Assembly: GCF_003697845.1 (NCBI RefSeq)
Contig: NZ_RDQE01000005.1
Coordinates: forward strand, 124,001 to 188,000
Direction: 5' to 3'
Length of the DNA stretch: 64,000 nt
From: Halobellus captivus
GTDB taxonomy: Archaea; Halobacteriota; Halobacteria; Halobacteriales; Haloferacaceae
The position numbers and the translations under genes were made by a program. Below, piece by piece: positions 1-64,000 of the stretch. The notes beneath the pieces are model-generated. The model did no database searches. It had not been told where the DNA came from and saw only the letters and a list, made by a program, of their open reading frames with translations. Within the stretch, counting starts at the first letter, position 1; each line of letters begins with the position of its first letter.

Positions 1-1056
1 GTCCGCACCGAGTGCCCGTGTCTCGACCGCGAGGAGCGCTGCGGGAACGACCGCTGTCACGACGGGACGCGATACGTCCCCGTGGAACTCCTCGACGTGG
101 CCGGACTCGTCCCCGGCGCACACGAGGGAAAGGGGCTCGGAAACCGGTTCCTCGACGAACTGACGAACGCGGACGTCGTCCTCAACGTCGTCGACGCCTC
201 CGGCGGCACGAACCGGGAGGGCGAGCCCGTCGAGGTCGGCAGTTACGACCCGGTCGAGGAGGTCGACTTCATCGAGGAGGAGATGGACCTCTGGCTCGCC
301 GGCGTGATCGGCGACAACTGGGAGGGCGTCGAGCGGAAGTCGCGCGCGCCCGACTTCGACCTCGACGGGACGCTCACCGAGATGCTGACCGGCGTGGGCG
401 CGACGGAGGCCGACGTGGCCGCGGTGCTCCGCGACCTCGAGTATCCCGACGACCCGAAGCGGTGGGACGACGCGGATCGCGAGGCGCTGGCCCGGGAGAT
501 CCGTCGGCGGACGAAACCCATGGTCGTCGTCGCGAACAAGGCCGACGTCGCGCCGCCGGAGAACCTCGACCGGCTCCGTGAGGCGACCGACAAGCCGGTC
601 GTTCCGGCGACCGCCGACGGCGAGCTCGCGCTCCGCCGGGCCGCCGAGGCCGGCGTCGTCTCCTATGACCCCGGCGACCCCGACTTCGAGGTCGTCGGCG
701 ACGTCTCCGCCGAGCAGCGCGCCGGCCTCGACGCGATCCGGGAGGTGATGGGTCGGTTCGGCGGGACGGGAGTCCAGGCGGCGTTGAACGCGGCCGTCTA
801 CGACCTCCTCGATCGGATCACGGTCTACCCGGTCCAGGACGCCGGAAAATGGACCGACGGGACGGGGAACGTCCTCCCTGACGCGTTCCTGTTGTCAGAG
901 GGCGCCACCCCGCCGGACCTCGCGTACGCGGTCCACACGGACATCGGCGAGGGATACCTCCACGCGGTCGACGCCCGATCGAACCGCCGGATCGGCGAGG
1001 ACCACGTCCTCTCGGAGGGGGACGTGGTGAAGATCGTTTCGACGGCGGGGCCGTAG
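1..1056 (+). CDS. OBG-family GTPase/ATPase, YchF-like (5' truncated by window)
   Basis: The reading frame is open from the first base, so the gene starts upstream and its Walker A region is missing here. The visible 351 residues include the G3-type motif DVAGLVPGAHEGKGLG, the G4-type motif ANKAD near residue 178 of the visible part, and a C-terminal TGS domain (DAFLLSEGATPPDLAYAVHTD onward) ending in the usual VVKIVSTAGP-like tail. This order matches OBG/YchF-type P-loop NTPases, which bind the ribosome and are linked to translation or stress responses. The substrate preference (ATP or GTP) cannot be read from this part. It converges with the thermosome gene, with 28 bp between the stops. Confidence 0.9.
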   Translation, partial: VRTECPCLDREERCGNDRCHDGTRYVPVELLDVAGLVPGAHEGKGLGNRFLDELTNADVVLNVVDASGGTNREGEPVEVGSYDPVEEVDFIEEEMDLWLAGVIGDNWEGVERKSRAPDFDLDGTLTEMLTGVGATEADVAAVLRDLEYPDDPKRWDDADREALAREIRRRTKPMVVVANKADVAPPENLDRLREATDKPVVPATADGELALRRAAEAGVVSYDPGDPDFEVVGDVSAEQRAGLDAIREVMGRFGGTGVQAALNAAVYDLLDRITVYPVQDAGKWTDGTGNVLPDAFLLSEGATPPDLAYAVHTDIGEGYLHAVDARSNRRIGEDHVLSEGDVVKIVSTAGP

Positions 1057-1084
1057 GAACGCGGCTACGGCGCGGCGGTTCCGA

Positions 1085-2665
1085 CTACTCCGCGAAGATG
1101 ACGTCGTCGATTCGGAGGATCATCCGCGCCGCCTCGGTCGCGGAGTCGACCGCCTCGCGTTTCACCGCGGCGGGGTCGACGATCCCCTCCTCGAGCGGAT
1201 CGCCGACGCGAGCGGTCCGGCCGTCGGCGATGACGCCCGCCCGCCCGTCGCGGTCGTGAGTCGCCCGCAGGTCGACGAGCGTGTCGATCGGGTCCGCGCC
1301 GGCGTTCTCCGCGAGCGTTCGCGGAAGCGCGTCGACGGCGTCCGCGAACGCCTCGATCGCGAGCTGTTTGCGGCCCTCCACGGAGGCCGCCGCCCCGCGG
1401 AGGTGCGCGGCGATCGCGACCTCTGTCGCGCCCGCACCCGGAACGGTCCCGGCGTCGCGAGCGGCCACGACCGCGTCGACCGCGTCGTTCACGGCGCGCT
1501 CGAGCTCGTCGACGACGTGTTCGGTGGACCCATACACGAGGAGGGTCACCGCCCGGGAGGCGTCGCCGCCGCGGACGGAGACGAGGTCGTCGTCGTCGCC
1601 GTCGACCTCGACCGCGATCGACTCGGCGTGGCCGAGGTCGCTCGCCTCGACGTCCTCGAGGGTTCCGAGTCGCTTCGCGCCAGTCACACGGGCGACGTCG
1701 GTCGCGTCGGAGGACTTCACGCTCTCGAACGCGAGGATCCCGGCGTCGGCGAGGTAGCCGGCCACGCGGTCGTCGATCTTCTTCCGGCAGAAGAGGACGT
1801 CGACGCCCGCTTCCGAGAGGGCGTCCGCGTATCCGCGAAGCTCGGCGTCCTCCGCTTCGATGGCCGCGTTGAGTCCGTCGACGGAGGTGATCGAGTACTC
1901 CGCGTCGACGTCGCCCTGCCGAACCTCGAGTTTCGTCTCGAGGACCGTGACGGAGGCGTTCTCGACCTCGTGGGGCATCCCGTCGTGGACGGGCTCCTCC
2001 TCGATGACCACGCCGTCGACGAGTTCGGTCGCGGAGGAGCCGGCGCCGGTCCGCGGGTGGACGTGAACCGCGTCGCGGTCGACGTCGCCGTCGTCGGTCG
2101 TGACCCGACCGATCGCCTCGACGACGAGCGCCGCGAGGTCGGCGGCGGCGGCGTCGCCGGTTCCCTTGCCCGTCATCGACGACTCCGCGACCGACGCGAG
2201 GAGGTCGGCGGCGGGGTCGCTCCCGACCTCGACGTCGAGCAGCTGGCCGTCGATCGCTTCCCCGGCGAGGCGGACGGCCTCGGCGTACCCCTCGACGATC
2301 ACCGTCGGGTGGAGGTCGTCCTCGAGCATGCCCTCCGCCCGCGAGAGCAGCTCGCCGAGCAGCACGGCCGCCGTGGTGGTCCCGTCACCGACGGACTCCT
2401 CTTGAGACTCCGCGACCTCGACGATCATCTGGGCGGCGGGGTGGTCGATGTCCATCTCGTCAAGGATCGTCGCGCCGTCGTTCGTGACGACGACTGTACC
2501 CGTCGAGTCGACGAGCATCTTGTCCATCCCGCGAGGTCCGAGCGTCGTGCGGACGGCCTCGGCGACCGCCTTTCCGGCGGCGACGTTCGACTCCTGGGCC
2601 GCGCGGCCGCGCGTTCGTTCGCTGTCCTCGGAGAGTACGTACAGGGGTTGAGTACGGGATGCCAT
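1085..2665 (-). CDS. Thermosome (group II chaperonin) subunit
   Basis: A 526-residue subunit of the archaeal group II chaperonin, an ATP-driven cytosolic double-ring folding machine. Visible signatures are [13 protein letters not shown] and TNDGATIL near the N terminus, the ATPase motif [10 protein letters not shown], and the distal equatorial GAGATE segment. The start chosen gives [15 protein letters not shown], the usual thermosome N terminus, and lies about 30 nt below a TATA box, so the mRNA is probably leaderless. The protein ends in DDVIFAE with no Gly/Met-rich tail, unlike many thermosome subunits, so it may be one of several paralogues with its own role. The apical domain is strongly acidic. 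Confidence 0.95.
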
Positions 2666-2690
2666 ACGTTGCGGATACTCGGTCAGCGGT

Positions 2691-2700
2691 TCTATATATC
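2691..2700 (-). promoter_or_regulatory. TATA box of the thermosome gene
   Basis: Read on the minus strand, this is GATATATAGA, an isolated AT-rich 10-mer in GC-rich DNA. Its centre is about 30 nt upstream of the chosen ATG at 2665, which fits leaderless transcription. The divergent amidohydrolase gene starts at 2812. Confidence 0.65.
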
Positions 2701-2811
2701 CATATCGCTCTCGATCGGGTAGAATCGCCCGAAGGGAACGCCTCGGTCGACGAGCCGATTCCCGACATCGGACCGACAGGCACATGCGGCACGCGTGGGA
2801 TACTCACGCGA

Positions 2812-3642
2812 ATGCTCGGGTTGGAACACGACTTCCGGATCGTCGATACCCACGCCTCGCTGGACCCGGACGAGGCCTCGGTCGCAGCACACGGCCGGGA
2901 CATCACGCCCGAGCGTCTGGAACGCGAGATGCACCAGGCGGGGATCGTCCGGGCGGTCGCGAGCCCCGGCCGGCGCGCTCCCGGACGGAGCTACCTCCGC
3001 GCCAACAACGCGGTCGCGCGCCTCTCGGTCGACCGTCCGTTCGTCGCGTTCGCCCGACTCAACGGCCCCAGAGATCCGGGCGGCGGCCCGGTCTCCGCGA
3101 TCCGGAACCTCCGAGCCGAGCGCGACGACCATCACGCCCGCCCCGACGACGTCGAGCAGTACTCCTACGACGACCGGTTTCACGGGTTCACGCTCGTCCC
3201 GCCACACGACGGGGTGCCGAACGCGGACGTGCTCGAGCGGCTGGACGGGGCCGACCTCCCCGTGATCGTCCACGGCGGAAAGCGCTTCCCGCCCGACGCG
3301 GTCGAACGCGAGCTTCTCGGCTACGACTTCCCGGTCGTGCTCGCCAGCTTCGGGGGCTACCCGCTCGACACGGAGCTGATGAACCGGACGCTCGACCTCC
3401 TCGAGGAACACGATCGCCTCTACGTCGACACCAGCGCCGTGCGCTACCGCGAGATCCTCGAGCGCGGGGTGTTGGAACACCCCGACCGCGTGGTGTTCGG
3501 CTCCGGCGCGCCCCACGTCCACCCGAACGTCGGCGTGATGGAGGTGTTGACCCTCGACGTCTCCGAGGACCTGATGCGGCGCGTCTTCGCGAAGAACCCG
3601 GTCCGGCTCGTCCCCGCGCTCGCCGAGGGCGCGGACGCGTGA
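2812..3642 (+). CDS. Amidohydrolase-like TIM-barrel protein with eroded metal site
   Basis: A 276-residue protein with the layout of the amidohydrolase (Amidohydro_2-like) family: N-terminal FRIVDTHASL, a middle VIVHGG, and a C-terminal VVFGSGAPHVHPN followed by the FAKNPVRLV tail. In active relatives the N-terminal motif is DxHxH and the late motif is GSDxP. Here the second His is Ser (residue 16) and the Asp is Gly (residue 232), so ordinary two-metal hydrolysis is doubtful. The start at ATG 2812 is chosen because the sequence upstream reads as promoter of the divergent chaperonin gene. The substrate is unknown. Confidence 0.75.
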   Translation: MLGLEHDFRIVDTHASLDPDEASVAAHGRDITPERLEREMHQAGIVRAVASPGRRAPGRSYLRANNAVARLSVDRPFVAFARLNGPRDPGGGPVSAIRNLRAERDDHHARPDDVEQYSYDDRFHGFTLVPPHDGVPNADVLERLDGADLPVIVHGGKRFPPDAVERELLGYDFPVVLASFGGYPLDTELMNRTLDLLEEHDRLYVDTSAVRYREILERGVLEHPDRVVFGSGAPHVHPNVGVMEVLTLDVSEDLMRRVFAKNPVRLVPALAEGADA

Positions 3643-3682
3643 AGCGACGGCCACTTGTCGCGTCGCCGCCGATCCGGCGAAC

Positions 3683-4165
3683 ATGAGCGACGCCGACGCA
3701 GGCCCCGAGACGGAGCCGGATCTGAACGGATCACACGTGGAGGTCGTCCGCGCACGCGGTCACGAGAACGTCACCGCCGAGCACGCGAGCACCTTCGAGT
3801 TCACGACCGACGACTGGCTCACCCTCGCCGGCGACTGTATCCTCGGCGTCGACGCCGACCGGACGCCACGGGACTTCTCCCCGGAGTTCCGCGAGGCCTG
3901 TCGTGACCCGAACGCGACGATCACGGCGACGATCACGGTCGAGGGCGACGGGAAGAGGTACACTGAGACGGTCGTCGGCCGGGGCGATCCCGGACTGGCG
4001 CTCGTCGACGACCGGTCGATGGTGGCACGGACGAGCGAGTACACCGACGACGAGCGGACGGTCCTCGTCGACGCCGACGCGGCCGCCGCCGACCTCGACC
4101 GCGACCTCGTGGCCGCGCTCGCCGACAGCGGAGAGGTGGAGTTGCGGTTAGAAGTCCGACGATAG
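3683..4165 (+). CDS. DUF371 family protein
   Basis: A 160-residue soluble protein. The segment ARGHENVTAEHASTFEFTTD, followed by LTLAGDCILGVDAD, is the hallmark of the archaeal DUF371 family, whose biochemical function is not established. An acidic N-terminal extension of about 20 residues precedes the domain. It lies 40 bp after the amidohydrolase-like gene on the same strand, so co-transcription is possible. No membrane segment or signal peptide is visible. Confidence 0.85.
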   Translation: MSDADAGPETEPDLNGSHVEVVRARGHENVTAEHASTFEFTTDDWLTLAGDCILGVDADRTPRDFSPEFREACRDPNATITATITVEGDGKRYTETVVGRGDPGLALVDDRSMVARTSEYTDDERTVLVDADAAAADLDRDLVAALADSGEVELRLEVRR

Positions 4166-4270
4166 ACGGGGACGATAGGACGACTGGACGACGATCCGTT
4201 TGGTGTTGTGCTGTCGGCGAGACCCGGTGAGCGGACGCGGTCGCGTCCGCGAACCGAACGTGAGGGAGGC

Positions 4271-4345
4271 GGCGGGTCGGAGCGGCGTGCCCGCGACGAC
4301 CCGCCCGCCGAGGCTGGGGAGGCGTGAGGTGCGGGGCTGTGCGGT
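4271..4345. repeat. Dispersed structured intergenic element, copy A (hairpin plus 38-bp conserved core)
   Basis: A perfect 9-bp inverted repeat (GGCGGGTCG at 4271-4279, CGACCCGCC at 4297-4305) is followed by a 38-bp block (4308-4345, beginning CCGAGGCTGGGGAGGCG) that recurs exactly at 60091-60128. The distant copy is also preceded by a hairpin with CGACCCG/CGGGTCG arms. No convincing protein is encoded in either place. The rest of 4166-4600 holds further inverted repeats and tRNA-like debris. Confidence 0.7.
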
Positions 4346-4407
4346 TCGATCGGGGGACTGTGGGGATGGGATCGCGGTTCCGCGAAGGGTCGAAACGGAC
4401 TCGCGGG

Positions 4408-4434
4408 GGTCCCGTGAGCGAAGCGAACGGGACC
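4408..4434. repeat. Perfect 8-bp inverted repeat around GAGCGAAGCGA
   Basis: GGTCCCGT at 4408-4415 pairs perfectly with ACGGGACC at 4427-4434 across an 11-nt loop. It lies between repeat copy A and the tRNA-like fragment, in a 435-bp non-coding stretch. It could be a transcribed hairpin or part of the same dispersed element. Confidence 0.5.
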
Positions 4435-4469
4435 AAGCGAGGGAACGAGACGAACGAAGTGAGTCGAGT

Positions 4470-4486
4470 GGACTCGCGGGGATTTT
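4470..4486 (-). repeat. Duplicate of the 3' end of tRNA-Ala (possible attachment-site remnant)
   Basis: These 17 bases (TGGACTCGCGGGGATTT on the plus strand) are identical to the 3' terminal 17 bases of the tRNA-Ala gene at 4601-4617, in the same orientation and 131 bp away. A tRNA 3' end repeated next to the gene is the usual trace of integration by a tRNA-targeting integrase or its excision, but no integrase lies between the copies. A separate inverted T-arm-like fragment (GGGTTCAAATCCC) sits at 4538-4550. Confidence 0.5.
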
Positions 4487-4600
4487 GAACCGGAACCGGA
4501 CGTGCTCGCTCGCTTCGCTCGCTGTGCGCGACCGGTAGGGTTCAAATCCCGCTCGGAACAGTTTTGCGCCGCTCGCGACGTTGCCCGCGGCGCGAAAACA

Positions 4601-4672
4601 TGGACTCGCGGGGATTTGAACCCCGGGCCTTCCCCGTGCCAGGGGGATGATCTACCACTGATCTACGAGCCC
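4601..4672 (-). tRNA. tRNA-Ala (anticodon GGC)
   Basis: Read on the minus strand, the 72-nt sequence folds as a full cloverleaf. The acceptor stem GGGCTCG pairs with CGAGTCC (one G-U), the D arm is GATC/GATC, and the anticodon stem TCCCC/GGGGA has loop CTGGCAC with anticodon GGC. The T arm is CGGGG-TTCAAAT-CCCCG and the discriminator base is A. No CCA is encoded and there is no intron. The anticodon reads GCC alanine codons, the most used Ala codon type in this GC-rich genome. Confidence 0.95.
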
Positions 4673-4737
4673 TCGTACGCGTCCGATCGTTCCCCGGTGA
4701 ATATCTTAAGGGCTTCGAATCACGGACCGCCTCGCAC

Positions 4738-5268
4738 TCAGATCCGGTCGGAGTCGACGTACACCTCGAGGTCGACGTCCCGCGTCGACCCTTCGAGGTC
4801 CCTGACGGCCCGTTCGACCACCCGCTCGGCCTCCCCCCGAATCAGCGGTACCGCCTTCTTCAGCACCCAGTCGAACGAGACGAGTCGCGGCAGGTCGAGC
4901 GCGTCGGAGCTGGCGGATCCGGGGTCGAACTCGACCTCGAGGGCGACCTCGCACTTCGTCGGTTCCGCAGCGTCATCGTCCTCGATCGGCGTCACCCGCC
5001 AGCAGCCGCCCGCGTCGATGTCCTTCGTGATCTTCCAGTCGATCCGCTCCGGCGGCTCGACGCCGGTAACCTCCGAGCGGGCGGTGTAGGTGAGCTTCCA
5101 CCAGGCGAAGGTGAGCGCGTAGCGGGTTCCGGGCCCGCCGTCGCCCGCGAGCGTCCGGACCTCCCGGAGGTACTCGGAGTAGTGTGCATACCCCTGAAAG
5201 TCCAACAGGAACTCGTACACCGTCTCCGGGTCGGCGTACACCTCGGTGCGCACGACGAGTTCGTCCAC
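4738..5268 (-). CDS. SRPBCC (START/COQ10-like) family protein
   Basis: A 176-residue soluble protein. MDELVVRTEVYADPETVYEFLLDFQGYAHYSEYL is the typical first strand and helix of the SRPBCC/polyketide cyclase fold, a helix-grip cavity that binds a hydrophobic ligand. The mid-part WWKLTYTARSEVTGVEPPERIDWKI and the long C-terminal helix (LIRGEAERVVERAVRDLEG) complete the fold. The ligand cannot be predicted. It lies downstream of gltB on the same strand, with a 71-bp gap. Confidence 0.85.
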   Translation of the reverse strand: MDELVVRTEVYADPETVYEFLLDFQGYAHYSEYLREVRTLAGDGGPGTRYALTFAWWKLTYTARSEVTGVEPPERIDWKITKDIDAGGCWRVTPIEDDDAAEPTKCEVALEVEFDPGSASSDALDLPRLVSFDWVLKKAVPLIRGEAERVVERAVRDLEGSTRDVDLEVYVDSDRI

Positions 5269-5339
5269 GACGGACGGTTCGACCCCCGCGTATTAAACGG
5301 TCCGCCCGGCGAACGCGAGGAGGACGGGCGGGAGACGGA

Positions 5340-8300
5340 TCAGTCGTCGCCGGAGACCTGCTCGGCGGCGTCGCCGGCGGCCTCGGGCGCGGCGTCGGCG
5401 GGCGCGGGCGGCGCCTCGCGCACGTCGGTGCCGGTCCCCTCGGCGATCACGTCGGCGTACGCGTCGGGGAAGACGCGAACGAAGTCCGAGAGCGTGGTCT
5501 CCCAATCGTCGAGCAGCTCGGCGGCACGGTCGCTGTCGGTGTACGCGCGATGGTTCTCGACGAGCCGGCGGAGCATCCGTTCGTCGCTGGCGTCGAGCTC
5601 GCGCGAGAGCGACACCATCCCGCGGTTGAGCCGCTCCGCGAACCGGTCGTCGGGGTCGTACACGTACGCGACGCCGCCGGACATGCCGGCCGCGAAGTTG
5701 CGACCGGTGTCGCCGAGCACGGCGACGACGCCGCCGGTCATGTATTCACAGCCGTGGTCGCCGACGCCCTCGACGACCGCCCGGACCCCCGAGTTGCGGA
5801 CGCCGAACCGCTCTCCGGCGACGCCGTTGACGTACGTCTCGCCCGCGGTCGCACCGTACAGACAGACGTTGCCGGCGACGACGTTCTCGGCCGGATCGTA
5901 GCCCGCGTCCTCGGGCGTCGAGATCACGATCCGCCCGCCGGAGAGGCCCTTGCCGACGTAGTCGTTGGCCGCGCCAGAGAGCTCCATCGTGATCCCCCGT
6001 GCGAGGAACGCGCCGAAGCTCTGGCCCGCGTGGCCGTCGAACCGACAGGTGACGGTGTCGTCGGGGAGCCCCTCCCCGCCGTGTTCGGAGACGACCCGGT
6101 TCGAGAGGGTCGCGCCGACCGCGCGGTCGACGTTGTCGATGTCGCGAGTAAGCGCGACCGGCGTACCGTCCTCGATGGCGGGCGACGCCTCCTCGATGAG
6201 GTCCCAGTCGAGCAGCTTCTCGATGCCGGCGTGGGTCTGGGCACGCGTCTTGGTGCGGGAGTCGCCGGCGGGGTCGGCGATCACGGCCGAGAGGTCGAGG
6301 TGGCTCGCCTTCTCGTGGTCGGTCTCGCGCTGGACGAGGAGGTCGGGCCGGCCGATGAACTCCTCGAGGTCGGCGAATCCCAGTTCGGCCATGAGTTCAC
6401 GGAGCTCCTGAGCGATGAACGTCATGTAGTTGATCACGTGGTCGGGCTGGCCGGGGAAGCGCTGGCGGAGGTCCTCGCGCTGGGTGGCGACGCCGACCGG
6501 ACACGTGTTCTCGTGACACTGCCGGGCCATCACGCAGCCGGAGGTGACGAGCGAGGCGGTCCCGAAGACGTACTCCTCCGCGCCGAGCGCGGCGGCGACG
6601 GCCACGTCGCGACCGGTCTTCAACCCGCCGTCGGCGGCGACGCGGATGCGGTCGCGCAGGCCGGTCGCGCGTAGCATCTGGTTCGCCTCGGCGAGTCCGA
6701 GCTCCCAGGGGAGCCCCGCGTTCTTGATCGACGTCTTCGGCGACGCGCCCGTCCCGCCGGAGTGGCCCGAGATGTGGACCACGTCGGCGTTCGCCTTCGC
6801 GACGCCCGCCGCGATGGTCCCGATCCCCGCCTCCGAGACGAGCTTCACGTTGACGTCGGCCGAGGGGTTCGCGGCCTTCAGATCGAAGATGAGCTGTTTG
6901 AGGTCCTCGATCGAGTAGATGTCGTGTTGCGGGGGCGGCGAGATGAGTCCGACGCCGGGCGTGGAACACCGGACGTGCGCGATCATCTCGTTGACCTTCT
7001 CGCCGGGGAGGTGGCCGCCCTCGCCGGGCTTCGACCCCTGTGCCATCTTGATCTGGAGCTCATCCGCGCTCGCGAGGTACTCGGCGGTGACGCCGAACCG
7101 GCCGGAAGCGACCTGCTTCACGCTACACTCCTTCTCGGTGTCGAACCGCTCCGGCGGCTCGCCGCCCTCGCCGGTGTTGGATTTAGCCCCCAACCGGTTC
7201 ATCGCGATCGCGTTGTTCTCGTGGGCCTCCGGCGAGAGGCTCCCGAGGCTCATCGCGGCCGTCGAGAAGCGCTCGACGATCGACTCGACCGGCTCGACCT
7301 CCTCGACCGGGATCGGGTCCAGCTCGGAGTCGAACTCCAGGAGACCGCGCAGCGTCTGGAGCGTCTCGGACTGGTCGTTGACCAGCTCGGCGAACTCGCC
7401 GTACTGCTCGTAATCGCCGCCGCGCACCGCCTGCTGGAGCGTCCCGACCGTCTGGGGGTTCCAGCCGTGGTGGACGCCCGACGAGCGGTTCTCGTACTCG
7501 CCGACCGTCTCGAGTTCGGGATCGACGCCGAACGCCATGGCATGGCGCGTCCGGAGGTCGTCCTCGATCTGTTCGATCCCGATCCCCTCGGTGCGGATCT
7601 CGGTGCCCTCGAAGAACTCGCCGACGAGTTCGGAATCGAGACCGACCGCCTCGAAGATCTGTGCGCCCTGGTAGGACTCGACCGTCGAGATCCCCATCTT
7701 CGCCATCGTCTTCAGGAGGCCGTCCTCCAGCGCGCCCCGGTAGGCGGCCAGCGCCTCCGCCTCGTCCGCGCCGTCCGGGCCGGCGACCACGTCGGCGATG
7801 GAGGCGTACGCGAGGTACGGGTCGACCGCGTCCGCGCCGTAGCCGACCAGCGTGGCGAGATGATGGACCTCGTGGGGCTCGCCGGACTCGACGACGAGTC
7901 CCGCGCGGTTGCGGAGCCCGTTGCGTACGAGCTGGTGGTGGACCGCACCGGTGACGAGCAGGCTCGGGACGGCGAGCCGATCCGGACCGATCGCCCGGTC
8001 CGAAAGCACGACCACGTCCGCGCCCGCCTCGATCGCGTCGGACGCCTCACGGCGGATCCGGGTGACCGCGTCGGTGAGGGAGGTGTCACGGCGGTAGGTG
8101 GTGTCGACGGTCTCCGCGGAGAACCCCGCGTCGCCGTCGAGATCCTTCAACGCGGCCGTCTCGGCGTTCGACAGAACGGGGGAGTCGGCGACGATCTGCC
8201 GCGCGTGTTCGGGCGTCTCCGCGAGCAGGTTGCGCTGGTTGCCGATCCGCGACTCCAGGGAGGTGACGAGCTCTTCGCGGATGTAGTCGATCGGCGGGTT

Positions 8301-9980
8301 CGACACCTGCGCGAACAGCTGTTTGAAGTAGGTGAAAAGCGGCCGGTCGACGTCGGCGAGCACCGAAAGCGGGGTGTCGTCTCCCATCGACCCGACCGGG
8401 TCCTTGCCGGCCTCGGCCATCGGCTCCACGAGGTGGTTCAGCGAGTCCGTGGTGTAGCCGAAGGCGGCCTGATAGGCGCGGACCGTGCGGTTCTCGTCGG
8501 TCGGATCGGCGGTCGGCGTCGCCTCGTCGTCCTTCCGCCTCGAGGCGGCTTCGTCGACGAGGGCGTCGAGTTCGACCTGCTCCTCGCCGACCCACTCGCC
8601 GTACTTCTCGTCTGTGAGCTCGTCGAACACCTCGTCGTCGGGGACGATCCGTCCCTGCTCGGGGTCCGCGACGAAGATCTCGCCCGGTTGGAGCCGTCCG
8701 CGGCGCGTCACGTTCGCGGCGTCCGTCGGGAGCGCGCCAACCTCGCTGCCGACGACGAGCCGGTTCTCGGTCGTGACCTCGTACCGGCAGGGGCGGAGTC
8801 CGTTGCGGTCGAGCACGCCCGCGACGCGGTCGCCGTCGAAGCCGATGACGAGCGCGGGGCCGTCCCACGGCTCGACGAGCGAGGCATGGTAGTCGTAGAA
8901 ATCCGCGCGCTCCTCGGCCATGAGGTCGTCGTCGCGGAACGCCTCGGGAACGAGCATCCGCAGGACGTGCGGGAGGTCGCGGCCGGTCTGGAGGAGCAAC
9001 TCGACCGCGTTGTCGAGGCTGGCGGTGTCGGATTGGTTCGGGTCGTCGATAACCGGCCGGATCGTCTCGAGCTCCGCGCCGAACGCCGGGTGATCCAGGT
9101 CGTTCTCGCGGGCGCGCATCCAGTTGACGTTCCCGCGGATCGTGTTGAACTCGCCGTTGTGTACCACGTTGCGGTACGGGTGTGCGAGGTGCCACGCCCC
9201 GAGCGTGTTCGTCGAGAAGCGCGCGTGGACCAACGCGACGTGGCTCGCGAACCGCTCGTCCTCCAGGTCGGGGTAGTAGCCCGCGAGCTGTGAGCCCTTG
9301 AGAAGCCCTTTGTACACGACGCGCTGGCGGTCGAACGAGCAGACGTAGAACCGACCCGCGCCGTCGACGTCGCTCACGACGTTCTCGATCTCCCGGCGGG
9401 CCGCGTACAGCGCGCGGTCGAACCCGAGCAGTTCGGGATCGGCGTCGGGATCGGCGTCGGGATCGGTGAACCGCTCGGCGAGACCGGCCCCCTCGACGGG
9501 GGCGACGAACAGCTGGGAGACGTGCGGTTCCGACTCGAGCGCGGTCTCGCCGAGGTCGTCGTTGTCGGTCGGGACGGCCCGCCAGGCGAGCACTTCCAGG
9601 CCGTACACCGAGAGCACCTCGGCGATGGCGTCGTGGATCCCCGCGCGGACGCCCGGCTCCGGAGGCATGAAGACGGAGCCGACGGCGTACTCCTCGGGCA
9701 GGTCAGCGTCGACGACCGCCTCGAAGAACTCGTCGGGCCGCGCGACCATGATCCCGGCCCCGTCGCCCGTGTTCTCCTCCGCGCCGGTCGTCCCCCGGTG
9801 TTCGAGGTTCTCCAGAAGCTGAACCGCGTCGCGTACGGTGTCGTGTGCGGGCGTGCCGTCGAGGTCGATGACGCCGCCGATCCCGCAGTTCGAGCGGTCG
9901 TCCGTCGGGGAGGCGAGCCCGTCGTCGCAGTCGTCCCGGCTCGTCCCCGGGTCGGGGATGGTACTACGTGACTTGGTCAT
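5340..9980 (-). CDS. gltB: Glutamate synthase, large subunit
   Basis: A 1546-residue enzyme that makes glutamate from glutamine and 2-oxoglutarate in ammonium assimilation. Domain order: N-terminal class II glutamine amidotransferase with the nucleophile candidate Cys32 in NCGIGGVIDLDG; a central domain; the FMN domain (GSKPGEGGHLPGEKV, HISGHSGGTGASP); the 3Fe-4S cysteines in CVMARQCHENTCPVGVATQ; and a C-terminal GXGXG beta-helix domain (GKGLSGGRIVI, MTGGVVAVLGDTGRNFAAGMSGG). About 31 residues precede Cys32, consistent with a processed propeptide. A small subunit is not adjacent, so the electron donor may be ferredoxin; this is inference. A strong GGAGGTG ribosome site precedes ATG 9980. The C-terminal tail is Ala/Pro/Asp-rich. 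Confidence 0.97.
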   Translation of the reverse strand: MTKSRSTIPDPGTSRDDCDDGLASPTDDRSNCGIGGVIDLDGTPAHDTVRDAVQLLENLEHRGTTGAEENTGDGAGIMVARPDEFFEAVVDADLPEEYAVGSVFMPPEPGVRAGIHDAIAEVLSVYGLEVLAWRAVPTDNDDLGETALESEPHVSQLFVAPVEGAGLAERFTDPDADPDADPELLGFDRALYAARREIENVVSDVDGAGRFYVCSFDRQRVVYKGLLKGSQLAGYYPDLEDERFASHVALVHARFSTNTLGAWHLAHPYRNVVHNGEFNTIRGNVNWMRARENDLDHPAFGAELETIRPVIDDPNQSDTASLDNAVELLLQTGRDLPHVLRMLVPEAFRDDDLMAEERADFYDYHASLVEPWDGPALVIGFDGDRVAGVLDRNGLRPCRYEVTTENRLVVGSEVGALPTDAANVTRRGRLQPGEIFVADPEQGRIVPDDEVFDELTDEKYGEWVGEEQVELDALVDEAASRRKDDEATPTADPTDENRTVRAYQAAFGYTTDSLNHLVEPMAEAGKDPVGSMGDDTPLSVLADVDRPLFTYFKQLFAQVSNPPIDYIREELVTSLESRIGNQRNLLAETPEHARQIVADSPVLSNAETAALKDLDGDAGFSAETVDTTYRRDTSLTDAVTRIRREASDAIEAGADVVVLSDRAIGPDRLAVPSLLVTGAVHHQLVRNGLRNRAGLVVESGEPHEVHHLATLVGYGADAVDPYLAYASIADVVAGPDGADEAEALAAYRGALEDGLLKTMAKMGISTVESYQGAQIFEAVGLDSELVGEFFEGTEIRTEGIGIEQIEDDLRTRHAMAFGVDPELETVGEYENRSSGVHHGWNPQTVGTLQQAVRGGDYEQYGEFAELVNDQSETLQTLRGLLEFDSELDPIPVEEVEPVESIVERFSTAAMSLGSLSPEAHENNAIAMNRLGAKSNTGEGGEPPERFDTEKECSVKQVASGRFGVTAEYLASADELQIKMAQGSKPGEGGHLPGEKVNEMIAHVRCSTPGVGLISPPPQHDIYSIEDLKQLIFDLKAANPSADVNVKLVSEAGIGTIAAGVAKANADVVHISGHSGGTGASPKTSIKNAGLPWELGLAEANQMLRATGLRDRIRVAADGGLKTGRDVAVAAALGAEEYVFGTASLVTSGCVMARQCHENTCPVGVATQREDLRQRFPGQPDHVINYMTFIAQELRELMAELGFADLEEFIGRPDLLVQRETDHEKASHLDLSAVIADPAGDSRTKTRAQTHAGIEKLLDWDLIEEASPAIEDGTPVALTRDIDNVDRAVGATLSNRVVSEHGGEGLPDDTVTCRFDGHAGQSFGAFLARGITMELSGAANDYVGKGLSGGRIVISTPEDAGYDPAENVVAGNVCLYGATAGETYVNGVAGERFGVRNSGVRAVVEGVGDHGCEYMTGGVVAVLGDTGRNFAAGMSGGVAYVYDPDDRFAERLNRGMVSLSRELDASDERMLRRLVENHRAYTDSDRAAELLDDWETTLSDFVRVFPDAYADVIAEGTGTDVREAPPAPADAAPEAAGDAAEQVSGDD

Positions 9981-10165
9981 ACACCTCCTCTCGAATCATC
10001 AGTTAAAGGAATAACCCTGATATGGGTAGGATCCATCGTACACACATTAGGGAATATAAGGTAATTATCTATAAGGGATTGGTACGGAATATCACGAAAT
10101 ACGTTCGTTCAGATATTCGACCGAAAAAGTATCGTAACTAGACGATCACGGACTAATACTGAGAT
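9981..10165 (-). promoter_or_regulatory. AT-rich upstream region of gltB with a Shine-Dalgarno site
   Basis: Read on the minus strand, GGAGGTG ends 3 nt before the gltB ATG, an unusually good ribosome-binding site for a genome with many leaderless genes. The adjoining 10010-10165 is distinctly AT-rich (for example ATTATCTATAAGGGATT), contains several possible TATA boxes, and holds no gene. A 5' untranslated leader and nitrogen-dependent control are plausible but not shown. Confidence 0.5.
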
Positions 10166-10205
10166 GAAGGCGGATACGAAACCGCCGGTTCCGGACGTTC
10201 GTCGA

Positions 10206-10373
10206 TTACTCTTCGAAGGGTGCGTACGTTCCGTTGACGTCCCAGTCGTGGATGCAGTAGACGTCGCCGGGTTCCCCGTCGATCCGCCAGCCCTCCACGT
10301 CGTCGTCCCAGCGCTCGGCGCGGCCGCACAGTTCGCACGTCCGTTCGGTCGGGGGTGAGATCGTGACGCTCAT
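10206..10373 (-). CDS. Small zinc-finger-like protein (HEWD-family-like)
   Basis: A 55-residue protein, MSVTISPPTERTCELCGRAE... ending in YCIHDWDVNGTYAPFEE. It has a CxxC knuckle (CELC) and a later Cys-Ile-His-Asp-Trp-Asp motif, together enough for one zinc site. It resembles small haloarchaeal proteins named for a HEWD motif, whose function is unknown. It stands alone between gltB and the surface glycoprotein gene. The start is the only ATG directly before the conserved part. Confidence 0.7.
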   Translation of the reverse strand: MSVTISPPTERTCELCGRAERWDDDVEGWRIDGEPGDVYCIHDWDVNGTYAPFEE

Positions 10374-10479
10374 GTCCGGAGGCAGGCGTCGCGTCAGGAA
10401 AAGGATATCGTCGAAGCGCCGGATCGCCGGCCCGCCACGTCGTCGGCGTTTCGAACTACCGGTCGAGCAGTCGCTCGAT

Positions 10480-13400
10480 CTACGGTGTTTCCCGGCGGCC
10501 GGCGAGGACGCTCGCCGACGCGATGGCGAGGAGTGCGGTGATGACGCCGAATCCGGGAACGTCATAGGCAGTCGAGCGCAACGGGGCCTCCTCGAAGGTC
10601 GGCGGCCGTGCGGACCGATCGTCATCGGACGACCCGAGCGAATCCCCAGGAGCGTCGGATCCTCCGCTCGACGAGGTGTCATCGTGACCGGTCGCTGCCG
10701 CGGCCGTGCTGGGCGTGGATCCCCCTTCCAGAACCCCGGAACGTGAAACGTACTCGGCCTCCTCGGGGGCGTTCGTATCGGCAACCGGACGGGGACCGAT
10801 CTCCCGGCGATCGCGGATCGTACGCTCCTCGGCCGCTCGAGCGGCGGACGCCCGAGACGAAGCGGCGCGGGATTCTCCCACGTCGTTGGCCGCGGAGTCG
10901 GACGCGGAGCCCGGGCCCTCGGCATCGCCGTCGGATCCGATCTCGCCCTCGCCCCGATCAGTCGAAGCGTCCGCCTCGTTTTCCTCATCGAGATCCGGCC
11001 TTGAACCCGATTCCTCGTCGGAATCGGAGGAGGATTCATCGCCGACCGAGTCGGAATCACGTCCTGCGTTCTCAGCCGATCGATCGGCGTCTCCGTCGTT
11101 CTCACCGCTCGTACTGCCAGCGTCGTCCCCATCGCCTCCGATCGCTCCGTCACCGCCTACTGCGCCGCCCCCTCCACCACTACCGCCACTGCTACCGCTG
11201 CTACTTCCACCGACGCCACCGTTACTTTCACTACCGCTACTGCCACCGCTACCGCCGTCATCCGCACCCTCCGTGTCCGTGCCACTGGCTCCGTCGGCTC
11301 CGTCGGAATCGAGAGCGTCATCACCGGAGCTGGTCTCAGTGGTCGTCTCTACGGTCCCATCGAGGTTCCCGTCACTCTCATCGTCGATCGTCGTCTCTTC
11401 TGCCGTTTCGAGGCTTTCATTCTCGTCTTCTGTCGTGTCCCCAGTGGAACCGTCGTTGACGCTACCGCCGTCGTGACTGCTCCCGTCCGTGACGTCCGTC
11501 GTTTCGTTTTCGACCGTCGCCGAGTCGTTCGAGGATCCGGTCGAATCGCCGGTGTCGACGGTGTCGTCGATAGGGTCTCCTGTATCGGTGGTTTCGTTGG
11601 AGTCGTCAGTGGTTTCCCCTGAATCGCTTGTTCCGTCGGAGCCGGTCGCGTTCTGGACGTACGTGAACGGTTCGGAACCGGCGTGAGACGCGTTCGATCC
11701 GGCGGCGGCGCGGAGGCGTTCGTCGATCACGTCGAACGTGGCGGTGAGATCGGTTTCGGCGCTCGTACCGACCGTTTCGTCGAGCGTTTCGGTGGCGTTG
11801 CCGACGAGGAAGAGTCCCGTCTCGCGGGAGAGAACCGTCGTGCCGTTTGCCGTCGCCGCGGGGGCCGCGTCGGATCCGGTGGCCGACTCGTTCGACACCG
11901 TGAACTCGAGACCGGCCAGTCGGTCGAGATCGGCACCCGTCGAGAGGTCCGGATCGCAGACCGCGGTGTAGCCGGACAGGCCGGTGGCGTTGACCGCGTA
12001 GACGACCGTCTCGTCGTCGGTGACGTTCTCAGCGGGCGTGAGCGTTCCGTTCGCGATAGCGTCCGTGACCGTCTCGGGCGTGGAGAAGGCGTCAACGCCG
12101 TTCTCCGTGGTCGAATACACCGCGAGGTCGTTCATCGATCGATCTCGTAGCGTTGCGGTCGCGGTATCGGTCGACCCCCCGGGTTCCGCTGTCGCCGTGA
12201 TCGCGTACTCGCCAGCCGGGATCGTCCCGTCCGCCGTCGACGTCGTAACCGACTCGATCGTTCCCGGTCCGTCGAGCGTGAAGAGATCGGATTCGAGATC
12301 GGGATCGCCCGCCGCATAGGTATTGAATCGGAGTGTCGTCGATTCTCCACGGGGTGTCGTGACGGTCGCCGTAGCGATCGAATCGTTCGTAGTCGATTCA
12401 GTGATCGTAACTTTGGTTGAGTTGGAATCAGTTACTAATTCAAATTCAAGTAGATCTCCGACGACAGATGATTTTGAAATACTAATGAGATTTGAGTATT
12501 GATCAGCTCTTCCGATAATTTTGAATGATGATTGTTTATCAAATCCACCACCAATGAGAGAATAATTACCAGTTGAAAGCTGAGATGTATTGAAATGGAC
12601 CTGTGTAGAATTATTAGTTGTTGACTCTATTCCTTCAAGAACAGATTCTGTTTGAGTCGATTCACGATGTAATTCGACACGATTCTCTCCATCAATAGAT
12701 CCCTCGAAAGCTATGATTCCTCCAGCGTATATCTGTTGGCTGTGATTTAAAGAACTTTTATTGAATGTTCGCTTAGTATCAGATATCTCTTTTTCAGATT
12801 TATTGACTGAAATTAATGCAGTATTTGAGACACCATTTTGTACAAATTGTTGATTATAATCCGAATTCTGTAACAGCGGAAAAGATCCAAGAGAAACAGA
12901 GTCACCGACTTCTGAACCATCATCAACAAGACGCATAACAGCCGCATATCGATTACTTTGAGAGAAATGAACAGGATCGCCATCTTTATTTCTTAATTCA
13001 ATCTCAACATCTTGGTTATTTCCAGTGATTATTTGAGATGTTCCGAGGTATTCCTGAGTTAGGACAGATCCATCACTCAAGATGGGATGAATTGTGACAA
13101 TATATGGAGTCATACCACCGTGTTCATCATCTAGTTGAGTACTCGAGATAGTAATATTATCTTCAATTATCGCGTTAGTGGAAATATTGTCAAAGTTAAT
13201 AGATGCAAATAAAGAATCACCCGTATGAGTAGCAAGCGAGAATTTCGAAGCTGCTGTTGGGAGTTTGTCGCCAGTACTGTAATTTTCGCTGCTCAATTTA
13301 CTCTCAGGAACAAGATAGATCTTATGCGGTCCCGGGAATCCATTCGCTTCAAGATATCTAATAGTTATCTCATTATTTTGATTAATCGTATCACGTGAAA

Positions 13401-14127
13401 CAGATTTCATACCCGCGATACGAGTATCACCATCTTCAAAAGCGACAATAAGTGTACTATTCACGTTTGTCTCAACATCTTCGATTGTGGCAGAAGGGAT
13501 GGTGAATCGATCTCCATCGCTGGATCCAGTCGCCTGATCTCTAAATTGAAATGATCCTCCGGCAATGTTGAATTCTTTAGAAAATGTAGAGTCATCAGTA
13601 TTAGTGGATGAATTATCGAGATCCCCCGTACTACTAGTTACTTTGAAAGAATATTTTATACTTGATTTCTTTTCAGAATTATTTGTTTTGAGGCCATCAA
13701 TTACAACCTTATCAATCTGAATTGGATCTCCATTTCCAGTGTATTCAATAACCAAGTAGAGGCTTTCAGTACTATTTTCATAAGAGTATATTCCTTGACT
13801 GCGGAGATGACCATTTTGTATGGTCGTATTTCCAACATATGCTTCAGATGTGTTCACACCATATGTAGAAATGCTAGATATGTTGATATTTAATTGGACT
13901 TCATCAGTTCTGAAATCACTGTTATTTTGATCAATTTGTATATCGTGAATGGTGTGGGATGTATCGCCTGGGATAATATTTGTCGGGGTCCCTGTCTCAT
14001 TGATATATACCTCATCAGAAGTTTCTGCATTCACCGAAGAAGTACCGAAACTGATCGCGGCCACGCCGACGGTGGTAGTTAGAACGGCAACGATCACGGC
14101 GATCCGAAGCGAGTTCTCACGTGTCAT
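10480..14127 (-). CDS. Large PGF-CTERM surface glycoprotein, compositionally chimeric
   Basis: About 1215 residues. The N-terminal signal peptide (MTRENSLR then a hydrophobic run to SSVNA) suggests Sec export. The C terminus, YDVPGFGVITALLAIASASVLAGRRE, is a PGF-CTERM signal, which archaeosortase A recognises for lipid anchoring. Roughly thirty N-x-S/T sequons suggest heavy N-glycosylation. Residues about 27-570 are encoded by AT-rich DNA (about 12,415-14,045) with ordinary Asn/Ile/Ser codons, while residues 570-1215 have the GC-rich style of the genome. The latter includes a beta-rich surface-protein-like domain (PRGESTTLRFN...EYAITATAEPGG...) and a long Asp/Ser/Gly/Glu linker (about 870-1130). 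ATG 14127 is preferred over 14172 because it gives a compact signal peptide. The exact function is unknown. Confidence 0.88.
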   Translation of the reverse strand: MTRENSLRIAVIVAVLTTTVGVAAISFGTSSVNAETSDEVYINETGTPTNIIPGDTSHTIHDIQIDQNNSDFRTDEVQLNINISSISTYGVNTSEAYVGNTTIQNGHLRSQGIYSYENSTESLYLVIEYTGNGDPIQIDKVVIDGLKTNNSEKKSSIKYSFKVTSSTGDLDNSSTNTDDSTFSKEFNIAGGSFQFRDQATGSSDGDRFTIPSATIEDVETNVNSTLIVAFEDGDTRIAGMKSVSRDTINQNNEITIRYLEANGFPGPHKIYLVPESKLSSENYSTGDKLPTAASKFSLATHTGDSLFASINFDNISTNAIIEDNITISSTQLDDEHGGMTPYIVTIHPILSDGSVLTQEYLGTSQIITGNNQDVEIELRNKDGDPVHFSQSNRYAAVMRLVDDGSEVGDSVSLGSFPLLQNSDYNQQFVQNGVSNTALISVNKSEKEISDTKRTFNKSSLNHSQQIYAGGIIAFEGSIDGENRVELHRESTQTESVLEGIESTTNNSTQVHFNTSQLSTGNYSLIGGGFDKQSSFKIIGRADQYSNLISISKSSVVGDLLEFELVTDSNSTKVTITESTTNDSIATATVTTPRGESTTLRFNTYAAGDPDLESDLFTLDGPGTIESVTTSTADGTIPAGEYAITATAEPGGSTDTATATLRDRSMNDLAVYSTTENGVDAFSTPETVTDAIANGTLTPAENVTDDETVVYAVNATGLSGYTAVCDPDLSTGADLDRLAGLEFTVSNESATGSDAAPAATANGTTVLSRETGLFLVGNATETLDETVGTSAETDLTATFDVIDERLRAAAGSNASHAGSEPFTYVQNATGSDGTSDSGETTDDSNETTDTGDPIDDTVDTGDSTGSSNDSATVENETTDVTDGSSHDGGSVNDGSTGDTTEDENESLETAEETTIDDESDGNLDGTVETTTETSSGDDALDSDGADGASGTDTEGADDGGSGGSSGSESNGGVGGSSSGSSGGSGGGGGAVGGDGAIGGDGDDAGSTSGENDGDADRSAENAGRDSDSVGDESSSDSDEESGSRPDLDEENEADASTDRGEGEIGSDGDAEGPGSASDSAANDVGESRAASSRASAARAAEERTIRDRREIGPRPVADTNAPEEAEYVSRSGVLEGGSTPSTAAAATGHDDTSSSGGSDAPGDSLGSSDDDRSARPPTFEEAPLRSTAYDVPGFGVITALLAIASASVLAGRRETP

Positions 14128-14410
14128 GTATGTGCCCGCGGTGCCGATGCTGTCGCTAGCGCGGATGCTCACGCGGCGATCAGGCCGACGCTTGATTTCC
14201 GCGCGACCGCCAGCCGGTCACGCGCTGCGGGATATTCGTACCCAATCCGGTCGGTTATATATCAATTACGACACTGGAAGTTTCTATTCGGAGAAATTTC
14301 GGATACTGATGGCCGATACGCCCTGATCATGAGGTTGAATGACAGAAAAGACGTAGTTAGCTGTCGCATCGATGGATCGAACCGGCCACGAGGGGAGTCT
14401 CGTTCTCTAC
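14128..14410. other. Intergenic region between uppP-like and surface glycoprotein genes
   Basis: This holds no convincing gene. On the minus strand a TATATAA-like box near 14,257-14,268 could drive the glycoprotein gene with a leader of about 100 nt. The stretch 14,255-14,350 is AT-rich, like the N-terminal half of that gene. Confidence 0.4.
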
Positions 14411-15238
14411 TCACACCACGAGGGAGACCACGCCGCCGCCGACGATCGCGAGCCCGCCGAGTCCGAAACAGACGGCCCAGAACGGCACGCGCTCGACGAT
14501 CCGCATCAGCGCGTCGATCGTGACGTAGCCGACGACCGCGCTGACCCCGAGTGCGGCAGCAGCCGGACCGGGAGCGATCCCGGGAAGTCCCCCGGCATCG
14601 AGGAGCGTCAGAACCGCCGCGCCGATGCTTGCAGGAATCGAGATCAGAAACGACAGCCGGAACGCCGCCGGCGGATCGTAGCTCCGAAACAACAGCGTGC
14701 TCGTCGTCACGCCCGACCGCGAGATCCCCGGAAGGATCGCGAACCCCTGTGCGGCACCCACGAGCAGGGAATCGACGAGCGTCGGGTCGGTGCTCCCGCC
14801 CATCGACACCGACTCGGAGGCATATGTCAGGACGCCGGTCGCGATGAGCAGGACGCCGATGACAGCGATGAACACGCCGCCGGTGAGCCGGCCGGCCAGA
14901 TCCACGACGAAGACGTACAGAGGGATCCCGACGATCCCCGTCATGGCGCTGGCGAGGACGACGTACGAGACGAGCGCGTTGTCGCCGTCGTACGCGCCGG
15001 CCGGTCGCCAGCCGGGAGTCGCGTACAACGCGGTCAGGATCTCCTCGCGGTAGTACGTCGCCGCCGAGAGCGTCGTCCCGACCTGCAAGAAGAGCGCGAG
15101 CTGTAGGGCGGCGTCCGGCTCCGTGCCGACGAACGTGAGGAACAGCGCGAGGTTCCCCTGGCTTGAGACCGGAAGCCACTCCACGACGCCCTGAACGACC
15201 CCGGCGAGAACCGCGATGAGGAGGTCCGTGTCCGTCAC
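14411..15238 (-). CDS. uppP: UppP/BacA-like polyprenyl-diphosphatase (archaeal variant)
   Basis: A 275-residue polytopic membrane protein with both family signatures: GVVQGVVEWLPVSSQGNL at residues 13-30 and LPGISRSGVTTS further on. Bacterial UppP removes a phosphate from undecaprenyl diphosphate; an archaeal version would act on dolichol-type carriers used for glycan assembly. The first motif differs from the bacterial one: the first Glu is Gln (residue 16) and the His after SSxG is Asn (residue 29), while Glu20 and the SRSG arginine remain. It lies next to a glycoprotein gene, which fits envelope work. The start ATG 15238 gives MTDTDLLIAVLAG, a normal start for the first helix. Confidence 0.85.
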   Translation of the reverse strand: MTDTDLLIAVLAGVVQGVVEWLPVSSQGNLALFLTFVGTEPDAALQLALFLQVGTTLSAATYYREEILTALYATPGWRPAGAYDGDNALVSYVVLASAMTGIVGIPLYVFVVDLAGRLTGGVFIAVIGVLLIATGVLTYASESVSMGGSTDPTLVDSLLVGAAQGFAILPGISRSGVTTSTLLFRSYDPPAAFRLSFLISIPASIGAAVLTLLDAGGLPGIAPGPAAAALGVSAVVGYVTIDALMRIVERVPFWAVCFGLGGLAIVGGGVVSLVV

Positions 15239-15312
15239 GTCTCACACTGGCGCGATCCGGGTACTTAAGCGGCATCGATCCCTGCGAAGCGAGCCTCGAC
15301 GACGAATCCTGA

Positions 15313-16062
15313 CTACCGCCGGTCGTCATCCGACTCCCGGTTCGACTCCACCGCGTCCGAATCCTCCGGGAAGAGCGTCGGCTCCGGATCGGTCGATGAC
15401 GTCTCCCCGTCATCGGCGAGCAGGTCCGACTGCGTACCGTCCCGCATCTCGTCATCTTCGATCGAAACGTCGGTTTCGTCCGAGCCAGTCGGCTCGTCGT
15501 TCGCCTCCGGCGGGGCGGGCGGCTCCAGCGCACGGATCAGGAGTTCGACGGGACGGGTGTCGCGGAGTTCCGGCCAACTCCGTCGGTCGCGCAGTCCTGC
15601 GGCACCGACCACGTAGAGCACGAGCGCACCCGCGAGAAGGGTCCGCGAGACGGCGTCGCCGGCGACCGCGGCGAGGAAGGCGACCGATCCCGCACCCACT
15701 GCGAGGCCGCCGGCGACGCGCAGAGGCGTCTCGTGGACTCGTTTCACTGTGGTTCCGGCCGCGCTGGCGAGGATCGATCCTTCCATCGCGCCGACGAGAG
15801 CTCCGACGATCCAGTCGAGGATCCGGAGGAAGGGACCGACCGTCCACGTCTCGCGGAGGTCGATCACGATCACGTCCGGGTCGGGTTCGGCCGTGAGCCA
15901 CCGGTACAGCCACGAGGCGCGGACCGTGCTCGCGACGCGATCTCCCACGGCCCGGGCACGATCGAGGACGACCGAGCCCGAACCGACGCGCGAGAGCAGG
16001 CCCTCGTCGGCGGGATCGCCAGGGGTTCGCGCGACGTCCCCGTCCGCGTCACGAGTCGTCAT
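15313..16062 (-). CDS. Haloarchaeal membrane protein of unknown function
   Basis: 249 residues, not recognised. Residues 1-60 are hydrophilic. Then comes a conserved-looking stretch DPDVIVIDLRETWTVGPFLRILDWIVGALVGAMEG, two or three hydrophobic segments (ILDWIVGALVGAM, VAGGLAVGAGSVAFLAAVAG, TLLAGALVLYVVGAAGL), and a very acidic C-terminal tail of about 80 residues. It lies 70 bp downstream of the DUF4330-like gene on the same strand, so the two may be co-transcribed. Confidence 0.7.
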   Translation of the reverse strand: MTTRDADGDVARTPGDPADEGLLSRVGSGSVVLDRARAVGDRVASTVRASWLYRWLTAEPDPDVIVIDLRETWTVGPFLRILDWIVGALVGAMEGSILASAAGTTVKRVHETPLRVAGGLAVGAGSVAFLAAVAGDAVSRTLLAGALVLYVVGAAGLRDRRSWPELRDTRPVELLIRALEPPAPPEANDEPTGSDETDVSIEDDEMRDGTQSDLLADDGETSSTDPEPTLFPEDSDAVESNRESDDDRR

Positions 16063-16132
16063 CGGGTGAACCGATCGGGTGAAGCGTCAAACCGGTTGTG
16101 GTCGCGTGGGCTACCGACGACGGTCCTCGGAC

Positions 16133-17233
16133 TCATCCGCTCACGTTGACGACCGTCGCACGGACGGTGACGGTGCCGAGATCGATCGTCACGGTCTCGC
16201 CCTGCCGGAGCGGTTCACCCTTGAACCGCGGTCCGGAGACGGTCTCGCGCACCTGAAGTCGGGTCGTGAGGGTCACCTCACGGTCGACCGGGTGGTCGAC
16301 CACGTTCACCGACCCGTTGTCGCCGGTGGCGATGATGAGCGAGGGGCGGGTGTCGACGGCGGTCACACGTGCGACGGTGTCGCCGCCCGCCTCCTCGACC
16401 ATTCCCGGCTCGAGCGCGTCGGCCATGTCCTCGCGAACGTCGTCCATCCGGAGGGTAACCGTGCGAGTGGACGCCGAGCCCAGCTGGAGCTCGCCGCCGA
16501 CACGCTCGATCCGTCCGTTGATCGTGTAGTCGGCGGTCGACAATCGAACGTCCTGTCCACGTCGTACCGGGTTCCCGCCGAAGCGTTGATCCCCGCTCTG
16601 CCGGTGTGTCCGAAGCGTCGCGGCGACGAACACCCGGCGCCGGTCGGGGTCGTTGGTCGCGAACTGCGTCACGTTCTCGATCGTCGCGACAGTCCGACCC
16701 GCGAGTCGGACCTCATCGCCGGAGGAGACGTCCTCGGCGTCCGCGGTCGTGAGCGTGTCCCGGAGGACGACCGTCGTCTCCTCGCGTTCGAGCGCGTCGC
16801 CGTCGCCCACCGCGCGGATCCGCCCGTCCAGCGTGTAGCGGTCGGTGTTGAGCGAGAGGCTGCGACCGAGCCGCAGCGGTGCGCCGTCGTAGGCGATGGA
16901 GCCGTCGTTCTCGAGTTCGCCCTCGAGCTCGACACGGAGGGTAACGCCGATGTCGTTCCCGCGCGGGGTGAGATGGACGTCGGTGACGGTCATCGTGGAG
17001 ACGTCGTTCGGGCTGTAGGTGTCGCCCTCGTTTATCGCCTCGACGACGTACGCCGGCTGGGTTCCCACATCGAGAGTCGCGTAGGTGGAGTCGAGGTCGG
17101 GTTCGGGTTCGGGGTCGTCGGAGAACACGAGCGCGACGCCGGCGACGCCGACCGCGAGGACCAACAGCACGACGAGCGCATCGACGACGTTGACGACGCC
17201 GAAGAGGTCGCCGTCGTCGTCGATCAGTTCCAT
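16133..17233 (-). CDS. DUF4330-like membrane-anchored protein
   Basis: 366 residues. The start MELIDDDGDLFGVVNVVDALVVLLVLAVGVAGVALVF has the soluble I-D-x-x-G-x-x-F-G-x-x-N-x-x-D motif followed by one membrane helix, the pattern of the DUF4330 family. The remaining 310 residues are extracytoplasmic and beta-rich, with three similar segments (RLGRSLSLNTDRYTLDGRI, RRGQDVRLSTADYTINGRI, RQGETVTIDLGTVTVRATV), suggesting an internally repeated beta domain. No enzyme motif is visible. The gene diverges from the origin region and heads the small cluster 17233-15313. Confidence 0.75.
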   Translation of the reverse strand: MELIDDDGDLFGVVNVVDALVVLLVLAVGVAGVALVFSDDPEPEPDLDSTYATLDVGTQPAYVVEAINEGDTYSPNDVSTMTVTDVHLTPRGNDIGVTLRVELEGELENDGSIAYDGAPLRLGRSLSLNTDRYTLDGRIRAVGDGDALEREETTVVLRDTLTTADAEDVSSGDEVRLAGRTVATIENVTQFATNDPDRRRVFVAATLRTHRQSGDQRFGGNPVRRGQDVRLSTADYTINGRIERVGGELQLGSASTRTVTLRMDDVREDMADALEPGMVEEAGGDTVARVTAVDTRPSLIIATGDNGSVNVVDHPVDREVTLTTRLQVRETVSGPRFKGEPLRQGETVTIDLGTVTVRATVVNVSG

Positions 17234-17385
17234 GAAGGACCACCCGTAAATCGCATTATCCCATGGGTGTTAGGCGGGGAGTAAAACCGTTCCCCTTTCG
17301 AGAGCGTACGAACGCGGACGCCAGCGTCCGTGATCGGATCTCGAGACCTTGGAACCGGGAGACGTCGTCCGTGACCAGTGGTCCG

Positions 17386-17411
17386 ACACCCCTCGTTTCG
17401 TCTGTTCTTCG
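17386..17411 (-). other. Origin recognition box 1 (ORB)
   Basis: This 26-bp element contains CCCCTCGTTTCGTCTGTTC. On the minus strand its G-rich end reads ACGAAACGAGGGG, close to the archaeal mini-ORB bound by Orc1/Cdc6. It is identical over 26 bp to ORB 2 at 17451. Confidence 0.8.
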
Positions 17412-17450
17412 GAGTCAGTGGAGGGGAGAGCTGGGCGGGCTGGGCGAGGT

Positions 17451-17476
17451 ACACCCCTCGTTTCGTCTGTTCTTCG
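17451..17476 (-). other. Origin recognition box 2 (ORB)
   Basis: An exact 26-bp repeat of the element at 17386, in the same orientation and 65 bp further on. The G-string faces away from the orc1 gene. Confidence 0.8.
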
Positions 17477-17567
17477 AGGTCGTGTGAAGTCAACAGTCTC
17501 GAATTCGAGTTCGGATCGGGTCCAAGCTTCGAGACGCACGACCCGTTCACCTGTAGGAGGATGAGAC

Positions 17568-17592
17568 ACACCCCTCGTTTCGTCTGTTCTCG
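17568..17592 (-). other. Origin recognition box 3 (ORB)
   Basis: It shares 23 bp with ORBs 1 and 2 and is the exact 25-bp reverse complement of ORB 5 at 19040. It is followed by an AT-rich stretch (17,637-17,702) that could serve as the duplex unwinding element before orc1. Confidence 0.8.
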
Positions 17593-17636
17593 TCAGCCCT
17601 CCTCCACCCATCTTTCGATTTTAGGGGGAGGTCGAG

Positions 17637-17698
17637 ACGATAACGAATCAGAGAAAATAGATGAAACAAATAAAACAGACGAATGCACAATTATATAT
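17637..17698 (+). promoter_or_regulatory. AT-rich probable unwinding element and orc1 promoter with a half-ORB
   Basis: This AT-rich run sits between ORB 3 and orc1 in GC-rich DNA. It carries ACAGACGAA at 17675-17683, nine bases identical to the downstream-orientation ORB but without the G-string, and the TATA box TTATATAT at 17691-17698, about 30 nt before the ATG at 17727. Binding of Orc1 to the half-site could feed back on its own promoter. That is inference. Confidence 0.6.
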
Positions 17699-17726
17699 GT
17701 GGATGGCTCGTTCGGAGAGTCGGATA

Positions 17727-18926
17727 ATGACCGAAGATCTCTTTTCGGATATCACGGATACTCTCTTCGAGAACAAAACCATTCTCTCGGAGGAGTACCA
17801 GCCGGATGAGATCGTCGAACGCGAGGACGAGATCGATTCCTTCCGATCCGCACTTAAGGACGTCCTGTTCGGACGAAACCCTTCGAACGTATTCATTTAT
17901 GGAAAAACCGGGGTCGGAAAGACCGCCGTTACGGAGTACATCATGAACGCCCTCAAAGCTGAAGTGAAGCGGCGAGACGATGCGGACGAACTTCACGTCT
18001 ACTTCCGAAACTGCAACGATGACACCGTGTATCGGACGGTTCGAGCCCTGATCAACAACATCCGTGGCGACGATCGTGCGCCGTTTCCAGAGACCGGCCA
18101 TTCGACGGCACACGCACTGGAGACGCTCTACGAGGAGATGGATACGAACGGTGGGACGTATCTGTTCGTCCTCGACGAGATAGATCACCTCTCGGATCCG
18201 AACACCCTCCTCTATGAACTTCCACGAGCACGCGCGAACGATCATCTGATCGACTCGCGAGTGGGCGTCATCGGGATCAGCAACAACTACGCGTTTCGTT
18301 CCTCGCTGAGTCCGAAGGTCAAGGACACGCTGATGGAAAAGGAGATAGCGTTTTCGCCGTACGACGCCGACGAGCTTCGGTCGATTCTCACGACACGAGC
18401 CGAGAAGGCACTAGTCGAGGACGCCTGGGACGATTCGGCGATCAAACTCGCCGCGGCCAACGCAGCAAAGGACACCGGAAGCGCACGGCAGGCCATCGAT
18501 CTGCTCCGAGAAGGCGGCGACGTCGCCGAGGAGAACGGTGCCACCGAGATCACGGACGAACACATCGAGGTCGCGGTCGATCGCGTCCAACGCGGTCGCG
18601 TCGAGAACAAACTGCGTGATCAGACCATGCACGGCCAGTTGATCCTCGAAGCGCTCGCGAAACTCGAGGTCGAGGGATCGACTCCCGCAAAATCGAAGGA
18701 GATACAGCAGGTATACGTCCGCGTGGCCGAGGGAAGGCGTCAAGATCCTCTCACCACGCTCAAAAGCATCCAGAACCATCTTGCCGACCTCACGATGCTC
18801 GGGTTCCTCGAACGAACCGAGCACAACGAAGGTCGCGCGGGCGGTGCACACTACCAGTACGAGCTTGCGCTCGATCCTACCATCGTTCTCGAAACGCGAG
18901 ATGCGATCGAAGCCGAGTCGACGTGA
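17727..18926 (+). CDS. orc1: Orc1/Cdc6 replication initiator
   Basis: A 399-residue initiator. It has an AAA+ ATPase domain with Walker A YGKTGVGKTA near residue 72, Walker B LFVLDEIDHL near residue 152, sensor 1 IGISNN, and sensor 2 with GSARQAIDLLR. The C-terminal winged helix (QQVYVRVAEGR...NHLADLTMLGFLE) contacts ORB DNA. ATG 17727 is chosen over upstream ATGs (17661, 17703) because the TATA box at 17691-17698 would make transcription start just before it. The gene is flanked by three ORBs upstream and two inverted ORBs downstream, so this is very likely the initiator of the origin it sits in. Its GC content is slightly lower than its neighbours. Confidence 0.96.
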   Translation: MTEDLFSDITDTLFENKTILSEEYQPDEIVEREDEIDSFRSALKDVLFGRNPSNVFIYGKTGVGKTAVTEYIMNALKAEVKRRDDADELHVYFRNCNDDTVYRTVRALINNIRGDDRAPFPETGHSTAHALETLYEEMDTNGGTYLFVLDEIDHLSDPNTLLYELPRARANDHLIDSRVGVIGISNNYAFRSSLSPKVKDTLMEKEIAFSPYDADELRSILTTRAEKALVEDAWDDSAIKLAAANAAKDTGSARQAIDLLREGGDVAEENGATEITDEHIEVAVDRVQRGRVENKLRDQTMHGQLILEALAKLEVEGSTPAKSKEIQQVYVRVAEGRRQDPLTTLKSIQNHLADLTMLGFLERTEHNEGRAGGAHYQYELALDPTIVLETRDAIEAEST

Positions 18927-18945
18927 CCCCCCTCTTCGCTGACGC

Positions 18946-18967
18946 AGAACAGACGAAACGAGGGGTG
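18946..18967 (+). other. Origin recognition box 4 (ORB), inverted relative to 1-3
   Basis: AGAACAGACGAAACGAGGGG, 20 nt after the orc1 stop, reads on the plus strand and so is inverted relative to ORBs 1-3. Its 22-bp core is the reverse complement of ORBs 1-3. Confidence 0.75.
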
Positions 18968-19039
18968 CGTTCAGTGAAGTACCGAGGCCATCGGCCGTGG
19001 CGATGTGCAGGGAAACGACCGAAGAGGACTCAACACGAA

Positions 19040-19064
19040 CGAGAACAGACGAAACGAGGGGTGT
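19040..19064 (+). other. Origin recognition box 5 (ORB), inverted relative to 1-3
   Basis: The exact 25-bp reverse complement of ORB 3, in the 310-bp gap between orc1 and the aglF-like gene. The remainder of the gap has no gene. The promoter of the next gene lies at its right end (GTATTTATCG near 19,205). Confidence 0.8.
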
Positions 19065-19236
19065 GGGTTCGGGTGTCGTATACGGAGGGATTCGGGCCTT
19101 CACGATCGGCAGGGCGCGGACCTTCACGATCAGCGAGGCGGATGCCACGGAGCTATTCACCATCGATCGGTCCGATGTTCGGGTCATGGATCGGAGTGAA
19201 AACGTATTTATCGCCGTACTGGTGTGTTTATGACAT

Positions 19237-20022
19237 ATGCAAGCAGTCGTGCTCGCCGCCGGCGAAGGGACGCGGCTTCGACCTCTCACGGAGGAGAAGC
19301 CGAAGGGGATGGTCGAGGTCGCCGGCAAGCCCATCCTGACGCACTGTTTCGAACAGCTGGCTGATCTCGGTGCCGACGAGCTGTACGTCGTCGTGGGGTA
19401 CCGCAAGGAGGCGATCATCGAGTACTACGGCGACGAGTTCGAGGGCGTCCCGATCACGTACTCACACCAGCGCGAACAGCTCGGCCTCGCCCACGCGCTG
19501 CTCACGGTCGAAGAGCACATCGACGACGACTTCATGTTGATGCTCGGCGACAACGTGTTCCGTGCGAACCTCGCGGACGTCGTCAACCGCCAGCGGGAGA
19601 CGCGTGCCGACGCTGCATTCCTCGTCGAGGAAGTGCCCTACGAGGAGGCGAGCCGATACGGGGTGTGCGACACGAACCAGTACGGCGAGATCGTCGAGGT
19701 CGTCGAGAAGCCCGAGGACCCGCCGAGCAACCTCGTGATGACCGGCTTCTACACGTTCACGCCCGCGATCTTTCACGCGTGTCACCTCGTTCAGCCCTCC
19801 AACCGCGGCGAGTTCGAGATCTCCGACGCCGTCGACCTCCTTCTCGCGTCCGGCCGGACCATCGACGCGATCCGCATGGACGGCTGGCGAACCGACATCG
19901 GCTACCCCGAAGACCGGGAGAAGGCCGAGGAACGGCTGATCGAGGAGCGCGGAGAGGTGGTCGACGGGCCCGGCGAGACGGAAGACGAGGACGCCGAGAC
20001 CACGGCATCCGAGGAGTCGTGA
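19237..20022 (+). CDS. aglF: Sugar-1-phosphate nucleotidyltransferase, AglF-like (probable UTP-glucose-1-phosphate uridylyltransferase)
   Basis: 261 residues. The N terminus MQAVVLAAGEGTRLRPLTEEKPKGM is the nucleotide-binding signature of this transferase family, and LMLGDNVF carries the metal-binding Asp. The body resembles Haloferax AglF, which makes UDP-sugar for S-layer N-glycosylation; this assignment is from remembered similarity. The last 25 residues are an acidic halophilic tail. A TATA-like GTATTTATC lies about 30 nt upstream, so transcription is probably leaderless. It is not part of a visible agl cluster, so a general role in UDP-glucose supply is also possible. Confidence 0.85.
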   Translation: MQAVVLAAGEGTRLRPLTEEKPKGMVEVAGKPILTHCFEQLADLGADELYVVVGYRKEAIIEYYGDEFEGVPITYSHQREQLGLAHALLTVEEHIDDDFMLMLGDNVFRANLADVVNRQRETRADAAFLVEEVPYEEASRYGVCDTNQYGEIVEVVEKPEDPPSNLVMTGFYTFTPAIFHACHLVQPSNRGEFEISDAVDLLLASGRTIDAIRMDGWRTDIGYPEDREKAEERLIEERGEVVDGPGETEDEDAETTASEES

Positions 20023-20157
20023 GGAGGACGGCAGACGTGTTCGAACGGACCACCCGACGTTCCCGGTCGGGCGAGTGATTCACGAGTTGGATCTGCTTCG
20101 TTTCCGGAGGATCAGCCCCCGTTTTCCGAAAGCACGCACGGGCGTTCGAGATCGACC

Positions 20158-21012
20158 TCAGTCGTCGGTAGGTGCCGTAGTACCGCCTACCGAACCGAGT
20201 CCGGAGGCCATATCGGAGACGGTGCGTTCGTTACTGGCGACCCACCGAAGCAGCAGGAACGCGAAGACGTACTTCGCGACGATGTCCATGGCGCTGTACG
20301 CCCACGAGGTGTATGCGACGTCGAGTACCGCGAACCCCTCGGCACCGAGCGCCCAGAAGATCGGGTAGCCGAGCCAGAGGACGACGGTGAGGATCTTCAG
20401 CGTATCGAAGATGTCGGCAGTTCCGGCGACCTCGGCGTCGGCGGACCACTCGACGAGCAGGACGTACAGCACGACGGCGAAGAACGCACAGCTGATCGCG
20501 TACCAGAACCAACGAAGCGCGTAGGAGGACGTGGTGAGCGCGGCCGCGAGGCCAGTGACGCACATCCCGATGTCCATCACGATCACGGTGAACAGTTTGG
20601 TGAGGTTCGACCCGGCGAGTAGTCCGAGCGCGAGCAGGATCATCGGCGTCGACAACGCCCACGTGAGGTACCGCCCCCACATCGTGAGCACCTCCTCGCC
20701 CGCCAGCGGGTGGCCGGCCGGCATCTCGAGGAAGCTCACCGTGAGCCCGGAGGCCAGTCCCAGATAGCTCGAGATGGAGACGAGTGGGACCATGAGCGTC
20801 GCGACGAAGATGAGCTGTGAGCGTGGGTCCTCGACGTTTCGACCCATGTAGACGAAGAGCAGGATCGACAGTCCCGCGAGCGCGATGTTCGCCCAGAACG
20901 AGAGGTTCAACAGTTGGTCCGCCCGTATCTCTCGATACACCTCCGTCTGGGTCAACTCCATCGGAACGCCCTGTGACGCGACCGCGAGGTCGGCTGCGGC
21001 TGTTTCGATCAT
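20158..21012 (-). CDS. hop: Halorhodopsin, light-driven chloride pump
   Basis: A 284-residue seven-helix retinal protein. Helix C reads RYLTWALSTPMILLALG. The bacteriorhodopsin proton acceptor Asp is Thr117, the next key position is Ser121, and the proton donor Asp is Ala, which is the halorhodopsin chloride-pump signature. Arg114 and the retinal lysine Lys247 (SAMDIVAKYVFAFLLL) are present. Helices D-F (DIGMCVTGLAAALTTSS, WFWYAISCAFF, TVVLWLGYPIFWALG) also match halorhodopsins rather than sensory rhodopsins. Start ATG 21012 gives MIETAAADLAVASQ, aligned with known N termini. The gene is single and converges with aglF; no bacterio-opsin regulator is nearby. Confidence 0.96.
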   Translation of the reverse strand: MIETAAADLAVASQGVPMELTQTEVYREIRADQLLNLSFWANIALAGLSILLFVYMGRNVEDPRSQLIFVATLMVPLVSISSYLGLASGLTVSFLEMPAGHPLAGEEVLTMWGRYLTWALSTPMILLALGLLAGSNLTKLFTVIVMDIGMCVTGLAAALTTSSYALRWFWYAISCAFFAVVLYVLLVEWSADAEVAGTADIFDTLKILTVVLWLGYPIFWALGAEGFAVLDVAYTSWAYSAMDIVAKYVFAFLLLRWVASNERTVSDMASGLGSVGGTTAPTDD

Positions 21013-21109
21013 GTAACACTCTGCGTTCGAGAAGTAATCACATAACGGTGATACCCAACCAGTGTGGTGTCTCACGCCGGAATACGCAGACTGCGAGGTG
21101 ATCCGACAG

Positions 21110-21165
21110 GATCGCGAACGACGGGACGAGCCGACGAGATCACGAACGACGGGACGAGCCGACGG
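21110..21165. repeat. Tandem duplication of a 28-bp unit
   Basis: Two adjacent 28-bp units (21110-21137 and 21138-21165) each contain CGAACGACGGGACGAGCCGAC and differ at about two positions. They lie between the divergent hop and halocyanin genes. Their position allows a regulatory role, but simple slippage is equally possible. Confidence 0.6.
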
Positions 21166-21223
21166 CCTCCCGATCTCCGAGACCAACCGCGGTATTGAAA
21201 CGGTCGAAACCCTGAGGACGAAC

Positions 21224-21637
21224 ATGTACCGGAGACGGTTCCTCGGGCGGGCCGGCGCGGCCGGCGTCGCGGTCGGATCCGCTCTCGCGCTTTCCGGATG
21301 TCTCGCCGATCCGTACGACGTGGGGATGACCGCGACCGGGTTCGTTCCCGACGAGGTGACCGTCGAGGTCGGCGACACCGTCGTCTGGGAGAACACGAGC
21401 GTCCGCGGCCACACCGTCACCGCCTACGAGGACGCGATCCCCGAGGAGGCCGAGTACTTCGCCTCCGGCGGCTTCGAGAACGAGGCCGCCGCCCGCGAGG
21501 CGTGGTCCGACTTCGGCGGCCGCCTCGAGAACGGCGACCGCTTTTCACACGCCTTCTCGGTCCCGGGGAGATACGACTACGTCTGTATCCCCCACGAAAC
21601 CGGCGGGATGGTCGGGGCCGTGATCGTCAAGGAGTGA
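21224..21637 (+). CDS. Halocyanin-type blue copper lipoprotein
   Basis: 137 residues. The twin-arginine-like start MYRRRFLGRAG is followed by a lipobox LSGC with Cys26 as the probable lipid anchor, so it is exported folded and tethered outside the membrane. The cupredoxin domain carries type 1 copper ligands His63 (RGHTV), Cys121 and His124 (YVCIPHE) and Met129 (GGMVG). Halocyanins carry electrons in the haloarchaeal respiratory chain. It lies just before the copper-handling pair at 21755-25274, suggesting a shared copper theme. Confidence 0.92.
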   Translation: MYRRRFLGRAGAAGVAVGSALALSGCLADPYDVGMTATGFVPDEVTVEVGDTVVWENTSVRGHTVTAYEDAIPEEAEYFASGGFENEAAAREAWSDFGGRLENGDRFSHAFSVPGRYDYVCIPHETGGMVGAVIVKE

Positions 21638-21754
21638 GATGACCGTCGACCTCCCGCGTGCGGTTCGACGGTTCGACGGTTCGGCGGTTCCCCGCCGCTC
21701 GGAACCGACGAAACCCATTAGCGCACGCGTCCCCAACTCGCGGTGAACCACGCG

Positions 21755-22693
21755 ATGGACCCATCCAGCCTGCTCGGTACCGACGTTCTGTTGTTCCTCG
21801 CCATCGGCCTGCTCGGCGGAGCCCACTGTATCGGGATGTGCGGTCCCCTCGTCACGACGTACGCGGCACGGATGGACCCCGACGCGGGACGGACGGACGG
21901 CGGGACACACGGAACGACCGGCGGCACACGTGGAACGGCCGGCGGGACGCACGAAACGTCCGGGGAGGCGACGGACCGGACGTCCCGAACAGACCAAACA
22001 GGCCGAACCGGCCGCGCCGACCGCGACGGCCGCGGCGGCCACCTCACCACCTATGAAGTGCGCCAGCACGCGCTCTTCAACCTCGGACGGACGGCGAGTT
22101 ACGCCGCCATCGGTACGGCGCTCGGCGCGCTCGGCGGAGCGGTGCTCGTCACGACCGCGACGGTCACGGGCGCGGCGGGGACGGTCCGCGGGGTCGTCGG
22201 ACTCGGCGTCGGCCTCGTCGTGATGGCGGTCGGCGTCCGGTACGTCCTCGGTGGCACGACCGGCGGCGTCCACCTGCCGGGGCTCCAGCGGGTCACGGGC
22301 TGGCTGACCGGCCACGTCGACCGGCTCGCGAACGGCCCGGGGATCGTCGCGCTCGGCGCGGTCCACGGACTCCTCCCCTGTCCGATCCTCTACCCGGCGT
22401 ACCTGTACGCGTTCGCCAGCGGGTCGGCGCTCTCGGGAGGGATCGCGCTGGCCGCGCTCGGCGTCGGAACGATGCCCGCGGTGTTCCTCTACGGCACCCT
22501 GATCGGGAGCGTCGACGCGGTCCACCGGCGGCGGGTCCACCGCCTGCTCGGGGTCGCGTTCCTCGCGCTCGGGTACGTCCTGTTCGCACACGGGCTGATG
22601 TCGATCGGGATCCACGTCCCGCACCCGCGGCTCCCGTTCTGGAACCCGCTCGATGCCGGAATGGGCGGGATGGCCGGCCACGGGGGTGGCTAG
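21755..22693 (+). CDS. SafE/UreH-like membrane protein (probable copper or thiol role)
   Basis: About 312 residues with some six hydrophobic segments. The first segment holds HCIGMCGPLV, a Cys/Met motif common in the DsbD_2/UreH (TauE-SafE-related) membrane proteins found beside cytochrome oxidase copper ATPases. After the first helix comes a hydrophilic insert (residues about 45-100) with three heptapeptides GGTHGTT, GGTRGTA and GGTHETS. The gene ends 1 nt before the CPx-ATPase, so the two are almost certainly co-transcribed. ATG 21755 is preferred over GTG 21743 because a GGTGA-like site lies before it. Substrate not shown. Confidence 0.8.
   Translation: MDPSSLLGTDVLLFLAIGLLGGAHCIGMCGPLVTTYAARMDPDAGRTDGGTHGTTGGTRGTAGGTHETSGEATDRTSRTDQTGRTGRADRDGRGGHLTTYEVRQHALFNLGRTASYAAIGTALGALGGAVLVTTATVTGAAGTVRGVVGLGVGLVVMAVGVRYVLGGTTGGVHLPGLQRVTGWLTGHVDRLANGPGIVALGAVHGLLPCPILYPAYLYAFASGSALSGGIALAALGVGTMPAVFLYGTLIGSVDAVHRRRVHRLLGVAFLALGYVLFAHGLMSIGIHVPHPRLPFWNPLDAGMGGMAGHGGG
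21899..21961. repeat. Three in-frame 21-bp repeats
   Basis: Three imperfect 21-bp units, each starting GGCGG, encode GGTHGTT-GGTRGTA-GGTHETS inside the hydrophilic insert of the SafE-like protein. This looks like a recent expansion of a Gly/Thr linker. Confidence 0.6.
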
Positions 22694-22694
22694 C

Positions 22695-25274
22695 GTGCCC
22701 GAAAACGCCGATCGGTCTCCCGGGTCCGCCCCCGACTGTACGCTGTGTGACCTCCCGACCGAGGGGGTCGACGTCGTCGACGACGACGGCAACCGCTTCT
22801 GCTGTGTCGGCTGTCGGGACGTGTACGACGCGCTCGGCGACGTGGACGTGGACGCCGACGAGGTCGCGGCCCGTCGGGACCGCGAGGAGGGGACGGCGGA
22901 CGCCGATGCGGACACGGATACAACGGTCCCCGCCGACCACGAGGCGACCTTCCTCGAGGTCGACGGGATGCACTGTGCGACCTGCGAGGCGTTCATCGAG
23001 ACGGTCGCGACCGACACGGACGGCGTCAGCGCCGCGAGCGCAAGCTACGTCACCGACACCGTGCGAGTCGACCACGACCCCGCCGACGTCTCCGCGGACG
23101 ACCTCGCGGACGCGGTGAGCGGGCTCGGCTACAGCGCGTACTCGCGCGACGACGCCTTCTCGCGCCGGCAGGCGGACAACATGGCGACCGCACGGCTCGC
23201 GATCGGCGTGCTCGTCGGGATGGCGGTCATGCTCCAGTACGTCGTGCTCATCTATCCGACGTACTTCGCGTTCCCGTTCTACGACGAGCGGACGCTTTCG
23301 TACCTCAACGAGGCGATGTCCTCGACGTCGGGAACGTACTTCTTCATCGTGCTCGGCGTGTTGACGACGATAGTCCTCCTCGTCACCGGCAAGCCGATCC
23401 TCCGGGGGGCGTACGTGAGCGCGCGGACGCGGTCGCCGAACATGGACCTGCTCGTGGCGATCGCCGCCGTCAGCGCGTACCTCTACAGCACCCTGGCGGT
23501 CGCGCTTCTGCCGGACCCCTCGATCTACTACGACGTGACCGTCGCCATAATCGTGATCGTCACCGTCGGCAACCACTACGAGTCGTCGGTCAAGCGGCGG
23601 GCGACGGAGCTGCTCTCCGATCTCACCGCGGTCCAGGTCGACACCGCCCGGCGGGTCGACGGTGGGGACCGGGAGGGATCCGGCGACGCCGCGCCGACCG
23701 AGGTCCCGATCGACGCTCTCGAGCCGGGCGACCGCGTGCTCGTTCGCGCCGGCGAGCGGATTCCGGTGGACGGCGAGGCGGTCGACGGCGACGCCGCCGT
23801 CGACGAGTCGGTCGTCACCGGGGAGTCGATGCCGGTCCGCAAGGAGCCGGGCGACACGGTGGTCGGCGGCGCCGTCGTCGCCGACGGCTCGCTGACGGTG
23901 GCCGTGGGCGACGACGCCAGCTCCAGTCTCGACCGAGTCGCGGAGCTCGTCTGGGACCTCCAGAGCGGGAACCACGGCGTCCAGAAGCTCGCGGACCGGC
24001 TCGCGACCGTCTTCGTCCCCGTCGTGCTCGCGGTCGCGGTCGTCGCCGCCGCGGCCAACCTCGCGCTCGGCAACGGGATCGCGACCGCGATGCTCGTCGG
24101 ACTCACGGTGCTCATCGTCTCGTGTCCGTGCGCGCTCGGGCTCGCGACCCCGCTCGCGGTCGCCGCCGGACTCCGCGACGCGCTCGAACGCTCCATCGTC
24201 GTCTTCGACGACACCGTCTTCGAGCGGATCCGCGGGGCCGACACCGTCGTCTTCGACAAGACTGGGACGCTGACGACTGGCGAGATGCGGGTCCTCGACC
24301 GCGACGTAGACGACGACCTGCTCGCGCTCGCGTCGGCGCTGGAGTCGCGCTCGGCACACCCGGTCGGGCGGGCGATCGCGGCGGCGCGGGCGGAGGGAGC
24401 GGGGTCGGACGGCCCGAGATCGGACGCCGGAGGCGTCGCCACCGATGGCGGGACGGCGGCGGGAACCGGGTCCGGGGAGGTCGACGTCGCGGCCGACGCG
24501 GACGAGGCGGCCGGTGGAGACGACACCCGCGAACCGACCGTCGACGCCTTCGAGAGCCACGCACGCGGCGTCTCCGGCGTCGTCGACGGGAGCGAGGTCG
24601 TCGTCGGCCATCCGGACCTGTTCGACGAGCGCGGCTGGACGGTGCCGGACGCGATCCGCGATGCGGTCGCCGCCGCCCGCGACGTGGGGCGCGTCCCGGT
24701 CGCGATCGGTCGCGACGGCGCGGCGGCGGGGCTCGTCGTCGTCGGCGACGAGCTCCGCGAAGGGTGGGAGGAGACGGTCGGCGCGCTCGCCGACTCCGGC
24801 GTCGAGGTCGTCGTCCTCACCGGCGACGACGCGCGCGCGGCGACCGTCTTCCGCGAGTACGACGCGGTCTCGGAGGTGTTCGCCGGGGTGCCGCCGGAGG
24901 GGAAAGCCGAGACCGTCGAGCGGCTGAAGGGCCGCGGTCGGACCGTGATGGTCGGCGACGGCACCAACGACGCGCCGGCGCTCGCGGCCGCGGACCTGGG
25001 GATCGCGCTCGGCGGCGGCACCGCCATGGCGGCCGACGCGGCCGACGTGGCCGTCGTCGACGACGACCTCTCCTCCATCGAGACGGTCTTCGAGCTCTCG
25101 CGGGCCGCGGGACGGCGCGTGAAGGGGAACGTCGGCTGGGCGCTCTGTTACAACGCGATCGCGATCCCGCTCGCGGTGACCGGACTCCTCAACCCGCTCT
25201 TCGCCGCGGTGGCGATGGGACTCTCGAGCCTGCTGGTGGTGACGAACTCCTCGCGGCCGCTGTTGGCGGAGTAG
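22695..25274 (+). CDS. Copper-translocating CPx-type P1B ATPase (CcoI/FixI-like)
   Basis: About 859 residues. The N terminus has a Cys cluster (CTLC at 15-18, FCCVGC at 36-40), then an HMA domain with MHCATC (Cys94, Cys97). The CPC ion-site motif (Cys477-Pro-Cys479) lies in [13 protein letters not shown]. The phosphorylation motif DKTGTLT has Asp521, and [16 protein letters not shown] closes the P domain. CPC with these N-terminal domains fits Cu(I) export, and the upstream Cys cluster plus a UreH-like partner fits copper delivery to haem-copper oxidase. A Gly/Asp insert (residues about 565-620) interrupts the nucleotide domain. GTG 22695 is chosen because it starts 1 nt after the preceding stop. 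Confidence 0.93.
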
Positions 25275-25417
25275 CCGGCGCGCCGTCCCGTCGCCGCCCC
25301 GCCGTCGTCCGGATCCTGCGGACTCCGGGAGACGACCGATCCCCCGGATTCGACCGCGCTCCCGCCGATGCCCGCACCCCGGAACCCTTTTGGACGAACA
25401 CGGGTCAGGACATGGTA

Positions 25418-28195
25418 ATGAGCGATCTCGAAGCGGAGTACCGCCTCGACTACTTCGAGGAGGAGGGGTTCGAGCGAAGGGAGTGTCCCTCCTGCGGGGC
25501 GCACTTCTGGACGCGCGATCCCGACCGCGAACTGTGCGGCGAACCGCCGTGTGAGGACTACAGCTTCATCGACGACCCCGGCTTTCCCGAGTCGTACACC
25601 CTCTCGGAGATGCGCGAGGCGTTCCTCTCGTACTTCGAGGACCACGGCCACGAGCGGATCGACCCGTACCCGGTCGCGGCGAACCGCTGGCGCGACGACG
25701 TCCTGCTGACGCAGGCGTCGATCTACGACTTCCAGCCGCTCGTCACGTCGGGGCAGACCCCGCCGCCGGCGAACCCGCTCACGATCTCACAGCCCTGTAT
25801 CCGGATGCAGGACATCGACAACGTCGGGAAGACCGGCCGGCACACGATGGCCTTCGAGATGATGGCCCATCACGCGTTCAACACCCGCGAGGACGCCGAG
25901 GCGGAGTACGCCTACGAGGGGGAGGTGTACTGGAAGGACGAGACCGTCGAGTACTGCGACGGGCTCTTCGAGGAGCTCGGTGCGGACCTCGAGGAGATCA
26001 CCTACATCGAGGACCCGTGGGTCGGCGGGGGAAACGCCGGGCCCGCCATCGAGGTCATCTACAAGGGCGCGGAGCTCGCCACGCTCGTCTTCATGTGTAT
26101 GGAACGGGACCCCGACGGCGACTACGAGATGAAGGACGGGAACACCTACTCGTTCATGGACACGTACATCGTCGACACGGGCTACGGCCTGGAGCGATGG
26201 ACGTGGATGAGCCAGGGGACCCCGACCGTCTACGAGGCGATCTATCCCGACGCAATCGACTTCCTGAAGGAGAACGCGGGGCTCGCGTACACCGCCGAGG
26301 AGGAGAAACTCGTCTCCCGGGCCGCCAAGCTCTCCGGCCGGCTCGACATCGACGACGTCGACGACGTGGAGGACGCCCGCGGCGAGATCGCGGAGCGGCT
26401 CGACGTCGACGTCGACCGCCTGCGCGAGCTGGTCGAGCCGCTCGAGTCGATATACGCCATCGCCGACCACTCGCGGACGCTCGCGTACATGTTCGGCGAC
26501 GGCATCGTCCCCTCGAACGTCGGGACGGGCTACCTCGCGCGGATGGTGCTCCGGCGGACGAAGCGGCTCGTCGACGAGGTGGGCGTCGACGCCCCGCTCG
26601 ACGAGCTCGTCGACATGCAGGCCGACCGGCTGGGGTACGAGAACCGCGACACGATCCGCGAGATCGTCCGTACCGAGGAGCGCAAGTACCGGAAGACGCT
26701 CGAACGCGGCTCGCGGAAGGTCGAACAGCTCGCGGACGAGTACGCCGGCACCGGCGAGCCGATCCCGACGGCGGAGCTGCTGGAGCTGTACGACTCCCAC
26801 GGGATCCAGCCGGACATGGTCGCGGAGATCGCGGCGGACCGAGGTGCGAGCGTCGACGTCCCCGACGACTTCTACGCGCTCGTCGCCGACCGCCACGAGG
26901 AGGTCGACGGCGAGCGGACCGAGGACGACCGCGACGATCGCTTCCGTGACCTCCCCGAGACGGAGAAGCTCTTCTACGACGACCAGGGTCGGACGGAGTT
27001 CGAGGCGGTCGTCCTCGACGTGTTCGAGGCCGAGGACGGCTACGACGTGGTGTTGGACCAGACGATGTTCTACCCGGAGGGGGGCGGCCAGCCGGCCGAC
27101 CGCGGCCAGCTCGTCGAGGGCGAGACTTCCGCCGAGGTCACCGACGTCCAGGAGGTCGACGGCGTCGTCCTCCATCGCGTCGACGCCGATCCCGGGAAGG
27201 GGGAGTTCGTCCGCGGGCAGGTCGACGGCGACCGCCGCGAGCGGCTGCGGGCACACCACACCGCGACGCACCTGATCGGGCACGCGGCCCGCGAGGTGCT
27301 CGGCGACCACGTCCGGCAGGCGGGCGCACAGAAGGGACTCGACTCCTCGCGGCTCGACGTACGTCACTACGACCGGATCTCCCGCGAGCAGACGAGGGAG
27401 ATCGAGCGCGTCGCCAACGAGCTGGTTCGCGAGAACGTCCCGGTGCGACAGGAGTGGCCCGACCGCAACGAGGCGGAGGCCGAACACGGCTTCGACCTCT
27501 ATCAGGGCGGGGTACCTCCGGGAACGAACGTCCGGCTGATCCACGTCGGCGACGCGGACGTCCAGGCGTGTGCGGGTACCCACGTCGACCGAACCGGCGA
27601 CGTCGGCGCGGTCAAGGTGCTCAAGACCGAGCCGGTCCAGGACGGCGTCGAACGGATCGTCTTCGCCGCGGGCGGGGCGGCCATCGAGGCGACCCAGCGC
27701 ACGGAGGACGCGCTGTACGACGCCGCGGACGTCCTCGACGTCGACCCGCTCGACGTGCCGGAGACCGCGGATCGGTTCTTCGAGGAGTGGAAGGCCCGGG
27801 GCAAGGAGATCGAGGCCCTCAAGGAGGACCTGGCGGCCGCACGGGCCTCCGGCGGCGCCGACGCCGAGGAGGTCGAGATAGACGGCGTCACCGCCGTGAT
27901 ACAGCGGCTCGACGGCGACACCGACGAGCTGCGTGCGACCGCCAACGCCCACGTCGACGACGGGAAGGTCGCGGTGGTCGGCAGCGGCGCGGACGGCTCC
28001 GCGAGCTTCGTCGTCGGCGTGCCCGAGGGGATCGACGTGGACGCGGGCCAGGTGGTCGCCGAACTCGCCGGACGCGTCGGCGGCGGCGGCGGCGGCCCGC
28101 CGGACTTCGCACAGGGCGGCGGTCCGGACGTCGACGCCCTGGACGACGCGCTCGAGGCCGCCCCGGACGTGCTTCGGACGCTCCAAGAGGCGTAG
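25418..28195 (+). CDS. alaS: Alanine--tRNA ligase
   Basis: A 925-residue class II synthetase that charges tRNA-Ala. The archaeal-type N terminus has [10 protein letters not shown] and [11 protein letters not shown], then catalytic-core motifs ([32 protein letters not shown]). The editing domain has [12 protein letters not shown] and [13 protein letters not shown], which coordinate zinc, and a C-terminal DHHA1-like part ends in a glycine-rich stretch. Start: ATG 25418 (MSDLEAEY) or 25412 in the same frame. The matching tRNA-Ala(GGC) is at 4601-4672. Confidence 0.97.
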
Positions 28196-28203
28196 CTCCG
28201 ACG

Positions 28204-29004
28204 ATGCCGCACGCCGAAAAGGGCGGCGTCTCGATCCGATACGAGGTCGACGAGGGGCGGTCGGCCGACGGCGAGGCGGTCGTGTTCTGTGGCGACGTGG
28301 GACTCGGCGCGTGGCAGTTCGGCTGGCAACACGCCGCGCTCGCGGGACTGCACACGGTCGTCACGCCGGAGACGCGGGGCGTGGGGCGCTCGGACGCGCC
28401 GCCGGGGCCGTACTCGGTCGAAACGCTCGCCGGCGACCTCGACGCGGTGTGTGCCGCCGAGGGCGTGCGGAACGCCCACCTCGTCGGGTACGGGCTCGGC
28501 GGGATGGTGGCGCTGGCGTACGGACTCGGCTCCTCGCGGCCCGCGAGCCTGACGCTCGTCGGGACGCCGCCGGCCGGCGACGCCTACAACCCGGCCGGGG
28601 TGTGGGCGGACCCGTCGGACCCGGCCGCCGTCCGGGGTTCGTTGACGGGGCTGCTCTCCGAGGAGTTCCGGCGGACGCACGCGGACGCGCTCTCCCGGAT
28701 CGTCGAGTGGCGGCTCGCCGAGGACGCGGACCGCGAGACCTTCGAGGCACATCGTGCGGCCGTCGAGGGGTTCGACGTCGCCGATCGGCTCTACGAGGCG
28801 ACGTTGCCGGCGCTCGTCGTTCACGGAAACGAGGACGCGGTCTGTCCGCTCCCCGCCGCCGAGACGCTCTCCGAGGGGCTCCCCCGCGGCGAGCTTCACG
28901 CGGTCGAGGGGGCACGCCACCTCGTGGGCGTCGAGGCGTCCGCCGCGGTCAACGACGTCGTCGCCGGCTGGCTCTCGGAACACGCGAGCGAACCGAACGC
29001 GTGA
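28204..29004 (+). CDS. Alpha/beta-hydrolase fold protein lacking the nucleophile serine
   Basis: 266 residues with the hydrolase layout: a GDVGLGAWQF oxyanion-like loop, TRGVGRSDAP, a nucleophile elbow, GNEDAVCPLPAAE (acid) and GARHLVGVE (histidine). At the elbow, where active members have GxSxG, this protein has GYGLGG, so residue 97 is Gly. Ordinary Ser hydrolysis is therefore unlikely; it may be a binding protein or use another mechanism. It starts 9 nt after alaS and probably shares its transcript. Confidence 0.8.
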   Translation: MPHAEKGGVSIRYEVDEGRSADGEAVVFCGDVGLGAWQFGWQHAALAGLHTVVTPETRGVGRSDAPPGPYSVETLAGDLDAVCAAEGVRNAHLVGYGLGGMVALAYGLGSSRPASLTLVGTPPAGDAYNPAGVWADPSDPAAVRGSLTGLLSEEFRRTHADALSRIVEWRLAEDADRETFEAHRAAVEGFDVADRLYEATLPALVVHGNEDAVCPLPAAETLSEGLPRGELHAVEGARHLVGVEASAAVNDVVAGWLSEHASEPNA

Positions 29005-29104
29005 CGGCCCGGACATCGGCGGTTCACGACCGACGTCGTCGGCGACACCGGACGGTTCAGACGCCGCCACAACGGTTTTGAGCCCCTCGCCCGTCGGATC
29101 GGGT

Positions 29105-29818
29105 ATGAGTCGTCTCCGATTCGCCCTGCTGAACGCCGCCCACGACGGCGAGCACACCCGCAGGAACTTCCGGCGGGAGCTCGACGCCGACCTCGTCGAG
29201 TTCGACGCGACGGACGCACACCTCCCCGACCACACCGGCTTCGACGGGGTCGTCATCACGGGCTCCCGCTCGTCGGTCTACTGGGACGAGCCGTGGATAC
29301 CGAAACTCGTCGACTACGTCGCCGAGGCGGCCGACGACGGCGTGCCGATACTGGGCGTCTGTTACGGCCATCAGGTGCTCGCGGAGGCGCTCGGCGGCCG
29401 CGTCGCCGGCATGGACGGGTTCGAGATCGGGTACAACACGGTCCGGCACCGCGGCGACGACCTGTTCGAGGACGTTCCGGAGTCGTTCACCGTCTTCACG
29501 ACCCACGGCGACGCGGTCGTCGACCTCCCGCCGGGCGCGACGCTGCTCGCCGAGAACGAACACGGCGTCCACGCGTTCCGCGAGGGGCACTGCTGGGGCG
29601 TCCAGTTCCACCCGGAGTACGACGTCGAGACCGCCCGCGACGTGGCCGACGGGAAACGCGACTCGCTTGGTGACGCCCGCGTCGACGACGTCCTCGCCGG
29701 GATCACGCCGGACGCGTTCGAGGCCGCCTGCGAGGCGAAGTCGATCTTCGACAACTTCGTCGCGTACGCCGAGGACGTGAAACGGGACCGGGAGGCGACC
29801 GCGGCCGCGGACGACTGA
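29105..29818 (+). CDS. Class I glutamine amidotransferase-like protein
   Basis: A 237-residue stand-alone GATase1 domain. The nucleophile elbow GVCYGHQ supplies Cys and the triad completes with His and Glu in QFHPEYD. Such proteins release ammonia from glutamine or act on gamma-glutamyl compounds. The N-terminal half (LRFALLNAAHDGEHTRRNF) is typical of the GMP-synthase-like group, but no synthetase domain is attached or adjacent. The partner is unknown. The C terminus adds a helical tail (EAKSIFDNFVAYAEDVKRDRE). Confidence 0.87.
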   Translation: MSRLRFALLNAAHDGEHTRRNFRRELDADLVEFDATDAHLPDHTGFDGVVITGSRSSVYWDEPWIPKLVDYVAEAADDGVPILGVCYGHQVLAEALGGRVAGMDGFEIGYNTVRHRGDDLFEDVPESFTVFTTHGDAVVDLPPGATLLAENEHGVHAFREGHCWGVQFHPEYDVETARDVADGKRDSLGDARVDDVLAGITPDAFEAACEAKSIFDNFVAYAEDVKRDREATAAADD

Positions 29819-29920
29819 CCTGCGTCCTCAAGACTCGAGGATGGTTCCGGAATTCCGGGAGAGTCCCAGGGGGTGCCGGGGCCGGTAACTACATTCTCCT
29901 CGACGGCGTAGGAGAGAGGG

Positions 29921-30439
29921 ATGATACTCCGTCGGACGAACGAGTGGATCGCTCGGGTCAAAACCGAGATCCAGCACTCGTTCGGCGAGGAGTACACGGT
30001 GAGAGAGACGGCCGGAAGCTTCTCCGTGGGCGTGTTCATCACGATGCTGCCCACGCTCGGGACGGGCCTGCTCGTCTTCGTCGTGCTCGCGTGGGCGTTC
30101 GACCGGATCAACCGTGCGGCGCTCGTGGCGTCCGTCGTCGTCTTCAATCCCGCGGTGAAGTGGGGAGTGTACGCCGCCAGCTTCACGCTCGGCGTGGCGA
30201 TCCTCGGCCCCGTTCCGGGCGTGACGCCCGCGGAGGTCGGCGACGTCTCGTTCGCCGCCGGGCCGGAGATCGTGGTGCGGCTCGTCGTCGGGAACGTCAT
30301 CCTGGCGGCCGTCGCGGCGGTGCCGAGCTACGTCGTCTGTTATCGTCTCGTGGAGGCGTACCGCGCCCGCGACATCGACGTCGTCGAGACGGTCACCGAG
30401 GTCGTCGATCTCGACGACGACGTCGACCCGAACGACTGA
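29921..30439 (+). CDS. DUF2062 family membrane protein
   Basis: 172 residues. The pattern SFSVGVFITMLPTLGTGLLVFVVLAWAFDRINRAALVASVVVFNP, followed by two more membrane segments, is characteristic of DUF2062, a family of small inner-membrane proteins. The C-terminal 25 residues are acidic and cytosolic (VVDLDDDVDPND). Function is unknown. Confidence 0.85.
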   Translation: MILRRTNEWIARVKTEIQHSFGEEYTVRETAGSFSVGVFITMLPTLGTGLLVFVVLAWAFDRINRAALVASVVVFNPAVKWGVYAASFTLGVAILGPVPGVTPAEVGDVSFAAGPEIVVRLVVGNVILAAVAAVPSYVVCYRLVEAYRARDIDVVETVTEVVDLDDDVDPND

Positions 30440-30485
30440 CGCGGGACAGACGCCCGGCGGAACCCCCTTCCGTGCCGGTCGAACA

Positions 30486-30495
30486 CCCTTATACG
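30486..30495 (+). promoter_or_regulatory. TATA-like box of the PIN-ATPase gene
   Basis: CCCTTATACG lies about 27 nt before ATG 30517, consistent with a leaderless transcript. Confidence 0.5.
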
Positions 30496-30516
30496 CTTCC
30501 CGCCCGGAACTCGGCC

Positions 30517-32427
30517 ATGAACGTAGTACCGGACACCAGTGCGGTCGTCGACGGCCGCGTGTCCGAACGCGTCGAGGACGGCAGCTACGAGGGGGTGACG
30601 GTCGTCGTCCCCGAGGCCGTCGTCGGCGAGCTGGAGTCACAGGCCAACGACGGACTCGAGTCGGGGTGGGACGGACTCGAGGAGCTCAAGCGGCTCGCGG
30701 CGTTCCGCGACGAGGGCCGCATCGACCTACGGTACGTCGGCGACCGCCCGAGCGGCGACCAGCGTTCGCACGCCGCCGAGGGCGACGTCGACGCGCTCAT
30801 CCGCGACGTCGCCGCCGACAACGACGCAACGCTCCTCTCCAGCGACGTCGTCCAGGCGGAGGTCGCCCGCGCGAAGGGGATCGACGTCGAGTACGTCGAG
30901 CCGGTCGCCCGCGGCGTCGTCGACGAGCTCCCCATCGAGGAGTACTTCACCGACGAGACGATGTCGGTCCACCTGAAGACGGGGACGAAGCCGAAGGCCA
31001 AACGCGGCTCGCTCGGCGAGATGCGCTACGTCGTCATCGACGAGACGGAGACGAGCGAGGAGCGGATGGCCGAGCTGGCGAACTCGATCGTCGACCTCGC
31101 ACGGCAGTCCTCGGACGGGTTCATCGAGCTGTCCGACGACGGCATGGACATCGTCCAGTACCGCAACTACCGGATCGCGGTGGCGCGGCCGCCCTTCGCG
31201 GACGGGATCGAGATCACGGCGGTTCGCCCCATCGCGAAGACGACGCTCGACGACTACGAGTTCGCGGACGAGCTCCGCGAGCGGTTCCTCGAGCGCAAAC
31301 GCGGCGTGCTCATCTCGGGTTCGCCCGGAGCCGGCAAGTCGACGTTCGCACAGGCGGTCGCGGAGTTCCTCAACGACAACGACTACGCGGTCAAGACGAT
31401 GGAGAAACCCCGGGACCTCCAGGTCGGCCCGGAGATCACCCAGTACGGCGCGCTCGGCGGGAAGATGGAGAACACGGCCGACTCGCTCCTCCTAGTCCGG
31501 CCCGACTACACCATCTACGACGAGGTCCGGAAGACGAACGACTTCGAGGTGTTCTCGGACATGCGGATGGCCGGCGTCGGGATGGTCGGCGTCGTCCACG
31601 CCTCCCGCGCGATCGACGCGCTCCAGCGGCTCGTCGGCCGCGTCGAGCTCGGGATGATCCCGCAGATCGTCGACACGGTCGTCTACATCGAGGCCGGCGA
31701 GGTCCACACCGTCTACGACGTGACGACGGAGGTGAAGGTGCCCGCGGGGCTCACGGCCGAGGACCTCGCGCGACCGGTCATCCAGGTGTCGAACTTCGAG
31801 ACCGGCCGGCCCGAGTTCGAGATATACACCTTCAACCGCCAGGTCGTCACCGTTCCGCTGAACGAGGACGGCGAGGACGGCGGGACGGAGACCGGCGTCG
31901 GGCGCATCGCCAAACAGGAGATCGAACGGGAGATCCGCTCGGTCGCACACGGCCACGTCGACGTGGAACTGAAGGGTGACGACGGGGCGATCGTGTACGT
32001 CGACGAGGGCGACATCGGCACCGTGATCGGCAAGGGCGGCGGCCGCATAAGCGACATCGAGGGACGTCTCGGCATCGAGATCGACGTGCGGACCCACTCG
32101 GAGAAGCCGGGCGGTCGCGGCGCGGGCTCGGCCGGGGGCGATCCCGGCGGAAACGGCCGCGGCGGCGCGAGCGGGGGACCCGACGGACAGGTGGGCGAGG
32201 AGCGCGGCTCCGTCGTGCAGCCGGAGATCACCTCGAGACACGTCGTCCTCGACGTCGACGCCGGGGTCGGCGAGACGGTCGAGGTCCGCGCGAACGGCGA
32301 GTACCTCTTCACCGCCACCGTGGGACAGGGCGGCGAGGTGCAGGTGTCGCGCGGCTCGGCCATCGCCGAGGAGCTGGAGGACGCGATCGATCGGAAGCGG
32401 ACGATCACCGTCGTCCCCGCCCGCTGA
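30517..32427 (+). CDS. PIN-domain ATPase with KH domain (PINc/VapC-type)
   Basis: 636 residues. The N-terminal PIN domain (residues 1-130) opens with MNVVPDTSAVVDGRV and carries the acidic residues expected of an RNase (Asp6, Glu in VVGELE, Asp in SSDVVQAE). The middle is a secretion-ATPase-like P-loop domain with Walker A SGSPGAGKST near residue 268 and an EVRKTNDFEVFSDMRMAGVGM region. A KH-type RNA-binding segment follows (DEGDIGTVIGKGGGRISDIEGRLG), then a Gly-rich linker and a final beta domain. Domain order suggests an ATP-driven RNA processing or decay factor. This whole-protein family is widespread in archaea; its substrate is not known to me. Confidence 0.88.
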   Translation: MNVVPDTSAVVDGRVSERVEDGSYEGVTVVVPEAVVGELESQANDGLESGWDGLEELKRLAAFRDEGRIDLRYVGDRPSGDQRSHAAEGDVDALIRDVAADNDATLLSSDVVQAEVARAKGIDVEYVEPVARGVVDELPIEEYFTDETMSVHLKTGTKPKAKRGSLGEMRYVVIDETETSEERMAELANSIVDLARQSSDGFIELSDDGMDIVQYRNYRIAVARPPFADGIEITAVRPIAKTTLDDYEFADELRERFLERKRGVLISGSPGAGKSTFAQAVAEFLNDNDYAVKTMEKPRDLQVGPEITQYGALGGKMENTADSLLLVRPDYTIYDEVRKTNDFEVFSDMRMAGVGMVGVVHASRAIDALQRLVGRVELGMIPQIVDTVVYIEAGEVHTVYDVTTEVKVPAGLTAEDLARPVIQVSNFETGRPEFEIYTFNRQVVTVPLNEDGEDGGTETGVGRIAKQEIEREIRSVAHGHVDVELKGDDGAIVYVDEGDIGTVIGKGGGRISDIEGRLGIEIDVRTHSEKPGGRGAGSAGGDPGGNGRGGASGGPDGQVGEERGSVVQPEITSRHVVLDVDAGVGETVEVRANGEYLFTATVGQGGEVQVSRGSAIAEELEDAIDRKRTITVVPAR

Positions 32428-32526
32428 CGCGATCGTCGTCGGTCGCCGCTGCGGCGTACCACGATCGTCGTATTCGGTCCTTCCCGAAAGATAACGCTTT
32501 TTTGGCGGTGGTCGGAAGGTCATGGC

Positions 32527-33660
32527 ATGTCGAACGAGCTGAAACGCGGGTTGGAAGGCGTCCTCGTCGCGGAGTCGGAACTCAGTCACGTCGATGGGGA
32601 GGTCGGGAAGCTCGTCTACCGCGGGTACGACATCGAGGAGTTGGCACGCGGCGCGAGCTACGAGGAGGTGCTTCACCTGCTCTGGCACGGCTCGCTTCCG
32701 ACGCGCGCGGAGCTCGATGACTTCCGGGCGGAGCTCGCCGCCGAGCGAGCCGTCGACGACGAGGTGCTCTCGACCGTCCGCACGCTCGCGGACGCCGGCG
32801 ACCGACCGATGGCCGCGCTTCGCACCGCGGTCTCGATGCTCTCGGCGTACGACGGCGACGCCGAGGGGGAGGGCGTCCTCGCGGAGGGCGCACGGATCAC
32901 GGCGAAGATACCCACCGTCCTGGCGGCCTTCGAGCGCGCCCGTCAGGGCGAAGCGGCCGTCGACCCCGACCCGGACCTCTCGCACGCGGGGAACTTCCTG
33001 TACATGCTCACCGGGACGGAGCCGGACGACGTGAGCGAGGAGACGTTCGACATGGCGTTGACGCTCCACGCCGACCACGGCCTCAACGCCTCGACGTTCA
33101 CGGCGCTGGTGATCGGCTCGACGATGGCCGACGTCTACTCCAGCGTCACCGGCGGGATCGGCGCGCTCTCGGGATCGCTTCACGGCGGCGCGAACCAGGA
33201 CGTCATGGAGATGCTCCACGAGGTCGACGCGTCCGGAAAGGATCCCGTCGAATGGGTGAGGGACGCGCGAGAGAACGACCGCCGGATCCCCGGGTTCGGC
33301 CACCGCGTGTACAAGGTGAAGGACCCGCGCGCGCGGATCCTCGAGGGGAAGCTTCGTGACCTCGCGGACTCCTCGGGCGACCGGAAGTGGCTGGAGTACA
33401 CCACCGCCATCGAGTCGCATCTCGCCGACGAGGGGCTCGTCGAGAAGGGGATCGCCCCGAACGTCGACTTCTACTCCGGCTCCGTCTACGACGCGATGGG
33501 GATCCCGATGGACCTCTACACGCCCATCTTCGCGATGAGCCGCGTCGGCGGCTGGATCGCTCACGTCCACGAGTATCAGGCGGACAACCGGCTCATCCGG
33601 CCGCGGGCGCGGTACACCGGTCCCGAGGCGGCCGAGTTCGTGCCGATCGACGAGCGCTAG
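32527..33660 (+). CDS. citZ: Citrate synthase
   Basis: A 377-residue type II-like citrate synthase for the first TCA step (oxaloacetate plus acetyl-CoA). The key segments are LSGSLHGGANQDV and IPGFGHRVYKVKDPRA, which hold two catalytic histidines, and the late NVDFYSGSVYDAMGIP with the catalytic Asp. Length and motifs are normal for archaea. Its start MSNELKRGLEGV is 100 bp after the PIN-ATPase gene. Confidence 0.96.
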   Translation: MSNELKRGLEGVLVAESELSHVDGEVGKLVYRGYDIEELARGASYEEVLHLLWHGSLPTRAELDDFRAELAAERAVDDEVLSTVRTLADAGDRPMAALRTAVSMLSAYDGDAEGEGVLAEGARITAKIPTVLAAFERARQGEAAVDPDPDLSHAGNFLYMLTGTEPDDVSEETFDMALTLHADHGLNASTFTALVIGSTMADVYSSVTGGIGALSGSLHGGANQDVMEMLHEVDASGKDPVEWVRDARENDRRIPGFGHRVYKVKDPRARILEGKLRDLADSSGDRKWLEYTTAIESHLADEGLVEKGIAPNVDFYSGSVYDAMGIPMDLYTPIFAMSRVGGWIAHVHEYQADNRLIRPRARYTGPEAAEFVPIDER

Positions 33661-33754
33661 GTCGGCCGACGGTCGAAACGGCCGGATCGACCGCGGCGAA
33701 CCGATCCTCCGCGGTGAGTCGGCTACGGCGAATCGACGACGGCGAATCGGTCGA

Positions 33755-35011
33755 TCACGACGACCGGAGCGACTGCGACGACCCGAACCGCTGGCGGAGG
33801 TACTTCGTCAGGATCGGAAGGTCGTCGAGGTGGATCAGCTTCCGCATCGCCCGTTTGTCCCCGCGATTGACTGCCGCGAGCGTGTCCTCGTCGGTCCGTC
33901 GGAGGTCGCGCATGAGTCGGTCGTACCGCTCGTTCGGCGCGAGGTACAGGAGTTCGGTGAGCACCAGCCGCGAGTTCATCCGCGGGGCCACGTCGCGGTG
34001 CCAGAGCTGTTCGTAGATCGCGAGACTCTCGGCGTCGGTCGGGCGGCCGGCGTCGGTGAAACACCGGTCTATCGACATCGCCGCGGCGCGCGCGGACTTC
34101 ATGCCCTTGTGGATCCCCTCGCCCCACAGCGGGTCAATGGTGGGAACCGTGTCACCGATGGCGAGGAAGCCGTCCGTGTGCATTCGTCCGGGTCGCTGGA
34201 TGTGTGCCGACCCGCGGTGGACCTTCCCCTCCAGGCGCTCGGCGTCGGCGAAGCGCGGGTCGGACTCGAGCCACCCCTCGAGGTAGCCGTCGATCGTCTT
34301 GCCCTCCTCGCCGGCCTCACGGTGGCGGTCGTTCTGGATGTAACACAGCCCGACCTTCGCGCTCTCCTCGCCGGTGGCGAAGATCCACGAGTAGCCGCCG
34401 GGAGCGATGTCGTGGTCGAGCCGGAGCATCATCGCCCGCCGGAGGTCGGCGTACTCGGGGTGGTCCAGATCGACGTTCTCCATCTCGTACTCGATGCCGA
34501 TCGCCTGGTTCTCGCGTTCGAGGTCGACCACGCCGAGCGCGCTCGCGATCGGCGCGGCCGGTCCGGTGGCGTCGACGACGACGTCGGCGTACACCTCCTC
34601 GTCCCCGGCGTACCTGACGCCCTCGATGACGCCGTCGTCGTCCAGGATGGGCCGGGACACCCGCGAATCGAAGCGATACTCCGCACCCTTCTCGCGACCG
34701 TCGGCGACGAGATACCGCTTGAAATCGGCGAACTCCAACACCGCGCCCGGCTGGTAGGACTCGTAGTAGTCGTTCGGCGACTCCAACACCACGTCGTCGG
34801 TGTAGGACATCACGACGTCGTCCGGGATCCCGAACGCGGACATCATCGAGGGGAACGTTCCCGCGGTCGACTTGTTGCTCTGCCGCGGGAACTCGGCTTC
34901 GGCCTCCGTCTCGAGAACGACGACGTCGTACCCGCGGGCGGCCAGATCGCGGGCACACTGTGCGCCCGCCGGCCCGGCACCCGCGATCGCGACGTCGTAA
35001 CGGTCGGACAT
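33755..35011 (-). CDS. Geranylgeranyl reductase family flavoprotein
   Basis: 418 residues. The Rossmann start MSDRYDVAIAGAGPAGAQCARDLAARG binds FAD, with a second dinucleotide signature at GFLAIGDTVPTIDPLWGEGIHKGMKSA. This is the arrangement of the geranylgeranyl reductase family, which saturates isoprenoid double bonds, including those of archaeal membrane lipids. Which isoprenoid this paralogue reduces cannot be told. ATG 35011 is chosen because it starts the Rossmann motif at residue 6. It lies downstream of korB with a 179-bp gap. Confidence 0.88.
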   Translation of the reverse strand: MSDRYDVAIAGAGPAGAQCARDLAARGYDVVVLETEAEAEFPRQSNKSTAGTFPSMMSAFGIPDDVVMSYTDDVVLESPNDYYESYQPGAVLEFADFKRYLVADGREKGAEYRFDSRVSRPILDDDGVIEGVRYAGDEEVYADVVVDATGPAAPIASALGVVDLERENQAIGIEYEMENVDLDHPEYADLRRAMMLRLDHDIAPGGYSWIFATGEESAKVGLCYIQNDRHREAGEEGKTIDGYLEGWLESDPRFADAERLEGKVHRGSAHIQRPGRMHTDGFLAIGDTVPTIDPLWGEGIHKGMKSARAAAMSIDRCFTDAGRPTDAESLAIYEQLWHRDVAPRMNSRLVLTELLYLAPNERYDRLMRDLRRTDEDTLAAVNRGDKRAMRKLIHLDDLPILTKYLRQRFGSSQSLRSS

Positions 35012-35190
35012 ACCGCGTACATGCCGACCCGTGTAATTAGGTTTGCCGAAACGGGACGGGTTTCCGGGTGAACCCGCCGTCATCGGCCGTTTTTGACCGA
35101 TCCGGGAGGACGGGATTCGAACGGTGAGGGTGATCGAGATTCGAACGTCGAACGGTACGACCGAAAGGGCGTAACAGGACGCCGCGACGC

Positions 35191-36054
35191 TCAGTAGAAC
35201 TCGCGGACCAGGTCGGTCGCGTTCTCGGGGGCGCCGTCGGGAATGTCGGACATGTTCTCGTCGACGCCGTGCTGCTCGTGGTACGGCACCGACTCGTCGT
35301 CCCGATAGATGACGCCCTGGTACTCCTTGTCGGAGTCGAGGATGACGTCCTTGGCGGCGTCGTAGTCGGTCGGGTCGTGGTCCGCCTCCGCGAGGTCGAC
35401 GAGCGAGTCGCGGAAGTAGTCGTAGGTGTCCACGTCGTTGAACGTCACGCACGGCGAGTAGACGTTCACGAAGCCGAAGCCGTCGTGTTCGACGGCCTGC
35501 TGAATGATCTCCTGGTGACGCAGGGCGTCCGAGGAGAACGACTGCGCGATGAACGTCGCGCCCGACGCGAGCGCGAGCGCGTGCGGGTTGACCGGGGGCT
35601 GTTTGGGGCCCTCGGGCGTCGTCGACGTCTCGAAGTCCTCGCGGGAGGTCGGCGACGCCTGGCCCTTGGTGAGCCCGTAGATGCGGTTGTCCATCACGAC
35701 GTAGGTCATGTCGACGTTCCGGCGGACGGCGTGGACGAAGTGGCCCGCGCCGATGGAGTAGCCGTCGCCGTCGCCGCCGGCGACCATCACTTCGATGTCG
35801 GGACGCGCCATCTTGACGCCGGTTCCGACGGGAAGCGCCCGGCCGTGAACCCCGTGAAGCGCGTAGCTGTGCATGTACGTGCCGATCTTGCCCGAACAAC
35901 CGATGCCGGCGACGACGAATGTGTTGTCGGGATCGTTGCCCGTCTCCGCGAGGGCCTTCATCATCCCGTTCATCGTCCCGAAGTCGCCACATCCCGGGCA
36001 CCACGTCGGCTGCTTGTCGGATTTGAAGTCGGTGAATCGAACGTCTGAACTCAT
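35191..36054 (-). CDS. korB: 2-oxoacid:ferredoxin oxidoreductase, beta subunit
   Basis: A 287-residue subunit that binds thiamine diphosphate. Cysteines in WCPGCGDFG ligate a 4Fe-4S cluster, and GDGDGYSIGAGHF with VMDNRIYGLTKGQ is the ThDP/Mg site. The enzyme oxidises a 2-oxoacid (2-oxoglutarate or pyruvate) with ferredoxin as acceptor, replacing the NAD-linked dehydrogenases in haloarchaea. Its start codon overlaps the stop of korA by 4 bp, so translation is coupled. Confidence 0.95.
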   Translation of the reverse strand: MSSDVRFTDFKSDKQPTWCPGCGDFGTMNGMMKALAETGNDPDNTFVVAGIGCSGKIGTYMHSYALHGVHGRALPVGTGVKMARPDIEVMVAGGDGDGYSIGAGHFVHAVRRNVDMTYVVMDNRIYGLTKGQASPTSREDFETSTTPEGPKQPPVNPHALALASGATFIAQSFSSDALRHQEIIQQAVEHDGFGFVNVYSPCVTFNDVDTYDYFRDSLVDLAEADHDPTDYDAAKDVILDSDKEYQGVIYRDDESVPYHEQHGVDENMSDIPDGAPENATDLVREFY

Positions 36055-37814
36055 TGGGTGGCCTCCGTCCCCGTCTCCAGGGCCTCTCCGATCTCTCGTG
36101 CGAGCTCGTCGGCCTTGAACCGCACGCCGTCGTACTTGTTGATCCGGTCGACGCGCTCCAACACGTCGTGTTCGACGAGGTTCGCGAACTGTCCGGTCTC
36201 GTTACACTCCACGACGATCACGTTCTCGGCCGCGGCGACGGCGTCCGAGAGGTCCGGCCGCGGGAAGACGTACGGGACCGAGAGCACGCGGATGTCGACG
36301 TCGTCCGCCTCGAGCAGGTCGAGCGCCTCCGCGAGCGCGCCCTCGTTCGACCCCCACGTGATCACGAGGTTCTCGGCGTCGGCGTCGCCGAACTCCCGCG
36401 GACTCCAGTCCTCGCGTTCCCTCGCCGACTCCACCTTGCGGTTGCGCTTGTCGACCTGCTCGACGCGCATCTCCGTGTCCTCGGTTCGCCGGCCCTGCTC
36501 GTCGTGCTCGAGGCCGGTCGACATGTGTGCGCCGTCGACGGTCCCCGGGAACGCCCGCGGGGAGATGCCGTCATCGGTCAGCTCGTGCGGCATGAACCCG
36601 CCGCTCTCCGAGAGGTGCTCCTCGACCGACGCGTCGTCGACGACGAAGCCGCGGTCGACCTCCACCTCGTCCATGTCGAAGGTGTCCGGCGCGAACGTCT
36701 GTTCGGTGACCGCCATCGAGAGGTCCGCCGTGAGGTAGACGGGGAGCTGGTACTTCTCGGCGAGGTTGAACGCCTCGACCGTCTTCCAGAAGCACTCCGC
36801 GACGGTGGTGGGCGCGAGCACGAACCGCGGCACCTCGCCGTGGCCGCCGTACAGCATGTGGTTCAGGTCGCCCTGCTCCTGTTTCGTCGGCATCCCCGTG
36901 GAGGGACCCGACCGCATCACGTTACAGATGACGAGCGGGGTCTCCGAGGTGGCGACGAGCCCGAACGTCTCCGTCATCAGGTCGATCCCCGGCCCGGAGG
37001 TCGCCGTCATCGCGCGCGCGCCGCCGCGGGCGGCCCCGAGGGCCATGTTGATCGCCGACAGCTCGTCTTCCGCCTGAACGACGTGACCGCCGTACCGCTC
37101 GAGGCGGCCGGTGAGGTACGTCATCACGTCCGTCGCGGGCGTGATCGGGTACCCGGAGTAGAACCGGCAGCCGGCCGCGATGGCGCCCATGCCGATCGCC
37201 TCGTCGCCGTTGAGCAGGACGTAGTCCTCGTCCGTGGTCTCGAGGTCGTACTCGAAGTCGGCGTCGTACTCCTCGGCGACGTACGACTGCCCGGCGCGGG
37301 CCGCCTCCTTGTTGTTGTCGACGAGCTTCTGACCCTTGTCGCCGAAGCGCTTCTCGAGGGCGGAATCGAGGTTCTCGATGGGGAACTCCGCGACCTCACA
37401 CGCCGCGCCGAGCGCGACGACGTTCCGCATGATCGCCCCGCCGGCCTCCTCGGCGAGCCGCTTGAGCGGCACGTCGATGCCGATCATGCCCTCGGGGATC
37501 TCGACGTTCTGCATCGTGGTTCGCTCGCCGTCGTAGATGATCACGGACCCCTCGTGGAGCTCCTCGAGGTTCTCCTCGATGGTCCGTGGAGTCAACGCGA
37601 TGAGCACGTCGAGTCTGTCCACGACGCTCTGTACCTTGTCGACGGAGGTTCGCACCTTGTACGCGGTGTATCCGCCGCGGATCCGCGAAGCGAAGTCCTT
37701 CGACGTGAACACGTGTCGACCCGATCGAGACAGGGCCTGCGCGAAGATCTTGCCCGTCGAGTCGATGCCGTCGCCGGCCTCCCCGCCGACGGCCCAGTTG
37801 AAGTCCGCAGCCAT
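36051..37814 (-). CDS. korA: 2-oxoacid:ferredoxin oxidoreductase, fused gamma-alpha subunit
   Basis: 587 residues. The N-terminal gamma-type domain (GEAGDGIDSTGKIFAQAL, SRIRGGYTAYKVR) is fused to the alpha-type ThDP-interacting domain (GAIAAGCRFYSGYPITPATDV, followed by TATSGPGIDLM). This is the normal fusion for haloarchaeal two-subunit enzymes. ATG 37814 (MAADFNWAVGGEAGDG) fits better than 37832. Substrate: the assignment to 2-oxoglutarate is likely but pyruvate is not excluded. Citrate synthase lies 3 kb away, consistent with TCA context. Confidence 0.94.
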   Translation of the reverse strand: MAADFNWAVGGEAGDGIDSTGKIFAQALSRSGRHVFTSKDFASRIRGGYTAYKVRTSVDKVQSVVDRLDVLIALTPRTIEENLEELHEGSVIIYDGERTTMQNVEIPEGMIGIDVPLKRLAEEAGGAIMRNVVALGAACEVAEFPIENLDSALEKRFGDKGQKLVDNNKEAARAGQSYVAEEYDADFEYDLETTDEDYVLLNGDEAIGMGAIAAGCRFYSGYPITPATDVMTYLTGRLERYGGHVVQAEDELSAINMALGAARGGARAMTATSGPGIDLMTETFGLVATSETPLVICNVMRSGPSTGMPTKQEQGDLNHMLYGGHGEVPRFVLAPTTVAECFWKTVEAFNLAEKYQLPVYLTADLSMAVTEQTFAPDTFDMDEVEVDRGFVVDDASVEEHLSESGGFMPHELTDDGISPRAFPGTVDGAHMSTGLEHDEQGRRTEDTEMRVEQVDKRNRKVESAREREDWSPREFGDADAENLVITWGSNEGALAEALDLLEADDVDIRVLSVPYVFPRPDLSDAVAAAENVIVVECNETGQFANLVEHDVLERVDRINKYDGVRFKADELAREIGEALETGTEATQ

Positions 37815-38096
37815 TCTATGTCGACGGTTCACTCGGACTCATCAAAAGGCTTCTGGATGGCGGCATCCGGCGGTTATTCAACGTACGTCCTATTTTTCGC
37901 GAATATTGTCGCTTTATCGACCTCGGATGCCGGACGAACGCGTAGATGGTGGTCGATCGTCAACCGGATCCGTCGCTATCGACACCGACCGTCGGAGTCC
38001 GTTTCGACGTTCGTCGAACCCATCGACCCGACTCGGGCGAACCGGTCCCCCCGACGAGACGAGAACACGTTTGTGCGTCAGGGACCGACGGGGCGT

Positions 38097-38741
38097 ATGG
38101 ACGCGACAGTCACGGTGACGTCGGTCGAGGAGGTCGGGTCGGACACGTACGCGATCCGGTTCGATACGCCCGCCGGGTTCGACGCCGAGCCCGGCCAGTT
38201 CGTGAAGCTGGGGACGGAGATCGACGGCGAGTCAGTCTCGCGTTTCTACACCCTCTCCTCGCCGACGACCGAGGGAACCTTCGAGGTCACGGTCGGGATC
38301 GACGTCGAGGAGGGCGGCGACTTCTCGCGGTTCCTCGCCGACATCGGGGCCGGCGTCGAGATGTCGCTCTCGGGCCCCTTCGGCGACCAACACTACGACG
38401 GCGAGGGACGCGTCGTGGTCCTCGCCGGCGGCCCCGGCGTTGGACCGGCCGTCGCCATCGCCCGTCGCGCGCTCGACGACGGCGGGGAGGCGGCGGTCGT
38501 CTACCGCGACGACGACCCCGCCCACGGGGCCCGCCTCGACGACCTCCGCGATCGGGGGGCGTCGATCGAGACCCTCGACGGCGACGCGGAGCTGACGGCG
38601 GCGGTCGGGGACGCGCTGACCGGCGCGGACGACGAGGCCGTCTTCGTCTACGGCTTCGCCGGCTTCGTCGACGACGCCCGGGAGGCGATCGAGGCCGCCG
38701 GCGGCGACGCCGACGCCGCGAAGGTCGAGAACTTCGGATAG
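38097..38741 (+). CDS. Flavin/NAD(P)H reductase-like oxidoreductase
   Basis: 214 residues with the ferredoxin-NADP reductase fold: a beta-barrel FAD domain with VSRFYTLSSPTTEG (RxYS-like FAD motif) and an NAD(P)-binding part with VVLAGGPGVGPAVAIARRAL and a late VFVYGFAGFVDDA. Length suggests a minimal reductase without an iron-sulfur domain. Electron partners are unknown. The start MDATVTVTSVEEVG is the first ATG before the barrel. It lies divergent from korA across 282 bp containing AT-rich promoter sequence. Confidence 0.85.
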   Translation: MDATVTVTSVEEVGSDTYAIRFDTPAGFDAEPGQFVKLGTEIDGESVSRFYTLSSPTTEGTFEVTVGIDVEEGGDFSRFLADIGAGVEMSLSGPFGDQHYDGEGRVVVLAGGPGVGPAVAIARRALDDGGEAAVVYRDDDPAHGARLDDLRDRGASIETLDGDAELTAAVGDALTGADDEAVFVYGFAGFVDDAREAIEAAGGDADAAKVENFG

Positions 38742-38826
38742 GGATCGACGGGAACCGGCACGCCTCGCCGGAGACGCGGAGCGAACCGCTTAATCCGCGG
38801 ACGACGCTTCGGTCGGACGAACCACC

Positions 38827-40380
38827 GTGGGAACCGACACGACGATGGAGGCAGGTGAGGAGATCCCGGAGGACGAACGCGACGCGCTGGTGACGATCGC
38901 CGGCGGAGCCGTCGTCACGTCCGGCGCCTTCTCGACACAGCGGGGGCTGATGACCGCGACGGAGTTCGTCCTGGCCCGCGGGCTGGGACCGGCGACCTAC
39001 GGCGTGTACGCGCTCGCGTGGCGGATCGCCCAGGTGCTCGTGCGGCTCGTTCCCTTCGGAAGCGTGCCGGCGCTCCAGCGGTTCGTTCCGGGTGCCGACG
39101 ATCCGGCCTACCGGTCCCGGGTGGTCGGGCTGGCGTACGCGACGACCGCGACCGTGGGGCTGGCGATGGCGCTCGGCGTCTGGGTCGCCGCCCCGCGGGT
39201 GAACGACCTCACCGTAACGGATCCGGCGTTCCCGCCGACCATGCGGCTCTTCGGCGTCCTCGTCGGCCTGATCGGCCTCGTCACCGTCACCGGGGCGGTC
39301 TTCCGGGCGATCGGCTCGGCGCGGGGCGAGGTCCTGTTCAACAAGCTGCTCCGGCCGGCGGTCCGGCTCGTCGGCGCGGCCGGCGCGGTGGCGCTCGGCT
39401 ACTCCGTCGTCGGCGTCGCCGGCGCGATAGTGGCGTGTACCGCGCTCCTCGTCGGCGTCGGCGTCCCCGTCTCGATGCGTGCGACGGGCATCACCCCGAC
39501 CCTCCGTGGCGCGCGCCGCGAGGTCGGGCGGTTCTACGACCACGCCGCGCCGGTCGCGATGAGCAGCCTCGGGAAGGTGTTCCAGAACCGGATCGACGTG
39601 CTGCTCGTCGGGGCGCTCCTCACCGCGGTCGCCGCCGGGGTGTACAACGTCGTCCTCGTGTTGGTCTCGATCGCGTGGATCCCGCTTCTGTCCTTCAATC
39701 AGCTCCTCCCGCCGGTCGCCTCCGAGCTGTACGCGGACGACAGAATGGCGACGCTCAACGCGGTGTACTCGTCGGTAACCCGACTCATCGTCACCACGGT
39801 GCTCCCGGTGATCGCGACGCTCGCCGTGTACGGCGAGCCGCTCCTGGCGCTGTTCGGGGAGACGTACGTCCGCGGGTACCTCCCGCTCGTGGTCTACCTC
39901 GGCGGGGTGTTCGTCGGCAGCGCCGTCGGCGCGACGGGCTGGCTCCTCATGATGACGGACCACCAGTACGCGCGGATGGCGCTCGACTGGCTGCTCGCCG
40001 CGCTCAACGTCGGGCTGACCTACGCGTTCGTGCTCCGGTACGGGCTCGTGGGAGCCGCGCTCGGCACCTCGATAGCCATCGCCGTCCAGAACGGACTCCA
40101 AGTCCTGCTGCTCCGTCGGTTCGAGGGGTTGTGGCCGTTCGACCGGACGTTCCTCGTCCCGCTCTCGGCCGGAGTCGTCATGGGGGCCGTCATGCTGACC
40201 GTCCGGACCGCCGTCGACGGAGCGTCCGGCGCCGCGGCCGGGACGGTCGTCGGGCTCGTTGCCTACCTGCTCACCCTGCATGCGGTGGGTGTCGACCCAC
40301 GGGACCGGTTCGTCGTCCGCGAGCTCGCCGCGCGATACCGGGAGGCGGTCCGCGACCGGGGGCTTCCGACGCGGCGGTGA
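38827..40380 (+). CDS. Polysaccharide flippase-like membrane protein (MOP superfamily)
   Basis: About 517 residues with some 12-14 hydrophobic segments. The N-terminal ATEFVLARGLGPATYGVYALAWRI is the typical opening of O-antigen flippase-type transporters, which move lipid-linked glycans across the membrane. The GTG 38827 start fits a TATA-like TTAATC about 33 nt before it; ATG 38845 is an alternative. No glycan cluster surrounds it, so its substrate is unclear. Confidence 0.85.
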   Translation: MGTDTTMEAGEEIPEDERDALVTIAGGAVVTSGAFSTQRGLMTATEFVLARGLGPATYGVYALAWRIAQVLVRLVPFGSVPALQRFVPGADDPAYRSRVVGLAYATTATVGLAMALGVWVAAPRVNDLTVTDPAFPPTMRLFGVLVGLIGLVTVTGAVFRAIGSARGEVLFNKLLRPAVRLVGAAGAVALGYSVVGVAGAIVACTALLVGVGVPVSMRATGITPTLRGARREVGRFYDHAAPVAMSSLGKVFQNRIDVLLVGALLTAVAAGVYNVVLVLVSIAWIPLLSFNQLLPPVASELYADDRMATLNAVYSSVTRLIVTTVLPVIATLAVYGEPLLALFGETYVRGYLPLVVYLGGVFVGSAVGATGWLLMMTDHQYARMALDWLLAALNVGLTYAFVLRYGLVGAALGTSIAIAVQNGLQVLLLRRFEGLWPFDRTFLVPLSAGVVMGAVMLTVRTAVDGASGAAAGTVVGLVAYLLTLHAVGVDPRDRFVVRELAARYREAVRDRGLPTRR

Positions 40381-40410
40381 GCCACGTTCGAACCTTGCCG
40401 GATCAGAGGA

Positions 40411-40420
40411 ATAAATATAC
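40411..40420 (+). promoter_or_regulatory. TATA box of the histidine kinase gene
   Basis: ATAAATATAC stands out in GC-rich sequence 32-41 nt before ATG 40452. Confidence 0.55.
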
Positions 40421-40451
40421 ACCGTTCGCCCGAGACGTCCGATCGAGAGCC

Positions 40452-41531
40452 ATGGCAGCTACCGGGAGTCCGATGTCGATCCTCCTCGTCGGCTCCGACG
40501 CCGACGCGGCCGGGAGCGTCGCGGCCGGACTCGAAGGCGAGGACGACCGGCTCCGGGTCGATCCGATCGCGGACGTCGACGGCACGATCGAGCGGGTCGC
40601 GAACGGGAGCGACGACGCGGTCGTCGCCGTGCTCGATCGGCCGGAGGAGGGCGGTCTCCGGCTCGTCGAGCGGCTTCGAGCCCGCGATCCGGAGCTTCCG
40701 GTCGTCCTCTACGCCGACGGGGGAACCGAGGACGCCGCCGCCGAGGCCCTCGCGGCGGGCGCGACCGACTACGTCCGAACGAGCCCCTCGATCGAGGGGT
40801 ACGTCCTCCTCGCGCGTCGGGTCACGAGCGCGGTCGAGTCCGCCCGCGCGATACGCGAGGCGGAGCGTCGCCGGGACCGCCTCGAGCGGTTCGTCGAGGT
40901 CGTCTCACACGACCTCCGCAACCCGCTCAACGTGGCGCAGGGGCGACTGGACCTCGCCCGGGGCGAGTGCGACAGCGAGCACCTCGAGCCGGCGGCCGAC
41001 GCGGTCGACCGAAGCCTGGCGCTCGTCGCCGACCTCCTGACGCTCGCCCGCGAGGGACGGACCGTCTCGAGGGTCGAGCGCGTCACCCTCGCGGACGCGG
41101 TCGAGGAGTCCTGGGCGAGCGTCGAGACGGGCGACGCGACGCTCGTCGTCGACCCCGAGGCCGATCGCGAGATCCGGGGACATCCGGGACGGACGAGACA
41201 GCTCCTCGAGAACCTGCTCGGAAACGCGGTACGGCACGGCGGGGACGGCGTGACCGTCCGCGTCGAGATCGTCGAGCCGATGTACACCACGACGCGGGCC
41301 GTCGACGGCGGTGGAGCCGGGTTCTACGTCGCCGACGACGGCCCGGGGATCCCGAAAAACGACCGCAAACGGGTGTTCGAGACCGGCTACACTACCGCCA
41401 CCGACGGCACCGGGTTCGGGCTCAACATCGCGAAGGAGATCGCCGAGGCGCACGGGTGGGAGATACGGGCGACGGCGAGCCGCGAGGGCGGAACGCGGAT
41501 CGAGGTCACCGGCGTCGACGTCGTCGGATGA
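40452..41531 (+). CDS. Sensor histidine kinase with degenerate receiver domain
   Basis: 359 residues. Residues 8-130 form a receiver-like domain (MSILLVGSDADAAGS, VLDRPEEGG, GATDYVRTSP), but the conserved Lys near the end is replaced by Arg. The kinase core follows: H box VVSHDLRNPLN with His153, N box ENLLGNAVRHG, G1 DDGPGIP and G2 GTGFGLNIAKEIAEAHGW. No membrane segment is seen, so it is cytosolic and its input may come from a partner protein. A typical haloarchaeal one-gene signalling unit; the response regulator is not nearby. Confidence 0.92.
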   Translation: MAATGSPMSILLVGSDADAAGSVAAGLEGEDDRLRVDPIADVDGTIERVANGSDDAVVAVLDRPEEGGLRLVERLRARDPELPVVLYADGGTEDAAAEALAAGATDYVRTSPSIEGYVLLARRVTSAVESARAIREAERRRDRLERFVEVVSHDLRNPLNVAQGRLDLARGECDSEHLEPAADAVDRSLALVADLLTLAREGRTVSRVERVTLADAVEESWASVETGDATLVVDPEADREIRGHPGRTRQLLENLLGNAVRHGGDGVTVRVEIVEPMYTTTRAVDGGGAGFYVADDGPGIPKNDRKRVFETGYTTATDGTGFGLNIAKEIAEAHGWEIRATASREGGTRIEVTGVDVVG

Positions 41532-41556
41532 GGGCGGACACGCCGGGATCGGGTCC

Positions 41557-42663
41557 TCACTCCTCCGAGAAGTAATCGACGAGCCGCTCGGCGGCCTCCA
41601 GCGACCGTGGGGTCACCATGGCGAACCGGATCCAGTCGTCGCGGGCGGTTCCGAACGTGTCGCCGGGCATCCCCGCGACGCCCGCCTCGTCGATCAGCCG
41701 TTTCACGTTCTCCATCGTCCCGGGGAAGCCGTCGAACCGCGCCAGCACGTAGAAACCGCCGTCGGGGCGCGCGTACTCCGCGCCGGCCGTGTCGAGCGCC
41801 TCGGTGAACGCGTCGATCCGATCGGCGAGCCGCTCGCGGGCCTCCGCGTAGTACGCCGGCTCCGTCGCCTCCAACGCGTGTGAGACCGCGTACTGGGCGG
41901 GTCGCGAACCCGCGACGTTCACGAGCATGTGTCGCGTCTTCGCCGCGTCGACGTGCTCGTCGGGAAGGATCGCGTAGCCGACGCGAAAGCCCGTGATCGC
42001 CATCGACTTCGAGAAGCCGCTCGTGACGATCACCCGATCGGAGCCGAGCGAGAGCGCCGACTCGAAGCTCCCGGTGTGGTCGAATCTGTCGTACACCTCG
42101 TCGGCGAGGACGAGCGCGTCGACCTCGGCGGCGATCTCGACGACCTCGCGTATCTTTCCGATATCGTAGACGGCCCCCGTGGGGTTGTTCGGCGTGTTGA
42201 GGACGACGAGCGTGGTCTCCTCGCTCGCCGCCTCGCGGATCGCGTCGACGTCGAGTCCGCCGTCGCGCTCGGTCGGAACGAGCGTCGGTTCGCCGCCGAG
42301 CAGCTCCGTCTTTCCGGGGTAGTACGGGTAGACTGGGTCCAAGAGCAGCGCCTCAGAGCCCGCGCCGCGCTCGAGCGCCCGGGCCATCCCGAGGTAGTTG
42401 GCCTCGCCCGTTCCGTTTGTGAGAATTATCCGATCGACGTCGATGCCCCGTCGGGCGGCGATCGCCTCGCGGAGGTCCAGGATCCCCTCGCTCGGCGGGT
42501 ACTGGAACTCGGCGGGCGGCAGCTCCGCGTACGCCGCCAGCGCCTCGCGGAGCGCGGTCGGCGGCTCCCAGTCGGGGTTGCCGCTCACCATGTCGATGAC
42601 GTCGCGGTCGGCCTCGATGCCGTACTTCATCACGTGAAAGAACTTCGGCTCCTCGTACTCCAT
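41557..42663 (-). CDS. Class I/II pyridoxal-phosphate aminotransferase
   Basis: 368 residues. The PLP lysine lies in TSGFSKSMAITGFRVGYAI; other signatures are NPNNPTGAVYD-like (TPNNPTGAVYD) and NGTGEANYLGMA. The fold is the aspartate aminotransferase type, but the amino-donor cannot be specified. ATG 42663 (MEYEEPKFFHVMKYGIEADRDVIDMVSGNPD) is chosen since the family has the SGNPD motif about 30 residues in. Confidence 0.9.
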   Translation of the reverse strand: MEYEEPKFFHVMKYGIEADRDVIDMVSGNPDWEPPTALREALAAYAELPPAEFQYPPSEGILDLREAIAARRGIDVDRIILTNGTGEANYLGMARALERGAGSEALLLDPVYPYYPGKTELLGGEPTLVPTERDGGLDVDAIREAASEETTLVVLNTPNNPTGAVYDIGKIREVVEIAAEVDALVLADEVYDRFDHTGSFESALSLGSDRVIVTSGFSKSMAITGFRVGYAILPDEHVDAAKTRHMLVNVAGSRPAQYAVSHALEATEPAYYAEARERLADRIDAFTEALDTAGAEYARPDGGFYVLARFDGFPGTMENVKRLIDEAGVAGMPGDTFGTARDDWIRFAMVTPRSLEAAERLVDYFSEE

Positions 42664-42852
42664 GTCGGACCCAGGGGAGCGCCCCCCGTGGCTCTTTCGA
42701 CGCTGGCAGAAGCGGGCGGGGGCGGCCGACAAGGGTCACGAACGGAGCACTGCGACCGACGACGACCACGACCGGGACACTGCGACCACGACCTGCGGCG
42801 ATCCCGTCCCGCGATCCGTGCCTTTTCAGTGGATGCCGCGAGAGACCGGGGT

Positions 42853-43344
42853 ATGAACAAACGCGGCCACGTGTTGAACGCGCTGCTTCTCGCCGTCGGG
42901 CTCGGCTTCGTACTGGAGCCGGGAGTCGACGTCGACACCGCCCGGAAGGTCGTCCAGATCACGGTTCCGATCGTGTTGGGGGCGCTGTTCCCCGACGTCG
43001 ACACGGCCTTCGGGAAACACCGGAAGACGCTCCACAGCCTCCCGGTGCTCGCGGTCGTCCTCGCGTACCCGGTCGTCTTCGACAACCTCCACTTCGTCTG
43101 GGTCGGCGTGTTGACCCACTACGTCCTCGACCTGGTCGGCAGCCGCCGCGGGATCGCGCTCTTCCACCCGCTCTCGGACGAGGAGTTCTCGTTGCCGTTC
43201 GGCGTCACCACGAGCAGCAAGTACGCCGACCTGGTGACCGTGATCATCACCGCCCTCGAGATCGCGGCCTTCTGGGCGGTCACCACCTACGTCGTCTCGC
43301 TCGACGTGGACCTCTCGTCGGCGACCGCCGGGATCGGGATCTGA
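42853..43344 (+). CDS. DUF457/YdjM-like membrane-bound metal-dependent hydrolase
   Basis: 163 residues with an N-terminal MNKRGHVLNALLLAVGLG and the conserved GALFPDVDTAFGKHRKTLHS stretch, which supplies the Asp and His residues of this family of membrane proteins. Further His-Tyr-Asp in THYVLDLVGS. Four hydrophobic segments are visible. The members are annotated as metal-dependent hydrolases on motif grounds only. Confidence 0.82.
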   Translation: MNKRGHVLNALLLAVGLGFVLEPGVDVDTARKVVQITVPIVLGALFPDVDTAFGKHRKTLHSLPVLAVVLAYPVVFDNLHFVWVGVLTHYVLDLVGSRRGIALFHPLSDEEFSLPFGVTTSSKYADLVTVIITALEIAAFWAVTTYVVSLDVDLSSATAGIGI

Positions 43345-43369
43345 CGCCGCCGATGCCTCTCACGGTTCG

Positions 43370-44134
43370 CTACTCGTAGACGGCAACGTCGTCGAACCGG
43401 CCCTCGTAGGCGACGTTGGAGGGGAGCGTCGGCGCCTCTCCGGAGAGGAAGAGTCGGTCCGCTTTCGCCCAGGTGTTCTCGTAGGCGAGATGGCCGAACT
43501 CGATGAGGCCGCGGAGCCGGTGGCCGAGGCCGCCACGGTGAACGACCGTCCGCGGGCGTCCCTCGCGGAACGCCTCGACGACCGCTTCGGCGTCGGGGAG
43601 GTCCCTCTCGAACGCGGTCCACGCCTCCCCGACCGTCGGCCGGAGGTGTGCGTACGAGGAGCCGAATCCGTGGAGGTCGAGGTCGTCCGCGATGTCGCGT
43701 GCGCGGTCGTTCTGGTGTGAGAGCAGCTTCGTGTTGTACGTCTCGACGGCGTGGACCCGAGAGTCGTGGGCCGCGAGTTCGGGTCGAGTGAGCGAGATGG
43801 TCGCGAACGAGGGGTGCGGAACGAGCACCGCGGCGTCCTGGCGTTCGAACTCCGCCATCGCTCCCTCGAACGTGATGTAGTCGGGAACGGGCTCGGAGAG
43901 ACCGATCACGAGGAGGTGTCGACGGTTGCCCCAGTCGCCGGTGAACACCTCGCGTCCGGGGACCACGGTCAGATCGTCGTCGGAGAAGCGGGCCGCACGC
44001 TCGTGGACCGTCGGCAGTCGAGTGAAGTGAGGCGCGTACACGAGCGCGTCGATCCCGCGCTCCTTCGCGCGGGCGACGACGCGGTCGTCGAGGACCTTGA
44101 CGTGGGCGTCGACGCGCGTCCGGGCTCGGCTCAC
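43370..44134 (-). CDS. PHP-domain-like protein (probable phosphoesterase)
   Basis: 254 residues. The order RVDAHVKVLDD, GIDALVYAPHFTR, VVPGREVFTG, LVPHPSF and HGFGSSYAHL follows the PHP metal-binding fold, although the first motif has Asp-Ala-His-Val instead of DxHxH. PHP enzymes hydrolyse phosphoesters; substrate unknown. No ATG is found before the conserved region; GTG at 44134 (MSRARTRVDAHVKV) is the best start. Confidence 0.8.
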   Translation of the reverse strand: MSRARTRVDAHVKVLDDRVVARAKERGIDALVYAPHFTRLPTVHERAARFSDDDLTVVPGREVFTGDWGNRRHLLVIGLSEPVPDYITFEGAMAEFERQDAAVLVPHPSFATISLTRPELAAHDSRVHAVETYNTKLLSHQNDRARDIADDLDLHGFGSSYAHLRPTVGEAWTAFERDLPDAEAVVEAFREGRPRTVVHRGGLGHRLRGLIEFGHLAYENTWAKADRLFLSGEAPTLPSNVAYEGRFDDVAVYE

Positions 44135-44269
44135 GATCGGAGGTACGCGTAGCCGCCCAAAGACGTATCGTTCGCGGTCGACGATCGGTCTCGGACGACC
44201 GGCGGGCGACCGACGGACGCCCGCGGCCTCGGGGGAAACCGTTAATCCGCTCGGCGGGAACCGTGGAGT

Positions 44270-44566
44270 ATGGTTCCCTGGGCGTGCGGCATCGACGGGT
44301 GTGACGCCGTCTTCGAGGACGTGGAGTCGGCCGTTCTCCACCAGACACGAGAACACCAGCGCCACGAGTGTAAGGTGTGCGGCACGATCGTCCCGGACGG
44401 CTACTTCGCGATCCGGCACGCGTTCGACGAGCACACCCGCGCGGAGTACGTCCGCGCGTACGACGCCGACTCCGCGGCGGTTCGTCGGCGCGAGCAGGTG
44501 AAACGCGAGATCGAGACCGAGGCGAACCTCCAGACCGTCGTGGATCGGCTCGACGAGTCGCCGTAG
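44270..44566 (+). CDS. Small zinc-finger protein with two C2H2-like fingers
   Basis: A 98-residue protein. Cys6 and Cys11 with two His in AVLHQTREH form finger 1; CKVCGTIV with HAFDEH forms finger 2. The C-terminal 40 residues are helical and charged. This layout suits a haloarchaeal DNA- or RNA-binding regulator. Function unknown. Confidence 0.8.
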   Translation: MVPWACGIDGCDAVFEDVESAVLHQTREHQRHECKVCGTIVPDGYFAIRHAFDEHTRAEYVRAYDADSAAVRRREQVKREIETEANLQTVVDRLDESP

Positions 44567-44644
44567 ACGGATCTCCTTCTCACGCGGTCGTCGTTCCGCG
44601 ACCGGACCGACGGGTACACAAGCGCGCCGCCGCCAGTGGCGAGC

Positions 44645-45778
44645 ATGGACGACATCGACGTCGAGCCCGTCGACCGTGTCGACGACGAGGACGCCGCGGG
44701 CGACGCCGGGGCCGACGAGGACGCGAACGTGGAGGCGGTCGCGGGCGAGGACCTCCCTCGGGGCGTGGACGCGCCGGAGTACGTGCTGTACGGCGGAAAG
44801 GGCGGCGTGGGGAAGACGACGATGGCGGCCGCGACCGGGCTCTCCTCGGCGGCCGGCGGCGTCCCGACGCTCGTCGTCTCGACGGATCCGGCCCACTCGC
44901 TCTCGGACACCCTCGGGATCGACGTGCCCGCGGAGCCCGCGGTGGTCCACGAGGACGTGCCGCTTTACGCCGCCGAGATCGATCCCGACGCCGCGATGGA
45001 GGAGGGGATGTTCGGCGCGGACGGCGACCCGCTCGGCGGACTCGGCGAGATGGGCGAGGGGATGGGCGGCGCGGGCGACGGGAGCGGCGTCGGGGAGCAG
45101 GGTGGGGACGCCCCCGGGCTGCTCGGCGGGACGATGCCCGGCGCCGACGAGGCCGCGGCGATGCGGCAGCTACTGGAGTACCTCGACGATCCCCGGTTCG
45201 ATCGGGTCGTCGTCGACACCGCGCCGACGGGACACACCCTCCGACTCCTTCAGCTGCCCGAGATCATGGACTCGATGATCGGCCGCGTGATGACGCTCCG
45301 CCAGCGGTTCTCCGGGATGATGGACGGGATCAAGGGGATGTTCGGCGGCGACGACGAGGAGGGGGACCCGAGCGCCGACCTGGAGGAGCTTCAGGCCCGG
45401 ATCGAGCGCCTCCGGAACGTGTTACGCGATCCGGACCGGACCGATTTCCGCGTCGTCGCCATCCCCGAGGAGATGAGCGTGGTCGAATCCGAGCGACTCG
45501 TCGCCCGCCTCGACGAGTTCGAGATCCCGGTGAACACGCTCGTCGTCAATCGCGTGATGGAGCGGGTGAGCGACGTGGCCGACGTCGACCCCGAGTGGAT
45601 CGTCGAGCCCGACCCCGAGCACTGCGAGTTCTGCGCGCGACGCTGGGACGTCCAGCAGGCCGCGCTCCGGGACGCGACCGACCTCTTCCGCGGCCGCGAC
45701 GTGAAACGGGTGCCCCTCCTGGCGAAGGAGGTTCGTGGCGAGGCCGCGCTGCGGGTGGTCGCGGCGTGTCTCGACTGA
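44645..45778 (+). CDS. ArsA/Get3-family ATPase
   Basis: 377 residues. Deviant Walker A GGKGGVGKTT at 50-59, switch motifs STDPAHSLSD and VDTAPTGHTLRLL, and a CxxC (CEFCARRWD) near the end that in Get3 binds zinc at the dimer interface. Archaeal members are thought to resemble Get3, which targets tail-anchored membrane proteins, rather than arsenite pumps; no ars genes are nearby. The first 40 residues are an acidic extension. A Gly/Met-rich loop (GGLGEMGEGMGGAGDGSGVG) is inserted in the helical subdomain. Confidence 0.92.
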   Translation: MDDIDVEPVDRVDDEDAAGDAGADEDANVEAVAGEDLPRGVDAPEYVLYGGKGGVGKTTMAAATGLSSAAGGVPTLVVSTDPAHSLSDTLGIDVPAEPAVVHEDVPLYAAEIDPDAAMEEGMFGADGDPLGGLGEMGEGMGGAGDGSGVGEQGGDAPGLLGGTMPGADEAAAMRQLLEYLDDPRFDRVVVDTAPTGHTLRLLQLPEIMDSMIGRVMTLRQRFSGMMDGIKGMFGGDDEEGDPSADLEELQARIERLRNVLRDPDRTDFRVVAIPEEMSVVESERLVARLDEFEIPVNTLVVNRVMERVSDVADVDPEWIVEPDPEHCEFCARRWDVQQAALRDATDLFRGRDVKRVPLLAKEVRGEAALRVVAACLD

Positions 45779-45808
45779 CTGACGACGGTGGAGGCGCCCC
45801 GAAACGCC

Positions 45809-46453
45809 TCACTCCCCGGAACCGCCCGACCGCGCGAGGAGGCCCTCGCGGACCCGCTCCGCGACGCCGGTGAGGTGTGCCTGTCCGAACGTCGCCACGA
45901 GGAGCGCGCCGACGGAGTTGTACATCAGGTCGAGGACGGTGTCGTCGAGGCCGTGTTGGGCGAGCGGCATGGTGATACCGGTCGCACCGGCGATCACGTC
46001 GAGCCCGAACTCGAACAGCTCCCAGACGACGCCGAACGCGAGAACGACGAGGAGGATGAAGACGAACGCGAAGCGGTCGGGGATCCGGATCTCGTCGCTG
46101 TGGAGGTCGACGGCGCGCAGCGTCGTGTATCCGACGCCGGCGACGAGCGAGGCCGAGAGTGAGTGGGTGAGGTGATCCCACCACGGGATCTGCGTGTAGA
46201 ACCAGGCCGACCCGATGGCGTGGAGGAAGACGGCGCTCGTGATCCACAGCGCCAGCCAGGGGTCGAGCGGGACCTCGTAGTTGCGTTCGAGGGCGGCCGG
46301 AACGAACGTGATGAGCAGCGCGATCCCGCCGTTGGAGATGGCCTTCGGCGCGCCGGCGACGACCCCGTAGAGGACGATCCCGACAAGGACCGCCTGCATC
46401 GTCCGGGAGAGTCGCTTCTGGTTCCGGATCGACGGCCGCGGGAGCAGCGTCAT
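45809..46453 (-). CDS. Polytopic membrane protein (DUF2238/YjdF-like)
   Basis: 214 residues with five or six membrane segments. The stretch IPWWDHLTHSLSASLVAGVGYT with a later VVWELFEFGLDVI and HGLDDTVLDLMYNSVGALLV resembles YjdF/DUF2238 inner-membrane proteins. Its start overlaps the stop of the upstream gene by 4 bp (ATGA), so the two are translated together. Confidence 0.75.
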   Translation of the reverse strand: MTLLPRPSIRNQKRLSRTMQAVLVGIVLYGVVAGAPKAISNGGIALLITFVPAALERNYEVPLDPWLALWITSAVFLHAIGSAWFYTQIPWWDHLTHSLSASLVAGVGYTTLRAVDLHSDEIRIPDRFAFVFILLVVLAFGVVWELFEFGLDVIAGATGITMPLAQHGLDDTVLDLMYNSVGALLVATFGQAHLTGVAERVREGLLARSGGSGE

Positions 46454-47178
46454 CGGCGCACTACCCGCCGGAGCACGCGGCGGAGCCGCCGTCCGCGGCG
46501 CCGGAAGTAGACGTCGAAGAGGATCCCGGCGGCGAGCCCGGCGAGCGTCACGTAGATCCACTCGACCATCAGCGCCTCGTTCGTCGTGAGGTACGAGGTG
46601 CCGTAGCGACGGTCGAGGTTCCACCTGAGGATCGACCAGGCGGCGGCGGTGGCCAGCGTCGTCATCACGACGAGGACGACGGCGAACCAGTGGGTCACCC
46701 GCAGCGAGGAGAACATGTGGAGGTCGACCGTGATCACGAGCGCGAGCGCCGCGATCGCGAGGTAGACCGCGAAGACGCCCAGATCCCCGCCGAAGAGCGC
46801 ACTGACCAACACCGGCAACAGCGCGATCGCGAGCAGCTCCCACGGGAGCATCGCTCGCGGGTCGCGCGCCGCAACCGCGGGGGCGACGACGACCGCGACG
46901 ACGGCCGCGGTGAGAGCCATCGAGAGGAGGTCGAACTCGAGCAGACTCTCGAGGAACGTCCCGACGAGCACCGCGACCATCGCCCAGGCGATCAGCGCGT
47001 TCGTCCGCCCGCTCCGGAACAGCTGGTCGGCCCACTCCCCGTCGACCGCGTCCTCGACGAGTGACTCGATAGGCCCGGGTGATCCGTCGTCAGGTGCTCC
47101 CTCCGTCCCGTCCGGTCCACCGTCCGCCTCGTCCGGTTCCCCCTCCGTCCCGCCAGGTCCGGATCGGTCGACATCCAT
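46450..47178 (-). CDS. Haloarchaeal membrane protein of unknown function
   Basis: 242 residues, not recognised. An acidic Gly/Pro-rich head (1-45) precedes six or seven hydrophobic segments, and the protein ends in an Arg-rich tail (FRRRGRRLRRVLRRVVRR). An AT-rich TATA-like site near 47,203 is about 27 nt before ATG 47178. It is coupled to the next membrane gene by a 4-bp overlap. Confidence 0.72.
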   Translation of the reverse strand: MDVDRSGPGGTEGEPDEADGGPDGTEGAPDDGSPGPIESLVEDAVDGEWADQLFRSGRTNALIAWAMVAVLVGTFLESLLEFDLLSMALTAAVVAVVVAPAVAARDPRAMLPWELLAIALLPVLVSALFGGDLGVFAVYLAIAALALVITVDLHMFSSLRVTHWFAVVLVVMTTLATAAAWSILRWNLDRRYGTSYLTTNEALMVEWIYVTLAGLAAGILFDVYFRRRGRRLRRVLRRVVRR

Positions 47179-47304
47179 ACGTCTCCTGTGTGCGGCATCG
47201 ACTAATATGGGTCGCTCCGCCCGGACCGACCGCGGCGGGCTCGAGAGGGGAGGGGAGCGAACCCGAACGGACGGCCTTTTATTCACCACGCGTCTCCGAC
47301 AGGT

Positions 47305-48039
47305 ATGAACTGCCGGCGGTGTGGGACGCCCCTGGAGAAGCCCGGGGACTACTGTCTGACCTGTAACACCGCCAACAGCGACGCGGTCGTCGTGGCGTTC
47401 TCCGAAGCGCGTGCGGAGCTGACGATGCTCGAGGAGGACGACGTCGTCGGGCGGACGGCGATCACGACTCGCCCGGAGGACGACGAGGAGCTGAGCCACG
47501 TCCAGCTCCGCAACTTCGCCGGGCGCGTCGCCGACGAGATCCGCCGGAAGCGTCCCGAGACCGTGTACGCCGCCGGCGCTCGCGAACCCTTACGCGAGAC
47601 GCGCGCACAGCTCCACCACGAGTTCTATCGCGTGCCGGACGGGGACGTCGACGACGTCGTCGACTGGGTACTCGACCGCCGCGGCGACCGCGCGCTGGCG
47701 GTGGTCGAGACGCCGCCGCGCGAGAAGATCGGCGGCTCCCACTCGACGCTAATCGGCGACCGGAAGGGTCGACGGGCGATCCGGACGGTGGCCGAACACC
47801 CGCACGTGAAGAAGGTCGTCCCCGGCCCGATCGACGCCGGCGGCACCGGCTCGCGGACGGGACTGCGCGCGAAGGCGACTCGCGCGGGCACGAACGGCAA
47901 CGTCCGGCTCCTCCTCCGCGACGGCTCAAGCGTCCAGGAGAACCGGATCGTCACGACCGCGATGGACCGCGAGACCGGCGAGCGCGTCCGGGAGGACCTG
48001 AACGAGGCGTTGCGGGAGGCCGATCTGCAGGACGAGTGA
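47305..48039 (+). CDS. DUF2103 zinc-ribbon protein
   Basis: 244 residues. The start MNCRRCGTPLEKPGDYCLTC is a four-Cys zinc ribbon. The rest (GGSHSTLIGDRKGRRAIRTVAEHPHVKKVVPGPI) is typical of the archaeal metal-binding DUF2103 family, whose function is unknown. A TTTTATTC TATA-like box near 47,278 predicts a leaderless or short-leader mRNA. Confidence 0.85.
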   Translation: MNCRRCGTPLEKPGDYCLTCNTANSDAVVVAFSEARAELTMLEEDDVVGRTAITTRPEDDEELSHVQLRNFAGRVADEIRRKRPETVYAAGAREPLRETRAQLHHEFYRVPDGDVDDVVDWVLDRRGDRALAVVETPPREKIGGSHSTLIGDRKGRRAIRTVAEHPHVKKVVPGPIDAGGTGSRTGLRAKATRAGTNGNVRLLLRDGSSVQENRIVTTAMDRETGERVREDLNEALREADLQDE

Positions 48040-48073
48040 GCTTCCGGGTCCGGCTCCGCCGTCGGTCCCGCTC

Positions 48074-49456
48074 TCAGTCGTCCGCCTCGGGCTCCGGAGC
48101 GGGCTCGGCCGCACAGCGGTTCGGGCCGAGTTCGAGGTCGGTCGCGGCGACCTCGTCCGGCGGCGATTCGACCCCGCGGTTGGCCGCGATCACGTCGCCG
48201 TAGTTCGGCGGCTTCTCCGGCAGTGTCGCCGTTATCTCCTCGACGAACGCCTCCAGGTCGCACCCGAGCAGGTCGATCCCGGTCCGGGCCGCGCCGACCG
48301 TCGTCGCCACCGGCTCGCCCGGAACCACGTTCCCGGTGGTGCCGTCGTTCGCGACCGAGAAGTGCCCTGGCAGCACGACGACGCCGTCCGGCTCCGCGAG
48401 CAGGGTGCCATGGAGCGAGTCGTAGAGCCGCTCCGCACCGCGTCTCGCGCCGGCCGTTGCCCGTTCGTCCGTCGTCTCATCGTTCCCGTCGCCGACGTCC
48501 CCGTCGTTCCCGTCGCCGACGTCCCCGTCATCTCCGTCGTTCCCCACTCCGCCGTCCCCGTCGTTGCCCTCGTTATCCTCCTCGCCCGCCGCGAACTGGA
48601 GCTCCGTCCGCCCGACTCTGTCGGTGAAGAGGGTGTCGCCCGTGAGGACGGCCGACCGGCCGACGAGGTAGCTCGCCATGTCGTCGGTGTGGCCGGGCGT
48701 CGCGAGCGCCTTCACGTCGATCCCGCCGACGTCGAGGGTCGCGTTGCGTTCCATCGGCTCGAACTCGTAGGCCACGTCGCGCATCTCGGCCGCCGCCGGG
48801 AGGAGATATGGAACCCCCAACTCGTCCGCGAGGGCACGGCCGCCGGAGAGGTGGTCGGCGTGGACGTGGGTGTCGAGCACGGCCGCGATCGACGCGTCGT
48901 GCTCGGCGGCCGCGGCCCGCCACTCCTCGCCGTGTCGGGAGACGTCGACGGCGACGGCGACTCTGGAGCCGTCGGAACCAGCGACGGAGACGCGGGAGTC
49001 GTCCTCGTTCTCGTCCCCGTATCCGCCCACGACGAGGTACCCCAGACACCCCTTCGCGCGGCGCTGGATCTGGACGACGTCGAGGGGCCCGTCGCCGGCG
49101 TCGGACAGCGGGACCGACGCGTGGTCGTAGACGGCCGACCAGCCGCGCATGCCGTCGTCGATGGCGTACACGTCGTCGTAGCCGGCGGCCGCGAGGTCGT
49201 CCGCGAGCGCGTGTGAGGACTTCCCCTTCGCGCAGACGGTCACGACCGCCTCCGTGGGTCCGATCCCGGTCGCCCTCTCGAACTCGTCGCGGTCGAACGT
49301 GTGGAACGGCTTGTAGACGTAGTTGATCGAGTCGGCGATCCGCCAGCCCTCGTAGCTCTCCGCGGGACGGGTGTCGACGACGGCGAAGGAGCGCTCTCCT
49401 CGTCGTGCCGCGTCGACCATGTCGCGGAACTCGTCGGCGGTGATCGTCTCGACCAT
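48074..49456 (-). CDS. Rhodanese-metallo-beta-lactamase fusion (persulfide dioxygenase-like)
   Basis: 460 residues. The N-terminal rhodanese domain (1-115) has the active Cys in VTVCAKGKSS. The MBL domain follows with HVHADHLSGG, a His later in TPGHTDD and GDTLFTDRVGR, as in ETHE1-like enzymes. This pairing handles sulfane sulfur. A 24-bp tandem DNA repeat has expanded an acidic loop (GDVGDGND twice) in the MBL domain. The metal-site residues flank the insert, so activity may be kept. Confidence 0.88.
   Translation of the reverse strand: MVETITADEFRDMVDAARRGERSFAVVDTRPAESYEGWRIADSINYVYKPFHTFDRDEFERATGIGPTEAVVTVCAKGKSSHALADDLAAAGYDDVYAIDDGMRGWSAVYDHASVPLSDAGDGPLDVVQIQRRAKGCLGYLVVGGYGDENEDDSRVSVAGSDGSRVAVAVDVSRHGEEWRAAAAEHDASIAAVLDTHVHADHLSGGRALADELGVPYLLPAAAEMRDVAYEFEPMERNATLDVGGIDVKALATPGHTDDMASYLVGRSAVLTGDTLFTDRVGRTELQFAAGEEDNEGNDGDGGVGNDGDDGDVGDGNDGDVGDGNDETTDERATAGARRGAERLYDSLHGTLLAEPDGVVVLPGHFSVANDGTTGNVVPGEPVATTVGAARTGIDLLGCDLEAFVEEITATLPEKPPNYGDVIAANRGVESPPDEVAATDLELGPNRCAAEPAPEPEADD
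48481..48528. repeat. Two exact 24-bp tandem repeats in the MBL fusion gene
   Basis: Units 48481-48504 and 48505-48528 are identical (starting CGTTCCCGTCGCCGAC). They encode repeated GDVGDGND on the minus strand. Slippage is the probable origin. Confidence 0.7.
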
Positions 49457-49592
49457 GACGGAGTATTGATCCGGACGGACAAAAGCGCTGTTCCCGGTGA
49501 CGAGCGAAACGAATGCATCGTGAAACCCCGAGGCGCGCTATGCCCCGAGGTCCCGTGACGGAACTCCCCGACGTCTCCGCCATGGTCCCGAT

Positions 49593-49637
49593 GTTGGTCA
49601 CACACCCAACGCTTATGGTGTTGGCTGCCGTCCCAAC
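49593..49637 (+). promoter_or_regulatory. Duplicated palindromic operator around the TumE TATA box
   Basis: Two copies of an 18-bp palindrome GTTGG-N7-CCCAAC lie at 49593-49610 and 49620-49637, exactly 27 bp apart. The TATA-like box CTTATGG (49612-49617) lies between them, and the toxin gene starts 10 bp after the second copy. This is the expected layout for autorepression by an HTH antitoxin dimer. Confidence 0.65.
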
Positions 49638-49647
49638 GCCGAGAGGG

Positions 49648-49965
49648 ATGGCCCAGGAACCGTTCTTTCAGTACACGCACGTCGAATCCGGCCTCGTCGA
49701 GAACGTCGTGCTTCGGCCGACCGACGCCACCGAGACGTACCCCTCGGGCTGGAAGTACACGCTCCACCTGGGCACCCTCGACGATCTCACGCTCGTCCGG
49801 TACGACAACTCCCACGAGGACACGAAGGGCCACGAACATCACACCGCAGCCGGCGACGTCGACGACGTCGAGTTCCCGGGGATGGAGGACCGGCTCGTCG
49901 AGTTCTGGGCGAGTACGGACGAGTACTGGGACGCCGTCGGCGGCGATCCACCCCGGCCGTACTGA
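49648..49965 (+). CDS. tumE: TumE-like toxin of a toxin-antitoxin pair
   Basis: 105 residues. The body YPSGWKYTLHLGTLDDLTLVRYDNSHEDTKGHEHHT, then EFPGMEDRLVEFW, matches the TumE (DUF6516-type) family of toxin-like proteins in archaea. It is followed 34 bp later by an HTH protein, the usual partner. ATG 49648 is chosen because it follows the palindromic operators and a TATA box. The toxic activity is assigned by family only. Confidence 0.75.
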   Translation: MAQEPFFQYTHVESGLVENVVLRPTDATETYPSGWKYTLHLGTLDDLTLVRYDNSHEDTKGHEHHTAAGDVDDVEFPGMEDRLVEFWASTDEYWDAVGGDPPRPY

Positions 49966-49999
49966 CCGACCACCACCCGATCCACCGATTCACCCACCC

Positions 50000-50416
50000 A
50001 TGACCACGCTTCACATCACCGTCGGCGACCGAGAACAGCTCCGCGGGGACGCACTCCAGTTCGTCAGGGACGTCGAGGCCGACGGTCTCGACGACCAGGA
50101 AGGAACGGCGACGCTCCAATTCGGGACGTACGACGACCTCATCGACAGCCTCACGCCGCTTCGCCTCGAACTCGTCCGGGCGATCGCGGAGAACGGTCCC
50201 GAGAGCATGCGCGAGGCGGCCCGCCTCGTCGATCGCGACGTGTCCGACGTCCACTCGGACCTCAAGCAGCTGGAAGTGCTGGGCATCCTCACGCTGGAGG
50301 AGGGCGGCCCGGGCGGCGCGATACGACCTCTCGTTCCGTTCGATCGGATCGAGGTACACGTCGACTACCCGCTCGTTGATGGGGACGATGCCGACGACGC
50401 ACGCGCAAGTGCCTAG
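50000..50416 (+). CDS. HTH antitoxin/regulator (TumA-like) partner of TumE
   Basis: 138 residues. The segment LTPLRLELVRAIAENGPESMREAARLVDRDVSDVHSDLKQLEVLGILTLEEGG is a winged-helix DNA-binding unit. In this pairing it would neutralise the toxin and repress the operon via the palindromes at 49593-49637. This function is inferred from order and fold. Confidence 0.75.
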   Translation: MTTLHITVGDREQLRGDALQFVRDVEADGLDDQEGTATLQFGTYDDLIDSLTPLRLELVRAIAENGPESMREAARLVDRDVSDVHSDLKQLEVLGILTLEEGGPGGAIRPLVPFDRIEVHVDYPLVDGDDADDARASA

Positions 50417-50490
50417 TCCGAGTCCGTCGTCACCCGCGCGCACGTCCGACCGATAGACAGTTTTTAGCGGATCGACACGGTGGAGGAGGC

Positions 50491-51258
50491 ATGGTCGAGG
50501 CGTTCGCGGTCGCCAGCGGCAAGGGCGGCACCGGCAAGACGACGAGCACGCTCGCGCTCGGGATGGCGCTCGCCGAGGAGCACGACGTGACCGTCGTCGA
50601 CGCCGACACCGGAATGGCGAACCTGCTGTTTCACACCGGGCTCGACGACGCGGCGGTCACCCTCCACGACCTCCTCGTCGAGGGGACCGCGACCGACGTC
50701 TCGGAGGCGACCTACGAGCGGTTCGGGCTCTCGGTCGTCCCCTGTGGCACCTCGCTCGCGGGCTTTTCGGCGGCCGACCCCGCGCGGCTCCGCACGGTCG
50801 TCGCGGAACTCGCGCGGGACACCGACGTCCTCCTTCTGGACTCGCCGGCCGCGTTGGGATCGAAGTCGGCGGTGCTGCCGATCGTGTTGGCCGACCGGGT
50901 CGTGGTCGTCGTCGAGCCGACGATCCCCGCGCTCTCGGACGGGCTGAAGGTCCAGGAGTACGCCCGCTCGTACGGCACCGAGACGGCCGGCGTGCTGCTC
51001 AACAAGGTCAGAGAGCCCGCCGCCGCGATCGCCGAGCAGGCGAGCCGACACTTCGGCGGGCCGGTGCTCGCCGAGGTGCCCGACAGCGACGTGGTCCGCG
51101 CGGCGCGGCGGGCGGGCAAGCCGCTCCTGGCGCACGCGCCCGACAGCGAGCCCGCGGAGCGGTACCGCGAGGCGGCCGCCCGTCTCGAGGTGCGCGACGG
51201 CGACGAGGACGCGGTGGCGGCGCGGTTCAAGAGCGCGGTCGTCCCCGACACCCCATGA
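50491..51258 (+). CDS. MinD/ParA-like P-loop ATPase
   Basis: 255 residues. The deviant Walker A GKGGTGKTT starts at residue 10, VDADTGMANL is the Walker A' and DSPAALGSKSA is Walker B-like. Such ATPases position or regulate partner proteins at membranes or DNA. There is no clear C-terminal amphipathic membrane helix; the tail is VAARFKSAVVPDTP. The next gene begins inside the last codon (4-bp ATGA overlap). Confidence 0.9.
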   Translation: MVEAFAVASGKGGTGKTTSTLALGMALAEEHDVTVVDADTGMANLLFHTGLDDAAVTLHDLLVEGTATDVSEATYERFGLSVVPCGTSLAGFSAADPARLRTVVAELARDTDVLLLDSPAALGSKSAVLPIVLADRVVVVVEPTIPALSDGLKVQEYARSYGTETAGVLLNKVREPAAAIAEQASRHFGGPVLAEVPDSDVVRAARRAGKPLLAHAPDSEPAERYREAAARLEVRDGDEDAVAARFKSAVVPDTP

Positions 51259-51878
51259 GCGGGTCGACGGACGCGCCGGTTCTCGAGATCCCCCGCGGCG
51301 ACCTCCTCCGCTCGCGGGTCGTCTCCGACGTCGGGACCACCCTGTCCGCCGCGCTCGAGCGGTCGTTGACGGGGTACGCGACGGTCGTTCCCCAGGAGAC
51401 GCTGCTGCTCTCGGGCGACGCGCGCGGCGTGCTCACCTTCGAGGCGGGCGTTCCCGTGTTGGCGTACAACACCGTGACCGACAGCGGCGGTGCCGACGCG
51501 CTCGCCGAGCTTGCCGTACCCGGTCCGTATCGGGTGGAACTGTACGCGGTCGCACCCGAGGCGCTCCGGGCCGCCCACGACGAGGAGGCGCTCCGGGTCC
51601 CGCCCGCGGCGGCGGCGACGGAGCTCGCCGACGACCGCGACCTCGCCGAGCGAACGCGCGAGGCCGCGCCGGCCGACCGCCTAGCGGACGAGGACGGCGA
51701 GGAGGCCGACGCGGTCGCGGCGTTCCTCGCGGACGACGACCGGATCGCGGCGATCCGGGAGCAGGCGCGCAGCGAGGCGAGGGAACGGGCGAGCGAGTGG
51801 GGACTGGACGACGCGCTCGCTGACGACGATCCCGACACGCTCGCTGACGACGACCCCGATCCGCCGGAGCGGTTTTGA
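51255..51878 (+). CDS. Acidic protein of unknown function co-translated with MinD-like ATPase
   Basis: 207 residues, not recognised by fold. The first 110 residues are a compact domain (LEIPRGDLLRSRVVSDVGTTLSAALERSL). A coiled, charged segment follows, and the tail ends in a duplicated DDALADDDPDTLADDDPD. It overlaps the MinD-like gene by 4 bp, so the two probably work together. Confidence 0.72.
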   Translation: MSGSTDAPVLEIPRGDLLRSRVVSDVGTTLSAALERSLTGYATVVPQETLLLSGDARGVLTFEAGVPVLAYNTVTDSGGADALAELAVPGPYRVELYAVAPEALRAAHDEEALRVPPAAAATELADDRDLAERTREAAPADRLADEDGEEADAVAAFLADDDRIAAIREQARSEARERASEWGLDDALADDDPDTLADDDPDPPERF

Positions 51879-51996
51879 CCTCGCCGAACCTACGTTCGCC
51901 ATCACCGTATTCGGCCTCCTCCGACTGACCACGCCGCGGGACTTCGCCGACTGGTACGCCGCGAGCCGTGCGTACACCCGTCACGTCGCCGAGGGG

Positions 51997-52626
51997 ATGG
52001 GCCTGCCCGGCGCGACCGAGGTCGACGGCGAGCACGTCGCGGACGCGCTGGCGACCGACCCGACCGACCTCTCGCCGGCGGCGGCACGGTCGGTGGCGAC
52101 GACGCTGCTCGCGGACGGCGTCTTCTCGGAGCCCTACTGCGAGTGGATGCCGCTCTGGTACGAACTGGGCCTCCTCGCGCCGGTCAGGTACGGGGAGTGG
52201 CGGCTTCGGCGAGCGGCCCGCGAGGTGGCCGCCACCGCGGACGTGACCGCGACCGCCCCGCGATTCTCGCGGCCGCGGGACGTCGTCGTCGACGGGCGGC
52301 CCGCGCTCGACGGCGTCTCCGGGTTCCGCGAGCGGTTCCTCGCGGCGGCCGCGCTCCTCCATCTGGAGTGGTTCGTCCACGCCGCGCGCGCCGACGGGAT
52401 CGACGTCCCGGGCGACCTCGTCGAACGGGCGCGTGAGGAGTCGTTGTCGTACTACGCCGGCGACCGCGACCGCCTCTCTCCGGAGATCCGACGGTTCCAG
52501 GAGCTGCTCTTCGCCGACGACGACTGGGTCGCGCGAGTGGACGCCGCCTACGGGCTCGACAGCCGGCTGTTCGGCCTCTGGGAGCGGCTCCTTCGGGACG
52601 AACGCCGGCGGCTCGCGGAGGCGTGA
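51997..52626 (+). CDS. Conserved haloarchaeal protein with missing canonical start
   Basis: The first standard ATG gives 209 residues (MGLPGATEVDG...). However, strong coding bias and a plausible N terminus (FGLLRLTTPRDFADWYAA) extend the same frame back to 51901, where the first codon after a TATA-like GGTTTTGACC and the preceding stop is ATC, not ATG, GTG or TTG. Either translation starts at ATC, or the start has mutated, or the protein is shortened by 32 residues. The sequence is helical and Trp/Arg-rich; function unknown. It closes the MinD-like cluster. Confidence 0.72.
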   Translation: MGLPGATEVDGEHVADALATDPTDLSPAAARSVATTLLADGVFSEPYCEWMPLWYELGLLAPVRYGEWRLRRAAREVAATADVTATAPRFSRPRDVVVDGRPALDGVSGFRERFLAAAALLHLEWFVHAARADGIDVPGDLVERAREESLSYYAGDRDRLSPEIRRFQELLFADDDWVARVDAAYGLDSRLFGLWERLLRDERRRLAEA

Positions 52627-52636
52627 CGGCGACAGG

Positions 52637-52655
52637 TGTTACAATACCCGTAACA
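52637..52655. repeat. Inverted repeat TGTTAC-N7-GTAACA
   Basis: Perfect 6-bp arms, 11 nt after the stop of the preceding gene, in the 389-bp intergenic region before ppsA. It could be an operator or transcript end. Confidence 0.4.
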
Positions 52656-52848
52656 TGTGATCGATCCCGATATTCGAGCAGCAAGTAAGTATAGGTCGGA
52701 CGGGAGCGTGAGGGGGGATACGGACCGTTCGTCGGTTCGTCACGCCCGCGACGAACTCGGCCCTCTCTCGTCCTCGAGCCGCCGGCGGAGCGTACTGCCG
52801 ATCGGCTGTGTTCGATCTCGCGTCGGGACCACGCGTGTTCGATGGTCT

Positions 52849-52896
52849 TCGATGTGATCCGTCTCGATGTGATCCGTCACGGTGTATGCGATCCGT
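52849..52896 (+). promoter_or_regulatory. Direct repeats upstream of ppsA
   Basis: Two identical 15-mers TCGATGTGATCCGTC (52849-52863, 52864-52878) and a degenerate third (52882-52896) lie upstream of the ppsA TATA box. They are spaced 15 bp, and so could bind a regulator repeatedly on nearly the same DNA face. Their role is inferred. Confidence 0.45.
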
Positions 52897-52950
52897 CGTT
52901 CTCGAGCCATGTCGGTCGGATCGACGCCGACAACTCGGTCTCGAGTAATC

Positions 52951-52957
52951 TTTTATT
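52951..52957 (+). promoter_or_regulatory. Possible TATA box of ppsA
   Basis: TTTTATT at 52951-52957 is about 60 nt before ATG 53016, giving a leader of about 35 nt. A second AT-rich motif CGTATAT at 52994 is too close to the start to serve. Confidence 0.45.
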
Positions 52958-53015
52958 CGCGGGTGGTTCGTTCGGAAGATTCATACGGTGGGTCGTATAT
53001 CCACCGAACATACGA

Positions 53016-55370
53016 ATGGCAGTACTCTGGCTGGACGACGTCGACGCCGACGACATCGGGACCGTCGGCGGCAAGGGAGCTTCGCTGGGTGAACTCATCG
53101 GCGCGGGGCTGCCGGTTCCGCCGGGATTCGTCGTCACGGCGGGGACCTACCGTGAGTTCATCGAGGAGGCGGAGATCGACGAGGAGCTGTTCTCCGCCGT
53201 CGACGTGGATCCCGAGGACTCCGCGGCGCTCCGGGAGGCGGAGGCGACCGCCCGCGAGCTGATCACGGAGACCCCGTTCCCCGAGCCGGTCCGTGAGGGG
53301 ATCTTGGAGAGCTACCGCGAGATGGGCGAGGACGGCGAGGAGGCGTTCGTCGCCGTCCGCTCCTCGGCGACCGCCGAGGACCTGCCAGACTCCTCGTTCG
53401 CCGGCCAGCAGGAGACGTTCCTCAACGTCCGAGAGGCCGACCTCCTCCGGCGCGTGAAGGAGTGCTGGGCGTCGCTTTTCACCCAGCGGGCGATCTACTA
53501 CCGCCAACAGCGCGGCTTCCCCCACGAGGACGTCGACATCGCGGTCGTCGTCCAGCGGATGGTCGACGCCGAGAAGTCGGGCGTGCTGTTCACGAGCCAC
53601 CCCTCGACCGGCGACCCACAGATGACGATCGAGGCCGCCTGGGGGCTCGGCGAGGCGGTCGTCTCGGGCACCGTCTCCCCGGACAACTACGTGTACGACC
53701 GCGGCCGCGGAGCCGTGGAGAACGTCACGATCGCCGATAAGAAGGTCGAGATGGTGAAGGATCCAGAGTCAGGCGAGACGGTCCAGCTCGAGGTCGGGGA
53801 GGACCGACGGAACGAGCGCGTCCTCTCGGACGCGGAGATCGAGGAGCTGGTCGGGCTCGGCGAACTCGTCGAGGACCACTACGGCACCCCCCAGGACGTC
53901 GAGTGGGCGATCTACGAGGGCGAGGTGTACATGCTCCAGTCGCGGCCGATCACCACGATCCGCGAGGAGGCCGGTGACGACGCGACTGCGGGAAGCGTCG
54001 ATGCCTCGACCGGCGGGGCCGCGGCCGACGGGAACGGCGACGCAAGCGGCTCCGGGGCGGAGGACGGCGGAAACGGCGCGAACGACGACTCGGACGTCCT
54101 CGTCGACGGGCTCGGCGCGAGCCCCGGCGTCGTGTCGGGTACCGTCCGGATCGTGACGAAGCTCGACCACCTCGACCAGGTCCAGGAGGGCGACGTGCTC
54201 GTGACCGAGATGACGATGCCGGACATGGTGCCCGCGATGAAGCGCGCCGCGGGGATCGTGACCGACGAGGGAGGGATGACGAGCCACGCCGCGATCATCT
54301 CCCGCGAGCTCGGCGTTCCGGCGGTCGTCGGCACGGGCAACGGGACCCGCGTGCTGGAGGAGGGCGGAGGCGTCACGCTCGACGGCGACAAGGGAACCGT
54401 CCGTGCCGGAGCCGACGAGACGGCCGAGTCCGGCGAGGAGTTCGAGCCGGTCGAGGCCGCGCGGCCGGAGACGCCCGTCAAGCCGATGACCGCGACGGAG
54501 GTGAAGGTGAACGTCTCGATCCCGGAGGCCGGCGAGCGGGCGGCCGCAACCGGCGCGGACGGCGTCGGCCTGCTCCGGATCGAGCACATGGTGCTCTCGC
54601 TCGGGAAGACGCCGGAGAAGTACATCGCCGACCACGGCAAGCGGGCGTATCAGGACGAGCTCATCGAGGGCGTCCGGCGGGTCGCGGACGAGTTCTATCC
54701 GCGGCCGGTTCGGGTCCGGACGATCGACGCGCCGACCGACGAGTTCCGCGATCTCGAGGGCGGCGACGGCGAGCCGAACGAGCACAACCCGATGTTGGGC
54801 TGGCGGGGCGTCCGTCGGAGCCTCGACAAACCAGAGCCGTTCCGTCAGGAGCTCGCCGCGTTCGCGCGGCTCATCGACATGGGGTACGACAACCTCGAGG
54901 TGATGTTCCCACTGGTCAACGACGCCGCCGACCTCGAGGGCGTGAAACGCCACATGCGCGATGCGGGGATCGATCCCGAGACGCACCGGTGGGGCGTGAT
55001 GATCGAGACGCCGGCGAGCGCGCTCCAGATCGACGAGCTCGCCGAGGCGGGGATCGACTTCGCCTCCTTCGGCACCAACGACCTGACCCAGTACACGCTC
55101 GCCGTCGACCGCAACAACGAACACGTCGCCGACCGATTCGACGAGCTCCACCCCGCCGTTCTCCGGCTCATCGGCGACACGATCGAGCGGTGTCGCGAAC
55201 TCGGCGTCGACACCAGCATCTGCGGACAGGCCGGTTCGAAGTCCGAGATGGTCGATTTCCTCGTCGAGGAGGGCGTCTCCTCCATCTCCGCGAACATCGA
55301 CGCGGTCCGGGACGTCCAACACGAGGTCAAACGGGTCGAACAGCGGTTGCTGCTCGATTCGGTGCGCTGA
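53016..55370 (+). CDS. ppsA: Phosphoenolpyruvate synthase
   Basis: 784 residues. It converts pyruvate and ATP to phosphoenolpyruvate, AMP and phosphate for gluconeogenesis. Domain order: N-terminal ATP-binding domain (GGKGASLGEL, RSSATAEDLPDSSFAGQQET), the phosphohistidine domain with GGMTSHAAIISRELGVP (His424), and a C-terminal PEP-utilising barrel (GFDASFGTNDLTQYTL-like). A Gly/Asp/Ala insert (residues about 325-360) separates the first two domains. ATG 53016 begins MAVLWLDDVDADDIGTVGGKG, the normal N terminus. Confidence 0.96.
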   Translation: MAVLWLDDVDADDIGTVGGKGASLGELIGAGLPVPPGFVVTAGTYREFIEEAEIDEELFSAVDVDPEDSAALREAEATARELITETPFPEPVREGILESYREMGEDGEEAFVAVRSSATAEDLPDSSFAGQQETFLNVREADLLRRVKECWASLFTQRAIYYRQQRGFPHEDVDIAVVVQRMVDAEKSGVLFTSHPSTGDPQMTIEAAWGLGEAVVSGTVSPDNYVYDRGRGAVENVTIADKKVEMVKDPESGETVQLEVGEDRRNERVLSDAEIEELVGLGELVEDHYGTPQDVEWAIYEGEVYMLQSRPITTIREEAGDDATAGSVDASTGGAAADGNGDASGSGAEDGGNGANDDSDVLVDGLGASPGVVSGTVRIVTKLDHLDQVQEGDVLVTEMTMPDMVPAMKRAAGIVTDEGGMTSHAAIISRELGVPAVVGTGNGTRVLEEGGGVTLDGDKGTVRAGADETAESGEEFEPVEAARPETPVKPMTATEVKVNVSIPEAGERAAATGADGVGLLRIEHMVLSLGKTPEKYIADHGKRAYQDELIEGVRRVADEFYPRPVRVRTIDAPTDEFRDLEGGDGEPNEHNPMLGWRGVRRSLDKPEPFRQELAAFARLIDMGYDNLEVMFPLVNDAADLEGVKRHMRDAGIDPETHRWGVMIETPASALQIDELAEAGIDFASFGTNDLTQYTLAVDRNNEHVADRFDELHPAVLRLIGDTIERCRELGVDTSICGQAGSKSEMVDFLVEEGVSSISANIDAVRDVQHEVKRVEQRLLLDSVR

Positions 55371-55526
55371 GATCGGTCGGGTCGGGATCCGTCCCTGGCG
55401 GTCGGTCGGAAGGGGCTGGCGGACCGACCGGAAGCGGCCGACGGACCGACCGGAGGGGGCGGCCGTCACCGGTTCCGAGCGAGCGGAACCAACATATTCA
55501 CTATCGGCGGCGACGAACCCGGATCC

Positions 55527-56168
55527 ATGAGCACGGACGACGTCTCTCGGCGCACGTTCATGCGGACCGCCGGCGGCACGGCTGCCGCCGTCGGCGGAGC
55601 CACGGCCGCGACGGGGACCGCCGCGGGACAGGAGGGAGGGAGCGAGGAACCGGACTGGCCGAGCGCCACGAACGGGAACGTGGGATCGTACCAGGACGCC
55701 CGCGGCGAAAGCGAGGTGACGGTCTCCGTCGGCGCCGGTGACCAGGGACTCGCGTTCGATCCGACGCAGCTGTGGGTCGACACGGGAACGACGATCACGT
55801 GGGAGTGGACCGGAAACGGCGGTGCCCACAACGTCCAGACCGTCGAGGACGGCGGGCCGGCCTCCCTCGACAGCGGCGACCCCGTCGACGAGGAGGGATA
55901 CACCTACGAGTACGAGGTGACCGAGGAGGACGCCGGCATCACCCACTACCACTGCGTCCCTCACACCTCGGTCGGCATGCACGCCGGACTCGCGGTCGGC
56001 GAGGACGTCCCGACGGTGGACACGGGCGGCGGTGAAAGCAGCGCGGTGTTCGTCCCCGACAGCGCCCGTGCGCTCACCATCGCCACGTTCATCGCCATGG
56101 TGAGCACCCTGGGGCTCGCGTTCGTCTTCATGAAGTACGGCGGAACGATCGCCCCCGACGAGGCCTGA
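55527..56168 (+). CDS. Membrane-anchored halocyanin-type blue copper protein
   Basis: 213 residues. A twin-arginine signal SRRTFMRTAGG (residues 7-17), a cupredoxin domain with copper ligands His101 (AHNV), Cys143 and His146 (HCVPH), Met151 (SVGMH), and a C-terminal membrane helix (183-203). It is therefore exported by Tat and held by its C terminus, unlike the lipid-anchored halocyanin at 21224. Probably an electron carrier of the respiratory chain. Confidence 0.9.
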   Translation: MSTDDVSRRTFMRTAGGTAAAVGGATAATGTAAGQEGGSEEPDWPSATNGNVGSYQDARGESEVTVSVGAGDQGLAFDPTQLWVDTGTTITWEWTGNGGAHNVQTVEDGGPASLDSGDPVDEEGYTYEYEVTEEDAGITHYHCVPHTSVGMHAGLAVGEDVPTVDTGGGESSAVFVPDSARALTIATFIAMVSTLGLAFVFMKYGGTIAPDEA

Positions 56169-56227
56169 ACCGCGACTCCGCACGCTCCCTTCTCCCGTCG
56201 CCGGTCTTCGGCCGTGCAGGTGCAACC

Positions 56228-57274
56228 TCAAGTCGCGCCGAGATCCCGGTAGACGTCGACGTATCGGTCGAGGATCGCGTCGCGGCCGTACGTCTCGAGC
56301 GCGGGATCGCTCGTTCGCCGCTCGAGGTCGCCGACGGCGACGATCGCGTCGGCCAGCTCGGCGGGGCTCGTGACGAGTTGCCCGCGCTCACGGCCCTCGA
56401 CGAGTTCGTGGGCGCTCGAGTCGGCCTGGTACTCGACGAGCCCGACGCAGCCGCAGGCCAGCGCCCACAGCAGCTCCGTCGCGAACGTCTCCCAGCTCGC
56501 CGTCTGTGCGAAGACGTGGGTGCCTTTGAACACCGAGACGCGCTCGTCGAGCGGGAGCTCTCCGAGGAACGCCACCCGATCGTCGATCCGGAGGTCCTCG
56601 GCGGTCGATTCGATCCGAGCGCGCTCGGGACCGTCGCCGATCACGGCCGCGTTCCAGTCGCGCCCCCGGATCTCGGCCAACGCCAACAGGAACGTCTCGA
56701 CGTTGGCGTGGCGGTCGAGCCGCCGTGAGTAGACGGCGTCGAAGCGGTCGTCCGGCTCCGTCTCGCGAACGAGATCGAGGTCGACGCTTTCCGGGATCAC
56801 CCGAACCGTCGAGCCGTCAGCGCCGTGTTCGCGGATCCGCGTCTTCGTCGTGCGCGAGGGCGTCGAGACCGCGTCGGCGTCGCGCGCGAGCAGCCGATAG
56901 ATCCGTCGCGAGTCCGCCGGGTGGTCGCGCCACCAGTCGACGAGGACCGGGGGGCCGCCGGCCCGGCCGGCGAGGGTCGTCCCGAGCGCCGGCGTCGGCG
57001 GGCTGTTGACCGCGTGGACGACGTCCGGGTCGAGCCGGCGGACGGCCGCCGGAACCCGCGCCGCGAACGTCGTCGGCGAGGGGTCGACGACGACGGACCG
57101 ATACGTGACGTCGTCGGCCTCGAACGTCGACGCCTCGCCGCCCCACCAGCGGGCACACAGCCACGTCACGTCGTGGCCGCGGTCGGCGAGCCCCGTGGCG
57201 ATCCGGTGCGTCCGGGAACGCGCCGGCGTGTCGCCGTGTTCGGGGCTGAAAAGCGAGACGAACGCGACGCGCAT
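56228..57274 (-). CDS. Glycosyltransferase family 4-like protein
   Basis: 348 residues with a GT-B fold: N-terminal MRVAFVSLFSPEHGDTPARSRTHRIATGLADRGHDVTWL, and the C-terminal donor site with AVIGDGPERARIES and TASWETFATELLWALACGCVGLVEY. The Glu in the ETFATELLWALA region is the typical GT4 donor contact. Donor and acceptor sugars cannot be predicted. Stands alone, converging with the halocyanin gene. Confidence 0.88.
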   Translation of the reverse strand: MRVAFVSLFSPEHGDTPARSRTHRIATGLADRGHDVTWLCARWWGGEASTFEADDVTYRSVVVDPSPTTFAARVPAAVRRLDPDVVHAVNSPPTPALGTTLAGRAGGPPVLVDWWRDHPADSRRIYRLLARDADAVSTPSRTTKTRIREHGADGSTVRVIPESVDLDLVRETEPDDRFDAVYSRRLDRHANVETFLLALAEIRGRDWNAAVIGDGPERARIESTAEDLRIDDRVAFLGELPLDERVSVFKGTHVFAQTASWETFATELLWALACGCVGLVEYQADSSAHELVEGRERGQLVTSPAELADAIVAVGDLERRTSDPALETYGRDAILDRYVDVYRDLGAT

Positions 57275-57399
57275 ACGACGACCGGAGGACGGGGGCGAAC
57301 AAAAAGACCCGCGATCCGCCCGGGAGGAAGCGTCGCGGCGCGTCCGGGGGACGTGAACTCCACCCGAAACGGTTTCTCCCCCGCGACGGAACGGGACGT

Positions 57400-59364
57400 A
57401 TGCACCGATACGACGTCGAACGCTACCTCAACGTGCGGGGAGCGGGCGGCGCGGACCTGGGTCCCGACGGCCGACTCTCGTTTCTGCTCGACACCACCGG
57501 CACCTCGCAGGTGTGGTCGGTCGACGCCCCGCTCGCGTGGCCCGAACAACACACGTTCTTCGAGGATCGCGTCACGTTCGTCGACTCGTCGCCCGAGCGA
57601 TCGGAGGCCGTCTTCGGCATGGACGAGGGCGGAAACGAGCGCGCACAGCTGTACCGGCTCGACTTCGAGACGGGAGCGATCACGGACCTCACGGCGCACC
57701 CCGACGCGAAACACCGGTGGGGCGGCTGGGCGAGCGACGGCGAGCGGTTCGCGTTCGCGTCGAACCGGCGCGAGGAGGCGGCCTTCGACGTCTACGTTCA
57801 GGACCGCGACGGCGTCGGCGACGACGCGGAGCTCGTCCACGAGGGCGACGGCTGGCTCTCCGTGGCCGGCTGGTCGCCCGACGACGACCGGCTGATCGTC
57901 CACGAGGCACACTCCTCGTTCGACCACGACCTGTACACCCTCGACTTCGACACGGGCGAGTTGACGCACCATACATCCCACGAGGGGGACGTCCGGTACG
58001 GGAGTCCCGAGTGGGGGCCGGACGGCGAGGCGATCTACCTCGTCACCGACCGCGAGACCGACACGCTCCGGCTCGAACGGCTCGACCTCGAGACCGGCGG
58101 TTTCGGCGTCGTCGTCGACGGCGACGAAAACGGTGACGGCGGTGGCGGCGAGGACGGCGATACGGGCGAAGGCGGCGATGGTGACGACGGGGGAAACGAC
58201 GCGGACGAAAGCGGTCACGGGGACGAACGCGACCGCGAGGGCGACGACGAGAAGCCGCCGGCGGACGCCGACCCCGACGAGGGCAGCTGGAACGTCGATG
58301 GAGTCGCGATCCACGAGGAGTCCCGGCGGATCGTCTACTCGCGGAACGTCGACGGCTACACCGAGATCACGGTCGGCGAACTGGTCTCGCCCGACCGGAT
58401 CGACGAGTTCCCCGCGCCCGAGTTGCCGAGGGGCGTCGCCGGCGGCGTGAGCTTCGGCCCCGACGGCGACCGGTTCGCGATCACCGCCACGGGCAGCACC
58501 GACAACGCGAACGTCCACGTCGTCGAGACGACCACGGGCGAGACGGCGCGCTGGACGAACGCCTCCACTGCGGGGATCCCCCGGGACACGTTCGTCGAGC
58601 CCGAACTCGTCCACTACCCCACCTTCGACGGCCGGGACATTCCCGCGTTCTTCTCGGTGCCGGAGACCGACGCGCCCGAGTCGGGCTATCCCGTCGTCGT
58701 GGACGTCCACGGCGGACCGGAGTCACAGCGACGACCCTCCTTCGGCGCGGTCAAACAGTACCTCGTGAACGGCGGCTACGCCGTCTTCGAGCCGAACGTC
58801 CGCGGCTCCTCGGGGTACGGGAAGGCGTACGCCGCGCTCGACGACGTCGAGAAGCGGATGGACTCGGTCGCGGACCTGCGGGCGGGCGTCGAGTGGCTCC
58901 ACGATCACCCGGAGGTCGACCCCGACCGGATCGTCGCGATGGGCGGCTCCTACGGCGGGTTCATGGTGCTCGCGGCGCTGACGGAGTATCCGGAGCTGTG
59001 GGCCGCCGGCGTCGACGTCGTCGGCATCGCGAACTTCGTCACCTTCCTCGAGAACACCGGCGACTGGCGGCGCGAGCTGCGCGAGGCCGAGTACGGCTCG
59101 CTCGCCGAGGACCGGGAGTTCCTCGAGTCCATTTCGCCGATCAACAACGTCGAGTCGATCGAGTCGCCGCTCTTCGTCCTCCACGGCGCGAACGACCCGC
59201 GGGTGCCCGTCGGCGAGGCCGAGCGGATCGTCGAGGAGGCCCGCAAGCAGGACGTTCCGGTTCGCAAGCTGATCTTCGACGACGAGGGACACGGCTTCTC
59301 GAAGCTGGAGAACCGGATCGAGGCGTACCGCGCGATCGTCGAGTTCCTCGGGGAACACGTCTAG
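57400..59364 (+). CDS. S9 family (prolyl-oligopeptidase/acylaminoacyl-peptidase) serine peptidase
   Basis: 654 residues. A beta-propeller covers about 1-380 and an alpha/beta hydrolase domain about 390-654, with catalytic Ser517 in GGSYGGF, Asp599 in GANDPRVP and His631 in EGHGF. It cleaves short peptides in the cytosol. A 55-residue Gly/Asp-rich insert (about 238-290) lies within the propeller. No signal peptide is seen. Confidence 0.93.
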
Positions 59365-59419
59365 GGAGAAGACGACCGCGGTCCGAAACGACCTTACCCC
59401 GCGGGCCCGCCTCACCGGT

Positions 59420-59698
59420 ATGGTCGAGAACGTCGTCTATCCCGCGTACTTCGACGTCGACCGCTCGCGGTCGGAGGGTCGCCGCGTCCCGACGGACCTC
59501 GCCGTCGAGGACCCGACCGTCGACGAGATCGCGAAGGCGGTCCAGCAGGTCGGCTACGACGCGGTGATCGAACGGGAGAAGACGTACTCTCGCGAGTACG
59601 AGCCCCGCGGCGCGGTGGTGGTGCGCGGCACCGACGACACCGCGAAGAACGACCTCGTACAGGCGATCGCCGCCTACATCGGGATCCTCCGCGAGTGA
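59420..59698 (+). CDS. srp19: Signal recognition particle 19 kDa protein
   Basis: A 92-residue protein that binds the 7S RNA and helps load SRP54. [32 protein letters not shown] is the family signature, including the arginines that contact RNA. Typical length for archaea. The stop is 2 nt before the start of gar1. Confidence 0.95.
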
Positions 59699-59700
59699 CG

Positions 59701-59931
59701 ATGCGTCGCGTCGGCACCGTCGTCAGAACCGCCCAGGGCCTCGCGATCGCCCGCGCCGATCCGGGAGAGGAACCGCCGGACATCGGTGCCGGCGTCGTCG
59801 ACGAGTCCCTCTCGCGGGTCGGCCGCGTCGTCGACGTGTTCGGCCCGGTCTCACACCCGTACGTCGCCGTCACCCCCGACGACGGCGTCGCGCTCGCCGC
59901 GCTCGTCGGCGGACCGCTGTACGCCCGGTGA
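59701..59931 (+). CDS. gar1: H/ACA RNP component Gar1
   Basis: 76 residues. MRRVGTVVRTAQGLAIARAD, then VGRVVDVFGPVSHPYVAV, is the small beta-barrel of Gar1, which joins Cbf5, Nop10 and L7Ae for pseudouridylation. Paired with srp19 as in other euryarchaea. Start ATG 59701 or GTG 59695. Confidence 0.92.
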   Translation: MRRVGTVVRTAQGLAIARADPGEEPPDIGAGVVDESLSRVGRVVDVFGPVSHPYVAVTPDDGVALAALVGGPLYAR

Positions 59932-60056
59932 GAGGCGATCATCGGTAGAGAGCGATTCCCCCAGCCGCTCGGCCGTCGACACTCAGTGACTCGAGCGGTG
60001 GCGCGCGCCTGCGAGCGCCCGGAGGGCGCGAGTCAGCATGCGCGAGGGAGGGCGAT

Positions 60057-60244
60057 ACGACCCGTCAGCGGTTCCGGCGGGTCGTTGAGCCCGAGGCTGG
60101 GGAGGCGTGAGGTGCGGGGCTGTGCGGTGCGGGGTGGGATTCAAAGGGGCAGCCGCGAGGACGGCGCAGGCGACGTAAGGACCGCAGGGAAGGAGTGAAA
60201 CGACTGACCGAGGACAGAAACGAGCGTGCGCCGTCCTCGCGGCT
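60057..60244. repeat. Dispersed structured intergenic element, copy B
   Basis: ACGACCCG (60057-60064) pairs with CGGGTCGT (60078-60085). The 38-bp core identical to copy A is at 60091-60128. A perfect 18-bp inverted repeat follows (60151-60168 with 60227-60244) around a 58-nt loop. No gene is found in 59932-60319. The long stem suggests a structured RNA or a small mobile repeat. Confidence 0.7.
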
Positions 60245-60319
60245 GGGGCTTTGGAGGTGTTCTCCGCGGTGGAATCGGTAACGCCATCCGTTCGCTGATC
60301 GCCGCCGACGCCACCCCGA

Positions 60320-60604
60320 TCAGGCCGAGCCTTCCTCGACGATCTCGAAGTCGTCGATCGTCTTCATCGAGCGGACGAGCCGCTCGCACACGACGAGCTT
60401 CTCCGTGCGGTCCAGCCGGTCCCACGCCAGCTCCGGCGGCGGCGACTCCTCGAACGCCTGAAACCGCTCGAACACCCGCTCGTTGAGGAACCGCTCGAAT
60501 GAGCCACAGTTCGGGCACGTCACCGAGAGGTGTGACGTGTCGAACTCCCGGCTCACGGTCTGTTCGAGACAGTTCAGACAGCGGTACCGCCGGCTTCGAC
60601 TCAT
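60320..60604 (-). CDS. Haloarchaeal zinc-ribbon protein (94 aa)
   Basis: The protein begins MSRSRRYRCLNCLEQ and has a second CPNC, giving a four-Cys zinc ribbon of 94 residues. The remaining 60 residues are helical (WDRLDRTEKLVVCERLVRSMKT). Function unknown. Confidence 0.75.
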   Translation of the reverse strand: MSRSRRYRCLNCLEQTVSREFDTSHLSVTCPNCGSFERFLNERVFERFQAFEESPPPELAWDRLDRTEKLVVCERLVRSMKTIDDFEIVEEGSA

Positions 60605-60706
60605 ATTAGAACGAGGCGTCGAACGCGCTAATATCTGCGGTTGCCGGAGATCGGGTTCGAGTCGTCGAGTTCGACAGAAGGACGGACCGGAGGAGAGTCG
60701 CCGGCG

Positions 60707-62236
60707 CTAGAACGATCCCGACGCCGCGATGACGCCCTCGGCCGCGGCCTCGGCCGCCTCGATGACGGGACCGAAGCCAGGGAGGAGCAGCACGGTCGCG
60801 ACCGCCGCGAAGACGACCGCCGCGTACAGCGCGGTCGGCCGCACGTCGATCGCGTCCAGCGCGCTCGGCGTCGCGGGGTCGTCGAGGAACATCGCCCGCA
60901 CGACCCGACTGTAGTAGTACAGCGATATCACGCTGTTCACCGCGCCGAGGCCCGCGAGCCAGAGGAATCCGTTCTCGATGGCTCCCATGAACAGGAAGTA
61001 CTTCGAGAAGAACCCGGCGAACGGCGGGAGCCCGGCGAGCGAGAACATGAACACGGCCATCGCCGTACACGCCACGGGGGCGCGCCGCGCGAGACCCGCG
61101 TAGTCCTCGAACGTCCGACCGATCCCCCACCGCTCGGCCAGCGCGACGAAGAGGAACGCGCCGGTGTTCATGAAGCCGTAGACGAGCAGGTGCGCCATCG
61201 CGGCGCCCATCACGGCCTCGTTACCGGCACTACCCGACGAGAGCGCCGCCAGTCCGATCAACGCGTAGCCCGCGTGGCCGATGGAGGAGTACGCCAGCAT
61301 GCGCTTGACCTCCTCCTGAACGGCCGCCGCGAAGTTGCCGAGCGTCATCGTCACCGCCGCGACGACGGCGAACGCGAGCGCCCAGTCGATGCCGGCCGCG
61401 AGCGACGCCCCGAGCGGGAACGCCTCGGTGAACACGCGGAAGGCGACGACGAACCCGGCCGCCTTCGACGCCGACGAGAGGAACGCGCTCACCGGCGCGG
61501 GCGCGCCCTCGTACGCCTCCGGCGCCCAGAAGTGGAACGGCACGGAGGCCGTCTTGAACGCCACGCCGCCGACGATCATCACGATCCCGATGCCGGCGAC
61601 GCCGGCGAGCGAGCCGAGCGATTCGATCCCGCTCGCGACCTCGCCGAAGATCAGCGATCCGGTCGCCGCGTACACCAACGAGATCCCGAACAGGAACACC
61701 GCCGACGACAGCGCGCCGACGAGGAAGTACTTCAGCCCCGCCTCGACGCTGCCGCGGTCCTTCTTCAGGAACGCCACCAGCGCGTACGACGGCAGCGACA
61801 CCATCTCCAGGGCGACGAAGACGACCGCGAGCGAGTTCGCGACCGCCAGAAGCGCCATCCCCGTCGCGGCGAAGAGCGTCAGCGAGTAGAACGCCGCGGG
61901 GTTCGCGTGGTCGTGGAAGTAGTCGTGGGCGGCCACGACGACGAGCGCCGTCACCGACGCGAAGATCGCGGTGAAGAACAGCGCCAGCGTGTCCACCTTC
62001 ACCGCGCCCTCGAGCAGCGTGATCGCCCCGCCGGTGTCGGCGTGACCCGTGCCGGCGACCACGAACCAGACGGTGACCGAAAGCGACGCGAGCGCGCCGA
62101 GCGCGCTCACGAGCGCCATCGACGTGTTCGACCGCTCGTTGGGACGGATCGTGTCGACCAACAGCAGCGCGAGCCCGGTGAGTCCGAGCAGCAGCGCGGG
62201 CGACAGCGCGGACCACGCCGGAAGCGCGTTAGACAT
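60707..62236 (-). CDS. nuoN: NADH dehydrogenase-like complex subunit N
   Basis: 509 residues and about 14 membrane helices. It is an antiporter-like proton-pumping subunit of complex I. Conserved charged residues are visible, such as Glu in FVALEMVSLPSYALVAFLKKD. Its start overlaps the end of nuoM by 8 bp, so translation is coupled. Confidence 0.94.
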   Translation of the reverse strand: MSNALPAWSALSPALLLGLTGLALLLVDTIRPNERSNTSMALVSALGALASLSVTVWFVVAGTGHADTGGAITLLEGAVKVDTLALFFTAIFASVTALVVVAAHDYFHDHANPAAFYSLTLFAATGMALLAVANSLAVVFVALEMVSLPSYALVAFLKKDRGSVEAGLKYFLVGALSSAVFLFGISLVYAATGSLIFGEVASGIESLGSLAGVAGIGIVMIVGGVAFKTASVPFHFWAPEAYEGAPAPVSAFLSSASKAAGFVVAFRVFTEAFPLGASLAAGIDWALAFAVVAAVTMTLGNFAAAVQEEVKRMLAYSSIGHAGYALIGLAALSSGSAGNEAVMGAAMAHLLVYGFMNTGAFLFVALAERWGIGRTFEDYAGLARRAPVACTAMAVFMFSLAGLPPFAGFFSKYFLFMGAIENGFLWLAGLGAVNSVISLYYYSRVVRAMFLDDPATPSALDAIDVRPTALYAAVVFAAVATVLLLPGFGPVIEAAEAAAEGVIAASGSF

Positions 62237-63761
62237 CGACGCTCACCCCCTCGACCACGGGCATCGCGGCATCACGGATCATCTCGAAGAACAGGTCCGG
62301 CGCGACCCCGAGCACGACGATCGCCGCGAGCAGCACCGCGAGCGGCGCGACGTCGTGGAACGGAGCGCGACCGATCTCGTAGTCGGTCTCGAGCCGGAAC
62401 GGCCCGAACAGCGTCTTCTGCATCGCCGACAGCAGGTAGCCGGCGACGATGACGATACCGAACATCGCGAGCGCCGTGAAGACGGGCGCGTACGGGAGCG
62501 ACGGCGCGCCGAACGCGCCGACGAAGATGAAGAACTCCCCGGCGAAGCCGGCCATCAGGGGAAGCCCCATGTAGCCGAACGCGCCGGCGACGAGGATTCC
62601 CACGGTGACGGGCATCCGGTCGGCCATGCCGGCCATGTCGCCGACCATCCGGGTGTGGGTCGCGTTGTAGACGACGCCGACGGCCATGAACATCAGCCCC
62701 GAGATGAGGCCGTGTGCGACCATCTGGAACGTCGCGCCGCCGACGCCGTACTCCGTGAACACGACGAGCCCGAGGATGACGTAGCCCATCGACGAGACGG
62801 ACGAGTACGCGACGATGCGCTTGAGGTCCTTCTGTGCGAGCGCCAACATCGCGCCGTAGATGACGCTGATCACGGCGATCGCCGCGATCGGGACCGCGAG
62901 CGCGGACGCCTGCTCGGGCAGCATCGTGAAGTTGAACCGGAGCAGCGCGTACGTCCCCATCTTCAGGAGGACGCCCGCCAGAAGCACCGAAACCGGCGTC
63001 GGCGCCTCGACGTGAGCGTCGGGAAGCCACGTGTGGAACGGGACGATCGGTACCTTCACCGCGAACCCGGCGAACGTCGCGAGGAACGCGACCATCGCGA
63101 TCCGGCCGGGCGAGATGCCGAACCAGGTCTCGAGCCCGCCGTCCGCGATCGCCTGGGTGATCTCCGGAAGCGCCAGCGACCCGATCGAGTCGCCGAGCGC
63201 GAACGTCAGCGACATGAAGCCGATGAACATCAGCAGCGACGCCGCGTTCGTGTACACGAAGAACTTGATCGCGGCGTACTTCCGACGGGGACCGCCCCAG
63301 ACCCCGATGAGGAAGTACATCGGGACGAGGACGGCCTCCCAGAAGACGAACCAGAGGAAGAAGTCGAGCGCGGTGAACACGCCCAGCAGGTTCGCCTCCA
63401 TGAACAGCATCAGTCCGTAGAACTGGCTCTGACGGGTGTCGACGGGCGTCCACGCGCTGAGTATCGCGAGCGGAACGAGGAACGTCGTGAGCACGACGAG
63501 CGGCAGGCTGATCCCGTCGAGCCCGACGAACCACGACACCGTCCGGCCGCCGACCTCGACCCACTCGTACCGCGACTCGAAGGCGATCGTCCCGCCCGTG
63601 AGCGCGTTTCCGACCGCGTCGAACCGCGACCAGAGGTAGAGGCTCCCGACGAACGGGACCGTGCTCAACGCGAACGCGAGCCGACCCGCCCACGCGTTCG
63701 GCGCGAGCAGGACGAGGAGCGCGGCGAGGAACGTGAACCCGATGAGCGCCTCGAGTATCAC
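62229..63761 (-). CDS. nuoM: NADH dehydrogenase-like complex subunit M
   Basis: 510 residues if GTG 63761 is the start, which overlaps the nuoL stop (GTGA). The alternative GTG at 63770 would add three residues. NuoM is a proton-pumping antiporter-like subunit; FVFWEAVLVPMYFLIGVWGGPRRKYAAIKF holds a key Glu, and TWLPDAHVEAPTPVSVLLAGVLLKMGTYALLRF is the conserved family stretch with a Lys. Confidence 0.94.
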   Translation of the reverse strand: MILEALIGFTFLAALLVLLAPNAWAGRLAFALSTVPFVGSLYLWSRFDAVGNALTGGTIAFESRYEWVEVGGRTVSWFVGLDGISLPLVVLTTFLVPLAILSAWTPVDTRQSQFYGLMLFMEANLLGVFTALDFFLWFVFWEAVLVPMYFLIGVWGGPRRKYAAIKFFVYTNAASLLMFIGFMSLTFALGDSIGSLALPEITQAIADGGLETWFGISPGRIAMVAFLATFAGFAVKVPIVPFHTWLPDAHVEAPTPVSVLLAGVLLKMGTYALLRFNFTMLPEQASALAVPIAAIAVISVIYGAMLALAQKDLKRIVAYSSVSSMGYVILGLVVFTEYGVGGATFQMVAHGLISGLMFMAVGVVYNATHTRMVGDMAGMADRMPVTVGILVAGAFGYMGLPLMAGFAGEFFIFVGAFGAPSLPYAPVFTALAMFGIVIVAGYLLSAMQKTLFGPFRLETDYEIGRAPFHDVAPLAVLLAAIVVLGVAPDLFFEMIRDAAMPVVEGVSVDV

Positions 63762-64000
63762 AGGAACCACCCCCCGTTGACGCCGATCAGGACGAGCAGC
63801 GCGATCAGCCCCAGCGTGAGCATCGCGGCGTACTGGGAGACGAGCCCGGTCTGTATCCGGCGGACGCGGCTCCCGCCGGCGAGACTCACCGAGGAGACGC
63901 CGTTGACCACGCCGTCGATGATCCCCTGGTCGAAGGTGTCCGCGCCGCCAGCGATGTCTTCGGTCCGATACGCGATCCAGACTTGGAGTTCGTCGAGGTA
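63758..64000 (-). CDS. nuoL: NADH dehydrogenase-like complex subunit L, C-terminal part (truncated by window)
   Basis: The last 80 residues of an antiporter-like subunit; the gene continues beyond the window. The sequence VNGVSSVSLAGGSRVRRIQTGLVSQYAAMLTLG and a final membrane helix match the C terminus of NuoL, and the gene precedes nuoM with a 4-bp overlap, as in nuo operons. Confidence 0.85.
   Translation of the reverse strand, partial: YLDELQVWIAYRTEDIAGGADTFDQGIIDGVVNGVSSVSLAGGSRVRRIQTGLVSQYAAMLTLGLIALLVLIGVNGGWFL

Follow-up and report, generated by a model that had tools for sequence, protein, structure and literature searches.

An orc1/cdc6 gene inside an oppositely oriented ORB array in Halobellus captivus, a putative secondary replicator-initiator module

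In haloarchaea, origin recognition boxes (ORBs) have been described in both flanks of several orc genes, including cdc6E of Haloarcula hispanica and Hlac_1078 (Wu et al. 2012, PMC3528665). At H. hispanica oriC2, 11 ORBs are located downstream of cdc6E (Wu et al. 2014, PMC3936714). This downstream cluster has no origin (ARS) activity on its own, it reduces the copy number of oriC2 plasmids while the upstream part replicates better without it, and it cannot be deleted unless oriC2 is removed as well (PMC3936714). Two downstream ORBs, the number also present at the locus reported here, had an intermediate effect (PMC3936714). Wu et al. (2014, PMC3936714) proposed titration of Cdc6E by the cluster and called the layout widely used. 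Haloarchaeal orc genes with boxes in both flanks are therefore already known, and the 64-kb stretch of Halobellus captivus DNA analysed here (the window) adds a well-conserved example. An earlier note on this DNA had stated that many origins carry boxes on the upstream side only, implying an unusual layout. The downstream boxes are real, but the layout is less unusual than implied, because both-sided boxes have been documented (PMC3528665) and a downstream cluster has been functionally tested (PMC3936714).

The box array and the enclosed initiator gene

A pattern search of the window retrieved five perfect copies of CCCCTCGTTTCGTCTGTTC, each 19 bp long. Three of them lie upstream of the orc gene on the plus strand (17389..17407, 17454..17472 and, innermost, 17571..17589), and two lie downstream on the minus strand (18947..18965, 20 bp past the orc stop codon, and 19043..19061). 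Five near-identical boxes at these places, three pointing one way and two the other, with upstream spacings of 65 and 117 bp, had been noted before, and all of this was confirmed, the copies being exact. The C/G-strings of all five boxes face outward from the gene on both flanks, a polarity that is kept in orthologues. The G-rich tail, previously compared to a mini-ORB, is instead the 'G-string' of halophile ORBs, and the repetition of G-string-bearing ORBs in the intergenic regions flanking an orc gene is a hallmark by which an origin is recognized. When up to three mismatches were allowed, the chance expectation for the box was 0.04 (mean of shuffles), and none of 100 shuffles reached five copies. 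Outside these five, the 3.59-Mb draft genome contains no copy with fewer than three mismatches and hence no second cluster of this box. A literature search for the box sequence retrieved nothing.

As had been proposed, the boxes enclose an Orc1/Cdc6 initiator gene (17727..18926, plus strand), which was identified by profile and domain matches and by alignment of orthologues. Its 399-aa product scores 410 bits against the Orc1/Cdc6 profile TIGR02928 (cut-off 181) and contains the AAA domain, the Cdc6 lid (Cdc6_lid) and the C-terminal winged-helix domain (Cdc6_C), such that the gene qualifies as intact (AAA+ and winged-helix domains, more than 300 aa). Among solved structures, the closest relative is that of Cdc6 homologue 1 (chain 2qby_A, E=1.6e-56, nearly full length). 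Although the open reading frame reaches an upstream ATG at 17661, the start codon is likely the ATG at 17727, because orthologues align from residue 1 there and a TATA box (17692..17698, plus strand), predicted from the sequence and aligned with TATA-like sequences in orthologues, is located about 30 bp upstream. The longer reading frame would take in this TATA box.

The genome encodes several further Orc proteins. The enclosed gene is not of the oriC1 family, the oriC1-type Orc of this genome being encoded separately on contig C37 (33% identical). Another orc gene, on contig C4, is accompanied by a different box, ACCCCGTACCGAGTG, which is present in both flanks with the same polarity and also as an inverted copy shortly upstream of the gene's own TATA box.

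Conservation of the array and movement of the module

The nearest orthologues of the Orc protein (93-95% identity) are found in Halorubrum cibi, H. rubrum, H. alkaliphilum and H. halodurans, followed at 72-81% identity by proteins from further Halorubrum species, Halohasta, Haloquadratum, Halobellus and Natronocalculus. Outside Halorubrum and two further genera, none of 293 genomes sampled across the order gave a match above 63% identity. Within 800 bp of the gene, 98 boxes were counted at 20 orthologous loci from five genera; these loci are related by descent and the boxes are not independent events. The plus orientation was found for 53 of 54 upstream boxes and the minus orientation for 42 of 44 downstream boxes (95/98 overall), and none of the 98 lies inside the orc gene. 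The main exception is Natronocalculus with its mixed downstream orientation. The consensus over the 20 loci is ACACCCCTC(G/A)TTTCGTCTGTTCT, in which 17 of 19 positions are invariant or nearly so and CCCC/GGGG is invariant in all 98 boxes. Each side carries one to four boxes, spaced 38-354 bp apart (many near 55-65 bp), and the first downstream box follows the stop codon by 18-33 bp in most orthologues. At one locus, downstream boxes are situated at about 820-870 bp, just beyond the count limit, and are also in minus orientation. The constant polarity despite changing number and spacing indicates that boxes are gained and lost with their orientation retained and argues that they are selected, putative initiator-binding sites. 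A related Orc family (about 60% identity) uses a different string (GAGAGTAC...) with mostly the same polarity. Downstream boxes appeared slightly nearer to the consensus than upstream boxes (uncorrected P 0.04 and 0.02), a difference too weak for a claim of higher affinity. Together, the orthologues provide a compact natural series of putative origins, strongly conserved, whose members differ in box number and spacing but agree in polarity.

In the window, the neighbours of the module are genes for a DUF4330 protein (16133-17233, minus strand) and an AglF-like sugar nucleotidyltransferase (19237-20022, plus strand), both assigned by profile or domain matches. The DUF4330 gene stays beside orc in H. 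cibi and H. rubrum, and most other orthologues have different neighbours; the module of orc and boxes has therefore moved. Four orthologues reside on contigs of 2.6-3.6 Mb, and in these four the module is thus chromosomal.

Two Halorubrum loci deserve separate description. In Halorubrum aquaticum, an orc gene of another family (3001-4176 of the locus, 59% identical) sits beside the DUF4330 gene, in the place occupied by the window's own orc. Adjoining it (both within 1835-4176) is a truncated orc of the window type, comprising residues 215-399 at 95% identity with one internal TGA, which has kept two exact downstream boxes (1835, 1930) and has no upstream boxes. This arrangement looks like an in-place origin replacement. 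One Halorubrum chromosome carries two orc genes 8 kb apart (7250-8437 and 15524-16699 of the extracted locus) with different box types, each boxed on both sides. One of them, at 1,077,250, is the orthologue of the window's orc (80% identity) and has three boxes on either side; the other, at 1,085,524 (58% identical), has boxes of its own.

An AT-rich tract and phased half-boxes before the orc promoter

A candidate duplex-unwinding element is located between the innermost upstream box and the TATA box: at 17639..17700, 60-mers reach 73% AT in a window of 32% AT, a value matched by only 0.17% of the window's 60-mers. It is the sole strongly AT-rich stretch near the gene and corresponds to the AT-rich element that lies beside the ORBs in haloarchaeal origins. 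The remaining equally AT-rich 60-mers are all found at 12.7-13.9 kb. That unusually AT-rich segment (12741-13946) belongs to a long open reading frame (10480-14172, minus strand) that resembles a secreted or surface protein and has low-complexity sequence at its end. The downstream flank of orc is 42% AT and has no AT-rich tract.

The AT-rich tract contains an element that the earlier note had not described, namely degenerate, inverted half-ORBs without G-string (17655..17684, minus strand), phased in multiples of 9 bp, with cores at 17656-17666 (two mismatches) and 17674-17684 (one mismatch). This array, whose unit CAGACGAAA is the box core without the G-string, runs opposite to the upstream boxes and immediately precedes the orc promoter. 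When AAACAGACGAA, which is likewise the ORB core minus the G-string and is oriented as the downstream boxes, was used for searching, matches in the window started at 17655 (two mismatches) and 17673 (exact). With up to two mismatches it occurs one to five times per locus on the plus strand in 20 of 20 orthologues, with a strong strand bias (50 plus versus 1 minus). In the orthologues examined, the gene-proximal half-box precedes the start codon by about 55 bp (-49 to -61), and almost every other copy is an exact multiple of 9 bp away from it. Mean autocorrelation at lag 9 was 0.153, compared with 0.023 (sd 0.071) for 1315 upstream regions of one Halorubrum chromosome, a crude control as these regions include coding sequence; for the Orc family of about 60% identity the value was 0.102.

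Upstream full boxes all point one way, inverted full boxes occur only beyond the gene, and the AT-rich tract holds the degenerate inverted half-boxes. Since the upstream full ORBs share one direction, the usual inverted pair of full ORBs around the AT-rich tract appears to be missing, a point against the origin reading. The half-box array may be a candidate unwinding or loading site, or else an autoregulatory operator. We tentatively suggest, as an idea that is rather less probable than not, that haloarchaeal orc promoters carry 9-bp-phased, strand-specific ORB cores without G-string at about -55, inverted with respect to the upstream boxes, and that these could constitute a distinct origin element, a track for initiator oligomers that would open the duplex and couple firing to orc transcription. 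In function, such a track would be akin to the repeats of bacterial DUEs. In the Orc family of about 60% identity, we also asked whether the core base of the ORBs changes together with the promoter half-boxes. Several loci whose ORBs are of the G type had half-boxes of the C or A type, and the comparison thus does not amount to proof that the cognate initiator reads the array. In a limited reading of the haloarchaeal origin literature, we found no description of a phased half-box array. The array is a concrete candidate for the place at which a haloarchaeal Orc1 unwinds DNA or shuts down its own expression.

A proposed origin with downstream titration and feedback

We read the layout, conservation and polarity of the boxes, the intact initiator gene, the AT-rich tract and the half-boxes phased at 9 bp as a secondary chromosomal replicator-initiator module with an upstream origin, downstream titrating boxes and feedback on orc, and assign a probability of about 0.75 to this reading. 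The window and 20 orthologous loci support, at the level of sequence, the earlier proposal that this is an origin linked to Orc1, whose gene is enclosed by boxes of convergent orientation. By analogy with the protein family and with H. hispanica, Orc1 from the enclosed gene would bind the ORBs around that gene. Duplex opening and MCM loading would take place at an origin made up of the three upstream boxes together with the AT-rich tract (17639-17700) and the half-boxes; it counts in favour of the upstream flank that the AT-rich tract is found on the promoter side only. The two downstream boxes of opposite polarity would sequester surplus Orc1 and make the origin fire less often, as proposed for the H. 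hispanica oriC2 cluster. Orc1 bound next to the TATA box would probably feed back on orc transcription, and the promoter half-boxes may aid opening or repress orc. We think that the same titration mechanism operates here as at H. hispanica oriC2, although strong titration may require more than two downstream boxes. The locus makes the oriC2 titration model testable with just two downstream boxes.

GC skew weighs neither way. It has no extremum at the orthologue over the 2.34 Mb analysed of a 2.74-Mb Halorubrum chromosome, and there is only a mild change in slope on the window's own 279-kb draft contig. No Rfam family matched. A hairpin that CCCCCTC at the orc stop could form with the first downstream box was dropped as a candidate because it is absent from most orthologues.

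It is conceivable, if improbable, that the downstream boxes belong to the origin itself and that Orc1 bound on both sides loops the region into one large bipartite origin. A polarity kept in 95 of 98 boxes is what would be expected of oriented assemblies facing each other, and most orthologues have their first downstream box shortly after the stop codon. Across all orthologues, on the other hand, the distance between the gene and this box ranges from 18 bp up to about 800 bp, no AT-rich tract is present on the downstream side, and the replication and ARS behaviour of the two H. hispanica oriC2 parts described above (PMC3936714) also speaks against such an origin. We regard it as similarly unlikely that the boxes mainly regulate orc transcription from the promoter side while the origin is dormant or lost. 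Dormant origins do exist in haloarchaea (PMC4595724) and the half-boxes of all 20 orthologues abut BRE/TATA with little variation in their distance to the start, but three full boxes over 200 bp plus the downstream boxes are more than an operator needs, and retention of the box sequence in five genera in spite of spacing turnover argues for continued use. That the repeats are incidental or a feature of a mobile element would fit the differing flanking genes of most orthologues, a sign that the module has moved; this explanation is already contradicted by the conservation of box sequence and polarity in five genera and by the restriction of the boxes to one gene within the genome, and we give it practically no credence.

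Among known systems, the closest counterparts of the proposed replicator-initiator module include H. hispanica oriC2-cdc6E/oriC2D, which likewise has G-string ORBs in both intergenic flanks of one main-chromosome orc/cdc6 gene. In both cases ORBs lie directly downstream of orc, 11 within 722 bp in oriC2D and two in the window. The origin associated with Hlac_1078 of Halorubrum lacusprofundi also has ORBs on both flanks (PMC3528665). The conserved haloarchaeal oriC1 shares with the window G-string ORBs beside orc and an AT-rich tract, but there the tract is surrounded by an inverted pair of full ORBs (PMC3936714), whereas the window has only half-boxes at this place. As at E. coli datA and the dnaA promoter boxes, an analogy already drawn in PMC3936714, the extra initiator sites are thought to titrate or autoregulate; the E. 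coli initiator is unrelated, and the extra sites in the window adjoin the initiator gene itself.
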